IMG/VR virus record: IMGVR_UViG_3300031563_000002 | Location: 1 to 44,829 of that record | Source of the DNA: a virus | Length of the DNA: 44,829 nucleotides | Reading direction: 5' to 3' (one strand) | In this document: positions 1 to 44,829 of the stretch, in pieces | How the letters are laid out: every line of letters begins with the position of its first letter | Position numbering within the stretch: position 1 is the first letter of the stretch | Position numbers and translations under genes: made by a program | The notes under the pieces: model-generated | What the model was told of the DNA's origin: nothing | The model's input: only the letters and a program-made list of their open reading frames with translations | Databases searched by the model: none

Positions 1-181
1 GGAGGGACGATTACTCGGCCGATGAATGATACCATTACCCGTTCGCAATACCCTCTCCCAGCAAAAATATGGAAGAGCCGTTAAATATAAAGATCAGAAA
101 AAAAATTTGCCCCCTGGGGGGGGGGGTCGCGCATGGACAGGGATGGTGATAGCCATTGCCTATCGGATGGCGAAACATTAT
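1..181. repeat. Terminal direct repeat, left copy
   Basis: This stretch is repeated at 44648-44829. The only difference I see is the G run at 116-126, which has 11 G here and 12 in the right copy. It is noncoding in both orientations and contains an A8 tract (about 98-105) and a C5-T-G11 tract that could fold on itself. It is either the overlap left by assembling a circular or circularly permuted genome, or a genuine short direct terminal repeat of the T7 type. The sequence alone cannot decide. Confidence 0.93.
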
Positions 182-193
182 AGTTATAATCAA

Positions 194-222
194 TTGGATT
201 TCCCGTCCGGGAATGGCATAAT
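194..222 (+). promoter_or_regulatory. Possible weak sigma70-like promoter
   Basis: CATAAT at 217-222 (5 of 6 matches to the -10 consensus) lies 17 bases after TTGGAT at 194-199 (3 of 6 matches to the -35). It would drive the two-gene unit at 273-1114. A perfect TATAAT also occurs at 185-190, but no -35 element stands at a usable distance from it. The weak -35 makes this a moderate call. Confidence 0.35.
200..213. promoter_or_regulatory. Palindrome in promoter spacer (operator candidate)
   Basis: TTCCCG, two bases, then CGGGAA form a perfect inverted repeat. It sits in the spacer between the possible -35 and -10 boxes at 194-222, a common place for a repressor operator. That it is an operator is inference; no repressor is identified in the window. 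Confidence 0.35.
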
Positions 223-272
223 GTAACCGTACCCAGCGGATTGGCCGCCGGGACATACCAGAGGTAAATATC

Positions 273-467
273 ATGAGCAATGAATTTGATTCATACGTGG
301 TGGTTATGGTCGACAATGGCACCGGTGCCGTGAAGACACATGCGGAATGGGAGGCCGGCTCCACACAATCCGAATTGTACGCGAAGGCATCGGCTGCCAT
401 CGCGGCGGTGATTGCGGAAACCGGGCATCAAAATTATACCACGCATGTGCACCTGATGGCCGCATAA
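273..467 (+). CDS. Small hypothetical early protein (64 aa)
   Basis: I do not recognise this protein. It is small and soluble, with no cysteine, membrane segment or obvious motif, and has an alanine-rich helical stretch near residues 35-52. The start is supported by AGAGG 7-8 bases upstream of ATG. It is the first gene of a two-gene unit that ends at the terminator at 1132-1153, and it is the first plus-strand gene after the terminal repeat and the divergent region. That position suits an early product, but no function can be assigned. Confidence 0.6.
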   Translation: MSNEFDSYVVVMVDNGTGAVKTHAEWEAGSTQSELYAKASAAIAAVIAETGHQNYTTHVHLMAA

Positions 468-479
468 CATTCCAACGTC

Positions 480-500
480 GGCGGGCGTGACAGGCCCGCC
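480..500 (+). other. Intercistronic hairpin
   Basis: GGCGGGC (480-486) and GCCCGCC (494-500) pair perfectly over 7 bases around a 7-base loop. No T run follows, so it is not a standard terminator. It lies between the stop of the 64-residue gene and the ribosome-binding site of the next, and could set mRNA stability or processing. Confidence 0.5.
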
Positions 501-538
501 CTCGATGCAATGTCGCATCATCGGGAAAGGAACCTGAA

Positions 539-1114
539 ATGAAAGCGAATCAAATCGTAGAACCCATCATCAACGACGCATTCACCACCGTAACGTTCAA
601 CGTGCGCGGACACAAGCCCCTCGTGCTGGACATGGACAAGCTGCATCCGGACATTGTCAAGCGGGCGGCGTGCGTGGGCATGGCCCAGGTGCGAATCAAC
701 GACGCGGCGGCAATTGGCCGGACGGACAAGGAGGGCCGCATCATCCCCGATGCCGACCGGACGGCCATGAAATACGAGGCCATGAAACGGCTGGTCGAAC
801 ATTACATGACCGGCACGGCGGAATGGGCGCAACGCGTGGCCAAGGGCAAAGGTGACGCGGGGCAGACGAGCCTAACCCTGCGGGCCTTGGCGATGGTCCA
901 GGGCGTCGACGTGGAAACCATGCGCGAGCGGGTGGAGGCCAACGCCGAAAAACGCGGGGTGACGGTGCGGGCGTATTTGGCCAAGGTCGCCACATCCGAG
1001 GCCGTCCGGCGGAAAATGGACGAATTGCGCGGGCCTGCGGCGGTTGACGCGGATGACATGCTCGATGAGCTGGGCGAATCGGACGACGCGCCGAGCGACG
1101 ACGCGGACGATTAA
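539..1114 (+). CDS. Conserved-type phage early protein with acidic C-terminal tail (191 aa)
   Basis: AAAGGAA precedes the ATG. The protein has a basic, helical middle (residues about 65-155) and ends in a very acidic tail containing ADDMLDEL followed by a run rich in Asp and Ser. That tail motif recurs at the C-termini of the proteins at 4834-5487 (ADEMLAEL) and 8574-8786 (ADDLLAEL). The overall layout (basic helical body, short linker, acidic end) also resembles the 4834-5487 product, so the two may be distant relatives. No enzyme motif is visible. It is the second gene of the first transcription unit and is followed directly by a strong terminator. The function is unknown. Confidence 0.75.
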   Translation: MKANQIVEPIINDAFTTVTFNVRGHKPLVLDMDKLHPDIVKRAACVGMAQVRINDAAAIGRTDKEGRIIPDADRTAMKYEAMKRLVEHYMTGTAEWAQRVAKGKGDAGQTSLTLRALAMVQGVDVETMRERVEANAEKRGVTVRAYLAKVATSEAVRRKMDELRGPAAVDADDMLDELGESDDAPSDDADD

Positions 1115-1131
1115 CCCACGACGAATCGGGG

Positions 1132-1153
1132 AAGGGCCTTCGGGCCCTTTTTT
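1132..1153 (+). terminator. Rho-independent terminator
   Basis: AAGGGCC (1132-1138), loop TTCG, GGCCCTT (1143-1149), then a T run to 1153. It ends the two-gene unit 273-1114 and insulates it from the control region that follows. Confidence 0.88.
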
Positions 1154-1207
1154 CACGTCCGGGATTCGGCGGGCGGGCGCATGGGCCAAAATGGCCGGTT
1201 TCGGCGG

Positions 1208-1242
1208 GGCGCAAATGCCCGGCATGGGGGCAAATTTGCGCC
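1208..1242. repeat. Inverted repeat, 9-bp arms
   Basis: GGCGCAAAT (1208-1216) and ATTTGCGCC (1234-1242) are perfect inverted copies separated by 17 bases. GCCC and GGGC inside the spacer can extend the stem. No T run follows, so it is more likely a protein-binding site or origin hairpin than a terminator. Confidence 0.6.
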
Positions 1243-1558
1243 GTAATGCATGGTATATGCATTTCCCATACCCGTGCCCATCCGCGACCCGCGCGCCCCA
1301 TACGCGATGGCAACAACGACGCGCTACTACCCGCTACTACGTGTCGGCGGCGGCGGCGCACGTGGTTACCCCCCCCTCTCTTTTTTTCCCAGTTTGCGAT
1401 GGACCTTTTTATCTCAGGCGAAAAGTGTAGTCAGATTTTTTTTTTTTTTTTTTTTTCTCTACAACACAACAAGGCTTTCCGCCTGGGAAAATTAGGGGAG
1501 GGCCCCTCACCGCCGGCGCCGGCGCCGCGTTGTGCGTCGTCGTTGCGCGTTGCGCCAT

Positions 1559-1604
1559 GTCGTCGTCGTGTTATCTCTTGGTTGACAACCACGTCGTCGT
1601 CGTG
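1559..1604. promoter_or_regulatory. Direct repeat pair at early promoter (operator candidate)
   Basis: GTCGTCGTCGTG occurs at 1559-1570 and again at 1593-1604, 34 bases apart. A related CGTCGTCGT-type copy lies near 1535-1543. The second copy fills most of the spacer between the -35 and -10 boxes of the promoter at 1582-1611, so a protein bound there would control early transcription. The alternative is simple low-complexity GTC repetition. Confidence 0.4.
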
Positions 1605-1611
1605 ATACGAT
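1582..1611 (+). promoter_or_regulatory. Sigma70-like promoter of the main early operon
   Basis: Perfect TTGACA at 1582-1587 and TACGAT at 1606-1611 (4 of 6 matches) are separated by 18 bases. Transcription would start near 1618 and read into the gene chain beginning at 1655. The -10 box is imperfect, in keeping with a regulated promoter. Confidence 0.62.
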
Positions 1612-1654
1612 CAACCATCGCCGGCACATTGTCGGCATCTTTAGGAGAGCTAGG

Positions 1655-1756
1655 GTGACAGTCCACTACTATGAAACGAGGCTCGCGAGGCAAATTTTTA
1701 TGCACATGTGGCTTGCAGCCCTGCTGCGGATCAAGCACAGGGGAGAGCGGAAATGA
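1655..1756 (+). CDS. Small leader protein (33 aa), GTG start
   Basis: A 33-codon frame starts with GTG at 1655, with AGGAG seven bases upstream, and its TGA (1754-1756) overlaps the ATG of the next gene in an ATGA junction. The peptide is basic and ends in a run rich in Arg and Lys; its middle is moderately hydrophobic. It is the first frame after the early promoter. It may act mainly as a translational leader coupling ribosomes into the next gene, or as a small host-acting peptide. I recognise no family. Confidence 0.5.
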   Translation: MTVHYYETRLARQIFMHMWLAALLRIKHRGERK

Positions 1757-1956
1757 AGCTGGCTAATCGGGATCAAAAATTAATGTGTAAGGATGAGTAT
1801 GGTTGGACGCTCGTTGATTATCCGTGGCCAACATGCAGCGATACGCTATGTCTTACGCCGTATCCAATTAGCGTCAAGCGGAAAAGGCAACTGACAGGGA
1901 GGTGGGAACGCAGGCTCGGTATTAATTATCCTATATCAACAGAGGAACGGAAATGA
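1753..1956 (+). CDS. Small hypothetical early protein (67 aa)
   Basis: The ATG at 1753 overlaps the stop of the 33-residue gene, with a GGGAG-type ribosome-binding site. The product is basic with several Trp and Pro residues and three Cys, and has no recognisable family. CGGAAATGAAGCTG around its start (1748-1761) is repeated exactly 200 bases downstream around the next start (1948-1961), so both genes begin with the residues MKL. The stop overlaps the next ATG. No function can be assigned. Confidence 0.6.
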   Translation: MKLANRDQKLMCKDEYGWTLVDYPWPTCSDTLCLTPYPISVKRKRQLTGRWERRLGINYPISTEERK

Positions 1957-2312
1957 AGCTGACACACGAGGATCGGAAGAAGTTCACCTCCGGCGCGAAG
2001 TTCACGGATGCGGAGGTCAGGAATATTCGATCCGTTGCCCGAGCGGGCGAGGTCTCGGCCCGGGATCAGGCGAGGTTCTACGGCTGTGGGGTCGAGACCA
2101 TGCGGCGGATTATCAGGGGAGAGACCTACTGGTGGGTCGCCGACGAGGAAGAGGAGCTGTTGGAACGGGCCGAAGGATCGGGCCAAGGGCTTGAGCGGCT
2201 GCAGGGAGAGGCCGAGAAGTCCCCCGAGGGAATGCTGCGGGAGCTGGAGGAGCAAGAGTCGCTCAAACGGCTCGCAGAGCTGGGGATTGAGGTTCCGGGA
2301 GATGGGAAATGA
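1953..2312 (+). CDS. Helix-turn-helix DNA-binding protein (119 aa)
   Basis: Residues about 17-60 fit the helix-turn-helix pattern common in phage and homing-endonuclease-associated DNA-binding modules: an FTDAEVRNIRSVA helix, then a DQARFYG turn and a recognition helix around VETMRRIIRG followed by aromatic residues. The C-terminal half (about 65-119) is a Glu-rich, probably coiled-coil helix. It overlaps its neighbours by ATGA junctions within the main early operon. A transcription regulator of phage or host promoters is a reasonable inference, and it could read the repeats at 1559-1604, but nothing in the sequence proves its target. Confidence 0.68.
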   Translation: MKLTHEDRKKFTSGAKFTDAEVRNIRSVARAGEVSARDQARFYGCGVETMRRIIRGETYWWVADEEEELLERAEGSGQGLERLQGEAEKSPEGMLRELEEQESLKRLAELGIEVPGDGK

Positions 2313-2521
2313 GAGAGATGCTGGATCGAGGGGAACAAAGGTTCGCGTTGTTTGCCGTCAAGCAAGCGGAGATGAGGCTTGTCGGGAAAGGAACGCAGGG
2401 AGAGTGTGCGAACATCGCAAAGAGCTATGCGGTGGACTATCGGGAGATGCTGCTCATTCCGATAGTAGACCTTGGGCTGGTTACGGAAGCAGCGCTGGGA
2501 GAGGAGAAGGAAACATGCTGA
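2309..2521 (+). CDS. Small hypothetical early protein (70 aa)
   Basis: The ATG at 2309 overlaps the preceding TGA, and the stop overlaps the next start at 2515. The product is helical and mildly acidic, with no motif I recognise. A plausible alternating pattern of hydrophobic residues runs through residues 8-60. Its place between a helix-turn-helix gene and the frameshifted gene at 2515 gives only the early-operon context. Confidence 0.55.
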   Translation: MREMLDRGEQRFALFAVKQAEMRLVGKGTQGECANIAKSYAVDYREMLLIPIVDLGLVTEAALGEEKETC

Positions 2522-2771
2522 AGCCCGGACAAAGGTGCATCATCGTACCAGCCAAGCTGATGGACCCGAAATTGGTTCGCCACTTGGGAAAGATCGTGAC
2601 TACGGCTAGGGTCCTCAAGGTGTTGAGGGATGGCCTTATTGGTTAGTTGACCCAGTACTGCGCGTCGAAGATGGAAGAGAAATCGTTTGGCGCGAGCCAT
2701 ACCTCCAGCCACTGCCGGACTTGGACGAAGAGCTGGAGGACGAACGCGAACTGGTTGTTGTCCGGCCGTAG
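2515..2771 (+). pseudogene. Frameshifted phage protein: 43-codon frame plus 3' remnant in the -1 frame
   Basis: From ATG 2515 (preceded by GGAGAAGGAAAC) a frame runs 43 codons to TAG 2644-2646. From about 2627 the -1 frame continues without a stop to TAG 2769-2771. It reads as a sensible C-terminus: TGG CCT TAT TGG near 2628, then VDPVLRVEDGREIVWREP and an acidic end. Joined, the halves give a protein of about 85 residues resembling a widespread small phage protein that starts with a KPG(x)RC-IIV strand and ends with a WREP-L-PLP segment. No clear slippery heptamer is present. A one-base deletion, real or from assembly, near the AGGGATGG at about 2624-2631 is more likely than programmed frameshifting. 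Confidence 0.62.
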
Positions 2772-2817
2772 GGAATGGCTGACTGGATTCACAACATTGA
2801 AACTGAAAGGAATTGAA

Positions 2818-3573
2818 ATGACTGAACGTAAGAGACATGTACACTATCAATGTATTCGTGCGCTTGCTGATGGCTGGGGAATTGAATATTACTTTATCCC
2901 TGGAGATGAGTGGATAAAAGCCACACACCCTTTATTTAATGTAAATAATGAGTATCGAATCATCCCAGATAAAGATGGCTGGCTACCTTGGTATGGCGGG
3001 GAAGAGTGCCCATTACCGGAGGATACCATAATTGAATGTAAATACATCCTCGCGGTTAGTTCTAAGGTGCGAGCGGGGGCCAAGAACTGGCAAACATCAT
3101 TCCTCTATCGTCCAGTTGATCCCTATGCTGAACTGAAAGCGGCGGCCAAAGACCCGACGAAACAGATTAGCGTTGGAGGAATATGGTGGTATAATTGTGG
3201 AGAAATTCAATGGAGGTGGGATTCGCCGCCGGAATGCTATCAAATACGCGATAAGCCGCAGGCGGATCCATATGCTGAACTGAAGGCAAAGAATATTGAA
3301 GGGTTCCGAGTTAGGGTTCAGTGCCTTCCAGGGGCATGGTCTGATTGGATAACTTGCCCTACTTTCCTGGATTGGATACAACCCCCCGAGGAGTACGAGT
3401 TCGAACTGATACCGAAGACCCGCAAGGTAAAGCTGTATCAATGGCTTTTTAAAGATGGAGAGTATGATTATCGTCTAATTAATCATACATCTTTTAATCA
3501 CGTACATAGTGCTTGGGTAGTTCGTCGCCTAGATGAAACCATGATCGAAGTTGAAGTACCAGCCCAAGACTGA
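2818..3573 (+). CDS. Trp-rich phage protein with internal repeat (251 aa)
   Basis: The start at 2818 is set by AAAGGAAT seven bases upstream; a 13-codon frame (2775-2816) precedes it and may couple translation. The protein is rich in Trp, Tyr and Pro. DPYAELKA occurs twice (near residues 100 and 150), each followed by a segment with paired aromatic residues and a strand-turn pattern. This suggests two or three copies of one small beta domain, a plan familiar from accessory phage proteins with DPYAELK linkers. The gene is visibly more AT-rich than its neighbours, a possible sign of recent acquisition. No catalytic motif is seen and the function is unknown. Confidence 0.75.
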   Translation: MTERKRHVHYQCIRALADGWGIEYYFIPGDEWIKATHPLFNVNNEYRIIPDKDGWLPWYGGEECPLPEDTIIECKYILAVSSKVRAGAKNWQTSFLYRPVDPYAELKAAAKDPTKQISVGGIWWYNCGEIQWRWDSPPECYQIRDKPQADPYAELKAKNIEGFRVRVQCLPGAWSDWITCPTFLDWIQPPEEYEFELIPKTRKVKLYQWLFKDGEYDYRLINHTSFNHVHSAWVVRRLDETMIEVEVPAQD

Positions 3574-3648
3574 GGGCAGCTCAAGGGATTGGGCCAAGCT
3601 CGATCCCTTCGGCGGCCATGTGGTCGAACTGAGATGAAAGGAAGTGAA

Positions 3649-3936
3649 ATGGGATTTTACATTGATCCAGTGGATTGCTCGAAGGAAGCGTGGCTCCAGC
3701 AGGCACTTGACGGGGGCCGGGCGATTGCAACCTGGCCAGAACTCGCCCAGGACGGGCGCATCACCCTTTGCTTGGTGGACAACGGGGCCTTCACGGCCTT
3801 GGGAGTTTGCTTCAACCAGAAAGAGCTAGACGCCGTCGCCCGTCCGGACGGAAGGTTCAAGCGATTCTTCCACGTCGACCGGGAGCTGGTGAAGGAGCAA
3901 GTTCCGGTGTTGGACCAACTGCTGGACAAGGCATGA
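3649..3936 (+). CDS. Conserved-type small phage protein (95 aa)
   Basis: The ATG at 3649 follows GAAAGGAAGTG. The product begins MGFYIDP, has KEAWL near residue 14 and a DGR-FKRFF segment near residues 72-78, and looks like a compact alpha/beta protein. It resembles small proteins common in phage early regions, often starting MGFYI-P, that have no known function. Its stop overlaps the start of the next gene. A longer in-frame extension upstream lacks a good ribosome-binding site. Confidence 0.72.
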   Translation: MGFYIDPVDCSKEAWLQQALDGGRAIATWPELAQDGRITLCLVDNGAFTALGVCFNQKELDAVARPDGRFKRFFHVDRELVKEQVPVLDQLLDKA

Positions 3937-4091
3937 AAAACGATCAAAACTGGACTCTCCGCTACGCGCGGACGGGTCGCGAGGCCTTCGGGCACGATGT
4001 GGTCTTCCCCCTCGCGGGGGATCGAGCTGTGTGGATCTTCGCCGTGTTCGGCTGGGGATTCCTTTTGGGACTGATTGTTGGAGGACTGTGA
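3933..4091 (+). CDS. Single-pass membrane protein (52 aa)
   Basis: The ATG at 3933 overlaps the preceding TGA. Residues about 31-52 (AVWIFAVFGWGFLLGLIVGG) form a hydrophobic membrane segment at the extreme C-terminus, preceded by a polar, basic N-terminal half. This is the first of three tiny membrane proteins in the early block (with 4610-4705 and 10807-10878). Roles such as superinfection exclusion or host-envelope modulation are possible but not shown. Confidence 0.65.
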   Translation: MKNDQNWTLRYARTGREAFGHDVVFPLAGDRAVWIFAVFGWGFLLGLIVGGL

Positions 4092-4092
4092 A

Positions 4093-4326
4093 ATGAAAGT
4101 CGAAGAAATGCTGGAAGAAATCCGCGAGACCCTCACCTCGCGGGGGGTTGAGGAAGTAGACAGGTACCTGATAGCTACGGACAGACAGGAAGACGGAGAT
4201 GAGGAGTCTACTATGGCCATCGCGTCGAACAGGTGGGGTCCCAATGACTCCCTGGTGCTGCTGGAAATCTTAGCCCAGGTATACCGAGGGGAGGCCGAGA
4301 GGGGAGGCGCACGAACTCTGTCTTGA
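4093..4326 (+). CDS. Small acidic hypothetical protein (77 aa)
   Basis: The ATG at 4093 lies just after the stop of the membrane-protein gene. The N-terminus is an acidic amphipathic helix (MKVEEMLEEIRETL), followed by a polar linker and a second helix near residues 50-66. I recognise no family. The last codons overlap the -35 box of the promoter at 4323-4351, so transcription starting there begins right at the end of this gene. Confidence 0.6.
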   Translation: MKVEEMLEEIRETLTSRGVEEVDRYLIATDRQEDGDEESTMAIASNRWGPNDSLVLLEILAQVYRGEAERGGARTLS

Positions 4327-4351
4327 CATTGAATGACGGCCGCGTTATGAT
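4323..4351 (+). promoter_or_regulatory. Strong sigma70-like promoter
   Basis: Perfect TTGACA (4323-4328), a 17-base spacer and TATGAT (4346-4351, 5 of 6 matches). It lies 45 bases before the ATG at 4396 and partly within the end of the preceding gene. The -10 box overlaps ATGATGCCATTCAT, which resembles sequence elements near the 8.0-kb promoter and in the terminal repeat. Confidence 0.78.
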
Positions 4352-4395
4352 GCCATTCATGGTTCGCATAACGCGACCGGAAAAGGAGAAGCAAG

Positions 4396-4608
4396 ATGCA
4401 CACTCAACCATTCAGGCGATTTCTCGCCCTCCTGTTGGAGGTTGCCGAGCTAACGGGTCTGGAACGCCAAGCAGCCATCAACTCGATGCAGTACAAATCC
4501 CACGGGAAGGGGCGGGGAACTCCTCCCAGGAACTTCCTAACCTCTCGCTCGAAGTACATGCCGCACCAGGGCAAGAGGGAAATGACCCGGCGCATGGGGA
4601 GAATCTAG
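4396..4608 (+). CDS. Basic conserved-type phage protein (70 aa)
   Basis: AAAAGGAG lies close upstream of the ATG at 4396. The protein is strongly basic; its C-terminal half holds SRSKYMPHQGKREMTRR, a signature I associate with short phage proteins found upstream of replication genes. The high positive charge suggests nucleic-acid binding, by inference only. It is the first gene after the promoter at 4323-4351 and is followed after one base by a tiny membrane-protein gene. Confidence 0.7.
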   Translation: MHTQPFRRFLALLLEVAELTGLERQAAINSMQYKSHGKGRGTPPRNFLTSRSKYMPHQGKREMTRRMGRI

Positions 4609-4609
4609 C

Positions 4610-4705
4610 ATGTCCCTCGGTGAGAAACTCCTCATCATAGCTGCAGCCATCGTAATCTGGGTTGCTGCAAACTACCTCCTCTGGGAAATAGTGCAAGCCC
4701 TGTGA
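4610..4705 (+). CDS. Tiny single-pass membrane protein (31 aa)
   Basis: ATG at 4610, TGA at 4703-4705. After a short polar start (MSLGEK) the rest is almost one membrane helix (LLIIAAAIVIWVAANYLLW) with a short tail. It begins one base after the previous stop, which suggests translational coupling, and the upstream GGGAG supports the start. Its function is unknown. Confidence 0.55.
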   Translation: MSLGEKLLIIAAAIVIWVAANYLLWEIVQAL

Positions 4706-4833
4706 TCGTCCAGCCTACAGCCTCTCCATCGGGGGCTGTGGGATGGGCTTGTCCCATTCGGAGTCTGCCAATCGCCGCAAAGGATGGCATCAGCAGGCTG
4801 GAAACGGCCTACAAACTCCTAGGAGAGAAACAA

Positions 4834-5487
4834 ATGGCAAAGCATGAAGCCACCAAGCAAGAAGTTGAGAAAGCACCCAAGGAAGGAACTGAGCAAGACG
4901 CGCCGGCCAAGCCCAAGGCCAAGCCCGAAGTCACCGAGGTCCAGATGACTGATGGCCGCAAGGTTTCATTTGTCGGCAAGAAGCAGCTTCTCAAGACAGT
5001 CCTGGAAAGTGAGCATCCGGAGGTCCGGTTCGACTTCCGTAACGGCGAAACTCGCACCTTCCGAGTTCCGCAGGTCCTCCTGCATCGGTTCGCGTCGCAC
5101 GGCGCCAGCCAGAAGATCGGCGATGAATGCTCCGGAGTGGAGAAGATCGACGACATGGTCCTCGCTGTGGACGACATCATTGCCCGACTGGACAAGGGCG
5201 AATGGGGTGCCACGCGCAAGGCAGGGGATTCCTTCTCCGGCGCATCCGTGGTCATCAAGGCGATCTGCGAGGTTTCCAAGAAGTCCGTGGAAGAAGTCAA
5301 GGCATTCCTCCAGGGCAAGCTGGACAAGGCCAAGGAAAAGGGCGAACCCCTCTCTCGTGCCGCACTCTACGCGAGCTTCCGCAAGCCCGGCACCAAGACC
5401 GGCGACCTGATCGCCAAGATGGAGGCCGAGGATGCCGCCAAGAAGGGCGGAGCCAATGCAGACGAAATGTTGGCAGAGCTGTCCTAA
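4834..5487 (+). CDS. Abundant-type early phage protein, Lys-rich (217 aa)
   Basis: The ATG at 4834 follows AGGAGAG; an upstream GTG extension (4702) overlaps the previous gene and lacks a convincing ribosome-binding site. The N-terminal 45 residues are a charged Lys/Glu/Pro linker. Residues about 50-130 look like a folded alpha/beta domain, and 145-200 are basic helices. The C-terminus ADEMLAELS shares its motif with the proteins at 539-1114 and 8574-8786. The gene is alone between a promoter unit and a strong terminator, as expected for a highly expressed product. DNA or nucleoid binding is possible. No known catalytic motif is present. Confidence 0.78.
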   Translation: MAKHEATKQEVEKAPKEGTEQDAPAKPKAKPEVTEVQMTDGRKVSFVGKKQLLKTVLESEHPEVRFDFRNGETRTFRVPQVLLHRFASHGASQKIGDECSGVEKIDDMVLAVDDIIARLDKGEWGATRKAGDSFSGASVVIKAICEVSKKSVEEVKAFLQGKLDKAKEKGEPLSRAALYASFRKPGTKTGDLIAKMEAEDAAKKGGANADEMLAELS

Positions 5488-5503
5488 TCCAGGAACCTAG
5501 CTC

Positions 5504-5523
5504 AAGCCCCCTTCGGGGGGTTT
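5504..5523 (+). terminator. Rho-independent terminator
   Basis: AAGCCCCC (5504-5511), TTCG loop, GGGGGTTT (5516-5523). The stem is strong but the T run is only three bases, so termination may be partial, which would let transcription continue into 5627-7955. Confidence 0.7.
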
Positions 5524-5528
5524 CGGCG

Positions 5529-5591
5529 AGGTCCCAGGCAATCCCACGGCGAGTGCTTTCCTTCCTTTCCCACTCGCCAGCCGTGGGACCT
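5529..5591 (+). promoter_or_regulatory. Structured leader with two competing hairpins
   Basis: CCCACGGC+GAGTG (5543-5555) pairs with CACTC...GCCGTGGG (5571-5587), a 13-bp stem with a four-base bulge and a pyrimidine loop. AGGTCCCA (5529-5536) can instead pair with TGGGACCT (5584-5591). The two foldings use the same bases 5584-5587 and exclude each other. The element lies between the terminator and the ribosome-binding site of 5627. It could be an attenuator or an mRNA-stability element. No known riboswitch family is recognised. Confidence 0.45.
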
Positions 5592-5626
5592 CCCCCCAAT
5601 TTTGGAAGGGAGGGAAAGGAAAACCC

Positions 5627-5965
5627 ATGATCAAATCTTCAAACATGACGCCGAAAGAAGAGTTCAGATTGAATGGTCAACTGTCTGAACAGACAGCATT
5701 GAAGCTTCTGGACGCAGTAGACAGATCGGAGTCCCTGCAGGGGATCAACGCCTATATTGAAGAGGCAATGGGCTCGTTTCCGGGAGAGGACTTCCTGGAA
5801 TCCATCAAGACCAAGATGACGAACCTAGCTAGGATCTTGCGTGGTAACAACCGCAAGGTCCTGAATGACATCATCGCTGAGCTCGACGAGGTAGCCATGC
5901 TAACCTACGACGAGGCAGCATACGGACGAGATGAGCTGAGAAGTGCGCTCAACGCGATCAGATGA
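5627..5965 (+). CDS. Helical hypothetical protein (112 aa)
   Basis: AAAGGA six bases before ATG 5627 sets the start. The product is almost wholly helical with many Leu, Ile and acidic residues, and has no cysteines or catalytic motif. Its stop overlaps the start of the following gene (ATGA). It begins the unit that leads to the DNA ligase, so a replication accessory role is possible but unproven. I recognise no family. Confidence 0.65.
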   Translation: MIKSSNMTPKEEFRLNGQLSEQTALKLLDAVDRSESLQGINAYIEEAMGSFPGEDFLESIKTKMTNLARILRGNNRKVLNDIIAELDEVAMLTYDEAAYGRDELRSALNAIR

Positions 5966-6666
5966 ACCAGCACGATTACTTTTCTATGGATGCGATGAGC
6001 CGAGCTAGGTACAACGCGCAGCAAGCAGCGATTGATCGGGCGCAAGAAACACTTAGTAACAGGAGAAAAGAAATGACAGCCACTAAAACCTACCGTGCTC
6101 TATCCATGATTGAGCAAGTAGAACTGCAGCAAGAGGTGGAGCGTCTACGTGCTCATCTTGATTTACTTCTCAATCAAAAACCGATTCTTAAACAGCGGCT
6201 GGCTGAGATCGAGAAGGCAGAGCCGGTAAAGCAGATTCCCCAAAATTACGCAATTTCAGCAAAATTGATCACGTGGGAGCCAACAGCCAACGAGCAGCAA
6301 TGGGACGACCGCAGGTACGGCTTTAGCATCACATACGATCCTGGAGAGGCTGACGACTATAAATATTACGCAAGTTGGGGCGAAGGGCCGGAAGACAGTT
6401 TCGCAACCCTAGAGGAGGCTCAGCAGTGGTGTCAGAATCTGGCCGATGCGTTAGTGCGTGACTGGTTGAGGTTGGAAAAGCAAGAATTGGAAAGTATCCC
6501 GAAAGGCTGGAAGCTGGCGCCAATTGATCCGATTGAGGAAATGCAGATGGCAGCTATTAATGTGGGTAAGTGGGAACCTGTATTTGGTAAAAGAAATTTT
6601 ATTAGGGCAGATTTTTGCGAAGAGTATAAAGCAGCACTCGCCGCTGCCCCACAACCCAAGGAGTGA
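5962..6666 (+). CDS. Coiled-coil accessory protein with phage C-terminal module (234 aa)
   Basis: The ATG at 5962 overlaps the previous stop. Residues about 45-90 are a long coiled-coil helix. Residues about 95-165 are Trp/Tyr-rich. The C-terminus from about 173 (IPKGWKLAPIDP through EEMQMAA to YKAALAAAPQP) matches a module seen at the ends of many unrelated phage accessory proteins, where the usual form is IP-GWKLVPVEPT...AMLAAAP. Its role is unknown. The gene is more AT-rich than the replication genes further on. It is followed by AAGGAG for the next gene. Confidence 0.72.
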   Translation: MNQHDYFSMDAMSRARYNAQQAAIDRAQETLSNRRKEMTATKTYRALSMIEQVELQQEVERLRAHLDLLLNQKPILKQRLAEIEKAEPVKQIPQNYAISAKLITWEPTANEQQWDDRRYGFSITYDPGEADDYKYYASWGEGPEDSFATLEEAQQWCQNLADALVRDWLRLEKQELESIPKGWKLAPIDPIEEMQMAAINVGKWEPVFGKRNFIRADFCEEYKAALAAAPQPKE

Positions 6667-6669
6667 ATG

Positions 6670-7053
6670 ATGGAAGAGTTTAAACGCGAACATCGCTACA
6701 ACGTCATTAAGTTGAAAACCGGAAAGCTTGTCGATTGCGTAGTTGTCGAATCAGACTGGCCGGAGTACGAGACGGTTTGGGAGTTGATACAGGATCGAAT
6801 GGAGGGAAGGCCAAACACCATCGAATCCCAAGCCGCCCGCATCAAAGAGCTGGAGGACCGTGTATTACGAATGATTCGACACGATTTTAACCAAATTTGC
6901 GGATATTGTGGCTGGGAGTCTGTAGGCGAAAATAACTGGGAAAAGCTGCAAGAGCATGTCGCTATTTGCAAAGACCATCCACTTGGTAAAGCGAATTTTA
7001 GGATCAAAGAGCTTGAGGCCGAGGTTGAACGGCTGCGGAAGGTAGAGTCATGA
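6670..7053 (+). CDS. Zinc-finger-like coiled-coil protein (127 aa)
   Basis: Two ATGs stand in tandem (6667 and 6670); AAGGAG at 6658-6663 is better spaced for 6670. Residues about 75-105 carry a CxxC...H...C...H arrangement (CGYCGW, then HVAICKDH) typical of a small zinc-binding finger. It is flanked by two coiled-coil stretches (about 55-70 and 108-126). The arrangement suggests a protein or nucleic-acid adaptor. It overlaps the ligase start by ATGA, so it may be co-translated with and related to DNA processing, which is inference. Confidence 0.68.
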   Translation: MEEFKREHRYNVIKLKTGKLVDCVVVESDWPEYETVWELIQDRMEGRPNTIESQAARIKELEDRVLRMIRHDFNQICGYCGWESVGENNWEKLQEHVAICKDHPLGKANFRIKELEAEVERLRKVES

Positions 7054-7955
7054 CAAGTCACTTTCGCCCAATGCTGGCGGCTAAAACCGAAGACCTGGGA
7101 TTACGGTATCCTGTCATAGTCAGCCCAAAACTAGATGGAATACGAGGACTAGTTAGGGCTAGTGGTATCGTATCCAGAAAACTTAAGCCCATCCCAAACA
7201 TGCATACGACCAGACTGTTCAGCAACCCTGAATTTTGTGGGATGGATGGAGAGCTCATCCTGGGAGAGCCCTATGATGAGGGGGTATATCTGCGTACCAA
7301 TTCCGCTGTCATGACCATAGAAGGAACTCCAGACGTTAGACTGTATGTATTCGATGATTTTACGAATCCAGACTTGCCCTATCAGCAGAGACTTGATCGG
7401 CTACAGGATCGTATTGACGTGCTGAATTGGGGGTTCCCTATTGTGCGTCTAGAATACTGGCATGTAACCTCCAGGGACCAGCTTTTGGAGGTAGAGGATA
7501 AGGTTTTGGATAAGGGTTATGAGGGGCTGATCATTCGGTCCCCTCAGGGCAGTTACAAGTACGGCCGATCCACGCTTAATCAGCAAGGGATGTTGAAGCT
7601 CAAGAGGTTCGCTACAGGGGAGTGCAGAATCGTTGGATTCATTGAGGGCTTCACCAATCAGAATGCTGCTGTCGTTGATAAGTTAGGACTGACAAAACGC
7701 TCCTCTCACAAGGAGAACCAGATACCAACTGGAACTCTTGGGGCGTTGTCCGTAATAGATACTGTGACAGGGTGCCAGTTTGAGATAGGAACTGGATTTA
7801 CGGAGGCTCAAAGGAATGAGATTTGGGCACATCGTGAGCAGTATCTAGGAAAGTATGCTTCCTACCAATACTTCCCGATAGGTGTGAAAGACAAGCCCAG
7901 GTTCCCATCTTATAGAGGCTTACGAAGCACAATCGACTTCGATTCTCCTGAATGA
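7050..7955 (+). CDS. ATP-dependent DNA ligase (301 aa)
   Basis: It seals nicks in duplex DNA using ATP. Residues 27-32 are KLDGIR, the nucleotidyltransferase motif I (KxDGxR) whose Lys becomes adenylylated. Further motifs are FCGMDGEL near 65-72 (motif III), GYEGLIIR near 166-173 (motif IV) and LKLKRF near 187 (motif V). A short OB-fold-like region follows. At about 300 residues it is a minimal phage ligase of the T7 size class. It sits at the end of the unit starting at 5627 and is followed by a promoter for the next group. In phages such enzymes join lagging-strand fragments and repair nicks. Confidence 0.93.
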   Translation: MTSHFRPMLAAKTEDLGLRYPVIVSPKLDGIRGLVRASGIVSRKLKPIPNMHTTRLFSNPEFCGMDGELILGEPYDEGVYLRTNSAVMTIEGTPDVRLYVFDDFTNPDLPYQQRLDRLQDRIDVLNWGFPIVRLEYWHVTSRDQLLEVEDKVLDKGYEGLIIRSPQGSYKYGRSTLNQQGMLKLKRFATGECRIVGFIEGFTNQNAAVVDKLGLTKRSSHKENQIPTGTLGALSVIDTVTGCQFEIGTGFTEAQRNEIWAHREQYLGKYASYQYFPIGVKDKPRFPSYRGLRSTIDFDSPE

Positions 7956-7969
7956 GAATGATCTCTGTA

Positions 7970-7998
7970 TTGACAAACGGGTGGGCATGCCGTATCAT
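7970..7998 (+). promoter_or_regulatory. Strong sigma70-like promoter
   Basis: Perfect TTGACA (7970-7975), a 17-base spacer, and TATCAT (7993-7998, 5 of 6 matches). It lies in the 88-base gap after the ligase gene and would drive 8044 onward, including the exonuclease, ATPase and polymerase genes. Confidence 0.8.
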
Positions 7999-8004
7999 GT
8001 CCGC

Positions 8005-8029
8005 GTAATGCCACCATTCATCGACCGAG
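8005..8029. promoter_or_regulatory. Element shared with the terminal repeat
   Basis: Positions 8005-8029, overlapping the expected transcription start of the promoter at 7970-7998, match the reverse complement of 15-39 (and of the right terminal copy) at 20 of 25 bases. Both copies contain AATG, four bases, CATT followed by CATCG. It is a candidate operator or activator site. Function is inference. Confidence 0.45.
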
Positions 8030-8043
8030 AAAAGGAGTGCCCC

Positions 8044-8307
8044 ATGAAATCCCTACCGAGCCGCCTGTCATTCCCCCTTCCGTACCGCGAGCGGGCAGAA
8101 CACTACGACCACGAAACAGGCCAAACGACCTGGACAACCCAATCCTGGGATCGTCCCGGAGTCCTCTCCGCCCTCGCATCGGGCGCATGGTTCGACCTCC
8201 TGCGCTTCTCCCGTTACGACTTCGAGAGCGAGGCCATAGCCCGCTACGCTCGCCAAGCCACCCTGTTCTACAACGAACTCTACGGAGCCTTCGATGCCGC
8301 GGCGTAA
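8044..8307 (+). CDS. Hypothetical protein (87 aa)
   Basis: AAGGAG seven bases before the ATG at 8044 sets the start. The protein is small, with several aromatic residues and a helical C-terminal half (about 50-85). I recognise no conserved family with confidence. It is the first gene after the promoter at 7970-7998 and overlaps the start of the ribbon-helix-helix-like gene by 14 bases. Confidence 0.65.
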   Translation: MKSLPSRLSFPLPYRERAEHYDHETGQTTWTTQSWDRPGVLSALASGAWFDLLRFSRYDFESEAIARYARQATLFYNELYGAFDAAA

Positions 8308-8587
8308 GAACATTACCCCATCCGCGAGCATCCACCTCCACATTCCGGAGGATGTCAAGGCAAGGCTCGACCTGTTCCTCTACAGCGAGGTCGAGTCCCG
8401 CGTCCCGGTCGGGGCCTACCAAGCATTCTTCCAGCAACGTATCCAAGAGTTCTTCGATTGGAAGCGCATCCCCCTGGATTCGTTTGGATTCCCGCCTGGG
8501 TATTTCGTAATCGCGCCGAGGGAGATGCTCCAGGCCCTCGTCCAGCGCCTTCATGGGGCGAAAGGAGAAGACAATGCCAACACCTGA
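8294..8587 (+). CDS. Ribbon-helix-helix-like conserved phage protein (97 aa)
   Basis: After a basic start (MPRRKN), residues about 11-48 follow the strand-helix-helix pattern of Arc/MetJ-type proteins: SIHLHIPEDVKARLDLFL then a second helix. RVPVGAYQAFFQQRIQEFF is a signature I associate with a small phage protein found beside exonuclease and polymerase genes. A DNA-binding or regulatory role fits the fold. It overlaps both neighbours. The family assignment rests on pattern recognition only. Confidence 0.7.
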   Translation: MPRRKNITPSASIHLHIPEDVKARLDLFLYSEVESRVPVGAYQAFFQQRIQEFFDWKRIPLDSFGFPPGYFVIAPREMLQALVQRLHGAKGEDNANT

Positions 8588-8786
8588 ACTGGATGCCCAG
8601 ATTGCAATCTGGCGCCAAAAGGCTCTGGACGACACAATGACCCCAGCTGAGTACAAGCTCGCCATCGACGCACTCCGCGAGGGCCGAATGTCAGCCGCGC
8701 GGGCCAGTGATGCCGCCCGCCGGAAGAAGGCAAGGGCCGTAGTCCCGGAGGCGGATGACCTGCTGGCCGAGCTTGGAGGAGAGTAA
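8574..8786 (+). CDS. Small helical phage protein with ADDLLAEL tail (70 aa)
   Basis: AAGGAG six bases before ATG 8574 is a better start than the ATG at 8553. The body is helical and basic (TPAEYKLAIDALREGR, then an Ala/Arg/Lys-rich stretch), typical of a small protein common next to phage replication genes. It ends EADDLLAELGGE, matching the acidic tails of the proteins at 539-1114 and 4834-5487. The shared tail suggests a common partner. No activity is known to me. Confidence 0.72.
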   Translation: MPTPELDAQIAIWRQKALDDTMTPAEYKLAIDALREGRMSAARASDAARRKKARAVVPEADDLLAELGGE

Positions 8787-8787
8787 C

Positions 8788-8982
8788 GTGGGAAAGTGTG
8801 AAACTTGTAAGTTCCAGGTTGACCTGACCTGCCGCCGCTATCCACCCGTAGCCAGCGTCATAGTCATGCCGGTGAAAAGCCCGCTCGGCCAGATGAGTAT
8901 GAACCCAATGACAGTCTGCGCTTGGCCCTCGATTCAAGAAGATTTCTGGTGCGGAGAGTATGCACCAGCATTGCTGTCGTAG
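8788..8982 (+). CDS. Small cysteine-rich, probably zinc-binding protein (64 aa), GTG start
   Basis: GGAGGAG lies just before GTG 8788. The protein starts MGKCETCKF and has CRRYPP near residue 16, a Cys near residue 45 and WCGEY near residue 54, a spacing of Cys pairs seen in small phage zinc-ribbon or iron-sulphur-like proteins. It lies in the replication operon two genes before the exonuclease. Metal binding is inferred from the cysteines; the biological role is unknown. Confidence 0.68.
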   Translation: MGKCETCKFQVDLTCRRYPPVASVIVMPVKSPLGQMSMNPMTVCAWPSIQEDFWCGEYAPALLS

Positions 8983-9005
8983 TTCTATCCACTGAGAAAG
9001 GAATC

Positions 9006-9314
9006 ATGATGAAGATGTATGCGTATGTATCGAACGAGTTCTCGCTCAATGAGTTCCGCAAGGAAACCAACCTTGAGTCCCAGGTGCGATGCTGTATTTT
9101 TTCCGTCGACCCTGACATGGCTCGCGTGGGATGGTTCCTCGTTGGGGAGGTCGAGTTCACATTCTCTCCCTACACTGACACAAGCGTTGTCAAGAACGCC
9201 ACCGAAATCTTCAATTCGAAGATCAAGGAGATCCAGGCAAACACCGAAAAGGAGATCACTCGAATCCGCCGGGTGCGGGATGACCTGCTGGCTCTGCCTT
9301 CCCTGGGAGACTGA
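9006..9314 (+). CDS. Hypothetical early protein (102 aa)
   Basis: Two ATGs (9006 and 9009) follow AAAGGA; 9009 is slightly better spaced. The N-terminal two thirds look like an alpha/beta domain. Residues about 70-95 form a charged coiled-coil helix, and the end RDDLLALPSLGD loosely resembles the acidic LL-containing tails of other early proteins here. It lies two bases before the exonuclease gene. I recognise no firm family. Confidence 0.65.
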   Translation: MMKMYAYVSNEFSLNEFRKETNLESQVRCCIFSVDPDMARVGWFLVGEVEFTFSPYTDTSVVKNATEIFNSKIKEIQANTEKEITRIRRVRDDLLALPSLGD

Positions 9315-9316
9315 CC

Positions 9317-10219
9317 ATGCGCCCACCATTCCCACAAGTGCTGGATAACACAATGATTTCGGCCTTCAAAGCTTGCCCGCGAAAGTTCCAGCTCGAATAC
9401 CTCGACCATTGGAAGCCCAAACTCCAGAGCGTCCACCTGCATGCCGGGGCAAGCTACGCAAAGGGCTTGGAAGTCGCCCGGACGGCATTCTTCCAGGACG
9501 GCAAGCCGGAGTCCGATTCGGTCGCAGCGGGCCTGGAAGCCCTCATCAAGGCATACGGAAACTTCGAATGCCCGTCGGACAGCGCCAAGTCCCTCGAACG
9601 AATGTGCGGGGCCTATGAGTTCTACATGGACCAGTATCCCATGCCGGAAGAGAAGGCTCGGCCCCACATCTTCCCATCCGGGAAGCATGGGATTGAGTTC
9701 TCGTTTGTCGAGCCGATTGACCTGCGTCATCCCGAAACGGGCGACCCACTTCTATACTGCGGTCGGATGGACGAAGTCGTTGACTTCGCGGGCGGCATAT
9801 TCGGAGAGGACGACAAGACCACCTCCCAGCTCGGCGCCTCCTGGCCCAAGCAATGGGACCTCCGCGCGCAGTTTACTGGATACTGTTGGGGCGCTGAGCG
9901 AGCCGGGATTCCACTCCAGGGATTCCTAATTCGTGGGGTATCGATCCTGAAGACCAAGTACGATACCCTCCAGGCGGTGACCTACCGATCTCCCTGGATG
10001 ATCGAGCGCTGGTACGCTGGACTCCTCCGCACGATCTCCAGGATGATGCAATGCTGGGAAGAGGGCGTCTGGGATTACGACGAAAGTGATGCCTGTTCGG
10101 CCTATGGAGGGTGCTTGTTTCGGCAGCCCTGCTTGAGCGCCGATCCACAGCCGTGGCTGGAAGGCTCGTTCGTCAAGCGAATTTGGGACCCGGTAAATCG
10201 GAAGGAGGAAGAAGCATGA
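9317..10219 (+). CDS. PD-(D/E)XK superfamily nuclease, RecB/Cas4-like (300 aa)
   Basis: The protein opens with SAFKACPRKFQLEY near residue 13, the typical start of RecB/Cas4-type PDDEXK nucleases (a CPRKF-type helix). The catalytic core is GRMDEVVD (Asp near 152) and EDDKTT (Asp 165 and Lys 167), matching the D...(D/E)xK motif. An active-site Gln/Tyr helix around QFTGYCWGAE follows near 185. Cysteines near the C-terminus (CSAYGGCLFRQPC) could hold an iron-sulphur cluster as in Cas4/AddB, but the first Cys must come from the N-terminal region (CPRK). It is probably a 5'-3' exonuclease for recombination or host DNA degradation. It overlaps the next gene by ATGA and shares an operon with the ATPase at 10875. 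Confidence 0.88.
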   Translation: MRPPFPQVLDNTMISAFKACPRKFQLEYLDHWKPKLQSVHLHAGASYAKGLEVARTAFFQDGKPESDSVAAGLEALIKAYGNFECPSDSAKSLERMCGAYEFYMDQYPMPEEKARPHIFPSGKHGIEFSFVEPIDLRHPETGDPLLYCGRMDEVVDFAGGIFGEDDKTTSQLGASWPKQWDLRAQFTGYCWGAERAGIPLQGFLIRGVSILKTKYDTLQAVTYRSPWMIERWYAGLLRTISRMMQCWEEGVWDYDESDACSAYGGCLFRQPCLSADPQPWLEGSFVKRIWDPVNRKEEEA

Positions 10220-10476
10220 GCGCGGAAAGAATGTTTGAGGTAATACTGAATGTCATGGTTGAGGAGTCTTGGGACGCAGATCTACCGGCTGCAGTCTACT
10301 TCGACTATCAGCCCCCAGAGAAGGCAACTCCAGACTACCCAGGATGTGGGGCCTCCGTTACGCTCAACCGGGTGATGGTTAAAGAGGTAGACTTGTTACC
10401 AGCACTCTCGCAAGGGCTTATTGAAGCTATTAAGCGAGAATGCCTCAGCTCCGTCCAGACTGGTCCAGAGGACTGA
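10216..10476 (+). CDS. Hypothetical protein (86 aa)
   Basis: The ATG at 10216 overlaps the exonuclease stop, and a GGAGGAAGAAGC ribosome-binding site lies inside the end of that gene. The product looks like a small alpha/beta protein with an acidic N-terminal half and a central PEKATPDYPG loop. No family is recognised. Tight coupling to the exonuclease suggests a partner or modulator, which is inference only. Confidence 0.62.
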   Translation: MSAERMFEVILNVMVEESWDADLPAAVYFDYQPPEKATPDYPGCGASVTLNRVMVKEVDLLPALSQGLIEAIKRECLSSVQTGPED

Positions 10477-10477
10477 C

Positions 10478-10822
10478 ATGCACGGAATCGGAACAGTCCA
10501 TTACTACGAGGGCAGCCAACTCATCGGCTCGCGTGAGATCTGGTGTGCTCTCGTCCGCACGGCTGGGGATCACGTAGCCTCCGTATTCTACCCAAACATT
10601 GCCCACTTCTGCCAGGAATGCGGCGAGATCTGGGCGCGGGAGATCATGGCATTCTCGTTTGACTACCAGCCCCTCCTCGCTAAAAAGTGGTCCGCTCGGG
10701 AGCAGCTCTGCCCAATGCACGGAGGCGGGGAGCTGCTTGGAGAGCACCTCGACCAGTACCCACTATCCCTCCTCAAGCGCGAGTTCAACCTTCTTTTGGC
10801 CCAAGCATGTCAGAGCATCTAA
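10478..10822 (+). CDS. Zinc-ribbon-like hypothetical protein (114 aa)
   Basis: The ATG at 10478 lies one base after the previous stop. CQECGE near residue 46 and CPMHGG near residue 78 form a CxxC...CxxH set that would bind zinc. The rest has several aromatic residues and a helical C-terminus (SLLKREFNLLLAQA). Its stop lies inside the next tiny gene. It sits between the nuclease and the ATPase, so nucleic-acid binding is plausible, but the function is unknown. Confidence 0.68.
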   Translation: MHGIGTVHYYEGSQLIGSREIWCALVRTAGDHVASVFYPNIAHFCQECGEIWAREIMAFSFDYQPLLAKKWSAREQLCPMHGGGELLGEHLDQYPLSLLKREFNLLLAQACQSI

Positions 10823-10878
10823 CCCTTATTGCAATCGTACTTCTCACACTCGCAATTCTACTGGAGATATTTTCATGA
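10807..10878 (+). CDS. Tiny single-helix membrane peptide (23 aa)
   Basis: ATG 10807 to TGA 10876-10878. MSEHLT is followed by one membrane helix (LIAIVLLTLAILLEIF). It overlaps the preceding gene by 16 bases and the following ATG by four (ATGA), so it is a link in a chain of coupled genes rather than empty space. It is the third tiny membrane protein of the early block. It could be a membrane-acting peptide, or just a coupling device. Confidence 0.45.
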   Translation: MSEHLTLIAIVLLTLAILLEIFS

Positions 10879-11699
10879 CAGACTACCAACTCCCTGGGTA
10901 CAACGTACTCCTAATGGGGCCAACTGGCACCGGTAAGACCCACGCAATCGGAACGCTGGTTGACCTGGGACTAGACGTCCACTTCTTCGCATTCGAGTCT
11001 GGATCGGAATCGCTCCTCGGCTACTACACAGACCGCGGGGAGAAGGTCCCGAAGAACCTCCACGTCACCACAGTCAAAACGGCGAGCGCCTCCTGGACCG
11101 AGATGGCGGACGCCGTGCGCAACGTCAATATTCTGTCCTACGATGCCCTGAAGAAATCCTCCGACCCACATCGCTCCAAGTATAATCAGATGGAGCAGTT
11201 CCTCCGCACGTTCGCAGATGTCGTGGACGATCAGGGGAATAAGTATGGACCCGTTGACTCCTGGGATCAGTCCCGCGCAATCGTGATCGACGGGTTGACT
11301 GGCCTGGGGGACGCCTGCCTCAAGGCCGTCATCGGCGGGAAGGCCGATCGGGACCAGAAGGATTGGGGGCTGGCGCAGAACATCCTGGAGAATTTCATCC
11401 GCCGAACTTGTGATGGGGTGAAGGCGCATTTCATCCTTCTATCCCACATCGACCGGATAGTGGATGAGGTCTACGGTGGAACAAAGCTCATGGTATCGAC
11501 CCTTGGCAAGGCCCTCCCACCGAAGATTCCTCCAATGTTCAGCGACGTAATCCTCACCACGCGTGAGGGGACGCAGTGGTACTGGGACACCGCGGATTCA
11601 CGGGCTGACCTGAAGACTCGCAACCTTCCAATCGCTACGAAGCAACAGCCAACCTTCGCGGCGATTCATAAAAAGTGGCTGGCAAGGAACGGACTCTGA
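10875..11699 (+). CDS. P-loop ATPase, RecA/Sak4-like (274 aa)
   Basis: Residues 15-22 GPTGTGKT are a perfect Walker A motif right at the N-terminus. A Walker B-type segment AIVIDGLTGLGD lies near residue 135, and a sensor-like strand FILLSHIDR near residue 190. This short RecA-like plan matches phage AAA/Sak4-type ATPases that act with single-strand annealing, exonuclease and SSB proteins in recombination-dependent replication. Its neighbours (PD-(D/E)XK nuclease upstream, possible SSB downstream) support that. The start at 10875 overlaps the tiny membrane-peptide gene. A 124-base gap follows; an open frame without a start runs through it (11701-11811), and I do not call a gene there. Confidence 0.85.
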   Translation: MTDYQLPGYNVLLMGPTGTGKTHAIGTLVDLGLDVHFFAFESGSESLLGYYTDRGEKVPKNLHVTTVKTASASWTEMADAVRNVNILSYDALKKSSDPHRSKYNQMEQFLRTFADVVDDQGNKYGPVDSWDQSRAIVIDGLTGLGDACLKAVIGGKADRDQKDWGLAQNILENFIRRTCDGVKAHFILLSHIDRIVDEVYGGTKLMVSTLGKALPPKIPPMFSDVILTTREGTQWYWDTADSRADLKTRNLPIATKQQPTFAAIHKKWLARNGL

Positions 11700-11823
11700 G
11701 ACCGTCCGACAGATTAACCAACCCAAAGGAGACAGTCCCCAGTCGACGACACTCAACCTTGAACCCGCTGGAGGCCGGGAAAGCCTACCAATCAAACCAT
11801 CTATCCGATAAAGGAGTTTTACC

Positions 11824-12285
11824 ATGAACATGTCTATTTTCGATCCTGAATCCTTCCTCGACGCAACACTCGACGCTCCGCTGGAGAAGCGCCCTCCGTT
11901 GCCAGTTGGGGACTACACCGCTATCATCACAAAGGTGTCCTCGCGCACATGGCAGGGCAAGGCCGACCCCACCAAGTCCGGTGTTGCCCTGGATGTTGTA
12001 CTCACTGTTGATGTTCCCTACGAGGTGCAAACGGCCTACGGCTTGATGCCAACACTCTCCCTGCGAGACAGCATCATGCTCGACCTCACACCGCAGAATA
12101 CCGTCGACCTCTCGCCCGGCAAGAACACGCGCCTGCGCATCTACCGCGAGGCCCTGGACATGAACAAGAAAGGGGATGTCTTCTCGCCTAGGAAGATGGA
12201 AGGTCGGCCCGTTCGCATCGCGATCTCCCACGAGATCTACAACGACGCGCCGGTGGAGAAGGTCGGTCAAGTAGTGAGGGTCTGA
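11824..12285 (+). CDS. Possible single-stranded DNA-binding or recombination accessory protein (153 aa)
   Basis: AAAGGAG lies eight bases before ATG 11824. Residues about 25-150 look like a beta-rich domain: GDYTAIITKV, then ALDVVLTVDVP, later RLRIYREAL and GRPVRIAISHE, an OB-fold-like strand order. Phages commonly place a protein of this size and pattern (DUF669-like or SSB-like) right after the Sak4-type ATPase, and the gene lies exactly there. There is no classic acidic SSB tail. The assignment is from context and fold pattern, so it is moderate. Confidence 0.6.
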   Translation: MNMSIFDPESFLDATLDAPLEKRPPLPVGDYTAIITKVSSRTWQGKADPTKSGVALDVVLTVDVPYEVQTAYGLMPTLSLRDSIMLDLTPQNTVDLSPGKNTRLRIYREALDMNKKGDVFSPRKMEGRPVRIAISHEIYNDAPVEKVGQVVRV

Positions 12286-12287
12286 TC

Positions 12288-12482
12288 ATGAGGGAGTATT
12301 CTTGCTTCGTAGACTCGGACGGGGAGCTCCGCTTGGTCAGGCGCGTTACTGACGAATGCGGCCGTTGGGAAGATTGGGGTCCGGCGGGTCAAGATGACCT
12401 GACTACGATCGCCAGACAGTTACATTTCATATACTACCCACAAGCGCTGTGGCAGGCCCAGGTTCCCTACAACAAGCTTTAA
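12288..12482 (+). CDS. Small hypothetical protein (64 aa)
   Basis: It starts two bases after the previous stop and ends eight bases before a strong terminator. It is acidic, with a strand-rich N-terminal half (SCFVDSDGELRLVRRV) and a helical, aromatic C-terminal half. I recognise no family. It is the last gene of the exonuclease-ATPase-SSB transcription unit. Confidence 0.6.
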   Translation: MREYSCFVDSDGELRLVRRVTDECGRWEDWGPAGQDDLTTIARQLHFIYYPQALWQAQVPYNKL

Positions 12483-12489
12483 CCTTCCG

Positions 12490-12511
12490 GGAGGGCTTCG
12501 GCCCTCCTTTT
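12490..12511 (+). terminator. Rho-independent terminator
   Basis: GGAGGGC (12490-12496), TTCG loop, GCCCTCC (12501-12507), then TTTT. It separates the recombination group from the methyltransferase-polymerase-helicase group. I find no strong promoter right after it, so the downstream genes probably rely on readthrough. Confidence 0.87.
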
Positions 12512-12526
12512 CTTCTGGGAGCACGC

Positions 12527-13852
12527 ATGAAACGCTACGCATCAGTATCCTCAATCAACATCTCCAGCAATCGGCAGCGTCGCCAATTCGACGAAGAAGC
12601 CCTCCGCGAGTTGGTAGAATCCATCCAACGCCCAGCAGGGCTTCTCCATCCCCTCGTATGCCGCCTTGAGGATGACAAGTACATCCTCGTAGCCGGGGAG
12701 CGCCGCCTCCGCGCAATCCAGGACATCTATGCCTTGGGCGGAACGTTTAATTTCGCGGGCGAGCCGGTCCTTCCGGGGATGGTTCCCTTCACTCTCCTCC
12801 AGGACCTCGACCCAATCCAGATCATGGAAGCTGAGCTCGAAGAGAACACCATCCGCAGGGACCTAACTTGGCAAGAGCGGGCCAACGCAATGTCCCAGCT
12901 GGCCGAGCTCCGAAAGGCCCAAGCGGCAGCAAGCAACTCCCCCCCACCGACGATTGTCAGTTTAACTGCCGAGACTCGGGGCACCAAGTATACAGACACA
13001 ACGCGCAAGGAGCTGATGGTCGCGCGTCATCTGGACGACCCGGATGTCCAGGGGGCAAAATCCCTCGACGAAGCTGTGAAGACCCTTAAGCGCAAGGAGG
13101 AACGGAAGCGCAATGCAGAGCTAGCGGTCAGAATCGGCGAGAACTTCTCCTCGAAGGATCATCTGGTAGTCCAGCAAGACGCCGAAACTTGGGCGATGAG
13201 TTGCAAGTCTGACCGATTCGACGTAATCCTCACGGACCCTCCCTATGGAATGGGAGCTGATGGCTTCGGGGATGCTGGCGGAAAGACAAGTGGGGGGCAC
13301 AGCTACACCGATAGCGAGGATATCCTATCCCACATTCTGTCTTGGTTTCCTGAACAGTCATTCCGCATCGCCAAGCAAGCAGCTCACCTATACCTATTCT
13401 GCGACATAGACTGGTTCCATACCTGGCGCGATGCCCTTTCGGATGCTGGCTGGAAGGTCTTCCGCACACCTTTGATCTGGTTCAAGCCTTCGGCCTACCG
13501 AGCTCCGTGGCCAGAGCAGGGACCGCAGCGGAAGTACGAACTGATCCTGTACGCAGTAAAGGGAGATAAAAAATGCACAGCCCTAGCAGGTGACGTAATC
13601 GAATGCCCGCCTGATGAGAACCTAGGCCACAACGCCCAAAAACCTGTGGCCCTGTACCAGGAGCTTCTGCGGCGGAGCGCTCGACCGGGGGAGCGAGTCC
13701 TAGACCTGTTTGCGGGGAGTGGCCCCCTTATCCCTGCCGCACATTCCCTTAAGTGCAGCGCAACCTGTGTTGAAATTGATCAGGCTTCAGCCGGCATGGC
13801 GCTGGGCCGCTTGCGTGCGCTGGACAATCCGAACTATGTATATGAAGCTTGA
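12527..13852 (+). CDS. ParB-like domain fused to DNA methyltransferase (441 aa)
   Basis: The start ATG at 12527 has GGGAG upstream. Residues about 5-120 form a ParB/Srx-like domain, with NRQRRQFDEEALRELVESI, then GERRLRA (57-63) and ENTIRRDLTWQE. Residues about 205-440 form a DNA methyltransferase of the DPPY class. DPPYGMG (237-243) is catalytic motif IV, and LDLFAGSG (about 392-399) is the S-adenosylmethionine-binding motif I. Motif IV before motif I gives the beta-class order, and DPPY suggests N6-adenine methylation. Such fusions in phages probably protect phage DNA or mark it. No partner restriction enzyme is present, so it looks like an orphan methylase. Confidence 0.9.
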   Translation: MKRYASVSSINISSNRQRRQFDEEALRELVESIQRPAGLLHPLVCRLEDDKYILVAGERRLRAIQDIYALGGTFNFAGEPVLPGMVPFTLLQDLDPIQIMEAELEENTIRRDLTWQERANAMSQLAELRKAQAAASNSPPPTIVSLTAETRGTKYTDTTRKELMVARHLDDPDVQGAKSLDEAVKTLKRKEERKRNAELAVRIGENFSSKDHLVVQQDAETWAMSCKSDRFDVILTDPPYGMGADGFGDAGGKTSGGHSYTDSEDILSHILSWFPEQSFRIAKQAAHLYLFCDIDWFHTWRDALSDAGWKVFRTPLIWFKPSAYRAPWPEQGPQRKYELILYAVKGDKKCTALAGDVIECPPDENLGHNAQKPVALYQELLRRSARPGERVLDLFAGSGPLIPAAHSLKCSATCVEIDQASAGMALGRLRALDNPNYVYEA

Positions 13853-13863
13853 GGAGACAAACC

Positions 13864-16320
13864 ATGCCCATGATGGGAGCAGGACCGACCTCCGCCAACA
13901 TTATGATAGTCGGCGAGGCTTTCGGTGAGCAGGAAGAACGCGCGTGTGAGCCGTTCGTAGGGGCCTCGGGAAGTGAACTAAACCGCATGCTTCATGAAGC
14001 GGGGATCATGCGCTCCGAGTGCTACGTGACGAATGTAGTGAATGCTCGGCCTCCTCGAAATGACATAGGGGAATGGATTGCCCTGAAGAAGAAGGACATT
14101 ACCCAGCGCCATGTGCAGGTAAGGGATAAGTGGGTTCTCCCAATAGTGCGGGATGGCCTCGCCCGGCTGCAGAGGGAGATCGACCTAGTCAAGCCGAATA
14201 TCATTATTGCCCTGGGGAATACCCCACTCTGGGCCTTGACTGGTGCTTGGGGAATCCTCAAGTGGAGGGGGAGTCAGCTCACTACTGGCGACGGTGTCAA
14301 ACTGATTCCGACGATTCATCCAGCTGCGATCCTACGCCAATGGGATATGCGGGCAGCTGCAGTGAACGACTTAAAACGCGCGGCTCGAGAGCGCGATTCA
14401 AAGGAGTATTCAAATGTCCCGGAGTGGAGCTTTACGATTCGACCCTCGTTTGAGAAAGCTAAGGAAACGCTCGAAGCACTCATTGCTAGGGCAGGGCAGG
14501 ACGGGGGAGGTCCTGTTTATAGACTGTTGGACAGAAGGGAATCGCCTCTGTGGATTGACTTCGACCTCGAAACTCGCGGGGGGCATATCGCCTGCGCAGG
14601 GTTCTCCTGGTCCAGAACCGACTCCATCTGCATCCCATTTATGTGCGTCGAGCGTCGGGCCGGCTACTGGTCATCCGATGAAGAAGCCGAATTGGTTTAC
14701 CTCATTTATAAACTTCTTACGCACCCTCGGGTAAACGTCCGCGGGCAGAACCTTCTCTACGATTCCCAATACACCTACCGCCATTGGCACTTCGTTCCGC
14801 GTGTCGCCCAGGATACGATGATCTCTTGGCACTCGATCTACGCGGGGATGCCGAAGCGACTGGACTTCCAAGCTTCCCTTTTGTGCGACCATTTTGTCTA
14901 TTGGAAAGATGACGGCAAAACATGGCAGAAGGACGTTGGCGAGGATCAGCTCTGGGCATACAACTGCCAGGACTGCGTCCGCACCCGCGAGGTCGGGGAG
15001 GTCGAGCTGGGACTGCTCTCAAGCATGGGCCTGGAGAAGGTCGACCAGTTCCAGCAACAGCTCTTCTGGCCAGTCCTCGACGCAATGAAGCGCGGGGTTC
15101 GCATCGACAAGCGGAGGCGCGACGAGTTCGCCATGGAACTTCAGGACGAGGTAGCCAAGCGGGAAGAGTTCTTCCGCGACGTCTTGGGCCATCCATTCAA
15201 CCCGAACTCGCATCCGCAGATGACCAAGCTGTTCTACGAGGACCTAAACCTTCCTCCGATCATGAGCAAGGCGAAGAAAGGATCCCCAGCACACTTGACC
15301 TGCGACGACAAGGCCCTGGAGAAGCTCATGCAACGCGAGCCACTCACCCGTCCGCTTATCCGAGCGATCCAGGAATACCGTTCCCTGGGGGTGTTTCTGT
15401 CGACGTTTGTCCTTGCACCACTGGATCAGGACGGGCGAATGCGAACCTCCTACAACATATGCGGAACGGAGACGTATCGGTTCAACTCCTCCAAGAATGC
15501 GTTCGGCTCGGGAACGAACCTGCAAAACATCCCGAAGGGCGGGGAGGAAGACGGTCTTACCCTCCCCAACATTAGGTCCCTCTTCATCCCAGATCCTGGA
15601 TACACATTCTTCGACCTAGACCTGGATCGAGCGGATATGCAAGTTGTTGTATGGGAGGCCGATGAGCCAGAACTCAAGGCTGCCCTGCGGCAAGGCGTTG
15701 ACATGCACTTGCTCAACGCCATTACCCTAGCTGGACAAAATACCCCAGACCTTACCCGGCTTGTGGAGGGCCATGATGAGTATGACAGGATTAGATCGCA
15801 GTACAAACGTGAACGACAACTGGCAAAATCGTTTATCCACGGAACTAACTACGGCGGGGGCCCGCGAACAATGGCGGCAGCTGCTGGAATCAGCATTGCT
15901 CAAGCTGAACGATTCCAGCGAATCTATTTCGGTAAGTATCCAGGGATTAAGCGCTGGCATCAGCGTGTCGAGGAGCTTCTCAGATCAAAGCGTTATGTTG
16001 AGAATAAATTTGGTTATCGACGCTACTACTTCGAACGAACCGACGGACTCCTCCCCGAGGCCCTAGCCTGGATTCCCCAGTCCACAGTCGCCAATTACAT
16101 CGACCGAATCTGGCTCCGCATGTTCCAGACGCACCCAGAGATCCACGTCCTGCTGCAAGTCCACGATTCCATCTGCGGTCAGTTTCCCACACACCTCACC
16201 CAACCATCCCTCCGCGCGCTCAAAGAAGAAGCCTCCAAAGTCATCATTCCCTACGACGATCCCCTTATTATTCCGGTTGGGATCAAGGTCTCGACCAAGT
16301 CGTGGGGAGACGTTACGTGA
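13864..16320 (+). CDS. UDG-like domain fused to family A DNA polymerase with 3'-5' exonuclease (818 aa)
   Basis: GAGGAGA six bases upstream selects ATG 13864. Residues about 1-185 resemble family 4 uracil-DNA glycosylases: GEAFGEQEE...PFVGASG and later TIHPAAILR. The iron-sulphur cysteines of that family are not evident (NVVNARPP where KCRPP is usual). The exonuclease domain has DLE at 234-236, NLLYDSQ, and YNCQD. The polymerase has motif A around D584-D591 (DLDLDRADMQ), motif B R651...K655...NYGG, and motif C VHDS near 766-769. This is the replicative polymerase. Motif A ends in Asp where Pol I has Glu, and motif C has HDS where HDE is usual, a phage-type variation. Confidence 0.93.
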   Translation: MPMMGAGPTSANIMIVGEAFGEQEERACEPFVGASGSELNRMLHEAGIMRSECYVTNVVNARPPRNDIGEWIALKKKDITQRHVQVRDKWVLPIVRDGLARLQREIDLVKPNIIIALGNTPLWALTGAWGILKWRGSQLTTGDGVKLIPTIHPAAILRQWDMRAAAVNDLKRAARERDSKEYSNVPEWSFTIRPSFEKAKETLEALIARAGQDGGGPVYRLLDRRESPLWIDFDLETRGGHIACAGFSWSRTDSICIPFMCVERRAGYWSSDEEAELVYLIYKLLTHPRVNVRGQNLLYDSQYTYRHWHFVPRVAQDTMISWHSIYAGMPKRLDFQASLLCDHFVYWKDDGKTWQKDVGEDQLWAYNCQDCVRTREVGEVELGLLSSMGLEKVDQFQQQLFWPVLDAMKRGVRIDKRRRDEFAMELQDEVAKREEFFRDVLGHPFNPNSHPQMTKLFYEDLNLPPIMSKAKKGSPAHLTCDDKALEKLMQREPLTRPLIRAIQEYRSLGVFLSTFVLAPLDQDGRMRTSYNICGTETYRFNSSKNAFGSGTNLQNIPKGGEEDGLTLPNIRSLFIPDPGYTFFDLDLDRADMQVVVWEADEPELKAALRQGVDMHLLNAITLAGQNTPDLTRLVEGHDEYDRIRSQYKRERQLAKSFIHGTNYGGGPRTMAAAAGISIAQAERFQRIYFGKYPGIKRWHQRVEELLRSKRYVENKFGYRRYYFERTDGLLPEALAWIPQSTVANYIDRIWLRMFQTHPEIHVLLQVHDSICGQFPTHLTQPSLRALKEEASKVIIPYDDPLIIPVGIKVSTKSWGDVT

Positions 16321-17513
16321 GCCGAAAACTGAAGGACTGGCTGAGGACCTACGTAGACTACGCCTCGCACACCGAGGCGCCCAAGTTGATGCACTTCTAT
16401 GCTGGGGTGTGGGCAGTTGCCGGTGCCCTGCGAAAGAAAGTTTGGATCGACCAAGTTGCCTTCCGGTGGATTCCAAACTTCTTCATCATATTCGTGGCCC
16501 CCCCAGGCATCGTGTCGAAGTCTACAACTGCTGGAATGGCCGAGGATATTCTCCGCGAGGTCCCTGGGATAAAGTTCGGTCCAGATGTAGTGACATGGCC
16601 GGCACTTGTGACTGCCTTCGCCTCTTCCTGTGAGTCGTATGAGTACGATGGAGGTTATCATCCGATGTCACCGCTCAACCTGATTGCTAGTGAGTTGGGA
16701 AACCTCATCGATCCCTCGGACAAGGGAATGGTGAACTTATTCATAGACCTGTGGGATGGGCGGAAGGGCCTGGACAAGCAAACCAAAGGTTCCGGCAAGG
16801 ACCTAGTGGAGGGTCCGTGGATCAACATGCTTGGCTGCACTACTCCCCACTGGATCGCGGACAACATGCCAGCAGCTGCCGTTGGAGGAGGCCTGACTTC
16901 AAGGTGCATATTCGTCTACGCTGAGGACAAGGAGCGCTTCATTCCCTATCCCAAGTTTAACTTTCCACCGGATGTCCGACAGATCCGCGAGGACCTCATT
17001 CATGATCTTGAGTGGATTTCCCTGAACCTATGCGGGGAGTATGAACTAACCCCTGAGGCCCGTGAGTGGGGAGAGCGCTGGTATGAGCACCACTGGAAGG
17101 TCGCGGCCAAAGAAGTCGATGATGACCGATTGGATGGCTACATCGCGCGAAAGCAAACCCACATCCATAAGTTAGCTATTGTCATAGCCGCAGCGCAGAG
17201 GGACGAACTGTTCATCACGCAGGAGGACCTAGCCCTCAGCGAGTTGATGCTCCAGGAAACCGAGAAGAACCTAACCAAGGTATTCTCTCGCATAGGCGTG
17301 AGCGAAGAATCCATGCATGCGGAGAGGTTGTTGGCCTACATCCAGAAAAGGGGAGAGGTCCGGTACTCCAGTGCCCTGGAAATGATCCGAATCTATTTCC
17401 CCGACTTCAGGGAATTCGAGGGAGTCCTCACTGGACTGATTAGATCAGGGGTCATTGAGATGCAGAATCGAACAGATGGAATGTGGTTGATCTATAGAGG
17501 AAATCATGAATAA
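16317..17513 (+). CDS. DUF3987-type helicase/primase-like ATPase (398 aa), GTG start
   Basis: GTG 16317 overlaps the polymerase stop, with GGGGAG upstream; an in-frame GTG at 16302 is less likely. The N-terminus (DWLRTYVDYASHTEAPKLMH) and the P-loop-like APPGIVSKST (61-70) match proteins placed next to phage polymerases and described as DUF3987, probably replicative helicases or helicase-primase parts. The loop is deviant: Ser stands where the usual Gly of GK[ST] would be. A DLWDG segment near 145 and a winged-helix-like C-terminus (about 335-395) follow. No other replicative helicase or primase gene is evident here, so this is the best candidate for strand opening. Confidence 0.78.
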   Translation: MSRKLKDWLRTYVDYASHTEAPKLMHFYAGVWAVAGALRKKVWIDQVAFRWIPNFFIIFVAPPGIVSKSTTAGMAEDILREVPGIKFGPDVVTWPALVTAFASSCESYEYDGGYHPMSPLNLIASELGNLIDPSDKGMVNLFIDLWDGRKGLDKQTKGSGKDLVEGPWINMLGCTTPHWIADNMPAAAVGGGLTSRCIFVYAEDKERFIPYPKFNFPPDVRQIREDLIHDLEWISLNLCGEYELTPEAREWGERWYEHHWKVAAKEVDDDRLDGYIARKQTHIHKLAIVIAAAQRDELFITQEDLALSELMLQETEKNLTKVFSRIGVSEESMHAERLLAYIQKRGEVRYSSALEMIRIYFPDFREFEGVLTGLIRSGVIEMQNRTDGMWLIYRGNHE

Positions 17514-17757
17514 CACGAACGAAAAATGCCCCCATTCAACGCCCGTAAAATACCGCCCCACAGTCAGAAACCTAATCGTGTACGGCCTGGGCTATTGCTG
17601 CGAGTGGTTCTTCTTTCAGCACGTTAAGCAAACGGGGATGATCGCCCTGCGCCTGGGTGTATCCAAGAGACAGGTTCAAAAGGCAAAGGCCCGTGTCCGT
17701 GATGGAGAGTCAACGTGTACGGGCTGCCCTACGTGCATGAAGAACCGGATTGGCTGA
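17506..17757 (+). CDS. Small helix-turn-helix-like, Cys-rich protein (83 aa)
   Basis: The ATG at 17506 overlaps the previous stop by eight bases. Residues about 42-65 (TGMIALRLGVSKRQVQKAKARV) look like a helix-turn-helix with a clear recognition helix. The C-terminus CTGCPTC and earlier Cys residues could bind metal. It is the last plus-strand gene before the convergent late operon. It could regulate the switch from early to late genes, which is inference from position and fold. Confidence 0.68.
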   Translation: MNNTNEKCPHSTPVKYRPTVRNLIVYGLGYCCEWFFFQHVKQTGMIALRLGVSKRQVQKAKARVRDGESTCTGCPTCMKNRIG

Positions 17758-17820
17758 TACGTAAGTATGGCCGTGCAAGTGCTGCCAGGCTATTGTGACA
17801 AACCCAGTGTCTCAAATTCA

Positions 17821-17834
17821 AAGTGATGCCACTT
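17821..17834. other. Short hairpin between convergent operons
   Basis: AAGTG, ATGC, CACTT gives a perfect 5-bp stem in the 75-base gap where the early and late blocks converge; it overlaps the stop of the holin gene. No T run accompanies it on either strand, so it is at most a weak terminator. I see nothing else in 17758-17832. Confidence 0.3.
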
Positions 17835-18447
17835 ACCCAGTCGGCCTTGATACGTTCGCATTTGGCTGAACCTGCTCCCGTTTCATCTTCCCGCGATGCC
17901 AGGCGGCAATCCCAACCGCCGCACCGGGTACCGCAAGAATGGTTGCTACAGCAGTTGCCAGTTGCGGGACAACATTGACCACTTGAAGTATGGTCAATCC
18001 ATCTGGCATATGCAGGAACATCGCCTGATAGAATAGCGAGCACACGAAAATGACGGCGACGAATGAACCCAAGGCAACCGAGAATCCATTAGCCGGCCTC
18101 CATGCCTTCTGATACCAAGCCTCTGATGCTGATGCGGAGGCCTCGGCTTGCATGGTTGCGTTGACAGAAGAAATGTCTGCGCTGTCTGCCTGACGCATAG
18201 CCACCTCGTGATCGTAGGCCATTTGCATCAGCTTCTCTTGGTGCGCCTCTTCGAATTGCTTTGCCTTCAACTGCGTATCAGCACTAGCAGTAAGTGTTGC
18301 CAAAATGTCCGAAGGGTTTGCTGATTTAGACCCAATCGCGGAAGCTAGAGCCGCACCGATCGCCGCTCCCCCCGGAACTGGTAGTGCCGCCCCGAGTAGA
18401 GGAAGGCCAACTTTGGCAATCTCCGTACCTAATTCTTTCCAGTCCAT
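17833..18447 (-). CDS. Holin of the three-transmembrane GTA type (204 aa)
   Basis: Hydrophobic segments lie at about 11-38, 118-143 and 152-183, and WYQKAWRPANGFSVALGSF before the second matches the signature of the gene-transfer-agent-type 3TM holin family. The middle (50-115) is a charged helical region. Holins form inner-membrane lesions that release the endolysin at the end of infection. It is the last gene of the late operon. Its start overlaps the stop of the upstream membrane protein (TAATG), and the endolysin lies just before that, giving a compact lysis cassette. Confidence 0.85.
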   Translation of the reverse strand: MDWKELGTEIAKVGLPLLGAALPVPGGAAIGAALASAIGSKSANPSDILATLTASADTQLKAKQFEEAHQEKLMQMAYDHEVAMRQADSADISSVNATMQAEASASASEAWYQKAWRPANGFSVALGSFVAVIFVCSLFYQAMFLHMPDGLTILQVVNVVPQLATAVATILAVPGAAVGIAAWHRGKMKREQVQPNANVSRPTG

Positions 18448-18752
18448 TACCGCTCTCCTTTAGAAGTTCCTCGAACTATGTAGATGTCACGGCGCATGGT
18501 ATCGACCTCTGATCTCAGCTCCGCAACACTCTCCTTTCTCTCCATCGCCTCCAGTTTCAGCGCATTGGTTATTTCCTTTACTTGTGCTTCGAGCAGCTGA
18601 ACGTTGGTATAGATTCCAACCCCGGCTACGATGAGCCCGGGCAAACTCTGCTCAATGATTCTGGTTAGGATTGGGCGGCGGCCGTAGCTTCCATCCCTAT
18701 TTGTAACAAGCCCGAGATACGGGATGAGGTGAAGAATCTCTGGAATGTTCAT
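18447..18752 (-). CDS. Membrane-anchored coiled-coil protein of the lysis cassette (101 aa)
   Basis: ATG 18752 overlaps the endolysin stop in an ATGA junction; an upstream in-frame start would overlap the endolysin more. Residues about 38-55 (LPGLIVAGVGIYTNV) form a probable membrane segment. Residues 57-95 are a charged coiled coil (LLEAQVKEITNALKLEAMERKESVAELRSEV would be the heptad region). One membrane anchor followed by a long helix is the layout of an i-spanin or of an accessory holin. No separate lipoprotein o-spanin is visible. The role is inferred from topology and position. Confidence 0.62.
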   Translation of the reverse strand: MNIPEILHLIPYLGLVTNRDGSYGRRPILTRIIEQSLPGLIVAGVGIYTNVQLLEAQVKEITNALKLEAMERKESVAELRSEVDTMRRDIYIVRGTSKGER

Positions 18753-19219
18753 GATTGCATCGCCACAATAAATAGGCGAGTTAACCACCCATCGCCATCA
18801 GTGTTGAAGTCCCGGTAGGTCATGTAGGCCTTAGCACGGAACGCCATAAACCTTTGCGCATGCCACAAACTAGATTGCGCCGCTAGTCTAAGGGTTACCG
18901 AGCCGATGTGTCCATCTGCAACAGTTCCCAGGGCACGCTGCATGATCTTAGTGGCCGCGAACACACCTTGGTTGTACGCACAATCAGCTACGAACAGGGA
19001 GAGAGGCCAGGGAAGCTGATCTCCCTTGACCTGATCCCAATACTTGATCTTGAAGATGTTCTGCGCGAAACCCAAGGGCAGGTCATGCATATCTCCAACA
19101 TATCCATTGGCCCTGGCTACAGCCTCGGTCACGCCATACATCGTTGGCCCACCTTGGTCCACAACGTAACCTTTCTCGACTCCGACAACGATTGCGAATG
19201 CTTTATCTGAATCAGACAT
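18749..19219 (-). CDS. Endolysin, glycoside hydrolase 108 / N-acetylmuramidase type (156 aa)
   Basis: The N-terminus EKGYVVDQGGPTMYGVTEA (from residue 15) is the hallmark of the GH108/ZliS family. The Glu at 15 in E-K-G-Y is the catalytic residue, and GGPTxYGVT packs beside it. LFVADCAYNQG near 80-90 is the second conserved block, followed by a short peptidoglycan-binding-like end. It cleaves the glycan strands of peptidoglycan at lysis. There is no signal peptide, so release depends on the holin. The family is typical of Gram-negative phages. AAGGATG lies upstream of the ATG. Confidence 0.9.
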   Translation of the reverse strand: MSDSDKAFAIVVGVEKGYVVDQGGPTMYGVTEAVARANGYVGDMHDLPLGFAQNIFKIKYWDQVKGDQLPWPLSLFVADCAYNQGVFAATKIMQRALGTVADGHIGSVTLRLAAQSSLWHAQRFMAFRAKAYMTYRDFNTDGDGWLTRLFIVAMQS

Positions 19220-19256
19220 TGTGTTTCATCCTTACAGAGAAATTATTGAGGTGATG

Positions 19257-21131
19257 TCATGTTTGGGTCCGTGTCTTTATAGACGTGATATAAATATTCT
19301 GAGTAGTACCATACCCATTCGACACCTGATAAAACCCGCCAGCGTTATATGCAAACCCTATCTGATTCGCCCCAGCGGCACCGGATACCATGGAAGCCGC
19401 ACCAGCAACTAGAGTAACAGTGCCTCCGTAGCACATATATAATCCCATATCACCTGTATTGTTATTATGCAGTATTACCAGACCAGAACCGGCAGCAAGG
19501 TCATATGTACTCGAAGCGGTAATGGGATAATAACCGGACTTGGCAAAGTCGATCCCCCAGTCAACTGATGGCACAGCGTTAGGAGTAATAGCAGCCGGAA
19601 CACCGATATTTGGGTATAGGATTTTACTTACACCCGTTCCACCATCATAGAGTTCACCAGATGTATTTCCTTTGATCGTGTTGTTGGCGACTATATAATC
19701 GTCTGATACTCCCAACCCGATATAAACCCCCCACTGGCCGTTTGCAGCAAATTGACCAGATGGCCCTATAGTATTATCAACAATTCTGAAGTTAGTGACG
19801 GCGCCCGCTACATTAATACCATCTGCGGAGTTAGCAGAAATTGAGCAACCGGTGATAGTCGTATTTAAGACTACTGATGTTCCCAACAATATGCCGTTTA
19901 CACCATTATTGGAAATGGTACACCCGAGTACGTCTGTTTGAAGAATGGCTCCACTTGCACCTGTCAAAATGAGACCACCGAGACTATTTGTAGCGGACCA
20001 AACATCCGTCAATTTTGCGAGTTGAACTGTTCCTCCTCCGGTTGTATCAATCTCAATCCCATAACCATCGCCAGAATCGAAGAAGCTCTCTTCACAAATT
20101 AAAGCCTGTACGACATTTCCAGTTAGTGGCGCGATGCGAAGGCCATTGCCACCATATACGGTGCTGATATGCCTCAGCGTGATGTCACCGGCTGAAATAA
20201 TATTGATGCCATTCGCGAGTTGAGAAGTTGGTGACGCTCCGTGAATCCAGAGATTCTCGAATATTAGATCAACCGATCCTTGAGTTCCCGTAGCTGCATC
20301 GATGAGAATGCTGTCATTAGATTGGGTACTAAATATGCAATTCTTAACATGGATCGAAGTGCTTGTCGGTCCGGTTAGGTGGAAACCATTGTAGCCACCA
20401 ATAAATCGGCAATTTTCTATGTTCACATACCCAGCAGTATGCGTTTCGACATAGGCATCCGCCGTTCGAGTTACACTGGATGTGAAGCTGAATCCGTCAA
20501 GCTTGGTTACAACATCCCAATACCAGGTCGCAGCATAAAATTTAATTCCTGGACCCGTCGCAAAAGTAAGGTTAATTGTTACTGTGTTACTTCCCTCACC
20601 TATAAACTGGATCGGTTGGGATATATTTAAGGTTCCAGAAAGATTATATGTGCCCTCGGGAACGAATACTGCCCCAAAATCGCCAGCACCAAAACACGCG
20701 TTAACAGCCTCGAAAGCCGCAAGACTGTCCGTGGTTCCAGTTGGGTCGATTCCTTCAGACCAAATGGCATTTATCGGGCCGCTGAACTCTCGCTTCCATC
20801 GGCGACCGATAGCATCTACTAAGATCGTGACGCCATTATCTGCGCTGGTAGTATCAGTTGAGTCTACTTGGAATATGCCGAACCCGCCATCGAAGATGTG
20901 AGCACATCCATTGACAAATGCCCGAGTAATTCCGGCTGTCGTCAGAGCTCGGAGGGCTGCATACGAAGCAACAGTTTTTGACAGATCAAGATTTACAAGT
21001 ACCTCATCTGCAGTTGTTGGGGCAACCCCGCCCGTTCCCAGGGCTTGGTATACCGTTTTATTAACGTCATTCAGCCAAGTGGCGACGATAGGGGTAGATG
21101 GACTGTAGTCTACAAATACGGTATCAACCAT
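19257..21131 (-). CDS. Tailspike, right-handed beta-helix (624 aa)
   Basis: Residues about 1-110 hold a podovirus-type head-binding/neck region (FVDYSPSTPIVATWLNDVN). Residues about 140-520 are a long run of repeated short strands with N, G, D turns (for example GGYNGFHLTG, NCIFSTQSND, GYGIEIDTTGG, NTIKGNTSG), as in pectate-lyase-like beta-helix folds that bind and often cleave surface polysaccharide. The C-terminal 100 residues are a separate beta domain. It is probably the receptor-binding and depolymerising spike, attached as a trimer. It lies just before the endolysin in transcription order, a usual place for adhesins. Confidence 0.88.
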   Translation of the reverse strand: MVDTVFVDYSPSTPIVATWLNDVNKTVYQALGTGGVAPTTADEVLVNLDLSKTVASYAALRALTTAGITRAFVNGCAHIFDGGFGIFQVDSTDTTSADNGVTILVDAIGRRWKREFSGPINAIWSEGIDPTGTTDSLAAFEAVNACFGAGDFGAVFVPEGTYNLSGTLNISQPIQFIGEGSNTVTINLTFATGPGIKFYAATWYWDVVTKLDGFSFTSSVTRTADAYVETHTAGYVNIENCRFIGGYNGFHLTGPTSTSIHVKNCIFSTQSNDSILIDAATGTQGSVDLIFENLWIHGASPTSQLANGINIISAGDITLRHISTVYGGNGLRIAPLTGNVVQALICEESFFDSGDGYGIEIDTTGGGTVQLAKLTDVWSATNSLGGLILTGASGAILQTDVLGCTISNNGVNGILLGTSVVLNTTITGCSISANSADGINVAGAVTNFRIVDNTIGPSGQFAANGQWGVYIGLGVSDDYIVANNTIKGNTSGELYDGGTGVSKILYPNIGVPAAITPNAVPSVDWGIDFAKSGYYPITASSTYDLAAGSGLVILHNNNTGDMGLYMCYGGTVTLVAGAASMVSGAAGANQIGFAYNAGGFYQVSNGYGTTQNIYITSIKTRTQT

Positions 21132-21140
21132 TGAAAGCTC

Positions 21141-21476
21141 CTAGGCAATGTAGGTAGAAATGAGTTCAGAGAAATCCGGCGGGACATACGCAGGGTATAC
21201 GCAGCCAGGAACCGCGTACCCAGGAACGGCCGAACGAGTTAAAAGGGTGCAATCCGCTGTTACAAAGCTATCCGCTGGTTCTGGCTGTGTCCAGGGAGGA
21301 GTTTGATTATCGGGAATCCCGCGCACAAAGTCCTGGGGATGGCGCGGCTCCCAGTGCTCGGGGCAGACCCAATATCCCTGCCAATGCTTCTTCATATACG
21401 AGGCCTTGCGCTTGCGCCCGCATTCGAAGCAGACTACATTGTAGTCACCGTCTGCGTAATAGTCAGCTCTTCCCAT
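21141..21476 (-). CDS. Conserved phage zinc-ribbon protein (111 aa)
   Basis: MGRADYY...CFECGRKRKASYMKKHWQGYWVCPEH is a clear signature: a CxxC pair (CFEC), a basic helix, and C-x2-H (CPEHW), followed by EPRHPQDFVRG and NQTPPWTQPEPAD. I recognise this as a small protein very common in podovirus and prophage tail modules, without known function. Zinc binding is strongly implied. The start overlaps the end of the PurD-like gene by 14 bases; the tailspike gene follows nine bases later. The C-terminal third (about 75-111) varies and is Pro/Tyr-rich. Confidence 0.85.
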   Translation of the reverse strand: MGRADYYADGDYNVVCFECGRKRKASYMKKHWQGYWVCPEHWEPRHPQDFVRGIPDNQTPPWTQPEPADSFVTADCTLLTRSAVPGYAVPGCVYPAYVPPDFSELISTYIA

Positions 21477-22788
21477 AGTTCATCCCCTTTGCGTAGCCAA
21501 GTTTCTGAAGGGCGGGTAGGTCTTTCTCAAGTCTTGCTCCAATGTCCGTGCGATAGGTCTTGTGTGGAGGCCAGTTAATCTTCTCCACATGGGCGTATGC
21601 GTCATCGTGGGCAGCGGTGACAGTCTCGCCAAGTCCCGTTACGACCAATGCGTAGGTCCCGGCGGTACAGTAGGTTTCCTTCCACGCGATCTTCCCGGCG
21701 TAACGGACAGGAGCAGTATCCCTCATCACGGAAGACATGTGGACGTAGGGGAGGATCTTAGGTGTGAGTCCCCGGATTGGGTGGCCTACGGATTGCTCCA
21801 TCGGGAGAAGATCCCAAGGGTAGTCCTTCAGTGCCATCACTACGCCGAGGCAGGTTGTATCGTACTTCACCCTGAGTGAATCCTGCCCATCAATCAGATC
21901 GGCCATCCACTCGACTGAGTCCACTTCATGCAGGTTCATACATAGGTTGAAATGCGGCCAGCCAAATCGCATGGTGAACTCCAGAGGCCAAGGAGTTCCG
22001 TCATCCGTGATGATGCAGTTAACATCTACATACCCAACATATCCGCGATCTACCATCTCCTGTTCCAGGGGCTTGAGGACCTTGTCGAAGAGCTTGGACT
22101 TCTCAACGTACCGCATGATGGTGCCCATCTCACCTGTGTTAGGCCCCAGTCCACCGTTAAGGAGTCGCTTCTCCTCCCAGTTCTCATTGATCGGCGGGAG
22201 GAATCCCTGCGGTCCGCACCACACACCAACAGCCATTTCATGCCCATCCACCTTTTCCTGGAGCATGAACTCGCCAGGGAGCTTCTGCTTCTTCCAGTGC
22301 TCCAGCTGGCTGATCAGGTCTTCGGGGGTTTTCGGGACATAGGACAGACTCTTGTCGGGATTCCCACCCCACGGCTTCGAGACAAACGGTTTATCTTCCT
22401 TCACCACGTAGGCAATCGCCGCATCGTAACTGGAGAAGGTCTTGTACGGAAGTACATCAATCCCTGCCTTCTTGAGGACATCTTGTCCAAGCTCGCGGTC
22501 GAGCTCCAGGGCCGCCGAGGCTTTGTTAGCGCCGAAGATAGGATAGCCTTTCCTAAAGAACGGTTCAATCCTATCTCCTAGCTTCATGTTGTCAGTCATT
22601 ACGATGAGGTCGGCCCAGTCCATGGACCGTTCCCATGTAGGGACAACCTTGACGATCCCCCTCCCAATGGGGGACGGCTTGCCACCCTTATCCGGCGGCA
22701 TCCAGAGCCTTACATCATGACCATCATCCAGCATGCGCATGGCCATTGGAAGGCCAACTTTCCCGACATCGAGTATAAATACCTTCAT
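21463..22788 (-). CDS. PurD-like ATP-grasp enzyme (441 aa)
   Basis: The plan follows phosphoribosylamine-glycine ligase (PurD). Residues 1-100 form a Rossmann-like N-domain, then IFGANKASAALELD. An ATP-grasp core carries FVSKPWGG near 136-143, an EFMLQEKVDGHEMAVGV strand near 172-188 and GPNTGEMG near 214-221 (PurD has GPNTGGMG). LEFTMRFG near 267-274 corresponds to PurD EFNxRFGDPE, but Thr stands where the metal-binding Asn is expected, and WP replaces DPE. The C-terminal domain (about 310-435) also fits. Host PurD joins glycine to phosphoribosylamine. The altered motif and late-operon position, between an ejection protein and a virion-module protein, suggest another substrate, such as a virion-protein or DNA modification. 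That is inference. Confidence 0.85.
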   Translation of the reverse strand: MKVFILDVGKVGLPMAMRMLDDGHDVRLWMPPDKGGKPSPIGRGIVKVVPTWERSMDWADLIVMTDNMKLGDRIEPFFRKGYPIFGANKASAALELDRELGQDVLKKAGIDVLPYKTFSSYDAAIAYVVKEDKPFVSKPWGGNPDKSLSYVPKTPEDLISQLEHWKKQKLPGEFMLQEKVDGHEMAVGVWCGPQGFLPPINENWEEKRLLNGGLGPNTGEMGTIMRYVEKSKLFDKVLKPLEQEMVDRGYVGYVDVNCIITDDGTPWPLEFTMRFGWPHFNLCMNLHEVDSVEWMADLIDGQDSLRVKYDTTCLGVVMALKDYPWDLLPMEQSVGHPIRGLTPKILPYVHMSSVMRDTAPVRYAGKIAWKETYCTAGTYALVVTGLGETVTAAHDDAYAHVEKINWPPHKTYRTDIGARLEKDLPALQKLGYAKGMNYGKS

Positions 22789-25700
22789 CGGTAGGACTCC
22801 TTCTTGCGTAGGCGCTCCAGCTCCTTGCGCCGTTTGGCGGCAGCCCGCTCCGATCTCGTCATCCGAGTCTTGGGCATCCCAGCTGCCGACATCAAGGAGC
22901 GCTCGATGGATTGCCCAAAACTACGACCTGGAACAGTTTGTTGCAGACTGATCGGGGTATAGAGCCGGGCGAGCTGCTCCACTTTGGACTTGCGTTCATC
23001 CGTGCTGGTGATGATCTGGCCAGTCTTCGGCACGACACCCATCTTCGCGGCTAGAAGTCTCGACGGATCGAGCACCCATTCGGCGGATTCGGTGAAGTGC
23101 TTGTCCATGTGGATAACGGAGCCGTCTCCAGTTTGGATGGTAAGTGGCTCCCATTTTCGTTTCTGACCAGTACCTGAATAGTTCTGCCAGATGTGGTGTC
23201 CGCTCATTGCAAGGTTCATTCCATCGGCCAGGGCCGCGTAGATCAGAGCGGATCGAAGTGCGTATTTCTGCGCAAGGGCCTTGGTAATCTTCCCGCTATG
23301 CGTGCCGGGAATGGCGTTGTAGAGGGACCTGAATGTAGAGACTGTCCAGTCGGGGGCGAACATCAAGATCGACCAGATACCGCGACCAGAGGGACTCAAA
23401 GTATGCAGGGCAATGTTCTGGAGGAATTTGTTTTGCACAGACGTGGCTACTTCATACCAATCGAGGCCACCCGTAAGGTTGTTAGCATACGCGGAGACTT
23501 GCCGGGCAACTTCATTCGGATCCATTTTAGGATGCTTGATCAGGGCGTTGTCAAACTCATGCAGGGCAATCGCCATCTTCACGCGGGGATAGACAACTTC
23601 CCACGTAGCCTTATCGAACACTCGCTGGACCTTCTCCACACCAGCTCCGGCCTTTCCGAAGGCTCGGCTCTCCAGGCCTGGGACCTTTGACAGCGTAGCA
23701 TCGACGTAATCCCCAAGGTGTTCAAGCGCCCTCAAATCCACGTCTGCATGGGGGGTCTGAGCAACCGGATTCTCCAGTCCGTTCTTGAACAAGATCCTGA
23801 CCCTCGGGTCATTGTTCATATAGGCATCCATTGCACTGCGCAATCCACTGATGACCTTTCCCGACGTCCCCATTGCTCCAGCATAGGCGAACAGAAGGTT
23901 GTTCGCGTGGAACAGGGAGAGGGAAGTCACTAGGCGCTTCTGTGCCATTGAGGCAGCCAGAAGGCCACGCATCATCATTCCGGGGGTGTGGGACTCCAGC
24001 AGAAACTTCATATGCGGTGCAAGTTCTGGATGGACGCGCAGTCCATTCATCTGCGGGTGATTTACAGCGACATAGGTTGCAGGTGCCTTATCATCAGTCT
24101 GGATGAAGGCCTGACCAGTCTCGGGCGTGGCCTTCTTGAGATTCTCGATATAGGCCTTGTTCTCCAGGGCCTTCGCCATCGACCAGCCATAGATTCGGGT
24201 GATCTCCGCGAGGTCGCGGGTCTTCACTCGGAGGCCACGTTCCTCGGCAGCTTTGGCGAACTCGTCAAACGTAGCCCATCGACGGGACTTCGCAAACCGC
24301 GTGGAGGTTCCAGTACCTTGGCCCTCTCCAAAGAGTTCGCGTACAACAGCCTCCGCCTGAGACGCAGGAACATTATCCTTTTCCGCAATGTGCGTAACAT
24401 AGTCCTTGATGAGTCCTTTAATCAGGTTGACATCCTTCGCGGCCTGTCCCCAGGCGCTCATCATCTGGCGATATGCCCGGCCCGCGGAAACCTCGTCTGG
24501 AGTCATTCCGGAGAAGTCCCCCCGTTCGAGTTTATCCGAGATCTGCGCACGGCGCTCTGGATTTGGGACGAGGGTCTCGATGGCGCGGGAGGTTAGGTCC
24601 GCCTCATACCTGCGCGTGCGGATCATCCCCAGTGTGTCGCGGGTCCACTCGGTAATGTCTCGCCCGCCGAGCTTGGTGAATTCAGCCCTGGGGAGGGTCT
24701 TCACCAAACCCCACGTCAGGCCAAGGAGGGCTCCGTCAAATGGATGCTTCTTGTTGACAGCCGCAAGGCCAGCGGTGACTCCACCGATGGTAGCAATACC
24801 AGCGGCGGCGCGACCAACCTGTCCCTTGAACGAACGGATGTAGCCGGGGAGAAAGGAAGCTACAAGGCCGGCAGCTCCGCCGGCGATTGCCGCAGAGAGC
24901 TTGTCGCGCGGGGCGAAGTAGCTTGTGACGGCTGCCCCACCTAGGGTAAGGGCAATACCGGCTAGAAGCTCTGGCCTCGCGGCTCCGTACATCTCGATAC
25001 GACCCTTGAATGGCTGCGTTGGGACGTCAATCCAGGTGTGGCCAGCAGGATCAGTGTAGGGCTTCCCACCGAGGTTTTTGAGGAATTTCTCGACCTCCTT
25101 CTGGTAACGATTGTAGATTGATTGGTGGCCAGGGTCACGGAGCTGGCCATTCTCCCCGCGTGGCCAATCTTCCACCTTCGCAACAGTATCTGCTGTGGCG
25201 AATCTAACAACGCCCTTCTGTGAGTTCCTGGCCAGCTCCTCCCGGATCAACCGACGATACCAGTGCTTGAGCATGGGCGCGAGTTGGGATGAGGCAGCTC
25301 CTGCCTCCATCTTTGCGGAGAGTTCAGCAAGTTGGAGATCTACATGATACATTGCGTAATCTGGGGAAAAATCCTCGTACCTGGTACCACCCAGAGCATC
25401 AAACGCCTTACGTCGAAGTATCTCGCTCTCTTCAGGGTCAAGGTGTTCACGGGTGGTAAGATACTCATTAAGGGCTGACCGCACTTTTTTCAGTTCGTTG
25501 TACCTTCCCCTATACGCTGCCATTTCCATTTCAGGAACAGGCTTCGTATGCTGGGCCAAATCACTCTGGATTTCTACCACATGCTCTACGCCATCTTGAT
25601 TGAATGAGCGGGTCCAGCCAAACAGCCGCTCATCCCCAAAATGATTGGCATCCGACATCATCATGTGTTCGGGGAGACGATATAGGTTTGTCCAATTTTC

Positions 25701-27401
25701 GGAAACGGGCTTACCGCTGCTAAATAATCGACCAATGCGCGACAGCCCATAATACGACCACTTACTAACGGCCTTATGTTCCAGCTCATGGTCCCCGGTT
25801 TCTTCCTTCAGCCCCCGCACGAGATCCTGTGCCTTGACCGTATCACCTGGAATCGAATCCAGAATCCGCCCAATCGAGTCTCGCTCAGCTCCAGAGACAT
25901 CCTGGCGCTTTGCCTGGTCCAGGATCATCTGCTTCGGGAACTCGAACCGATTCTGCGGGAGCCTTTCCAGAGTCTTAAAGGTGTAGTGGGAGCCCTTCAG
26001 CGCCACGCCGAGCGGATTTGCTGCTCCAGGCTCCAGCGCAATGCGCGGATCAATCTTACCCTCCGTGGAAAGCACGGCCCCGGCCACCAGACCACCGCTG
26101 ATGAGTTTCTTAGTCTGATCCGGGTACGCTTGGGCAAGGGCTAGCCCGGTACCAACTGCAGCAATAGCCGGCAGGAATCGCTGATACCTGGGCTGTGTCC
26201 TGGCAACTTCCGTCCCCGCGGGTTTCGGGCCACCCAAGGCTCCGCCGGATGGCGGGACCCCCCGCGTGACCTCGCCCTGCCTTGCCCCGAAGTCTCGATC
26301 GAAAGCCTCAGCAGCTTGCGCCCTTCGCGTCCTGATATCCTCCATGATCTGGCCGACGCGAGGGTTCTTCTTGATCGTAGCTTCAACTTCCTTCGTGGAA
26401 GCCCCCCGATGCATCAGGTCATACGCCCTCTGCTGGGCACGATTCTCGGCATCAGCCTGCTCTCGCAGAACCCGAATGTCGCGAGTACCAGCCGCCTGAA
26501 CCTCTTCGACCGTGGCATCCCCCGCCTTTGGGCCAAGCTCGTCCAGGATCTTCTGCGCGGTGGTCTTGGACATCTGACCAGACTTGATTTCCCCTTCCGA
26601 GATCATCCCTGGACGCTTGAGCATGCTGAGCAGCCCTGCAGGTCCGCCCCACATTGCGCCGATCTTGGCAAGGCGAAGGGGATCATGCACACCAGCAAGG
26701 GCAGCCGTGCCAGCTGCAGCTCCGCCAATCTTGGCGCCAACTACTGCGCCCTTGGCTGCTCGACCCGCGAGAGATCCAAATTTGGATGCGGCTGCGATGG
26801 CCTTCTCCCCACCAGCGACACCACCTACTGCCAGTAGTTCAGGATCTTCCAAGGCCCCCCGAACAACCCCAGCAATGGTAGGAATTGGATGCGTCGCGGC
26901 CTCATGACCGAACTGCTTCAAGCCTGCCATTGTGGGGACTTGACCACCAGCCTGAGCCGCGGCATATTTCTTAGCCACTTCTCCAATCGCTTGCGTGGGT
27001 TCACCGCCGTGTCCCACCATCTGAAGAACCTCTCCAGCCATCCAATCAAGCGCAGAAGCTCCTAGACCATGCGCCGGGTTCGTTCCTTTCAGGGTATCCC
27101 AAGCCATCGCAAGTTCTTGTTTGATCCGACCAACGCCCCAACCAGTTGCCTTAGGGGCCGGCGCTCCCATGAAGTCTTGGAAGGACATTCCCTGCGGCGA
27201 TGGACCCTTCGGCGTCTTTTCCTGCATACCCGAAACTGGGCCGCCCTTCCAGTTCAGCTGCCAATCTGGCGGCTTTCCTGCCTGTATGTCCGCAATAGTC
27301 TTCCCAATACCTGTCGGTCCTGGCCGCAGCATCGGCTCTCCAGGAGATGGCTGGGCAGTCGCCGGCTGTCCCATGAACTGAGAGAAGCTCTGCTCGGCCA
27401 T
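22785..27401 (-). CDS. Large ejection/polyvalent internal virion protein (1538 aa)
   Basis: The largest gene. The N-terminal 100 residues are low-complexity, Pro/Gly/Gln-rich, with two SF-FMG repeats (SFSQFMGQP, SFQDFMGAP). Hydrophobic Gly/Ala-rich stretches at about 190-255, 405-450 and 810-910 could cross membranes, as in podovirus ejection proteins. Residues about 575-805 hold a module (RLPEHMMMSD...VVEIQSDLAQH...LIREELARN...VVRFATAD) seen in large polyvalent proteins of phages and conjugative elements, where EIQSD is typical. The C-terminal part is mostly helical and ends in a very basic tail. It is probably packed in the capsid and injected with the DNA. No lytic transglycosylase motif was found. 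Confidence 0.82.
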   Translation of the reverse strand: MAEQSFSQFMGQPATAQPSPGEPMLRPGPTGIGKTIADIQAGKPPDWQLNWKGGPVSGMQEKTPKGPSPQGMSFQDFMGAPAPKATGWGVGRIKQELAMAWDTLKGTNPAHGLGASALDWMAGEVLQMVGHGGEPTQAIGEVAKKYAAAQAGGQVPTMAGLKQFGHEAATHPIPTIAGVVRGALEDPELLAVGGVAGGEKAIAAASKFGSLAGRAAKGAVVGAKIGGAAAGTAALAGVHDPLRLAKIGAMWGGPAGLLSMLKRPGMISEGEIKSGQMSKTTAQKILDELGPKAGDATVEEVQAAGTRDIRVLREQADAENRAQQRAYDLMHRGASTKEVEATIKKNPRVGQIMEDIRTRRAQAAEAFDRDFGARQGEVTRGVPPSGGALGGPKPAGTEVARTQPRYQRFLPAIAAVGTGLALAQAYPDQTKKLISGGLVAGAVLSTEGKIDPRIALEPGAANPLGVALKGSHYTFKTLERLPQNRFEFPKQMILDQAKRQDVSGAERDSIGRILDSIPGDTVKAQDLVRGLKEETGDHELEHKAVSKWSYYGLSRIGRLFSSGKPVSENWTNLYRLPEHMMMSDANHFGDERLFGWTRSFNQDGVEHVVEIQSDLAQHTKPVPEMEMAAYRGRYNELKKVRSALNEYLTTREHLDPEESEILRRKAFDALGGTRYEDFSPDYAMYHVDLQLAELSAKMEAGAASSQLAPMLKHWYRRLIREELARNSQKGVVRFATADTVAKVEDWPRGENGQLRDPGHQSIYNRYQKEVEKFLKNLGGKPYTDPAGHTWIDVPTQPFKGRIEMYGAARPELLAGIALTLGGAAVTSYFAPRDKLSAAIAGGAAGLVASFLPGYIRSFKGQVGRAAAGIATIGGVTAGLAAVNKKHPFDGALLGLTWGLVKTLPRAEFTKLGGRDITEWTRDTLGMIRTRRYEADLTSRAIETLVPNPERRAQISDKLERGDFSGMTPDEVSAGRAYRQMMSAWGQAAKDVNLIKGLIKDYVTHIAEKDNVPASQAEAVVRELFGEGQGTGTSTRFAKSRRWATFDEFAKAAEERGLRVKTRDLAEITRIYGWSMAKALENKAYIENLKKATPETGQAFIQTDDKAPATYVAVNHPQMNGLRVHPELAPHMKFLLESHTPGMMMRGLLAASMAQKRLVTSLSLFHANNLLFAYAGAMGTSGKVISGLRSAMDAYMNNDPRVRILFKNGLENPVAQTPHADVDLRALEHLGDYVDATLSKVPGLESRAFGKAGAGVEKVQRVFDKATWEVVYPRVKMAIALHEFDNALIKHPKMDPNEVARQVSAYANNLTGGLDWYEVATSVQNKFLQNIALHTLSPSGRGIWSILMFAPDWTVSTFRSLYNAIPGTHSGKITKALAQKYALRSALIYAALADGMNLAMSGHHIWQNYSGTGQKRKWEPLTIQTGDGSVIHMDKHFTESAEWVLDPSRLLAAKMGVVPKTGQIITSTDERKSKVEQLARLYTPISLQQTVPGRSFGQSIERSLMSAAGMPKTRMTRSERAAAKRRKELERLRKKESYR

Positions 27402-28603
27402 TAGAAGGACTCCTCTTCGACGTTCTCATCAGCCGGGGAGGTGCTGTCACCTCCACCCGGCTGGAAGTCCTTCACCACACTGGTATCAAACCCCTGGCCC
27501 GTCCACATTCCGACTTGACCAGAGGGAGACTTGTAGAACCGACCAACGATCAGATCTTGGGGCTTGGAATCGGCAGTGAGGATCTTTGCGCGGGCTGGAA
27601 CATCCCCTGGCATGTAGGTTGTTTCCTTGCCGAAGCCAAGGATCCCATTCGTCCTCACCAAGTCATGTTCCCTGTTGATGTCCGCATAGGCCTGCTGCAC
27701 AGCCTCGTCATAGGACAGCCCACGGTTCTGGGCCATCTTCTTCCTAGCCATGTTGGCGATGTCATCGGCCAGGAGACTCTTGTCCTCATCGAGCAGGTTG
27801 GGAACCACCTTTTCCAGGTACCTATATGCAGTTGCCTTGTCCGGTCCGCTGGCCGGGCTGATCTTGGTTCCCTGGACCTTGCCTGAGGCAGCCTTCCCAG
27901 CTTCCATATTCTTCACCTGGAGCTTGATCAGCCTATCCCGCAACGAGCGAATCTGGTTTGCCCCCTTCACGTTGTCCTCGTAAGCAGATTCATGCGCACG
28001 CTTGAGTTTCGCATCCAGTTGCTCCTTCATTGTCATCGAGGATGCCTTGGCTTGGTCTAGGGACATTCCCATGAAGGGGGACGGAACTCCATTGGAGCGC
28101 CGAGTCCACTGGCGATTCAACTCATCCAGTTGGCTCTGATCAGTCATCTGATTGATCGTTCCACTCAAGAGATTCACGGCCTTGAGCTGGGAGGAAAGCT
28201 GCGAATCGACGAGTCTGGCACCAGCAGCATTGGTCTGGGCTTTCTTCTCCTGGATCGTAGCCGCGGTTTCCGCAAGCTTCGCTCCAGCAGCAACGCCTCC
28301 GGGAGTTCCCATCGCCGCATTAGCCATACCAACTAGGTTGTTTGCGAAGGCATCTAGCTGGTCTCCCTGTTGGCTCAGCGCCTGGGCCTGTCCCTGCGGA
28401 GACTGCGCGGCTTGCTTCTGCTTCTGAAAATACTCAGCCATCTTCTTTTCTGCGAGCATCTGCATCTGCGTTTTCTGCGCATTAATCTGATGCTCCTTGG
28501 CAGTTGCCAGAAGATTCTCTGACTGAGCAAAGCGAGACATGTCAGTCATGTACTGATTGTAGCCAAACCCCTCGCCATAGGTATCTGGAAATCCACCGGC
28601 CAT
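27401..28603 (-). CDS. Helical internal virion/ejection protein (400 aa)
   Basis: The start is ATG 28603 with AAGGAGA five bases upstream; a longer frame (from 28657) lacks this. Residues about 25-330 are largely helical with many Gln, Ala and Lys residues, including coiled-coil stretches (QMQMLAEKKMAEYFQKQKQ). Residues about 340-380 hold a small beta-like domain (AKILTADSKP, then GRFYKSPSGQVGMW). Size and position between a Gly/Ala-rich ejection protein and the 1538-residue protein match the second of three podovirus ejection proteins (as P22 gp16, gp20 and gp7 or T7 gp14-16). The stop overlaps the start of the next gene. Confidence 0.72.
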   Translation of the reverse strand: MAGGFPDTYGEGFGYNQYMTDMSRFAQSENLLATAKEHQINAQKTQMQMLAEKKMAEYFQKQKQAAQSPQGQAQALSQQGDQLDAFANNLVGMANAAMGTPGGVAAGAKLAETAATIQEKKAQTNAAGARLVDSQLSSQLKAVNLLSGTINQMTDQSQLDELNRQWTRRSNGVPSPFMGMSLDQAKASSMTMKEQLDAKLKRAHESAYEDNVKGANQIRSLRDRLIKLQVKNMEAGKAASGKVQGTKISPASGPDKATAYRYLEKVVPNLLDEDKSLLADDIANMARKKMAQNRGLSYDEAVQQAYADINREHDLVRTNGILGFGKETTYMPGDVPARAKILTADSKPQDLIVGRFYKSPSGQVGMWTGQGFDTSVVKDFQPGGGDSTSPADENVEEESF

Positions 28604-28613
28604 ATTGGTCTCC

Positions 28614-29663
28614 TTATTGCAGAACAGGACTCGGATAGAACGCGCGACCCAGGGCACTCAATCCGGAAGACTGCAGGTTAGCAGCACCCGCAAGTCCTTC
28701 GTACATCGCGGGAGCACCTGCCCCGGGAGTTCCACCAGCAAGCCCACTCAGCTGCGAGATCTGCTGGTTGTAGAAGTCTCCTGCGTACTTCTGAATGGCT
28801 GCGGCCATGTTACCGGAACCTTGGTAGCCTTGCGCAGCCATCGTGCGCTGGACACCTTCCAGACCAGCTTCATAGCCAGGCATCGAGGTAATCAGGTTCG
28901 GATTAGCCTGGAGCGCAGCAAGTCTCTTCGCGTATTGCGCTCGGTATGCTGCTTGTGGATCGGCTGCTGCCGCATAGGCCGCCATCTGTTGCCGCATCCG
29001 CTGGGCTTGCTCCAGAGCACTGACGCCTGAATAGATATTCCCCGCTGATCCCATTGTCATCCCGCCCAAGCTAGATGGAAGAGCCTCACCCATCGGGAGG
29101 AAGTTTGCCATTGGCGTTGCTTGGTAGGTTCCGTAGAGATTCCGGGCAGCTTCCAGGGTACTGGGAGAAGCCGATTGAGCGGTTGCCGAAGTTCCCGGCA
29201 TCCACTGACCCCCTGCGCCAAGACTGTGCTCTGCGATCGGGGCAGCCCCTGCCGCAGCCCCCAAGGAACTATAGGCACCCCCGGCTTCAAATGCAGACGG
29301 TGCGGCGGAATATCCGGCAAAGCTTCCAGGCGCGGAATAGGCAGCTGCGGGAGCCGCCGACATCCCGCTCATGGTTGCTCCAGCAGCTGTAGTTCCAGCG
29401 GCAGTTCCAGCTGCAGTGCCGGCTGTCGTAGTACCAGCTGCTGAACCGCCTACTGACGTTCCAGCGGCTGCCCCCGCAAGACCTTCGTACAAACCCCCAA
29501 CACCATATACGGCCAAGCCAGTCTGAAGGCCGTTCTTGAGCGACCCACTCTGTGCGTATTCCGCCAGACCGGCCCCAAGAGCAGCGTATGACAGACCACC
29601 TGTAAAGTACCCAAGCACTGCACCTGCGACATCCCCTAGAATATGACCCCAGTTAAGACCCAT
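28614..29663 (-). CDS. Gly/Ala-rich internal virion (ejection) protein (349 aa)
   Basis: Residues 1-60 contain hydrophobic helices (AGAVLGYFTGGLSYAALGAGLAEYA). Residues 60-200 are a low-complexity AAGTTAAGT-type stretch, and 215-349 are helical with YEAGLEGVQRTMAAQGYQGSGNMAAAIQKY, a segment typical of phage internal proteins such as T7 gp14-like and P22 gp7-like products. Such proteins leave the capsid first and help form the DNA channel. It is the first of three ejection-type genes in transcription order. The Ala/Gly stretch is coded by short GC-rich DNA repeats prone to slippage. Confidence 0.75.
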   Translation of the reverse strand: MGLNWGHILGDVAGAVLGYFTGGLSYAALGAGLAEYAQSGSLKNGLQTGLAVYGVGGLYEGLAGAAAGTSVGGSAAGTTTAGTAAGTAAGTTAAGATMSGMSAAPAAAYSAPGSFAGYSAAPSAFEAGGAYSSLGAAAGAAPIAEHSLGAGGQWMPGTSATAQSASPSTLEAARNLYGTYQATPMANFLPMGEALPSSLGGMTMGSAGNIYSGVSALEQAQRMRQQMAAYAAAADPQAAYRAQYAKRLAALQANPNLITSMPGYEAGLEGVQRTMAAQGYQGSGNMAAAIQKYAGDFYNQQISQLSGLAGGTPGAGAPAMYEGLAGAANLQSSGLSALGRAFYPSPVLQ

Positions 29664-29664
29664 G

Positions 29665-30258
29665 TTAAGCTCCTACATAGAAACCAGACACGATAAGGGT
29701 AGTTGCATCTGCCCCTGGATACGTGCCATCGTATTTGTAAATGGTTAGGTTGCTTCCAATTATTGCCTCAAGCGCAGTAACTGCTGTCGTGTTTACCCCG
29801 GAGCAAACCTGCGTAATACCCCCAGTTGCCGCTGTTGGGAGTGTGGATACGACGGCCCCAGCAGCAGTTCCATTCGTCGTAATCGTGATTGTCTCGGTGA
29901 AGAAGATCTTCTTGTCGATGGAAGTCCAATAGCCGCTTCCTACTGCAGCTGTAAACGTCCCACTCGAAGCACTGATCGTGGGTGTGTACGCTGTCCAGGG
30001 ATTGTTGTGCAGCAATGCCATCGTGTCAAGCGTGCCAATACCGACATCCAGCAAGGAGGAATGCAGCACATTGCTGGCAATGGTACTTCCTGTGAGGGTG
30101 TTAGCCGCAGCGGGAACCTGTCCGTTCTGAATTGTGGACAGGAATGCGGCCTGGTCCAGGAACCATTTCAGCCAAATCGGGTTGAATTTTGGCTTACCAT
30201 CGCGACCAGTGATAACTGGATCAGCATAGGTCGGCGGAGGGGTAAAGGTGTAGGTCAC
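29665..30258 (-). CDS. Tail fibre/appendage-like protein (197 aa)
   Basis: An N-terminal linker segment (TPPPTYADPVITGRDGKPKFNPIWLKWFLDQ) is typical of proteins attached to podovirus tail hubs. Residues about 85-197 (NPWTAYTPTISASSGTF...GSGYWTSIDKKIFFTETITITTNGT) match a beta-sandwich module widespread at the tips of phage fibres. It probably forms a small receptor-binding or hub-capping trimer. It follows the hub gene with a four-base overlap. Confidence 0.75.
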   Translation of the reverse strand: MTYTFTPPPTYADPVITGRDGKPKFNPIWLKWFLDQAAFLSTIQNGQVPAAANTLTGSTIASNVLHSSLLDVGIGTLDTMALLHNNPWTAYTPTISASSGTFTAAVGSGYWTSIDKKIFFTETITITTNGTAAGAVVSTLPTAATGGITQVCSGVNTTAVTALEAIIGSNLTIYKYDGTYPGADATTLIVSGFYVGA

Positions 30259-31871
30259 AGTGTCCCCAGCAGCAAGCTGGCCTCCAGGTCAGTCGCCCTG
30301 AACGGAGTATTCGCCGAGTGGACGAGCTTCCAAGCCCTTCGCCTAAACGTTCCGCAGTTTTCGAGAAACGGCCTTGCCTGAGACAAGTCCATTGATCTGG
30401 CGGTGCTCCAGGTCTGGTAGTCATCCTCCGTGTAGGATACTGAAAGGGTGCTGTTCGTGACTTGGTCCGTGAGAAGGTCCATAATCGGAAGTGTCTTCCG
30501 CACGCGGACTCCCCCGTCGAAGTTCGGAGTGATGATCGTCACGTCGAAGGTTACTCCATTGTCCTGATATACGTCACTATTCAGGATGTGGGTTTCCCCA
30601 CTTGACTCGTGGAGAAAGATTGGTACGTTGGCTGTGCCCAAGGTGCAGGATACGTAGGGGAAGTAGTTCCCACTCGGGTCTTGCCACTCAGCCCACTGTC
30701 GAGTCGTGAGGTCACAGACCAAGGTTCGGTTGCTGTTCTTCAGTGTAACCCCATAGAATACATGCCCATTGTACCGGGTAATCCAAGAGTAGACGGTTGT
30801 ATAGTCGGCTGTTTCGAGTAGTCTGTCAATGTAGTCATTCGAGATTGGAGATATTGTGAGGTTCTCCAACGCCATTACTGAGACGGAGCCGTTCTCGGAA
30901 GTAGCGATCCAGACCAGGACCCCGTCGAGACTCTGCACGCTGTCTGCATGCCGGCAGCCAACGGAGACCTTCGCGCCCTGCACGGCACCGAGGGGAGATC
31001 CACTGGTATTCCCCGCGTCGTAGAATATCTCGACACTCTTGCTCTTCATTGCAATGACGTAGACCAACTGCTTCTCGCACCTGATACCGGTGTCCGCCTC
31101 GATCTGCGCGAGGAGGTAATTGATCGGGTCCCAGGTTGTTGGGTCGTTTATATTCGAGCCGTAAACGGCGCTATCAGCAGTCAATATGTACGTCGTGCCG
31201 TCAAGGTAGGCTGAGCCTTTCACGTAACCGGCCGGGAGACCCGTGCTGCTAAAGGTCAAGCTAGCCCCTGTGTGGGTCAGAAGGGCCTTATTTGTGAGGG
31301 TGACCTTTGTGCTGGAGTCAATCGTTAGGATTGCAGTGTTCAGCGGAAGGTCCGACCCAACAGATGAAGTGACTGACATGCCAACGGACAGACTGGCTGT
31401 GGAGGACAATCCGGTCACTTCGGCCGATCCGGTCGTTATATTGCCGGTCAAGGCTACAGTTGTGGCGATCGCAACAGCCGTCCAAGTCGGAGAGCCCGTC
31501 GGTGTGTACACGTAAATGGCTGCGCCGTTATTCAATAACAGGGATGGGTTGGCTCCCCTTGAGATACTAAAGGTATACTGCGCGGAGGTGTTCAAACCAG
31601 TCTGGAGGGACACCCCATTCTTGTAGAGAACCGACCCAACAACTGCGTAGATGTCTCCATTCCAGTTGAATATTCCCAAGCCCGTCCCCGCCGCCGTCGT
31701 TCCACTGGCCTGCATTCCAGGCCGCTTCACAATCCGAAACCTGTCCTTGGACACCTGCTCCACAAACGCGTTGATGAGCTTTGCATCCTTCGCATCAGTA
31801 TGGTCGCGGTTCTCTGGACCTGTGAGAAGGGGAATCCTGGTAGGAACTCCAGTGCCGTGTGTTAGTGCCAC
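30255..31871 (-). CDS. Tail hub / packaged-DNA stabilisation protein, P22 gp10-like (538 aa)
   Basis: Its N-terminus (GVPTRIPLLTGPENRD...AKLINAFVEQVSKDRFRIVKRPGMQ) and the following repeated small beta motifs (GIFNWNGDIYAVVGSVLYKNG) match the phage stabilisation family (P22 gp10), the hub that plugs the connector after packaging. The middle is rich in Thr/Ser strands. The C-terminal half (QSLDGVLVWIATSENGSVSVMALENLTISPIS) resembles beta-propeller hub domains. Gene order (adaptor, hub, fibre, ejection proteins) fits a P22-like tail. The start lies inside the end of the adaptor gene. Confidence 0.82.
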   Translation of the reverse strand: MALTHGTGVPTRIPLLTGPENRDHTDAKDAKLINAFVEQVSKDRFRIVKRPGMQASGTTAAGTGLGIFNWNGDIYAVVGSVLYKNGVSLQTGLNTSAQYTFSISRGANPSLLLNNGAAIYVYTPTGSPTWTAVAIATTVALTGNITTGSAEVTGLSSTASLSVGMSVTSSVGSDLPLNTAILTIDSSTKVTLTNKALLTHTGASLTFSSTGLPAGYVKGSAYLDGTTYILTADSAVYGSNINDPTTWDPINYLLAQIEADTGIRCEKQLVYVIAMKSKSVEIFYDAGNTSGSPLGAVQGAKVSVGCRHADSVQSLDGVLVWIATSENGSVSVMALENLTISPISNDYIDRLLETADYTTVYSWITRYNGHVFYGVTLKNSNRTLVCDLTTRQWAEWQDPSGNYFPYVSCTLGTANVPIFLHESSGETHILNSDVYQDNGVTFDVTIITPNFDGGVRVRKTLPIMDLLTDQVTNSTLSVSYTEDDYQTWSTARSMDLSQARPFLENCGTFRRRAWKLVHSANTPFRATDLEASLLLGTL

Positions 31872-32566
31872 GGATTTCTCCCCCCGCGGACGTCAGCTTG
31901 GAAGGTCACCGAGACGTCCTCCACATCCCAGTTTTCCAGGATCTGCCGATAGAACATGGCCTTTTGGGCACAGCGGTCCGTGATCTCCTTCGGCTGGCCA
32001 GTGCAAATGTCATCTGCCAAAGCCCACCGGAGGAATATGAACCACTCATTTGGGAAGTCTATGCTGTCATTCACCGTGGTGAAATTGGTTACCTGGAGCT
32101 GCGCAAGCACGTGAACCGTGCCAGTAGCAGTAGTGCTATCGGGGACATTCCACAGATGGACAGTTAGGTAGGTAAGAAGCTTCTCGACGAAATACTGGTT
32201 CACATCTCCAGTTTGAGTAACCTGACTAAGCTGAATCCAGTCGTGCCACGCAGCTGCAATGAGGGGCCGGCGGATGCTAGAGCTGTCTAGGTAATAGGCC
32301 TCGATTATCCGCATGGGCTTGGTCATGACGACGTCGCCCGCAGGCCCCAGGGTGTATGAACCCTTCCCTGCAGTAAGCGGGATTGTCGTGTCACTGTTGA
32401 GCCAGAGCTTCAGTCCCGAGACTTGTTCCGCATTGATTACATCATTCAGGCGCTGGAGGTAGCGGGCGTACTGGTCGGCGGAAGGAGTTCCCCCCGATTC
32501 CAGTAAACCCGCATCCACCATAGCCATCGTGATGATGCGGTCAGCTGAGTTAAAGACCGCGGTCAT
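31862..32566 (-). CDS. Head-to-tail adaptor, P22 gp4-like (234 aa)
   Basis: A mostly helical protein with a central beta segment (IPLTAGKGSYTLGPAGDVVMTKPMRI), the typical mark of podovirus tail adaptor proteins that bind below the portal. The N-terminal helix (ADRIITMAMVDAGLLESG) and the C-terminal helices (IFLRWALADDI...FYRQILENW) complete the pattern. It probably forms a dodecameric ring joining portal and hub. It lies directly before the hub gene in transcription order. Confidence 0.82.
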   Translation of the reverse strand: MTAVFNSADRIITMAMVDAGLLESGGTPSADQYARYLQRLNDVINAEQVSGLKLWLNSDTTIPLTAGKGSYTLGPAGDVVMTKPMRIIEAYYLDSSSIRRPLIAAAWHDWIQLSQVTQTGDVNQYFVEKLLTYLTVHLWNVPDSTTATGTVHVLAQLQVTNFTTVNDSIDFPNEWFIFLRWALADDICTGQPKEITDRCAQKAMFYRQILENWDVEDVSVTFQADVRGGRNPWH

Positions 32567-32568
32567 AA

Positions 32569-32982
32569 TTAGCCCTGTCCATTACCTTGTTTGACCAATT
32601 CCAGGATCAGAGAAAACACCTGGGTCCCGGAGGTCCAACCTGTGGTCTGGATGTTGATGTTGCCGGTCTTACCGGCTCCTGCGTTATTCTGCAGTCCACC
32701 GAAATTCCAGAAGGACATCTTGCCGCGACCTGCCACGGGCAGGATCACGACATCTGACGTGGCATCCCAGAGGAGCTGGACTTCCAGCTGATCACTGACC
32801 GAGTAATCCAGATGGTCAATACGAACTTCACTAGGGGCCAGTGAGGTACTGCCTTGAGTCAGGGACGCAACCGCAATCGCGGTCGTCAAGGACAGGTCAC
32901 TCGTATCGAGTATCCCAGTGAGCTTGACGATCGCGTTGCGGGGTCCTTCCTCAAGGATTTGAGTCAGGAAGGAGTTTGCCAT
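32569..32982 (-). CDS. Virion-associated beta protein (137 aa)
   Basis: This is a Thr/Ser/Val-rich protein with alternating strands and no Cys. It starts ANSFLTQILEEGPRNAIVKLTGILDTSDLS, a pattern I know from short proteins placed between capsid and tail genes of podoviruses, and ends in a short basic tail. It is probably a minor head or connector component. The exact role is unknown. The gene starts 17 bases after the preceding stop and ends two bases before the next start. Confidence 0.65.
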   Translation of the reverse strand: MANSFLTQILEEGPRNAIVKLTGILDTSDLSLTTAIAVASLTQGSTSLAPSEVRIDHLDYSVSDQLEVQLLWDATSDVVILPVAGRGKMSFWNFGGLQNNAGAGKTGNINIQTTGWTSGTQVFSLILELVKQGNGQG

Positions 32983-32999
32983 GATTAATGCTCCTTACC

Positions 33000-33689
33000 T
33001 TATCGAGTGACTTCACTGCTGGCCAGCACGTAGTCCACTGTGAGTGTCTGAGGACCAGTGGTTGGCGTGATCTGGAACACCGGGCCAAGAACGGCGTTGG
33101 TCAGGGTAGTGGCCGAGGCGCCAATGGTCGGACTGGATACGCGCGCGACAAGGGCGTCGTCTTGGTAGACCAGCAGATCCGTACCATCGTAGTAGAAGGC
33201 CAAATCGACGTAGGTAGCGGCGACGGCATCAGTGAACTTGGTCGATGCGACGAGTGTGGTAGCGGAACTGCCGACTGTCGAGACCAGAGTGATCGCGCCA
33301 GAAGCATCGATCGCAAACCACAGGCCATCGGTAGTGGCGCTGCCTTTCTGCAGACCCACGTATTCGGTACCTGCGAGAGCGGATACCTGGAAACGAGTCA
33401 CAAACCAGAACTGCTTGCCAGCGACAAACTGCAGGAAGGTGCCGTTCTTGTACGCAGAGGTGGCTGTAGTGGCGCCACCGGGGGTGAGCAGGCCGAGGCC
33501 GCCGAGACCGTCTGTCAAGGCGAAGGTGCTCGACGTACCAGTAACGGTGAAGTCCGTGCCAATCAGCGTGTCGAAGTCATTCTTGTATGAGGCCACTGGA
33601 TGGAACGGGTCATGATGGGGGTAGTTGGCTAGGGGGTGGCCAACAGGATCGGTAGAAATACCGCTAAGAAAACGTGCAGGGTTTGCCAT
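33000..33689 (-). CDS. Beta-sandwich (lectin-like) virion protein (229 aa)
   Basis: Residues about 38-229 form a run of strands (FLQFVAGKQFWFVTRFQVSA, GLWFAIDASGAITLVS, VDLAFYYDGTDLLVYQDDAL) resembling concanavalin-type jelly-roll domains, as in phage decoration or fibre proteins. The first 35 residues are a Pro/His-rich linker (DPVGHPLANYPHHDPFHP). It is probably displayed on the capsid surface. It begins a new unit after the capsid terminator, and its ribosome-binding site AAGGAG is part of a fold-back leader (33698-33733). High expression under control of that leader is possible. Confidence 0.7.
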   Translation of the reverse strand: MANPARFLSGISTDPVGHPLANYPHHDPFHPVASYKNDFDTLIGTDFTVTGTSSTFALTDGLGGLGLLTPGGATTATSAYKNGTFLQFVAGKQFWFVTRFQVSALAGTEYVGLQKGSATTDGLWFAIDASGAITLVSTVGSSATTLVASTKFTDAVAATYVDLAFYYDGTDLLVYQDDALVARVSSPTIGASATTLTNAVLGPVFQITPTTGPQTLTVDYVLASSEVTR

Positions 33690-33697
33690 TTAAAGCT

Positions 33698-33733
33698 CCT
33701 TCGTTCATGAATGAACGTCCCGAGGGACGAAGG
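33698..33733 (-). promoter_or_regulatory. Leader RNA that can hide the ribosome-binding site
   Basis: On the minus-strand transcript CCTTCGT (from 33733-33727) can pair with ACGAAGG (from 33704-33698), which overlaps the AAGGAG of the gene starting at 33689. The region between can instead form two small hairpins (CGTCC/GGACG and CGTTCA/TGAACG) that leave the site free. The two arrangements compete for the same bases. This resembles a translational switch; the trigger is unknown. Confidence 0.45.
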
Positions 33734-33757
33734 ACCAATCAACCGGACTGGCGGCGG

Positions 33758-33797
33758 TTTCCCGTTCGAACAATGTTGCCATTCAACGAACGGGAAA
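33758..33797. repeat. Perfect 11-bp inverted repeat
   Basis: TTTCCCGTTCG (33758-33768) and CGAACGGGAAA (33787-33797) flank an 18-base loop that contains AATG-TTGC-CATT (33772-33783). It lies just after the capsid terminator on the minus strand. The CCCGTTCG and AATG-N4-CATT parts also occur in the terminal repeat. It could be an RNA hairpin or a protein-binding site. Confidence 0.6.
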
Positions 33798-33816
33798 AGG
33801 CAGCCCTTCGACTGCC
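33795..33816 (-). terminator. Rho-independent terminator after the capsid gene
   Basis: Read on the minus strand: GGCAG (33816-33812), an 8-base loop, CTGCC (33803-33799), then TTTT (33798-33795). It lies 12 bases after the capsid stop and would partly separate the head genes from the tail genes. A 5-bp stem with a short T run suggests partial readthrough, which the tail genes need. Confidence 0.68.
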
Positions 33817-33827
33817 CTGAACCCTAA

Positions 33828-34739
33828 TTAGGGCCCGTTGCTACCGAAGATACCGCGACCATCGGTACAGCCGACGCTGAACCGCATGTAACTTGCGGCC
33901 TTGGCGTTCTTCGTATCGAAGTCGTTGTCTTGCTCCAGGCCGGGCCGCTCACGCCAGAACATATTCATCCCGTTGGGGATGTTGGTCCTGACGAACCAGG
34001 CATGCGGGCTGGTGAAGTAGTGGTTCATCTTGATGCCATCCGGGTAGGCATTCGTAGCCTTGAGCACGTTGATGTTGTTGCTCGTCGTGCCAGGCTGAAG
34101 GACGCTCTTCAGGATTCGGTTGGCATTGTACCACTCGCTCGGGGCGATGTGAAGGGACCGCGGCATCACAGCAATCTTCAGGCCACGGTTGTTCGTGGCC
34201 AGCATGATCTGGATGCTCATGTCCTCCAATGCAGCTTCCGACAGGTCCGCGTTTGAGGACAGTTGGTTGCTGTAGGTGCCGCCGCTCGAGTTGACGTGGG
34301 CCGTGGAGATCAAGGCCTGCGCATCCGGCAACGTAAAGTACGTCGTGGAGAATGCGTTGTTGTAGATGAATGCGGCTACGTTCTCGATCGTCTGGGCCAT
34401 AGAGAAGGCATTGCCCTTGGCGCGGCGCATCGAGACTTCCTCGTAGAGGTTGTCCTTCCGCTCCTCGTAGGTCACGATGTAGCCCAGCGCATACGCGATG
34501 TGGGTATAGGTCGTGATCCAGCCTTGGGATTCCGTGTCATAGGCAACGGATGCGCCCTGACCCTTGACGGTTGCGAGGCCGAAGCCAGTGAGTTCCACAT
34601 CCTGCTCGTAGGCCTGTTCGCTGTCCTGCACGTTGTACAGGTCGGTATATTCCACCGGGTGCTGTGCGTGCTCCTGCCCCCAGATTTCCCGAACGCCGGG
34701 CCACAGTAGCTTCGGGTGGGTACCAGTGTTGATTGCCAT
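33828..34739 (-). CDS. Major capsid protein (303 aa)
   Basis: The gene follows scaffold and two virion genes and precedes a terminator, the normal place for the major head protein. Its length (303 residues) and mixed alpha/beta pattern (long central helix MAQTIENVAAFIYNNAF, GLKIAVMPRSLHIAPSEWYNANRILKS, and a C-terminal ARFSVG-type strand) fit an HK97-fold coat protein; I recognise no specific subfamily. GGAGAG just before the ATG predicts strong translation. The P22-like portal and scaffold support a procapsid route. Confidence 0.85.
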   Translation of the reverse strand: MAINTGTHPKLLWPGVREIWGQEHAQHPVEYTDLYNVQDSEQAYEQDVELTGFGLATVKGQGASVAYDTESQGWITTYTHIAYALGYIVTYEERKDNLYEEVSMRRAKGNAFSMAQTIENVAAFIYNNAFSTTYFTLPDAQALISTAHVNSSGGTYSNQLSSNADLSEAALEDMSIQIMLATNNRGLKIAVMPRSLHIAPSEWYNANRILKSVLQPGTTSNNINVLKATNAYPDGIKMNHYFTSPHAWFVRTNIPNGMNMFWRERPGLEQDNDFDTKNAKAASYMRFSVGCTDGRGIFGSNGP

Positions 34740-34751
34740 GATACTCTCCTC

Positions 34752-35357
34752 TTAGACGCCAGCAGCGCCGGTGCCGTGCGCCAGTTCGTGGACGTTCGCC
34801 GAAACGAGCCACTTGGCATAAGCGCCAAAGGCATTGTCCGGACGACGAGCCAGACCCAGCAAGCGGAAGGCCAGCGTAGCTGTGGTTGCGGGGGTTGCAT
34901 CGGTGGCGGAGGATAGTTCCCAGCCAGAGACGTAACCATTGCCCGTGCCACTATTGAGCACGGTGTTGAGGCCGACTTGAGCCGCTGCGAGGGCTGTGCC
35001 GTTCGAGTGCTCCTGGACCTCGAAGATGAGATCAGGCGCATCTGCGACCAGGGCATACCACACTGCAGGATCAGATGCCGGACGATAGGTGATGTCCAGA
35101 TTGGACGGATTGGCGATGAGTCCTTCGTACTTGCCCAAGCCCACGATCACGCCCCGGATGGCACCAGTGCCCCCGTAGATCGCAATTCCTGGAACACCGT
35201 TGGTGTCCGCCGTCCCCGAGCTGATGACCGGATCGCCAATGTACAGGGCCGTTGCGTAGGACGCAGCGATCGAGTACACGTTGACTTGGCCATTGTAAGG
35301 GGAGCCGTCTTGATGCTTGACAGGACGCAAGCCAAAAGGCGTGTTTGCGTTTGCCAT
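34752..35357 (-). CDS. Virion structural protein next to capsid (201 aa)
   Basis: It begins MANANTPFGLRPVKHQDGSPYNGQVNVYSI, a start very common in short podovirus proteins encoded beside the coat protein. The rest is Ala/Thr/Gly-rich strands with a GAYAKWLVSANVHE end. Probably a decoration or minor head protein. The ATG overlaps the stop of the upstream gene, and the capsid gene starts 12 bases after its stop. The precise role is not known. Confidence 0.7.
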   Translation of the reverse strand: MANANTPFGLRPVKHQDGSPYNGQVNVYSIAASYATALYIGDPVISSGTADTNGVPGIAIYGGTGAIRGVIVGLGKYEGLIANPSNLDITYRPASDPAVWYALVADAPDLIFEVQEHSNGTALAAAQVGLNTVLNSGTGNGYVSGWELSSATDATPATTATLAFRLLGLARRPDNAFGAYAKWLVSANVHELAHGTGAAGV

Positions 35358-35878
35358 TACGTTCTCCTTTTACGAGTAAATAGGTTTTTCCGCATCTCCG
35401 GAATGTGCTGCTGGGGGGTGTAGGACAGCTCTCGATTTTCGTGGGCGGAGCCAACCTGCCTTCCCTCGCGCATTGCCGAAGCAAATGTCTCACTTCTCTC
35501 CTCCAACAGTGCTTGGTCCTGCCGCCAGTATTCCTCCGGCAGCTTCATCAAGTACAGTCGTTCAGCGTTACCTAGCTCGTTCGGAGAACTGGAGGCCAAC
35601 ACGCTGATACGCGACCCCAGATCTGTATTGCCTGACTCTAGCTCAGAGTCTGCCACCCCCAGGTTGACAAGGTCAATCTCGTCATCCTCGACGAAGGTGT
35701 AACCTGCCCGTAGTGCCTGCTGGAGCCGCGCCGGGTCCCCTCGCATCCAATGGAGGTGGAATCCCGGAATCTCCGGCACGGCCAGCTTCTGCTGGGGCAC
35801 GGACATCGGGATGCGCTCTCGGCGCTCTTGCATCGTCTCGTCGGTCGCAGCCGGATTCTTGTTCGACTCGGTCATCAT
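35357..35878 (-). CDS. Hypothetical head-module protein (173 aa)
   Basis: A polar N-terminus (TESNKNPAATDET) leads into RERIPMSVPQQKLAVPEIPGFHLHWMRGDPARLQQALRAGYTFV, a block I have seen in small podovirus proteins encoded between scaffold and capsid. The C-terminal half is charged and helical with a basic end (RKNLFTRKRRT). It may help in assembly or be a minor head component. ATG codons at 35878 and 35875 overlap the scaffold stop. The function is unknown. Confidence 0.68.
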   Translation of the reverse strand: MMTESNKNPAATDETMQERRERIPMSVPQQKLAVPEIPGFHLHWMRGDPARLQQALRAGYTFVEDDEIDLVNLGVADSELESGNTDLGSRISVLASSSPNELGNAERLYLMKLPEEYWRQDQALLEERSETFASAMREGRQVGSAHENRELSYTPQQHIPEMRKNLFTRKRRT

Positions 35879-36681
35879 TCTTCTCCTTCAAAGTATATGC
35901 GCGCATACGCTTTCTGCCAATCTGCTTCTGTCTTGTATAGCTTGTCCGGGCCGACGAGGCGTTTGGCTTGCTTGGAGCAAGCAGCCTTGGCATCGGCCGG
36001 AAGGTCTGCGTAGGATTGACCGCCGGATCGGCCGCCGGTTGTAGCGGCCTCCGCAACCTTCGTCGGCGCCGGACCTCCGCCCATCTCCTCATCTAGGCGA
36101 TCATAGAACGCCTTCCCAACGAGGTCGTCGTTGTCCGGGTCGGAGCGCAGCATGTTGACGATGCCCATTGCCTTCCTGGACTTGCGGTCATCGACCCCAT
36201 ACCAGGGATTGCGTTGGTGCCACTCCAAGAACTCTGGATCTAGCTGCGGCTGGCCCTGCGGCTGTCCCTGAGGAGCCGCAGGTTTGGCCTGCTTGCTCTC
36301 CAGCTCGGCCTCTCGCAGCTGCGATAGCTTGTCCGTGATGTCGACCTCCGTATCGATGTCGCCGGTTTCCTTGGCGTCCTTCAGACCCTTGAGTAGGCTC
36401 TTTCTCGTTTCCTCAACCTTGCGCTTCGTCTCGTCCCGAAAGACTTCTTCCATAGCCCCAACCGAATCCTGGAGGGACTTGATGGTGTCATGGAGCTGGC
36501 GATTGTGGGCCTCACTTTGGGCGAGCCGAGATTCGAGCCGACGGTTGTTTGCCTTCAGGATGGGCATAACCGTGTTGCCCCGCTCCACGAAGGTTTCCGC
36601 ATCGACCCACTGCTCGGGGTCACCACGCCATTCTTCCCGGGGCGCCCAGCCCATGTTCTTGGCTTCTTGCTCGGTGTTCAT
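35875..36681 (-). CDS. Scaffolding protein (268 aa)
   Basis: Highly charged and mainly helical, with strong coiled-coil heptads at about 35-130 (ANNRRLESRLAQSEAHNRQL region, and KRKVEETRKSLLKGLKDA), followed by a Gln/Pro linker (about 137-150) and an ending with basic-helix character. Composition, length, absence of Cys except one, and position between portal/co-chaperonin and capsid identify it as the internal scaffold that guides coat assembly and leaves the procapsid. It overlaps both neighbours by ATGA junctions. Confidence 0.82.
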   Translation of the reverse strand: MNTEQEAKNMGWAPREEWRGDPEQWVDAETFVERGNTVMPILKANNRRLESRLAQSEAHNRQLHDTIKSLQDSVGAMEEVFRDETKRKVEETRKSLLKGLKDAKETGDIDTEVDITDKLSQLREAELESKQAKPAAPQGQPQGQPQLDPEFLEWHQRNPWYGVDDRKSRKAMGIVNMLRSDPDNDDLVGKAFYDRLDEEMGGGPAPTKVAEAATTGGRSGGQSYADLPADAKAACSKQAKRLVGPDKLYKTEADWQKAYARIYFEGEE

Positions 36682-36989
36682 GATTTCTCCTTCGTAATAG
36701 CTGCAAAAATGTCGTTGTCTCGGACCAGGCGATAGACCTTATCGTCCGCCGGTCCCTTCGTCATATATCCCGCCATCGCGGAGATCATGACCTTCTCACC
36801 AACCTTCGCGCGGGGCGGCTCGTCCGGCCAGCAAGCTGGGCCGATGGCAATAACAACGGCTCGTTGCTCAACCATCATCTGCCGACTGCTCACCTGATCC
36901 GGGAGCACGATCACCGAATCTTTCTTCTCGGGTTCGTAGTGCTCCACCAAAACAGCTCGGCCGCGGGGTTCCAATCCTGATTCATTCAT
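36678..36989 (-). CDS. GroES-like co-chaperonin (103 aa)
   Basis: ATG 36989 (MNESGLEPRG) has GGAG eight bases upstream; longer in-frame starts lie within the previous gene. Sequence order matches Cpn10: RGRAVLVEHYEPEKKDSVIVLP at residues 9-30, where the mobile loop ends in IVL (27-29), the tripeptide by which GroES binds GroEL; then VVIAIGPA (GEVLAVG in GroES), KVGEKVMIS (VKVGDIVIF) and RLVRDNDIFAAI (LIMSESDILAIV). Length is close to the host 97. Phage co-chaperonins such as T4 gp31 replace host GroES so that GroEL can fold the coat protein. Placement right before scaffold and capsid agrees. Confidence 0.88.
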   Translation of the reverse strand: MNESGLEPRGRAVLVEHYEPEKKDSVIVLPDQVSSRQMMVEQRAVVIAIGPACWPDEPPRAKVGEKVMISAMAGYMTKGPADDKVYRLVRDNDIFAAITKEKS

Positions 36990-37218
36990 CGATAAGCTCC
37001 ATTTCAAGTTTCTCGAAGTCCACATTGAGAACAACAGTATAGGCGCGAATCATGCCCACGTTATGATCCTCAAGGGGTTTGGTCCCTGGACTGAGATAGT
37101 TGCCCTCCGCCCAGTTCTGCTTGCCCTCCTCCACCCACTGGCGGAGCACCTGCTCCAGGGCCTGCGTTACCGGATGGCTTTTCCATTCCAGGAACATTTC
37201 CTCGCTGATTTGACTCAT
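36982..37218 (-). CDS. Small conserved-type head-module protein overlapping portal (78 aa)
   Basis: ATG 37218 lies 149 bases inside the portal gene in another frame, and the stop (36982) overlaps the co-chaperonin start by eight bases. The product (SEEMFLEWKSHPVTQALEQVLRQWVEEGKQNWAEG) is a charged helical protein of a type seen near podovirus portal genes, so it looks real rather than a shadow. The overlapped portal end is a low-complexity Gly/Pro/Gln tail. An assembly role is inferred from context only. Confidence 0.68.
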   Translation of the reverse strand: MSQISEEMFLEWKSHPVTQALEQVLRQWVEEGKQNWAEGNYLSPGTKPLEDHNVGMIRAYTVVLNVDFEKLEMELIDE

Positions 37219-39208
37219 CTTTCATGCTCTCTCTTAAAAGTTTCACTTGGTTGGTAAGGACTGCATTGTGCGTCTGAAGTGCCCCGATGAGCGCATCAAA
37301 CGCAGCAATTTCGTGGCCGGTCTTGATGCCACCGGCTTGTTCCAGTTCGAGTGTGGCCTTGGCCTGCAGCTCGACAATCTTGGCTTGGTTGAGTTTCTGT
37401 TCCTCCTGCAATTCCGCAATGAACTTGAGTTTCTGGAACTCCAGGTCCATCTGCTTGCCCTGGAGTTTGATCTGCTCGATCTGTGCCCGAGGATTCGGAA
37501 GCGGTGGAACTTTGCCGGGTCCGGGATAGAGTTCCTCCCACCCATCGACTTGCATTTCCTTGAGGAAGCGCTGCTCAACTTTGGCGAGGTCGTAGCCAGG
37601 CGTGCGCATCGAGGCTTCCTTAACAGCGACAATGCGCTGCATTTTCATCGCATGGTTCACTACGTTAGGATCGGCAACTGGAACAACCCACTTCGGATCA
37701 TCCAAGTAATCTTCACGAGTGGCCAGATCGGATTGAAGGGAATACAGCCCACTATTCGACAAGTGGATGGCGTTGAGCTGGTAGAGTTTCTTGAACTCCT
37801 CCTTCATCGACCGCCAGACTCTCTTGAAGATCGAGGCGTAGATCTTCATGCCCTGTTCAATCATGGATTGGTTCGTGGAGGCGGGAGTGTTCTGCCCTGG
37901 ATTCTCCCCGACCATTGTGTCTGTGGCACCGGGGATCTGGTTGGCCACCCGAATCAGGAGGGAAAGCAGATTGAACAGCACTGCGGACGGCTCGCGCACG
38001 GGCAGGGGGAAGAGGACCTTCCGAATATCATCTGCTCCAATGTCGATGCGCTTCCACTCCATCGGAGCAAAGGTCGTGGCACCGGATCGCAACCGCGCTC
38101 CCTTCGCGAGGAATCCACCCGCAGAGTTGCTCATGGTTCCCGCATCAATCAGCTGGTTGGTGAGCGAGTTAATGGCTTCGTTCAGCGGACCCAGGAGAAC
38201 CCCGAAGCCAATGTCATAGATGCCGCCATCTGGACTCGGGATGAATCCGTACTTGGTGAAGTATTCCACTGGAGTGATCTTGATGACGCGCCCGGAGGTC
38301 GTGCGCTTGATATCGCGATCTCGATCCCAGCCTGCTACGATGCGCAGTACCGCCCGGGAGCTATGCTCAACCGTGACGATGTAGGGCTCCTTGTAGCCAT
38401 CTCCATCCAGGTCCATCCAACAATGCTGCTCAATAGTGGTGAATGGGGTTTCTGGATCTGAGGTCGGCGGATTCGTTCCTGCGCGCACGTCGGCCTCGTG
38501 GGTCTGCTCATTCTGCAGAGGAACTGCGTTTGTATTGAACCAAGGCTCTTCCAGTACGTCCCGAAATAGTCCGGTAACGCACTTCTCGTAGATTTCGTTC
38601 CGATCCAAGGGGACAATGTGGGACTTCCTCCGAGCCTTCTCGATGGACTTCGCGTAGTAATCTACGACGAGGTCATTGGCCAGGACCAGCTCCGAGACAT
38701 TGTGCCCCAGGGTTGCGCTGAAATAGGTCTTCTTAAAGGCACACCCAACAATGGGAAGGTTGATCAGGAGCCGATCATGCTGCTCTTCCCAGGATTCATC
38801 CTCTTCCATCAGCTGATAGGACATGTGCTTGCCAACCCGATCCGCGCGAGCTGTCTTGGAGCCGTCGGGATCAGGGCCAGGGACGCGATATCGTGCGATA
38901 TCGGGGCCTTGGACAATCACCGGATAGGCCCTCGCATGGAATTGGAGGCTCGCCAGGGTAACGGTTGGAAACGCCACGTTCGAGCAGTCGGGCCATGGCC
39001 AGCTCTTCGCCTTCGTAACCTGCATGGCGAGGTCCATCGCGGCCTCTGTGCGCAGCTCCCACTTTCGCCTGGAGAACTTGTCGCGGGCGAAGCCGTCAAC
39101 AACCCAGCTGCCAATGTGCTGAAGATCCTCGGCATCGAACCTTCCCGCAAGATTCGGGGATTCCCAGACGGACTTGTCGAGGCGGAGTTTTTTCTTAAGT
39201 GCCAGCAT
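37070..39208 (-). CDS. Portal protein, P22-like (712 aa)
   Basis: Portals form the dodecameric ring at the packaging vertex through which DNA enters and leaves. The length, the ADRVGKHMSYQLMEEDESWEEQHDRLLINLPIVGCAFKKTYF-like segment near 120-165 (only its pattern is cited), the QHCWMDLDGDGYKEPYIV strand near 265-283 and the long central helical clip region all match P22-type portals. The helix near 555-650 is the barrel, a long run of Gln/Glu/Leu heptads. The last 48 residues are a low-complexity tail overlapping the next gene. It starts 23 bases after the large terminase stop. Confidence 0.9.
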   Translation of the reverse strand: MLALKKKLRLDKSVWESPNLAGRFDAEDLQHIGSWVVDGFARDKFSRRKWELRTEAAMDLAMQVTKAKSWPWPDCSNVAFPTVTLASLQFHARAYPVIVQGPDIARYRVPGPDPDGSKTARADRVGKHMSYQLMEEDESWEEQHDRLLINLPIVGCAFKKTYFSATLGHNVSELVLANDLVVDYYAKSIEKARRKSHIVPLDRNEIYEKCVTGLFRDVLEEPWFNTNAVPLQNEQTHEADVRAGTNPPTSDPETPFTTIEQHCWMDLDGDGYKEPYIVTVEHSSRAVLRIVAGWDRDRDIKRTTSGRVIKITPVEYFTKYGFIPSPDGGIYDIGFGVLLGPLNEAINSLTNQLIDAGTMSNSAGGFLAKGARLRSGATTFAPMEWKRIDIGADDIRKVLFPLPVREPSAVLFNLLSLLIRVANQIPGATDTMVGENPGQNTPASTNQSMIEQGMKIYASIFKRVWRSMKEEFKKLYQLNAIHLSNSGLYSLQSDLATREDYLDDPKWVVPVADPNVVNHAMKMQRIVAVKEASMRTPGYDLAKVEQRFLKEMQVDGWEELYPGPGKVPPLPNPRAQIEQIKLQGKQMDLEFQKLKFIAELQEEQKLNQAKIVELQAKATLELEQAGGIKTGHEIAAFDALIGALQTHNAVLTNQVKLLRESMKDESNQRGNVPGMEKPSGNAGPGAGAPPVGGGGQAELGGGQLSQSRDQTP

Positions 39209-39231
39209 TGATTATCCTATGCATGGTCATG

Positions 39232-40692
39232 TCAATACCCGGTTACCATGGACCTGCCACTTTCCACTCGCGGATCGTGGCTGCGCATCTCAAGCTCATC
39301 GTCGTCCATTGCGTCCTCTTCTTCGAGGTCCGCGAACAGTTCAAAGCCCTTCACCAAGATGGCCGTGGAATCGAACTCGTCATCCTGGACGGCATCGGAG
39401 GTCCCCGTGAAACGCAGAATGATGGATTCGTAGATTTCATACCAAGATCCCTGCTTGTTGTACCGCATGGCCCCGGCGCGCGAGTGCTTCTGATATGGGC
39501 GCCCCCGCACAGCCTTGTCCCTTGTGGGAAGAATCGGATAGCAGTTGAGAAACTGGTCCCTACGCTGCATTTCCTTGTAGAGCGTTGGAGCAATGGACTT
39601 CCAGATTACTCCATCCTCGACGAAGAAGACTTGGGGATGATACCGCTGCTGGATCTCGAACATCTTGTCAATCCACTCGGAGGTGTCCCAACGATCCGCC
39701 CAGTTGTCGTGGATGTTAATGAAATTCCCCATGTCCTTCCCACCGATGGTGAAGGAAGTTTTGTTCGCCCGATCAGCCTTCGAAACTGCGAAGTCGCAGC
39801 CCACGGCCATCATCTGGTAGGATTCGAAGTCTTCCTCCCGCATCGGGAAGAGGTCATCCTTGCGAATGTAGGCCTCGCTGTTGTCAAAGGGATCGTTGAG
39901 GTATTCCTGCGAATAGCCCGGCGCATCACCATCGTCGATGAAGGTCTGGCGAATCTTGCGCAGCCGCTCCTCGGGAAACTGCTCCGGCCACAGAATGTTG
40001 GAGAAGTCGTCGAAGGCCTCGTGGGCCTTGTATCTGCGTGTGAGCCAGGATCGGCTTTTCATCAGACGAGCTAGGAGTGAGTCCTCATGAAGGATTGTTC
40101 CATGAATACGAACCAGGCCCCCACGACGCCGCGCCGGAAGCATCGCTCGGAAAACCCACTTGCGGAACTTCCTCCGCCGATCCGCATTCTCGACCTGCTC
40201 ATCTTCCTCCAGGTCATCCCCGATGATGAGACCGGGGCGCTTGCCATTCCACTTCAGGCCCCGCATCTTTTGCCCGGAACCCTTCGCGATGTAGCGCGCT
40301 TCGTGGCCGTCCTCGAACTCGACTATCACCTCGGTCTTGGCATCGACGGAGAGGCGCTTGATCTTGAACTCGCGAATAAGGTCTTCGTTCTCTCGTAGCT
40401 CCTTCGCAATGTCACCCAGATGGTCGATGGCGAGCTGCTCAACGGCGGAGACTATGCAAACGTAATCCACCCGGCGGAAGAGGACCGCGGCTAGGCCAAA
40501 GTCATGCGTGAGGGCGGTGGACTTTGCGTGCTCTCGTGGCGCGGCTACGGCGACAAGCTCGTCCGAGCTGCAATAGAGACCCCAGCACTCCCGGTGAAGG
40601 TCCGGCGTGGCTACGGCATTATCGTACCTTGGGGAGAGGAACACCCCTGCGAAGGCTTCGATTAGGGCGGCAGTCAGCGGGACGGGAGTCAT
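39232..40692 (-). CDS. terL: Large terminase subunit (486 aa)
   Basis: The packaging ATPase and headful or end-cutting nuclease. APREHAKST (51-59) is a deviant Walker A motif typical of terminases, LIIGDDLE (155-162) the Walker B plus catalytic acid. The C-terminal RNase H-like nuclease begins around VGCDFAVSKAD (about 310), with DGVIWKS near 369 and acidic residues near 440 completing the metal site. TGA of the preceding gene overlaps its ATG. The end of the protein is acidic (DLEEEDAMDDDELE). It is separated from the small terminase by about 3.3 kb. Confidence 0.93.
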   Translation of the reverse strand: MTPVPLTAALIEAFAGVFLSPRYDNAVATPDLHRECWGLYCSSDELVAVAAPREHAKSTALTHDFGLAAVLFRRVDYVCIVSAVEQLAIDHLGDIAKELRENEDLIREFKIKRLSVDAKTEVIVEFEDGHEARYIAKGSGQKMRGLKWNGKRPGLIIGDDLEEDEQVENADRRRKFRKWVFRAMLPARRRGGLVRIHGTILHEDSLLARLMKSRSWLTRRYKAHEAFDDFSNILWPEQFPEERLRKIRQTFIDDGDAPGYSQEYLNDPFDNSEAYIRKDDLFPMREEDFESYQMMAVGCDFAVSKADRANKTSFTIGGKDMGNFINIHDNWADRWDTSEWIDKMFEIQQRYHPQVFFVEDGVIWKSIAPTLYKEMQRRDQFLNCYPILPTRDKAVRGRPYQKHSRAGAMRYNKQGSWYEIYESIILRFTGTSDAVQDDEFDSTAILVKGFELFADLEEEDAMDDDELEMRSHDPRVESGRSMVTGY

Positions 40693-40967
40693 CAGAGGAA
40701 TGGATCGTAAACTGAGAAAGAGGCCGTCTCACCAAGCCAGTGACCACTACCGATGGTCACGTCAGCCTGTACTCGCCAGTTACCACTGACGTCGATGTCA
40801 CCAGCTTGAGTAGTGTAGCTGATCGTGGTGCCGCTGATGGTTCCTGACCATGTCACAAATTGGCCATCTGGTTTGCTGACCTTGATCGAGACTGTGGCGC
40901 CGGTCAAAGAAGAGCCAGTGTCCAATGTAATCAGCGTGCCAACATCACCAATATAGACTTTACTCAT
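40692..40967 (-). CDS. Small Ig-like tail-appendage protein (91 aa)
   Basis: This is a strand-rich protein with GDVGTLITLDTGSSLTGATVSIKVSKPDG at the start, which I associate with short immunoglobulin-like baseplate or fibre proteins (often beginning with YIGD-GT or YVGD-GT). No catalytic residue is visible. It ends in a start-stop overlap with the terminase gene. It is probably an accessory to the preceding repeat protein. Confidence 0.68.
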   Translation of the reverse strand: MSKVYIGDVGTLITLDTGSSLTGATVSIKVSKPDGQFVTWSGTISGTTISYTTQAGDIDVSGNWRVQADVTIGSGHWLGETASFSVYDPFL

Positions 40968-41650
40968 GGCGTTTCCAGCTGGACAGTTGAAGATAGTGAA
41001 AGCGACCTGTTTATGCCGCTGTTCAGGCTGATTGTTTTCGCCGTGGCACTCTCCAAAAGCAGGCTGGTAGTGTATGGCGACGCCAGAGACACTTTAAGGT
41101 ATCTAGACGGCAATGCTTCACCAGCAGAAGCCCCGGATGCAGTATTAGCTTGATTACTATTTGCTGCGCCGATAAGGTGAGTCTGAACAATACTGGAACT
41201 ACTGGCTACTGAATCAACCGCTGCTGGGGCACAAATAATCAGATGCGTCTGCTTAATTGCTGCGGTACTGGAAGTGTTAGACGAGTTCGAGTTCGCAACA
41301 GTGATAAGCTGCGCCTGAATACTAATAGAACCACTACTAGCGGTATTGCTTACACTTGAATTGGTAATGTCAATCAAGTGTGTCTGTTTGATTGAACCCG
41401 TGCTGGACGTATTAATCGAATTCGAGTTCGCCGCATTTATAAGATGGGTCTGGCCAATACTAGAACTAGTGGCTGTATTAGCGGAATTGGAGTTGGCAAT
41501 ACCAATCAAATGCGTCTGTTTGATTGAGCCGGAAGAAGTTGTATTGCTTTGCGAACTATTGGCGACAGTTACAGCTACAGATCCAGGGCTGCCGCCGGAT
41601 ACCTCAACGCCTAATGATTCCAGGCCAAGGGATTCAAGGCCGAGTGACAT
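40964..41650 (-). CDS. Tandem-repeat fibre-like protein (228 aa)
   Basis: Residues about 25-178 consist of seven imperfect repeats of 22 residues, with the form ANSNSxNTSSTxSIKQTHLI. The DNA shows the same 66-base period from about 41,150 to 41,570. Repeats 4, 6 and 7 are divergent. The N-terminus (LGLESLGLESLGVE) is a short repetitive lead, and the last 55 residues (RYLKVSLASPYTTSLLLESATAKTISLN) form a separate domain. A beta-solenoid or trimeric fibre shaft is the simplest reading. The uniform period suggests length change by recombination. Confidence 0.75.
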   Translation of the reverse strand: MSLGLESLGLESLGVEVSGGSPGSVAVTVANSSQSNTTSSGSIKQTHLIGIANSNSANTATSSSIGQTHLINAANSNSINTSSTGSIKQTHLIDITNSSVSNTASSGSISIQAQLITVANSNSSNTSSTAAIKQTHLIICAPAAVDSVASSSSIVQTHLIGAANSNQANTASGASAGEALPSRYLKVSLASPYTTSLLLESATAKTISLNSGINRSLSLSSTVQLETP

Positions 41651-42157
41651 TTAGACAGGCCACCCTGCAGTGATGTCGTACGCCATCGGATCGGCAGCGG
41701 AAGCCACCGCCGACTTGATGGCCCATGCGGATTGATATACTGCGGATATTTTATTCAGGATATCCATGCCGATCTGGATCATTTGGTCCGGCGACAGCAT
41801 GTGCGTGATGTTTTCCAGGTCGCGATAGGGTACAACCGCGCCAGTTACACCCTGCGATTTTAGGATCAGGGAGCTGGTGACTAGCCCGTTGATATTGAGC
41901 TTATCGCTCTCCCTTGTTTGAGCCGTACCACTTGACCCATCTGGGAAAACAATAGGCACACCGAGCGCAATTTTGCTGTCTCGAATGACATCAACCTGTG
42001 CTTGGATATCAGGCACCGGGCTGTATGAATCAATGATGGCCTGGACAGCTACATCATTGTCCGAAACCCATACGCCATCCAACTGTCGCAATGAATGTCC
42101 GGCAGCACTGATTGCATCATGCAGCCCGATACCTTTTTCGATGTAGTTTATAGTCAT
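41651..42157 (-). CDS. Tail-appendage protein with DUF4376-like C-terminus (168 aa)
   Basis: The N-terminal 45 residues (LHDAISAAGHSLRQLDGVWVSDNDVAVQAIIDSY) form a chaperone- or attachment-like domain. The rest (RDSKIALGVPIVFPDGSSGTAQTR, then NINGLVTSSLIL, PYRDLENITHMLSPDQMIQIG) follows the DUF4376 pattern found in phage tail proteins. It follows the 293-residue fibre-like gene with a four-base overlap and precedes the repeat protein. A role in a tail fibre or its assembly is likely. Confidence 0.68.
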   Translation of the reverse strand: MTINYIEKGIGLHDAISAAGHSLRQLDGVWVSDNDVAVQAIIDSYSPVPDIQAQVDVIRDSKIALGVPIVFPDGSSGTAQTRESDKLNINGLVTSSLILKSQGVTGAVVPYRDLENITHMLSPDQMIQIGMDILNKISAVYQSAWAIKSAVASAADPMAYDITAGWPV

Positions 42158-43035
42158 GATAATAATAGGCCAATGTATGGAGCGTTACCCGCCAGATAGA
42201 TCGCTAACGAAGTCGTTGGGAATGGGTCTGATAAATCAGTATCAACAGTCGTGCATTGGATATAGTTCAGTGGCAGCGGGTTATTAATGATACCCATTGC
42301 AGTGGCTGTCCGTGAGGACGCGCCAGAAAGCGAACACGGAGTGCCACTGACTGGATCACACTCTCCGATCCAGTAAAATCCAGGCGACAGCCTAATATTT
42401 GATCCCGATAATGTTTGAGTTTTAATCCCAGTTGTCGAAACATCAATAGGAGAGGATGTTTTGGCCAGCAGTCGGCCTGGCGTACCATCAGTAGTTTGCT
42501 CGTATAGACCGAGTATTAGCGTATGCCCTGCCTGTGCTGTCAAAACCTTGACCTGGAATCCAGTCAGAATGCCGGATGTTTTTAGCTCGAATGGGTACGC
42601 TATTTGACTTTGTGCTCTCGGTAGTGGTGTGGTCGCCTCTGAGTATATCAGGTGTGCAGATACAACTGCTCTATTGGTGCTGTACACCGCAGTCGAATTT
42701 GTCAGCGGATATTTCGCTGCGCTTTGCAAAACGGCAGCAATTGGCGTTACGAATACATCGTCAGGGCCACCAGACAACGTTAGAGGTGTGCCTGATGTTG
42801 CATCATAGGTTGTCCCATCCCACGTCGCGGTGACGGTTGAGCGAGCCAATGTTTCGCTCGCGCCGATCTGCCCGATACCTGATTCAAACTTGCCATCGGA
42901 CGTGTTGATTGAATATTGGACATATTCGCCAATCGCATGGGCTGCTGAGGGCAGCGGTCGACCCGTAACAGAGGCCAGCGTAATAGTGCCTGTCCCGGTT
43001 GTGGTGGTCGTGCCTTTGCACCAGTTCGACAGCAT
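42154..43035 (-). CDS. Tail fibre/appendage protein (293 aa)
   Basis: AGGAG nine bases upstream of ATG 43035. Residues about 1-100 (NWCKGTTTTTGTGTITLASVTGRPLPSAA...GEYVQYSI) resemble the attachment domain repeatedly found in phage fibre proteins. Residues about 130-293 form a beta-sandwich (FQVKVLTAQAGHTLILGLYEQ, then GFYWIGECDP). Probably part of a side appendage. It is transcribed between small and large terminase genes, an unusual place for fibre-type genes. Confidence 0.7.
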   Translation of the reverse strand: MLSNWCKGTTTTTGTGTITLASVTGRPLPSAAHAIGEYVQYSINTSDGKFESGIGQIGASETLARSTVTATWDGTTYDATSGTPLTLSGGPDDVFVTPIAAVLQSAAKYPLTNSTAVYSTNRAVVSAHLIYSEATTPLPRAQSQIAYPFELKTSGILTGFQVKVLTAQAGHTLILGLYEQTTDGTPGRLLAKTSSPIDVSTTGIKTQTLSGSNIRLSPGFYWIGECDPVSGTPCSLSGASSRTATAMGIINNPLPLNYIQCTTVDTDLSDPFPTTSLAIYLAGNAPYIGLLLS

Positions 43036-43047
43036 ATCTAATCACTC

Positions 43048-43443
43048 CTAAACCGGCTGCGCAGAAGTATAAGTCGGGTCACTGTTGAACTGGACTGGAT
43101 TTCCCGCAGTGACTGCCTGATTGCTGGATTCCTCGGTCACATACAAAACTTTCGAGTTCACAGTGTCAACAAAAGCGATGTGCATGTTCGTACCAGGATC
43201 GACAGTTTGAAGCGCGTTGCCGCCCGATTTACCCGTTAAGGTAGCAGTCAGAACACGGTCCGCACCATCAGCACCAGATAATGCGAAATCTCCTGTTACA
43301 AGCGCGGCCGAAGCGACCTTATTCGCCCCAACTACGGTGGCATACGTGGACGAGAAGGCGCTGATAAGCACCACAAGATCGCAGTTTGCTTTGATGTAGG
43401 CCGGGCCGTTATCCAGTACATCAGAGTGGGCGTAAAATGACAT
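43048..43443 (-). CDS. Structural-type small protein (131 aa)
   Basis: This is a strand-rich protein with YAHSDVLDNGPAYIKANCDLVVLISAF at the start and repeated Thr/Ala/Val strands. It resembles short phage capsid-decoration or appendage proteins, but I cannot name a family. It ends 12 bases before the 293-residue fibre-like gene, with which it may work. Confidence 0.62.
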   Translation of the reverse strand: MSFYAHSDVLDNGPAYIKANCDLVVLISAFSSTYATVVGANKVASAALVTGDFALSGADGADRVLTATLTGKSGGNALQTVDPGTNMHIAFVDTVNSKVLYVTEESSNQAVTAGNPVQFNSDPTYTSAQPV

Positions 43444-43444
43444 A

Positions 43445-43636
43445 TTAGAGCTCCTTCTTTAACTCGACCTCGGGAACACAATGGCCCAAGGAACTGGGGG
43501 CCTGCCCGCCGTGAGCAATCCAATTGATGGCGTCCCGAGCGCCTCTCCGATAGATGGCCTCACTAGGCCCCTCGGCCAGAGAAAGCTTGGAGAGCTCTTC
43601 TTCCAGCGCCCGATACGAGGATTCGACCATTATCAT
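43445..43636 (-). CDS. Small hypothetical protein (63 aa)
   Basis: ATG 43636 overlaps the stop of the 46-residue gene (ATGA). The product is acidic and helical, with one Cys and an [12 protein letters not shown] segment. A second in-frame ATG (43630) is an alternative start. I recognise no family. It belongs to a cluster of tiny packaging-region genes between the small terminase and the appendage genes. Confidence 0.58.
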
Positions 43637-43773
43637 TTCTTGGCCTTCCGGCGGGACTTGCCCGCCTTCCGCATAGCAATGGCAATGGCCTGCTTCTGGG
43701 GTCGGCCCGCATGCATCTCCGTCCGGATGTTCTGGGAGATGACCTTCTTGGACTTACCCTTCTTCAGTGGCAT
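43633..43773 (-). CDS. Very small basic phage protein (46 aa)
   Basis: Start ATG 43773, stop 43633-43635. [20 protein letters not shown] is followed by [27 protein letters not shown] recognise this as a short basic protein of a type common in phage terminase regions ([24 protein letters not shown]). The high Lys/Arg content suggests nucleic-acid binding. It overlaps the previous gene by 20 bases. Confidence 0.8.
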
Positions 43774-43927
43774 CGGGCTTCTCCCCCTTCAGATCGGCTT
43801 CGGCCTTGGTCACTCTGGCCTCCAGATCCAGGACTCGCTCGTGGAGGGACTGGAACTCTCCCGTAAGTCGATCAACCACTGATTGGTGGAACCACTGCGT
43901 CAGAACCGCTTTCAACTCCTCGAACAT
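43754..43927 (-). CDS. Small coiled-coil protein (57 aa)
   Basis: GGAGG lies six bases before ATG 43927 (a tandem ATG at 43930 is too close to it). The product [15 protein letters not shown] and a heptad helix ([20 protein letters not shown]) form a short helical coiled coil, ending in an acidic tail. It could be a membrane-free assembly or regulatory factor. No family is recognised. Confidence 0.6.
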
Positions 43928-44070
43928 CATGCACCTCCTGCCATCTTGTAGTGCTGTGGCACGGGGGATTGGGGTGTTGGCTCGAACTGTTGCTTGCACG
44001 GATCGATGCGGGAGAGATCCCTATCCTTGAGCTTGGAGGGGCTCGACATCTTGGATTTCGCCTTCTTCAT
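43927..44070 (-). CDS. Very small basic phage protein (47 aa)
   Basis: ATG 44070 with GGAGTAACTT directly upstream; stop 43927-43929 overlaps the next start. MKKAKSKMSSPSKLKDRDLS is followed by RIDPCKQQFEPTPQSPVPQHYKMAGGA. KDRDLSRIDP and the PTPQSP-PQHYK end resemble a small podovirus protein of unknown function next to small terminase. It overlaps the terminase-subunit gene by 50 bases. Confidence 0.68.
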   Translation of the reverse strand: MKKAKSKMSSPSKLKDRDLSRIDPCKQQFEPTPQSPVPQHYKMAGGA

Positions 44071-44575
44071 AAGTTACTCCTTGACGGACGCGGTTTTGCA
44101 GGGAGATCAACCGATCCGCGAGGCGGTCGAGATGATCGGTGGGAACTTGGACTGGTGCGTTGCCGCCAACCGCGAGGGCCTTGGCCCCGAGTTCGGCTGC
44201 GCGGAGGGCCAGCTGATCCGGCACATTGGCGGAGGGAGATGCGAGTTTATCCTGGAGCACCTCGAGCGAGCGGGTGAGCACCGCGCGAAAGCGCTCTTCT
44301 ACTTCCATGACCAATGCCGGATCGACGATCTCGGCACGCCGCTCGGCAAGCCGCTCGCGAAACGCGTCCGAAGCCATGATCGTGGAGACCCACGAGGCCG
44401 TGTATCCGAACCGCGAGGCAAGCATATTTTGGGAGATGCCTGGCGAGGCAATGATCAGATCGATCATCGCGTCGTGGGTATAGCGGATCTTCCCAATACC
44501 CGGCACTGGCACCGGGGCGAGGAGTTCTTCCAGTTCGGGGTCCAGCTCGGCTGGCTCAGCGGCGATGGTGGTCAC
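44021..44575 (-). CDS. terS: Small terminase subunit (184 aa), GTG start
   Basis: GTG 44575 is preceded by AGGAG at a suitable distance; longer frames upstream lack one. The small terminase recognises the packaging site and loads the large subunit. The helix-turn-helix-like N-domain (IDLIIASPGISQNMLASRFGYTASWVSTIMASDAFRERLAERR, pattern cited only) is the DNA-binding part. A central helical oligomerisation region (LVMEVEERFRAVLTRSLEVLQ) and an acidic tail follow. It is the first gene of the late operon, next to the terminal repeat. The 344 bases from here to the first plus-strand gene are noncoding, and no clear late promoter is seen. Confidence 0.85.
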   Translation of the reverse strand: MTTIAAEPAELDPELEELLAPVPVPGIGKIRYTHDAMIDLIIASPGISQNMLASRFGYTASWVSTIMASDAFRERLAERRAEIVDPALVMEVEERFRAVLTRSLEVLQDKLASPSANVPDQLALRAAELGAKALAVGGNAPVQVPTDHLDRLADRLISLQNRVRQGVTYEEGEIQDVEPLQAQG

Positions 44576-44647
44576 GGGGGCCTTCTCCTGGAGTGTGGCG
44601 CATGGGGGATTGTTGCACGGACGGACGGCGGGGGGAAGCACATGGGC

Positions 44648-44829
44648 GGAGGGACGATTACTCGGCCGATGAATGATACCATTACCCGTTCGCAATACCC
44701 TCTCCCAGCAAAAATATGGAAGAGCCGTTAAATATAAAGATCAGAAAAAAAATTTGCCCCCTGGGGGGGGGGGGTCGCGCATGGACAGGGATGGTGATAG
44801 CCATTGCCTATCGGATGGCGAAACATTAT
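44648..44829. repeat. Terminal direct repeat, right copy
   Basis: The copy matches positions 1-181 except for one extra G in the homopolymer at about 44763-44774 (12 G against 11). The gap 44576-44647 just before it is noncoding. Together they form the divergent intergenic region of a circular map, the likely place for the late promoter and packaging site. No strong promoter for the minus strand is recognised there. Confidence 0.93.

Follow-up and report, generated by a model that had tools for sequence, protein, structure and literature searches.

Does a phage gene that resembles purD and lies among the virion genes supply purines, or does it encode a ligase for some other pair of molecules? 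The gene was found in a virus record of 44,829 nucleotides (IMGVR_UViG_3300031563_000002), the whole of which was analysed and is called the window here.

The gene and its place in the late block

The reading frame is open from ATG to stop over 441 codons (Table 1), on the strand that also carries the terminase, portal, capsid and Hc3 genes; the replication genes are on the opposite strand. The product matches the Pfam families GARS_A (1e-11) and GARS_C (3.9e-12). It also matches the purD model TIGR00877 with an E value of 5e-33 and 114.5 bits, which is below the curated cut-off of 288 bits, and its relatives, at 71-112 bits, likewise fall below that cut-off. We call the subfamily to which the ligase belongs the EFT clade. 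PHROGs gave no match to the ligase. Consensus matches for a promoter or terminator of its own were as common in shuffled sequences, with no excess. The original prediction had described a protein on the PurD plan, with GPNTGEMG and LEFTMRFG, with Thr for a metal-binding Asn and with WP where PurD has DP(E), encoded away from metabolic genes and overlapping both neighbours. Every one of these features was seen again in the 441-residue ORF, which sits in the late block away from nucleotide genes. What had been missed were the loss of the GGREHA loop, the residues D255 and N257 at the YAG site of PurD, and the fixation of such changes across a large family.

Table 1. Positions in the window of the ligase gene, its motifs and other genes discussed in the text
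Feature	Position	Strand	Remarks
PurD-like ATP-grasp ligase of the EFT clade	21463..22788	-	441 aa; from ORF call, family matches, alignment, tree and structure model
EFTMRFGWP, residues 270-278	21955..21981	-	metal Glu270; Thr272 for Asn; Arg274; Trp277-Pro278 for Asp-Pro
DVN, residues 255-257, at the PurD YAG site	22018..22026	-	D255 in 89/89 phage copies; Asn in nearly all cellular copies
GPNTGEMG, residues 215-222	22123..22146	-	E220 for second Gly of PurD TGG
WEEK, residues 204-207	22168..22179	-	E205 at Asp212 (glycine site); K207 at Lys214 (ATP site)
Residues 5-14, where PurD has the GGREHA loop (absent here)	22747..22776	-	from alignment
CxxC/CxxH protein, 111 aa	21141..21476	-	14-bp overlap with ligase; also in ligase-free relatives
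Upstream ORF, 1538 aa, probable internal/ejection protein	22785..27401	-	4-bp overlap with ligase; no family match
ORFs of 418 and 349 aa, probable further internal proteins	27401..29663	-	from position and synteny only
Cpn10/GroES-like protein, 118 aa	36678..37034	-	PF00166, 2.7e-10
ParB N-terminal domain fused to N6/N4 DNA methyltransferase	12449..13852	+	

The upstream 1538-aa protein had been called ejection-type. Its size and its order after the portal, capsid, adaptor and Hc3 genes agree with that name, which rests on these two properties because the ORF has no Pfam or PHROG match. The downstream protein, described as a zinc ribbon, does contain CxxC...CxxH but has no Pfam match.

The same arrangement recurs in most phage loci, where the ligase gene lies directly 3' of a large ORF of about 500-1700 aa, the last of a probable internal/ejection block. 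The two genes overlap by 4 bp or 1 bp in 47 loci, and the genes that follow the ligase are often convergent. The large proteins directly upstream fall into several groups not joined by BLAST, and a comparison of their C-termini for a shared tag showed no common motif. In 29 phage loci (e.g., L006:15900-16346), a GNAT acetyltransferase gene precedes the ligase by three to five genes; this is not so in the window.

Fold, ancestry and residue changes

An AlphaFold2 model of the ligase, built on 81 sequences, had a pLDDT of 95.8 and a pTM of 0.92. The comparison with PurD and other ATP-grasp enzymes that had been proposed gave a full-length PurD fold with high confidence: every one of the best 15 PDB matches is a PurD (query-length TM 0.68-0.76), and the fold matches, which include PurD, PurK, biotin carboxylase and an amino acid ligase, place the protein in the ATP-grasp fold. 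The ligase shares domain order as well as fold with PurD, or GAR synthetase (TIGR00877; PDB 2yw2, 2xcl, 2qk4, 1gso). The match to YwfE (3wo1), an ATP-grasp L-amino acid ligase, is far weaker (TM 0.55, 11% identity), and no full-length counterpart was found among the viral models of BFVD, where the best TM was 0.43 by query length. In a maximum-likelihood tree of 90 rows, canonical PurD (100/100), cellular EFT sequences (98/94) and phage EFT sequences (100/100) form separate clades; the phage clade, with 52 rows, is sister to a clade of chromosomal paralogues. We conclude that the EFT clade is a distinct ATP-grasp subfamily that parted from PurD long ago.

In PurD, the Asn and Glu of the EFN motif bind metal, and the GGREHA loop serves phosphoribosylamine binding. 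Residues of Aquifex PurD (PMC8880213) were carried over to the ligase via a pairwise alignment of the two and were then read in an EFT alignment of 162 sequences, 89 from phages and 73 cellular. Much is retained: Glu100, Lys143, Glu192 and Lys214, the ATP residues of PurD, correspond to E95, K138, E184 and K207, while Arg287 and the metal Glu of EFN correspond to R274 and E270. K138, K207, E184 and E270 are invariant in 162 of 162 EFT sequences, as are T272, E205, E220, R274 and P278, and E95 is present in all but one gapped row.

Unlike PurD, the ligase has Thr272 for the metal-ligand Asn of E[FY]N (Asn285), a replacement seen in all 162 sequences. Lys103 has become R98, which is fixed in phage and cellular copies alike, Asp212 of the glycine site has become E205, and the second Gly of TGGMG is E220. 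Glu185 is replaced by Q177 (Met in most cellular copies) and Asp290, the Asp of GDPE, by W277 (Tyr in most cellular copies), and the position of Glu292 is variable across EFT sequences. The PurD signature of the PROSITE PS00184 type, R[LF]GDPE as quoted in PMC3261824, is absent; the ligase has RFGWPH, and most EFT members have G[WY]P. The GGREHA loop is missing from the ligase and from the ten EFT sequences shown, and present in 8 of 8 canonical PurD copies. The bound structure of phosphoribosylamine in PurD is itself not known, according to PMC8880213. Judged by four features, namely the TIGR00877 score, R[LF]GDPE, the GGREHA loop and the Asn of E[FY]N, the ligase appears not to be a PurD. 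Two 'extra' haloarchaeal PurD-like proteins, rrnAC0307 and Hlac_1553, were judged not to be GAR synthetases (PMC3261824), and by their description they resemble the ligase in being PurD-like without the Asp of GDPE, the Mg sites and the N-terminal loop.

With a classical metal ligand replaced in every EFT member, which is a counterpoint to any active enzyme, one might suspect a dead enzyme that serves as a structural or decoy protein. We regard this as highly improbable: the remaining residues mapped to ATP, metal and carboxylate are constant across phages and cells, and the dN/dS of close ligase pairs is 0.03-0.22. The EFT ligase is under purifying selection.

Distribution and the empty slot

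A search of IMG/VR with the single protein returned five relatives of 55-59% identity, and an alignment-based scan found at least 477 stretches with an EFT ligase, 80 of which were kept for further analysis. A comparable scan for canonical PurD gave 20 viral loci, and E[FY]N.R.GDPE is present in 19 of the 19 copies in which the motif is readable. The ratio of EFT to canonical PurD is thus about 24 to 1 (477 vs 20 stretches, from two scans that are both lower bounds), a rough figure because both scans rest on short patterns. The EFT ligase is carried by hundreds of uncultured short-tailed phages. Among phage records, the sole close relative is MW202796.1 (41% identity), in which the matching region has no annotated gene; most other matches there are 23-28% identical, several are annotated as host-type purD, and we took them as bacterial PurD. 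A search of the literature for a PurD-like phage ligase found no description of the EFT family.

Among genome contigs, one scan detected 93 relatives, and 80 were kept: seven of the phage-like form (L084-L090, 44-49% identity) and a chromosomal set (L091-L163, 25-33%). A viral scan with one cellular paralogue as query gave no match. The copies in Paraburkholderia sp. C35 probably belong to a prophage, since terminase, portal, Hc3 and tail-spike genes surround them inside a 148-kb contig. Nine EFT-bearing genomes were searched for canonical PurD, and eight also have a copy above the cut-off; in three of the nine (L086, L088, L090), the EFT copy is of the phage form.

These counts bear on whether the ligase could be a PurD that has diverged and yet supplies late DNA synthesis with glycinamide ribonucleotide. 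Its homology and full-length fold, the retained Arg287 with Glu for Asp212, and reports of viral purD as an auxiliary metabolic gene would all fit. However, the gene is placed in the late block, apart from nucleotide genes, the purD cut-off is missed, the GGREHA loop is absent in the EFT sequences shown, and the loss of GDPE and of the Asn that binds metal is fixed in 162 sequences, whereas canonical viral copies retain E[FY]N and GDPE and eight of the nine genomes already have canonical PurD. We therefore consider purine supply very unlikely, and the EFT ligase gene does not belong in counts of viral genes for making purines. Viral purD/GART has been reported as a purine-synthesis or metabolic gene in oceans, snow and vents, and as virus-enriched in one survey (PMC11360552, PMC11097641, PMC12043954); if the purD/GART matches in virome surveys are mostly of the EFT family, that claim would be wrong.

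The ligase is not present throughout its own lineage. Among 28 contigs longer than 35 kb with a related terminase, 18 have the gene; single absences prove little because contigs may be fragments. In four ligase-free contigs (G013, G015, G028, G033), the upstream large ORF and the 111-aa-type gene abut, at -4 to +3 bp, from which we infer that the ligase gene is a cassette that occupies a fixed slot and that the lineage does not need it for core assembly. In one of the 18 ligase contigs (G035; L323, L294, L295), a stop and a change of frame interrupt the gene, which is either a pseudogene or the result of an assembly error.

The pairing of the ligase with the 111-aa gene in other phages holds regionally: a gene of that type follows on the same strand in at least 13 of the 18 ligase contigs, but it also occurs where the ligase is absent, and most phage ligase loci in the wider neighbourhood comparison are without it. 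As each occurs without the other, the 111-aa gene is not an obligatory partner. Synteny of the ligase itself, which had been put forward as a check, extends across many phages; a single phage clade (52 rows, 100/100) in a conserved place excludes a recent stray insertion.

The slot also bears on virion modification, in which an amino acid or similar group would be joined late to an ejection or other virion protein, or the ligase itself would enter the virion and be ejected into the new host to work there. In favour of this, the gene is tightly coupled in translation to the last of the large internal-type genes in many phages, a GNAT gene shares its block in 29 loci, and some ATP-grasp ligases are known to modify proteins (PMC4431377). 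Set against these are the diversity of the directly upstream proteins, in several BLAST-unjoined groups with no shared C-terminal motif, and the absence of the ligase from relatives that have related upstream proteins in the same order. We think this explanation rather unlikely, and the link to a virion protein made in the original prediction is weakened by the same observations, including the abutting flanks in ligase-free relatives.

A predicted amide-forming ligase and its possible substrates

We consider it probable that the gene encodes a late carboxylate-amine ligase with changed substrates, an accessory enzyme not concerned with purine supply. The proposal of an ATP-grasp ligase with a changed substrate thus survives in its general form, since the substrate sites differ from those of PurD and the protein is not a plain PurD, and is weakened as to its specific virion-protein target. 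Because the protein retains the fold of PurD and most of its ATP machinery, carboxylate phosphorylation and acyl transfer to an amine is the most likely chemistry; because metal- and substrate-binding residues are consistently changed, the ligase probably joins a different pair of molecules. ATP would phosphorylate a carboxylate held by Arg274, and the acyl group would pass from the acyl phosphate to an amine, with Glu205 perhaps still recognising a cationic group such as an amino group. Without GGREHA and DPE, the acceptor amine would be a different one and the acyl pocket would be altered, and at least one substrate, probably both, would be other than glycine and phosphoribosylamine. A counterpoint is that glycine may still be the acyl donor, given Glu205 at the glycine site and a whole C domain that is still PurD-like.

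The gene sits at the 3' end of the internal/ejection block, a position from which late expression would be expected. The product of the enzyme might be a small amide or an altered form of a host component or of a virion protein. Two points incline us slightly towards a small product resembling an amino acid or peptide, or a modified host component, which seems quite possible, and away from a virion protein, which seems less so: relatives do without the gene, and the directly upstream protein showed no acceptor motif. Such an amide-forming modification would be accessory, helping some phages late in infection, and not part of core assembly. The substrate question is open to experiment, with two outgroups (canonical PurD and chromosomal EFT) and with copies in sequenced Paraburkholderia isolates, where Paraburkholderia sp. 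C35 and P. rhynchosiae WSM 3937 (L086, L088) carry them in probable prophages.

Other phage ATP-grasp proteins are known. Those of the R2K/CDC123 group (PMC4431377, PMC7824862) are phage-borne and predicted to be amide ligases, like the EFT ligase, but belong to a different ATP-grasp clade and gave no match in family searches with it. The chromosomal paralogues of the sister clade share EFT, TGEMG, WE.K, P278 and R98, all fixed as in the phages, and differ in overall identity (25-33%), in Asn for D255, Met for Q177 and GEL for GPN, and in their gene neighbours. Of 72 loci with a cellular EFT copy, 35 encode an iron enzyme of the haem-oxygenase fold (PF14518, HDO) nearby, 29 have a gene for a HemK/MTS-type methyltransferase and 17 have one with a SET domain; none of these partners was found in phage loci beyond one weak SET match. 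The neighbourhood of PF14518, HemK/MTS methyltransferase and EFT paralogue, in some cases with the SET gene, occurs in many proteobacteria, myxobacteria, gemmatimonads and planctomycetes. HDO enzymes act mostly on amino acids, at least 25 clusters of HDO with ATP-grasp enzymes have been counted, and in the mangotoxin cluster HDO is coupled with two ATP-grasp amino-acid ligases, MboC and MboD (PMC13185094). Nothing about the phage substrate need follow from what the cellular operon contains. We offer as a tentative suggestion, to be taken as a whole, that this chromosomal neighbourhood marks an uncharacterised amino-acid-type modification pathway, that phages widely carry an unnamed late amide ligase acting on a virion protein, an ejected or host molecule or a small molecule, and that much of the 'purD' in viromes is of the EFT family.

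Modification of a DNA base, which had also been raised, found no supporting enzyme in the gene content scanned; DNA hypermodification was set aside, as the early genes scanned show only the ParB-methyltransferase gene and genes of replication and recombination. That fusion gene lies directly upstream of the DNA polymerase gene. The window also encodes a Cpn10/GroES-like protein, in the late block beside the portal gene, and MW202796.1 has one as well.
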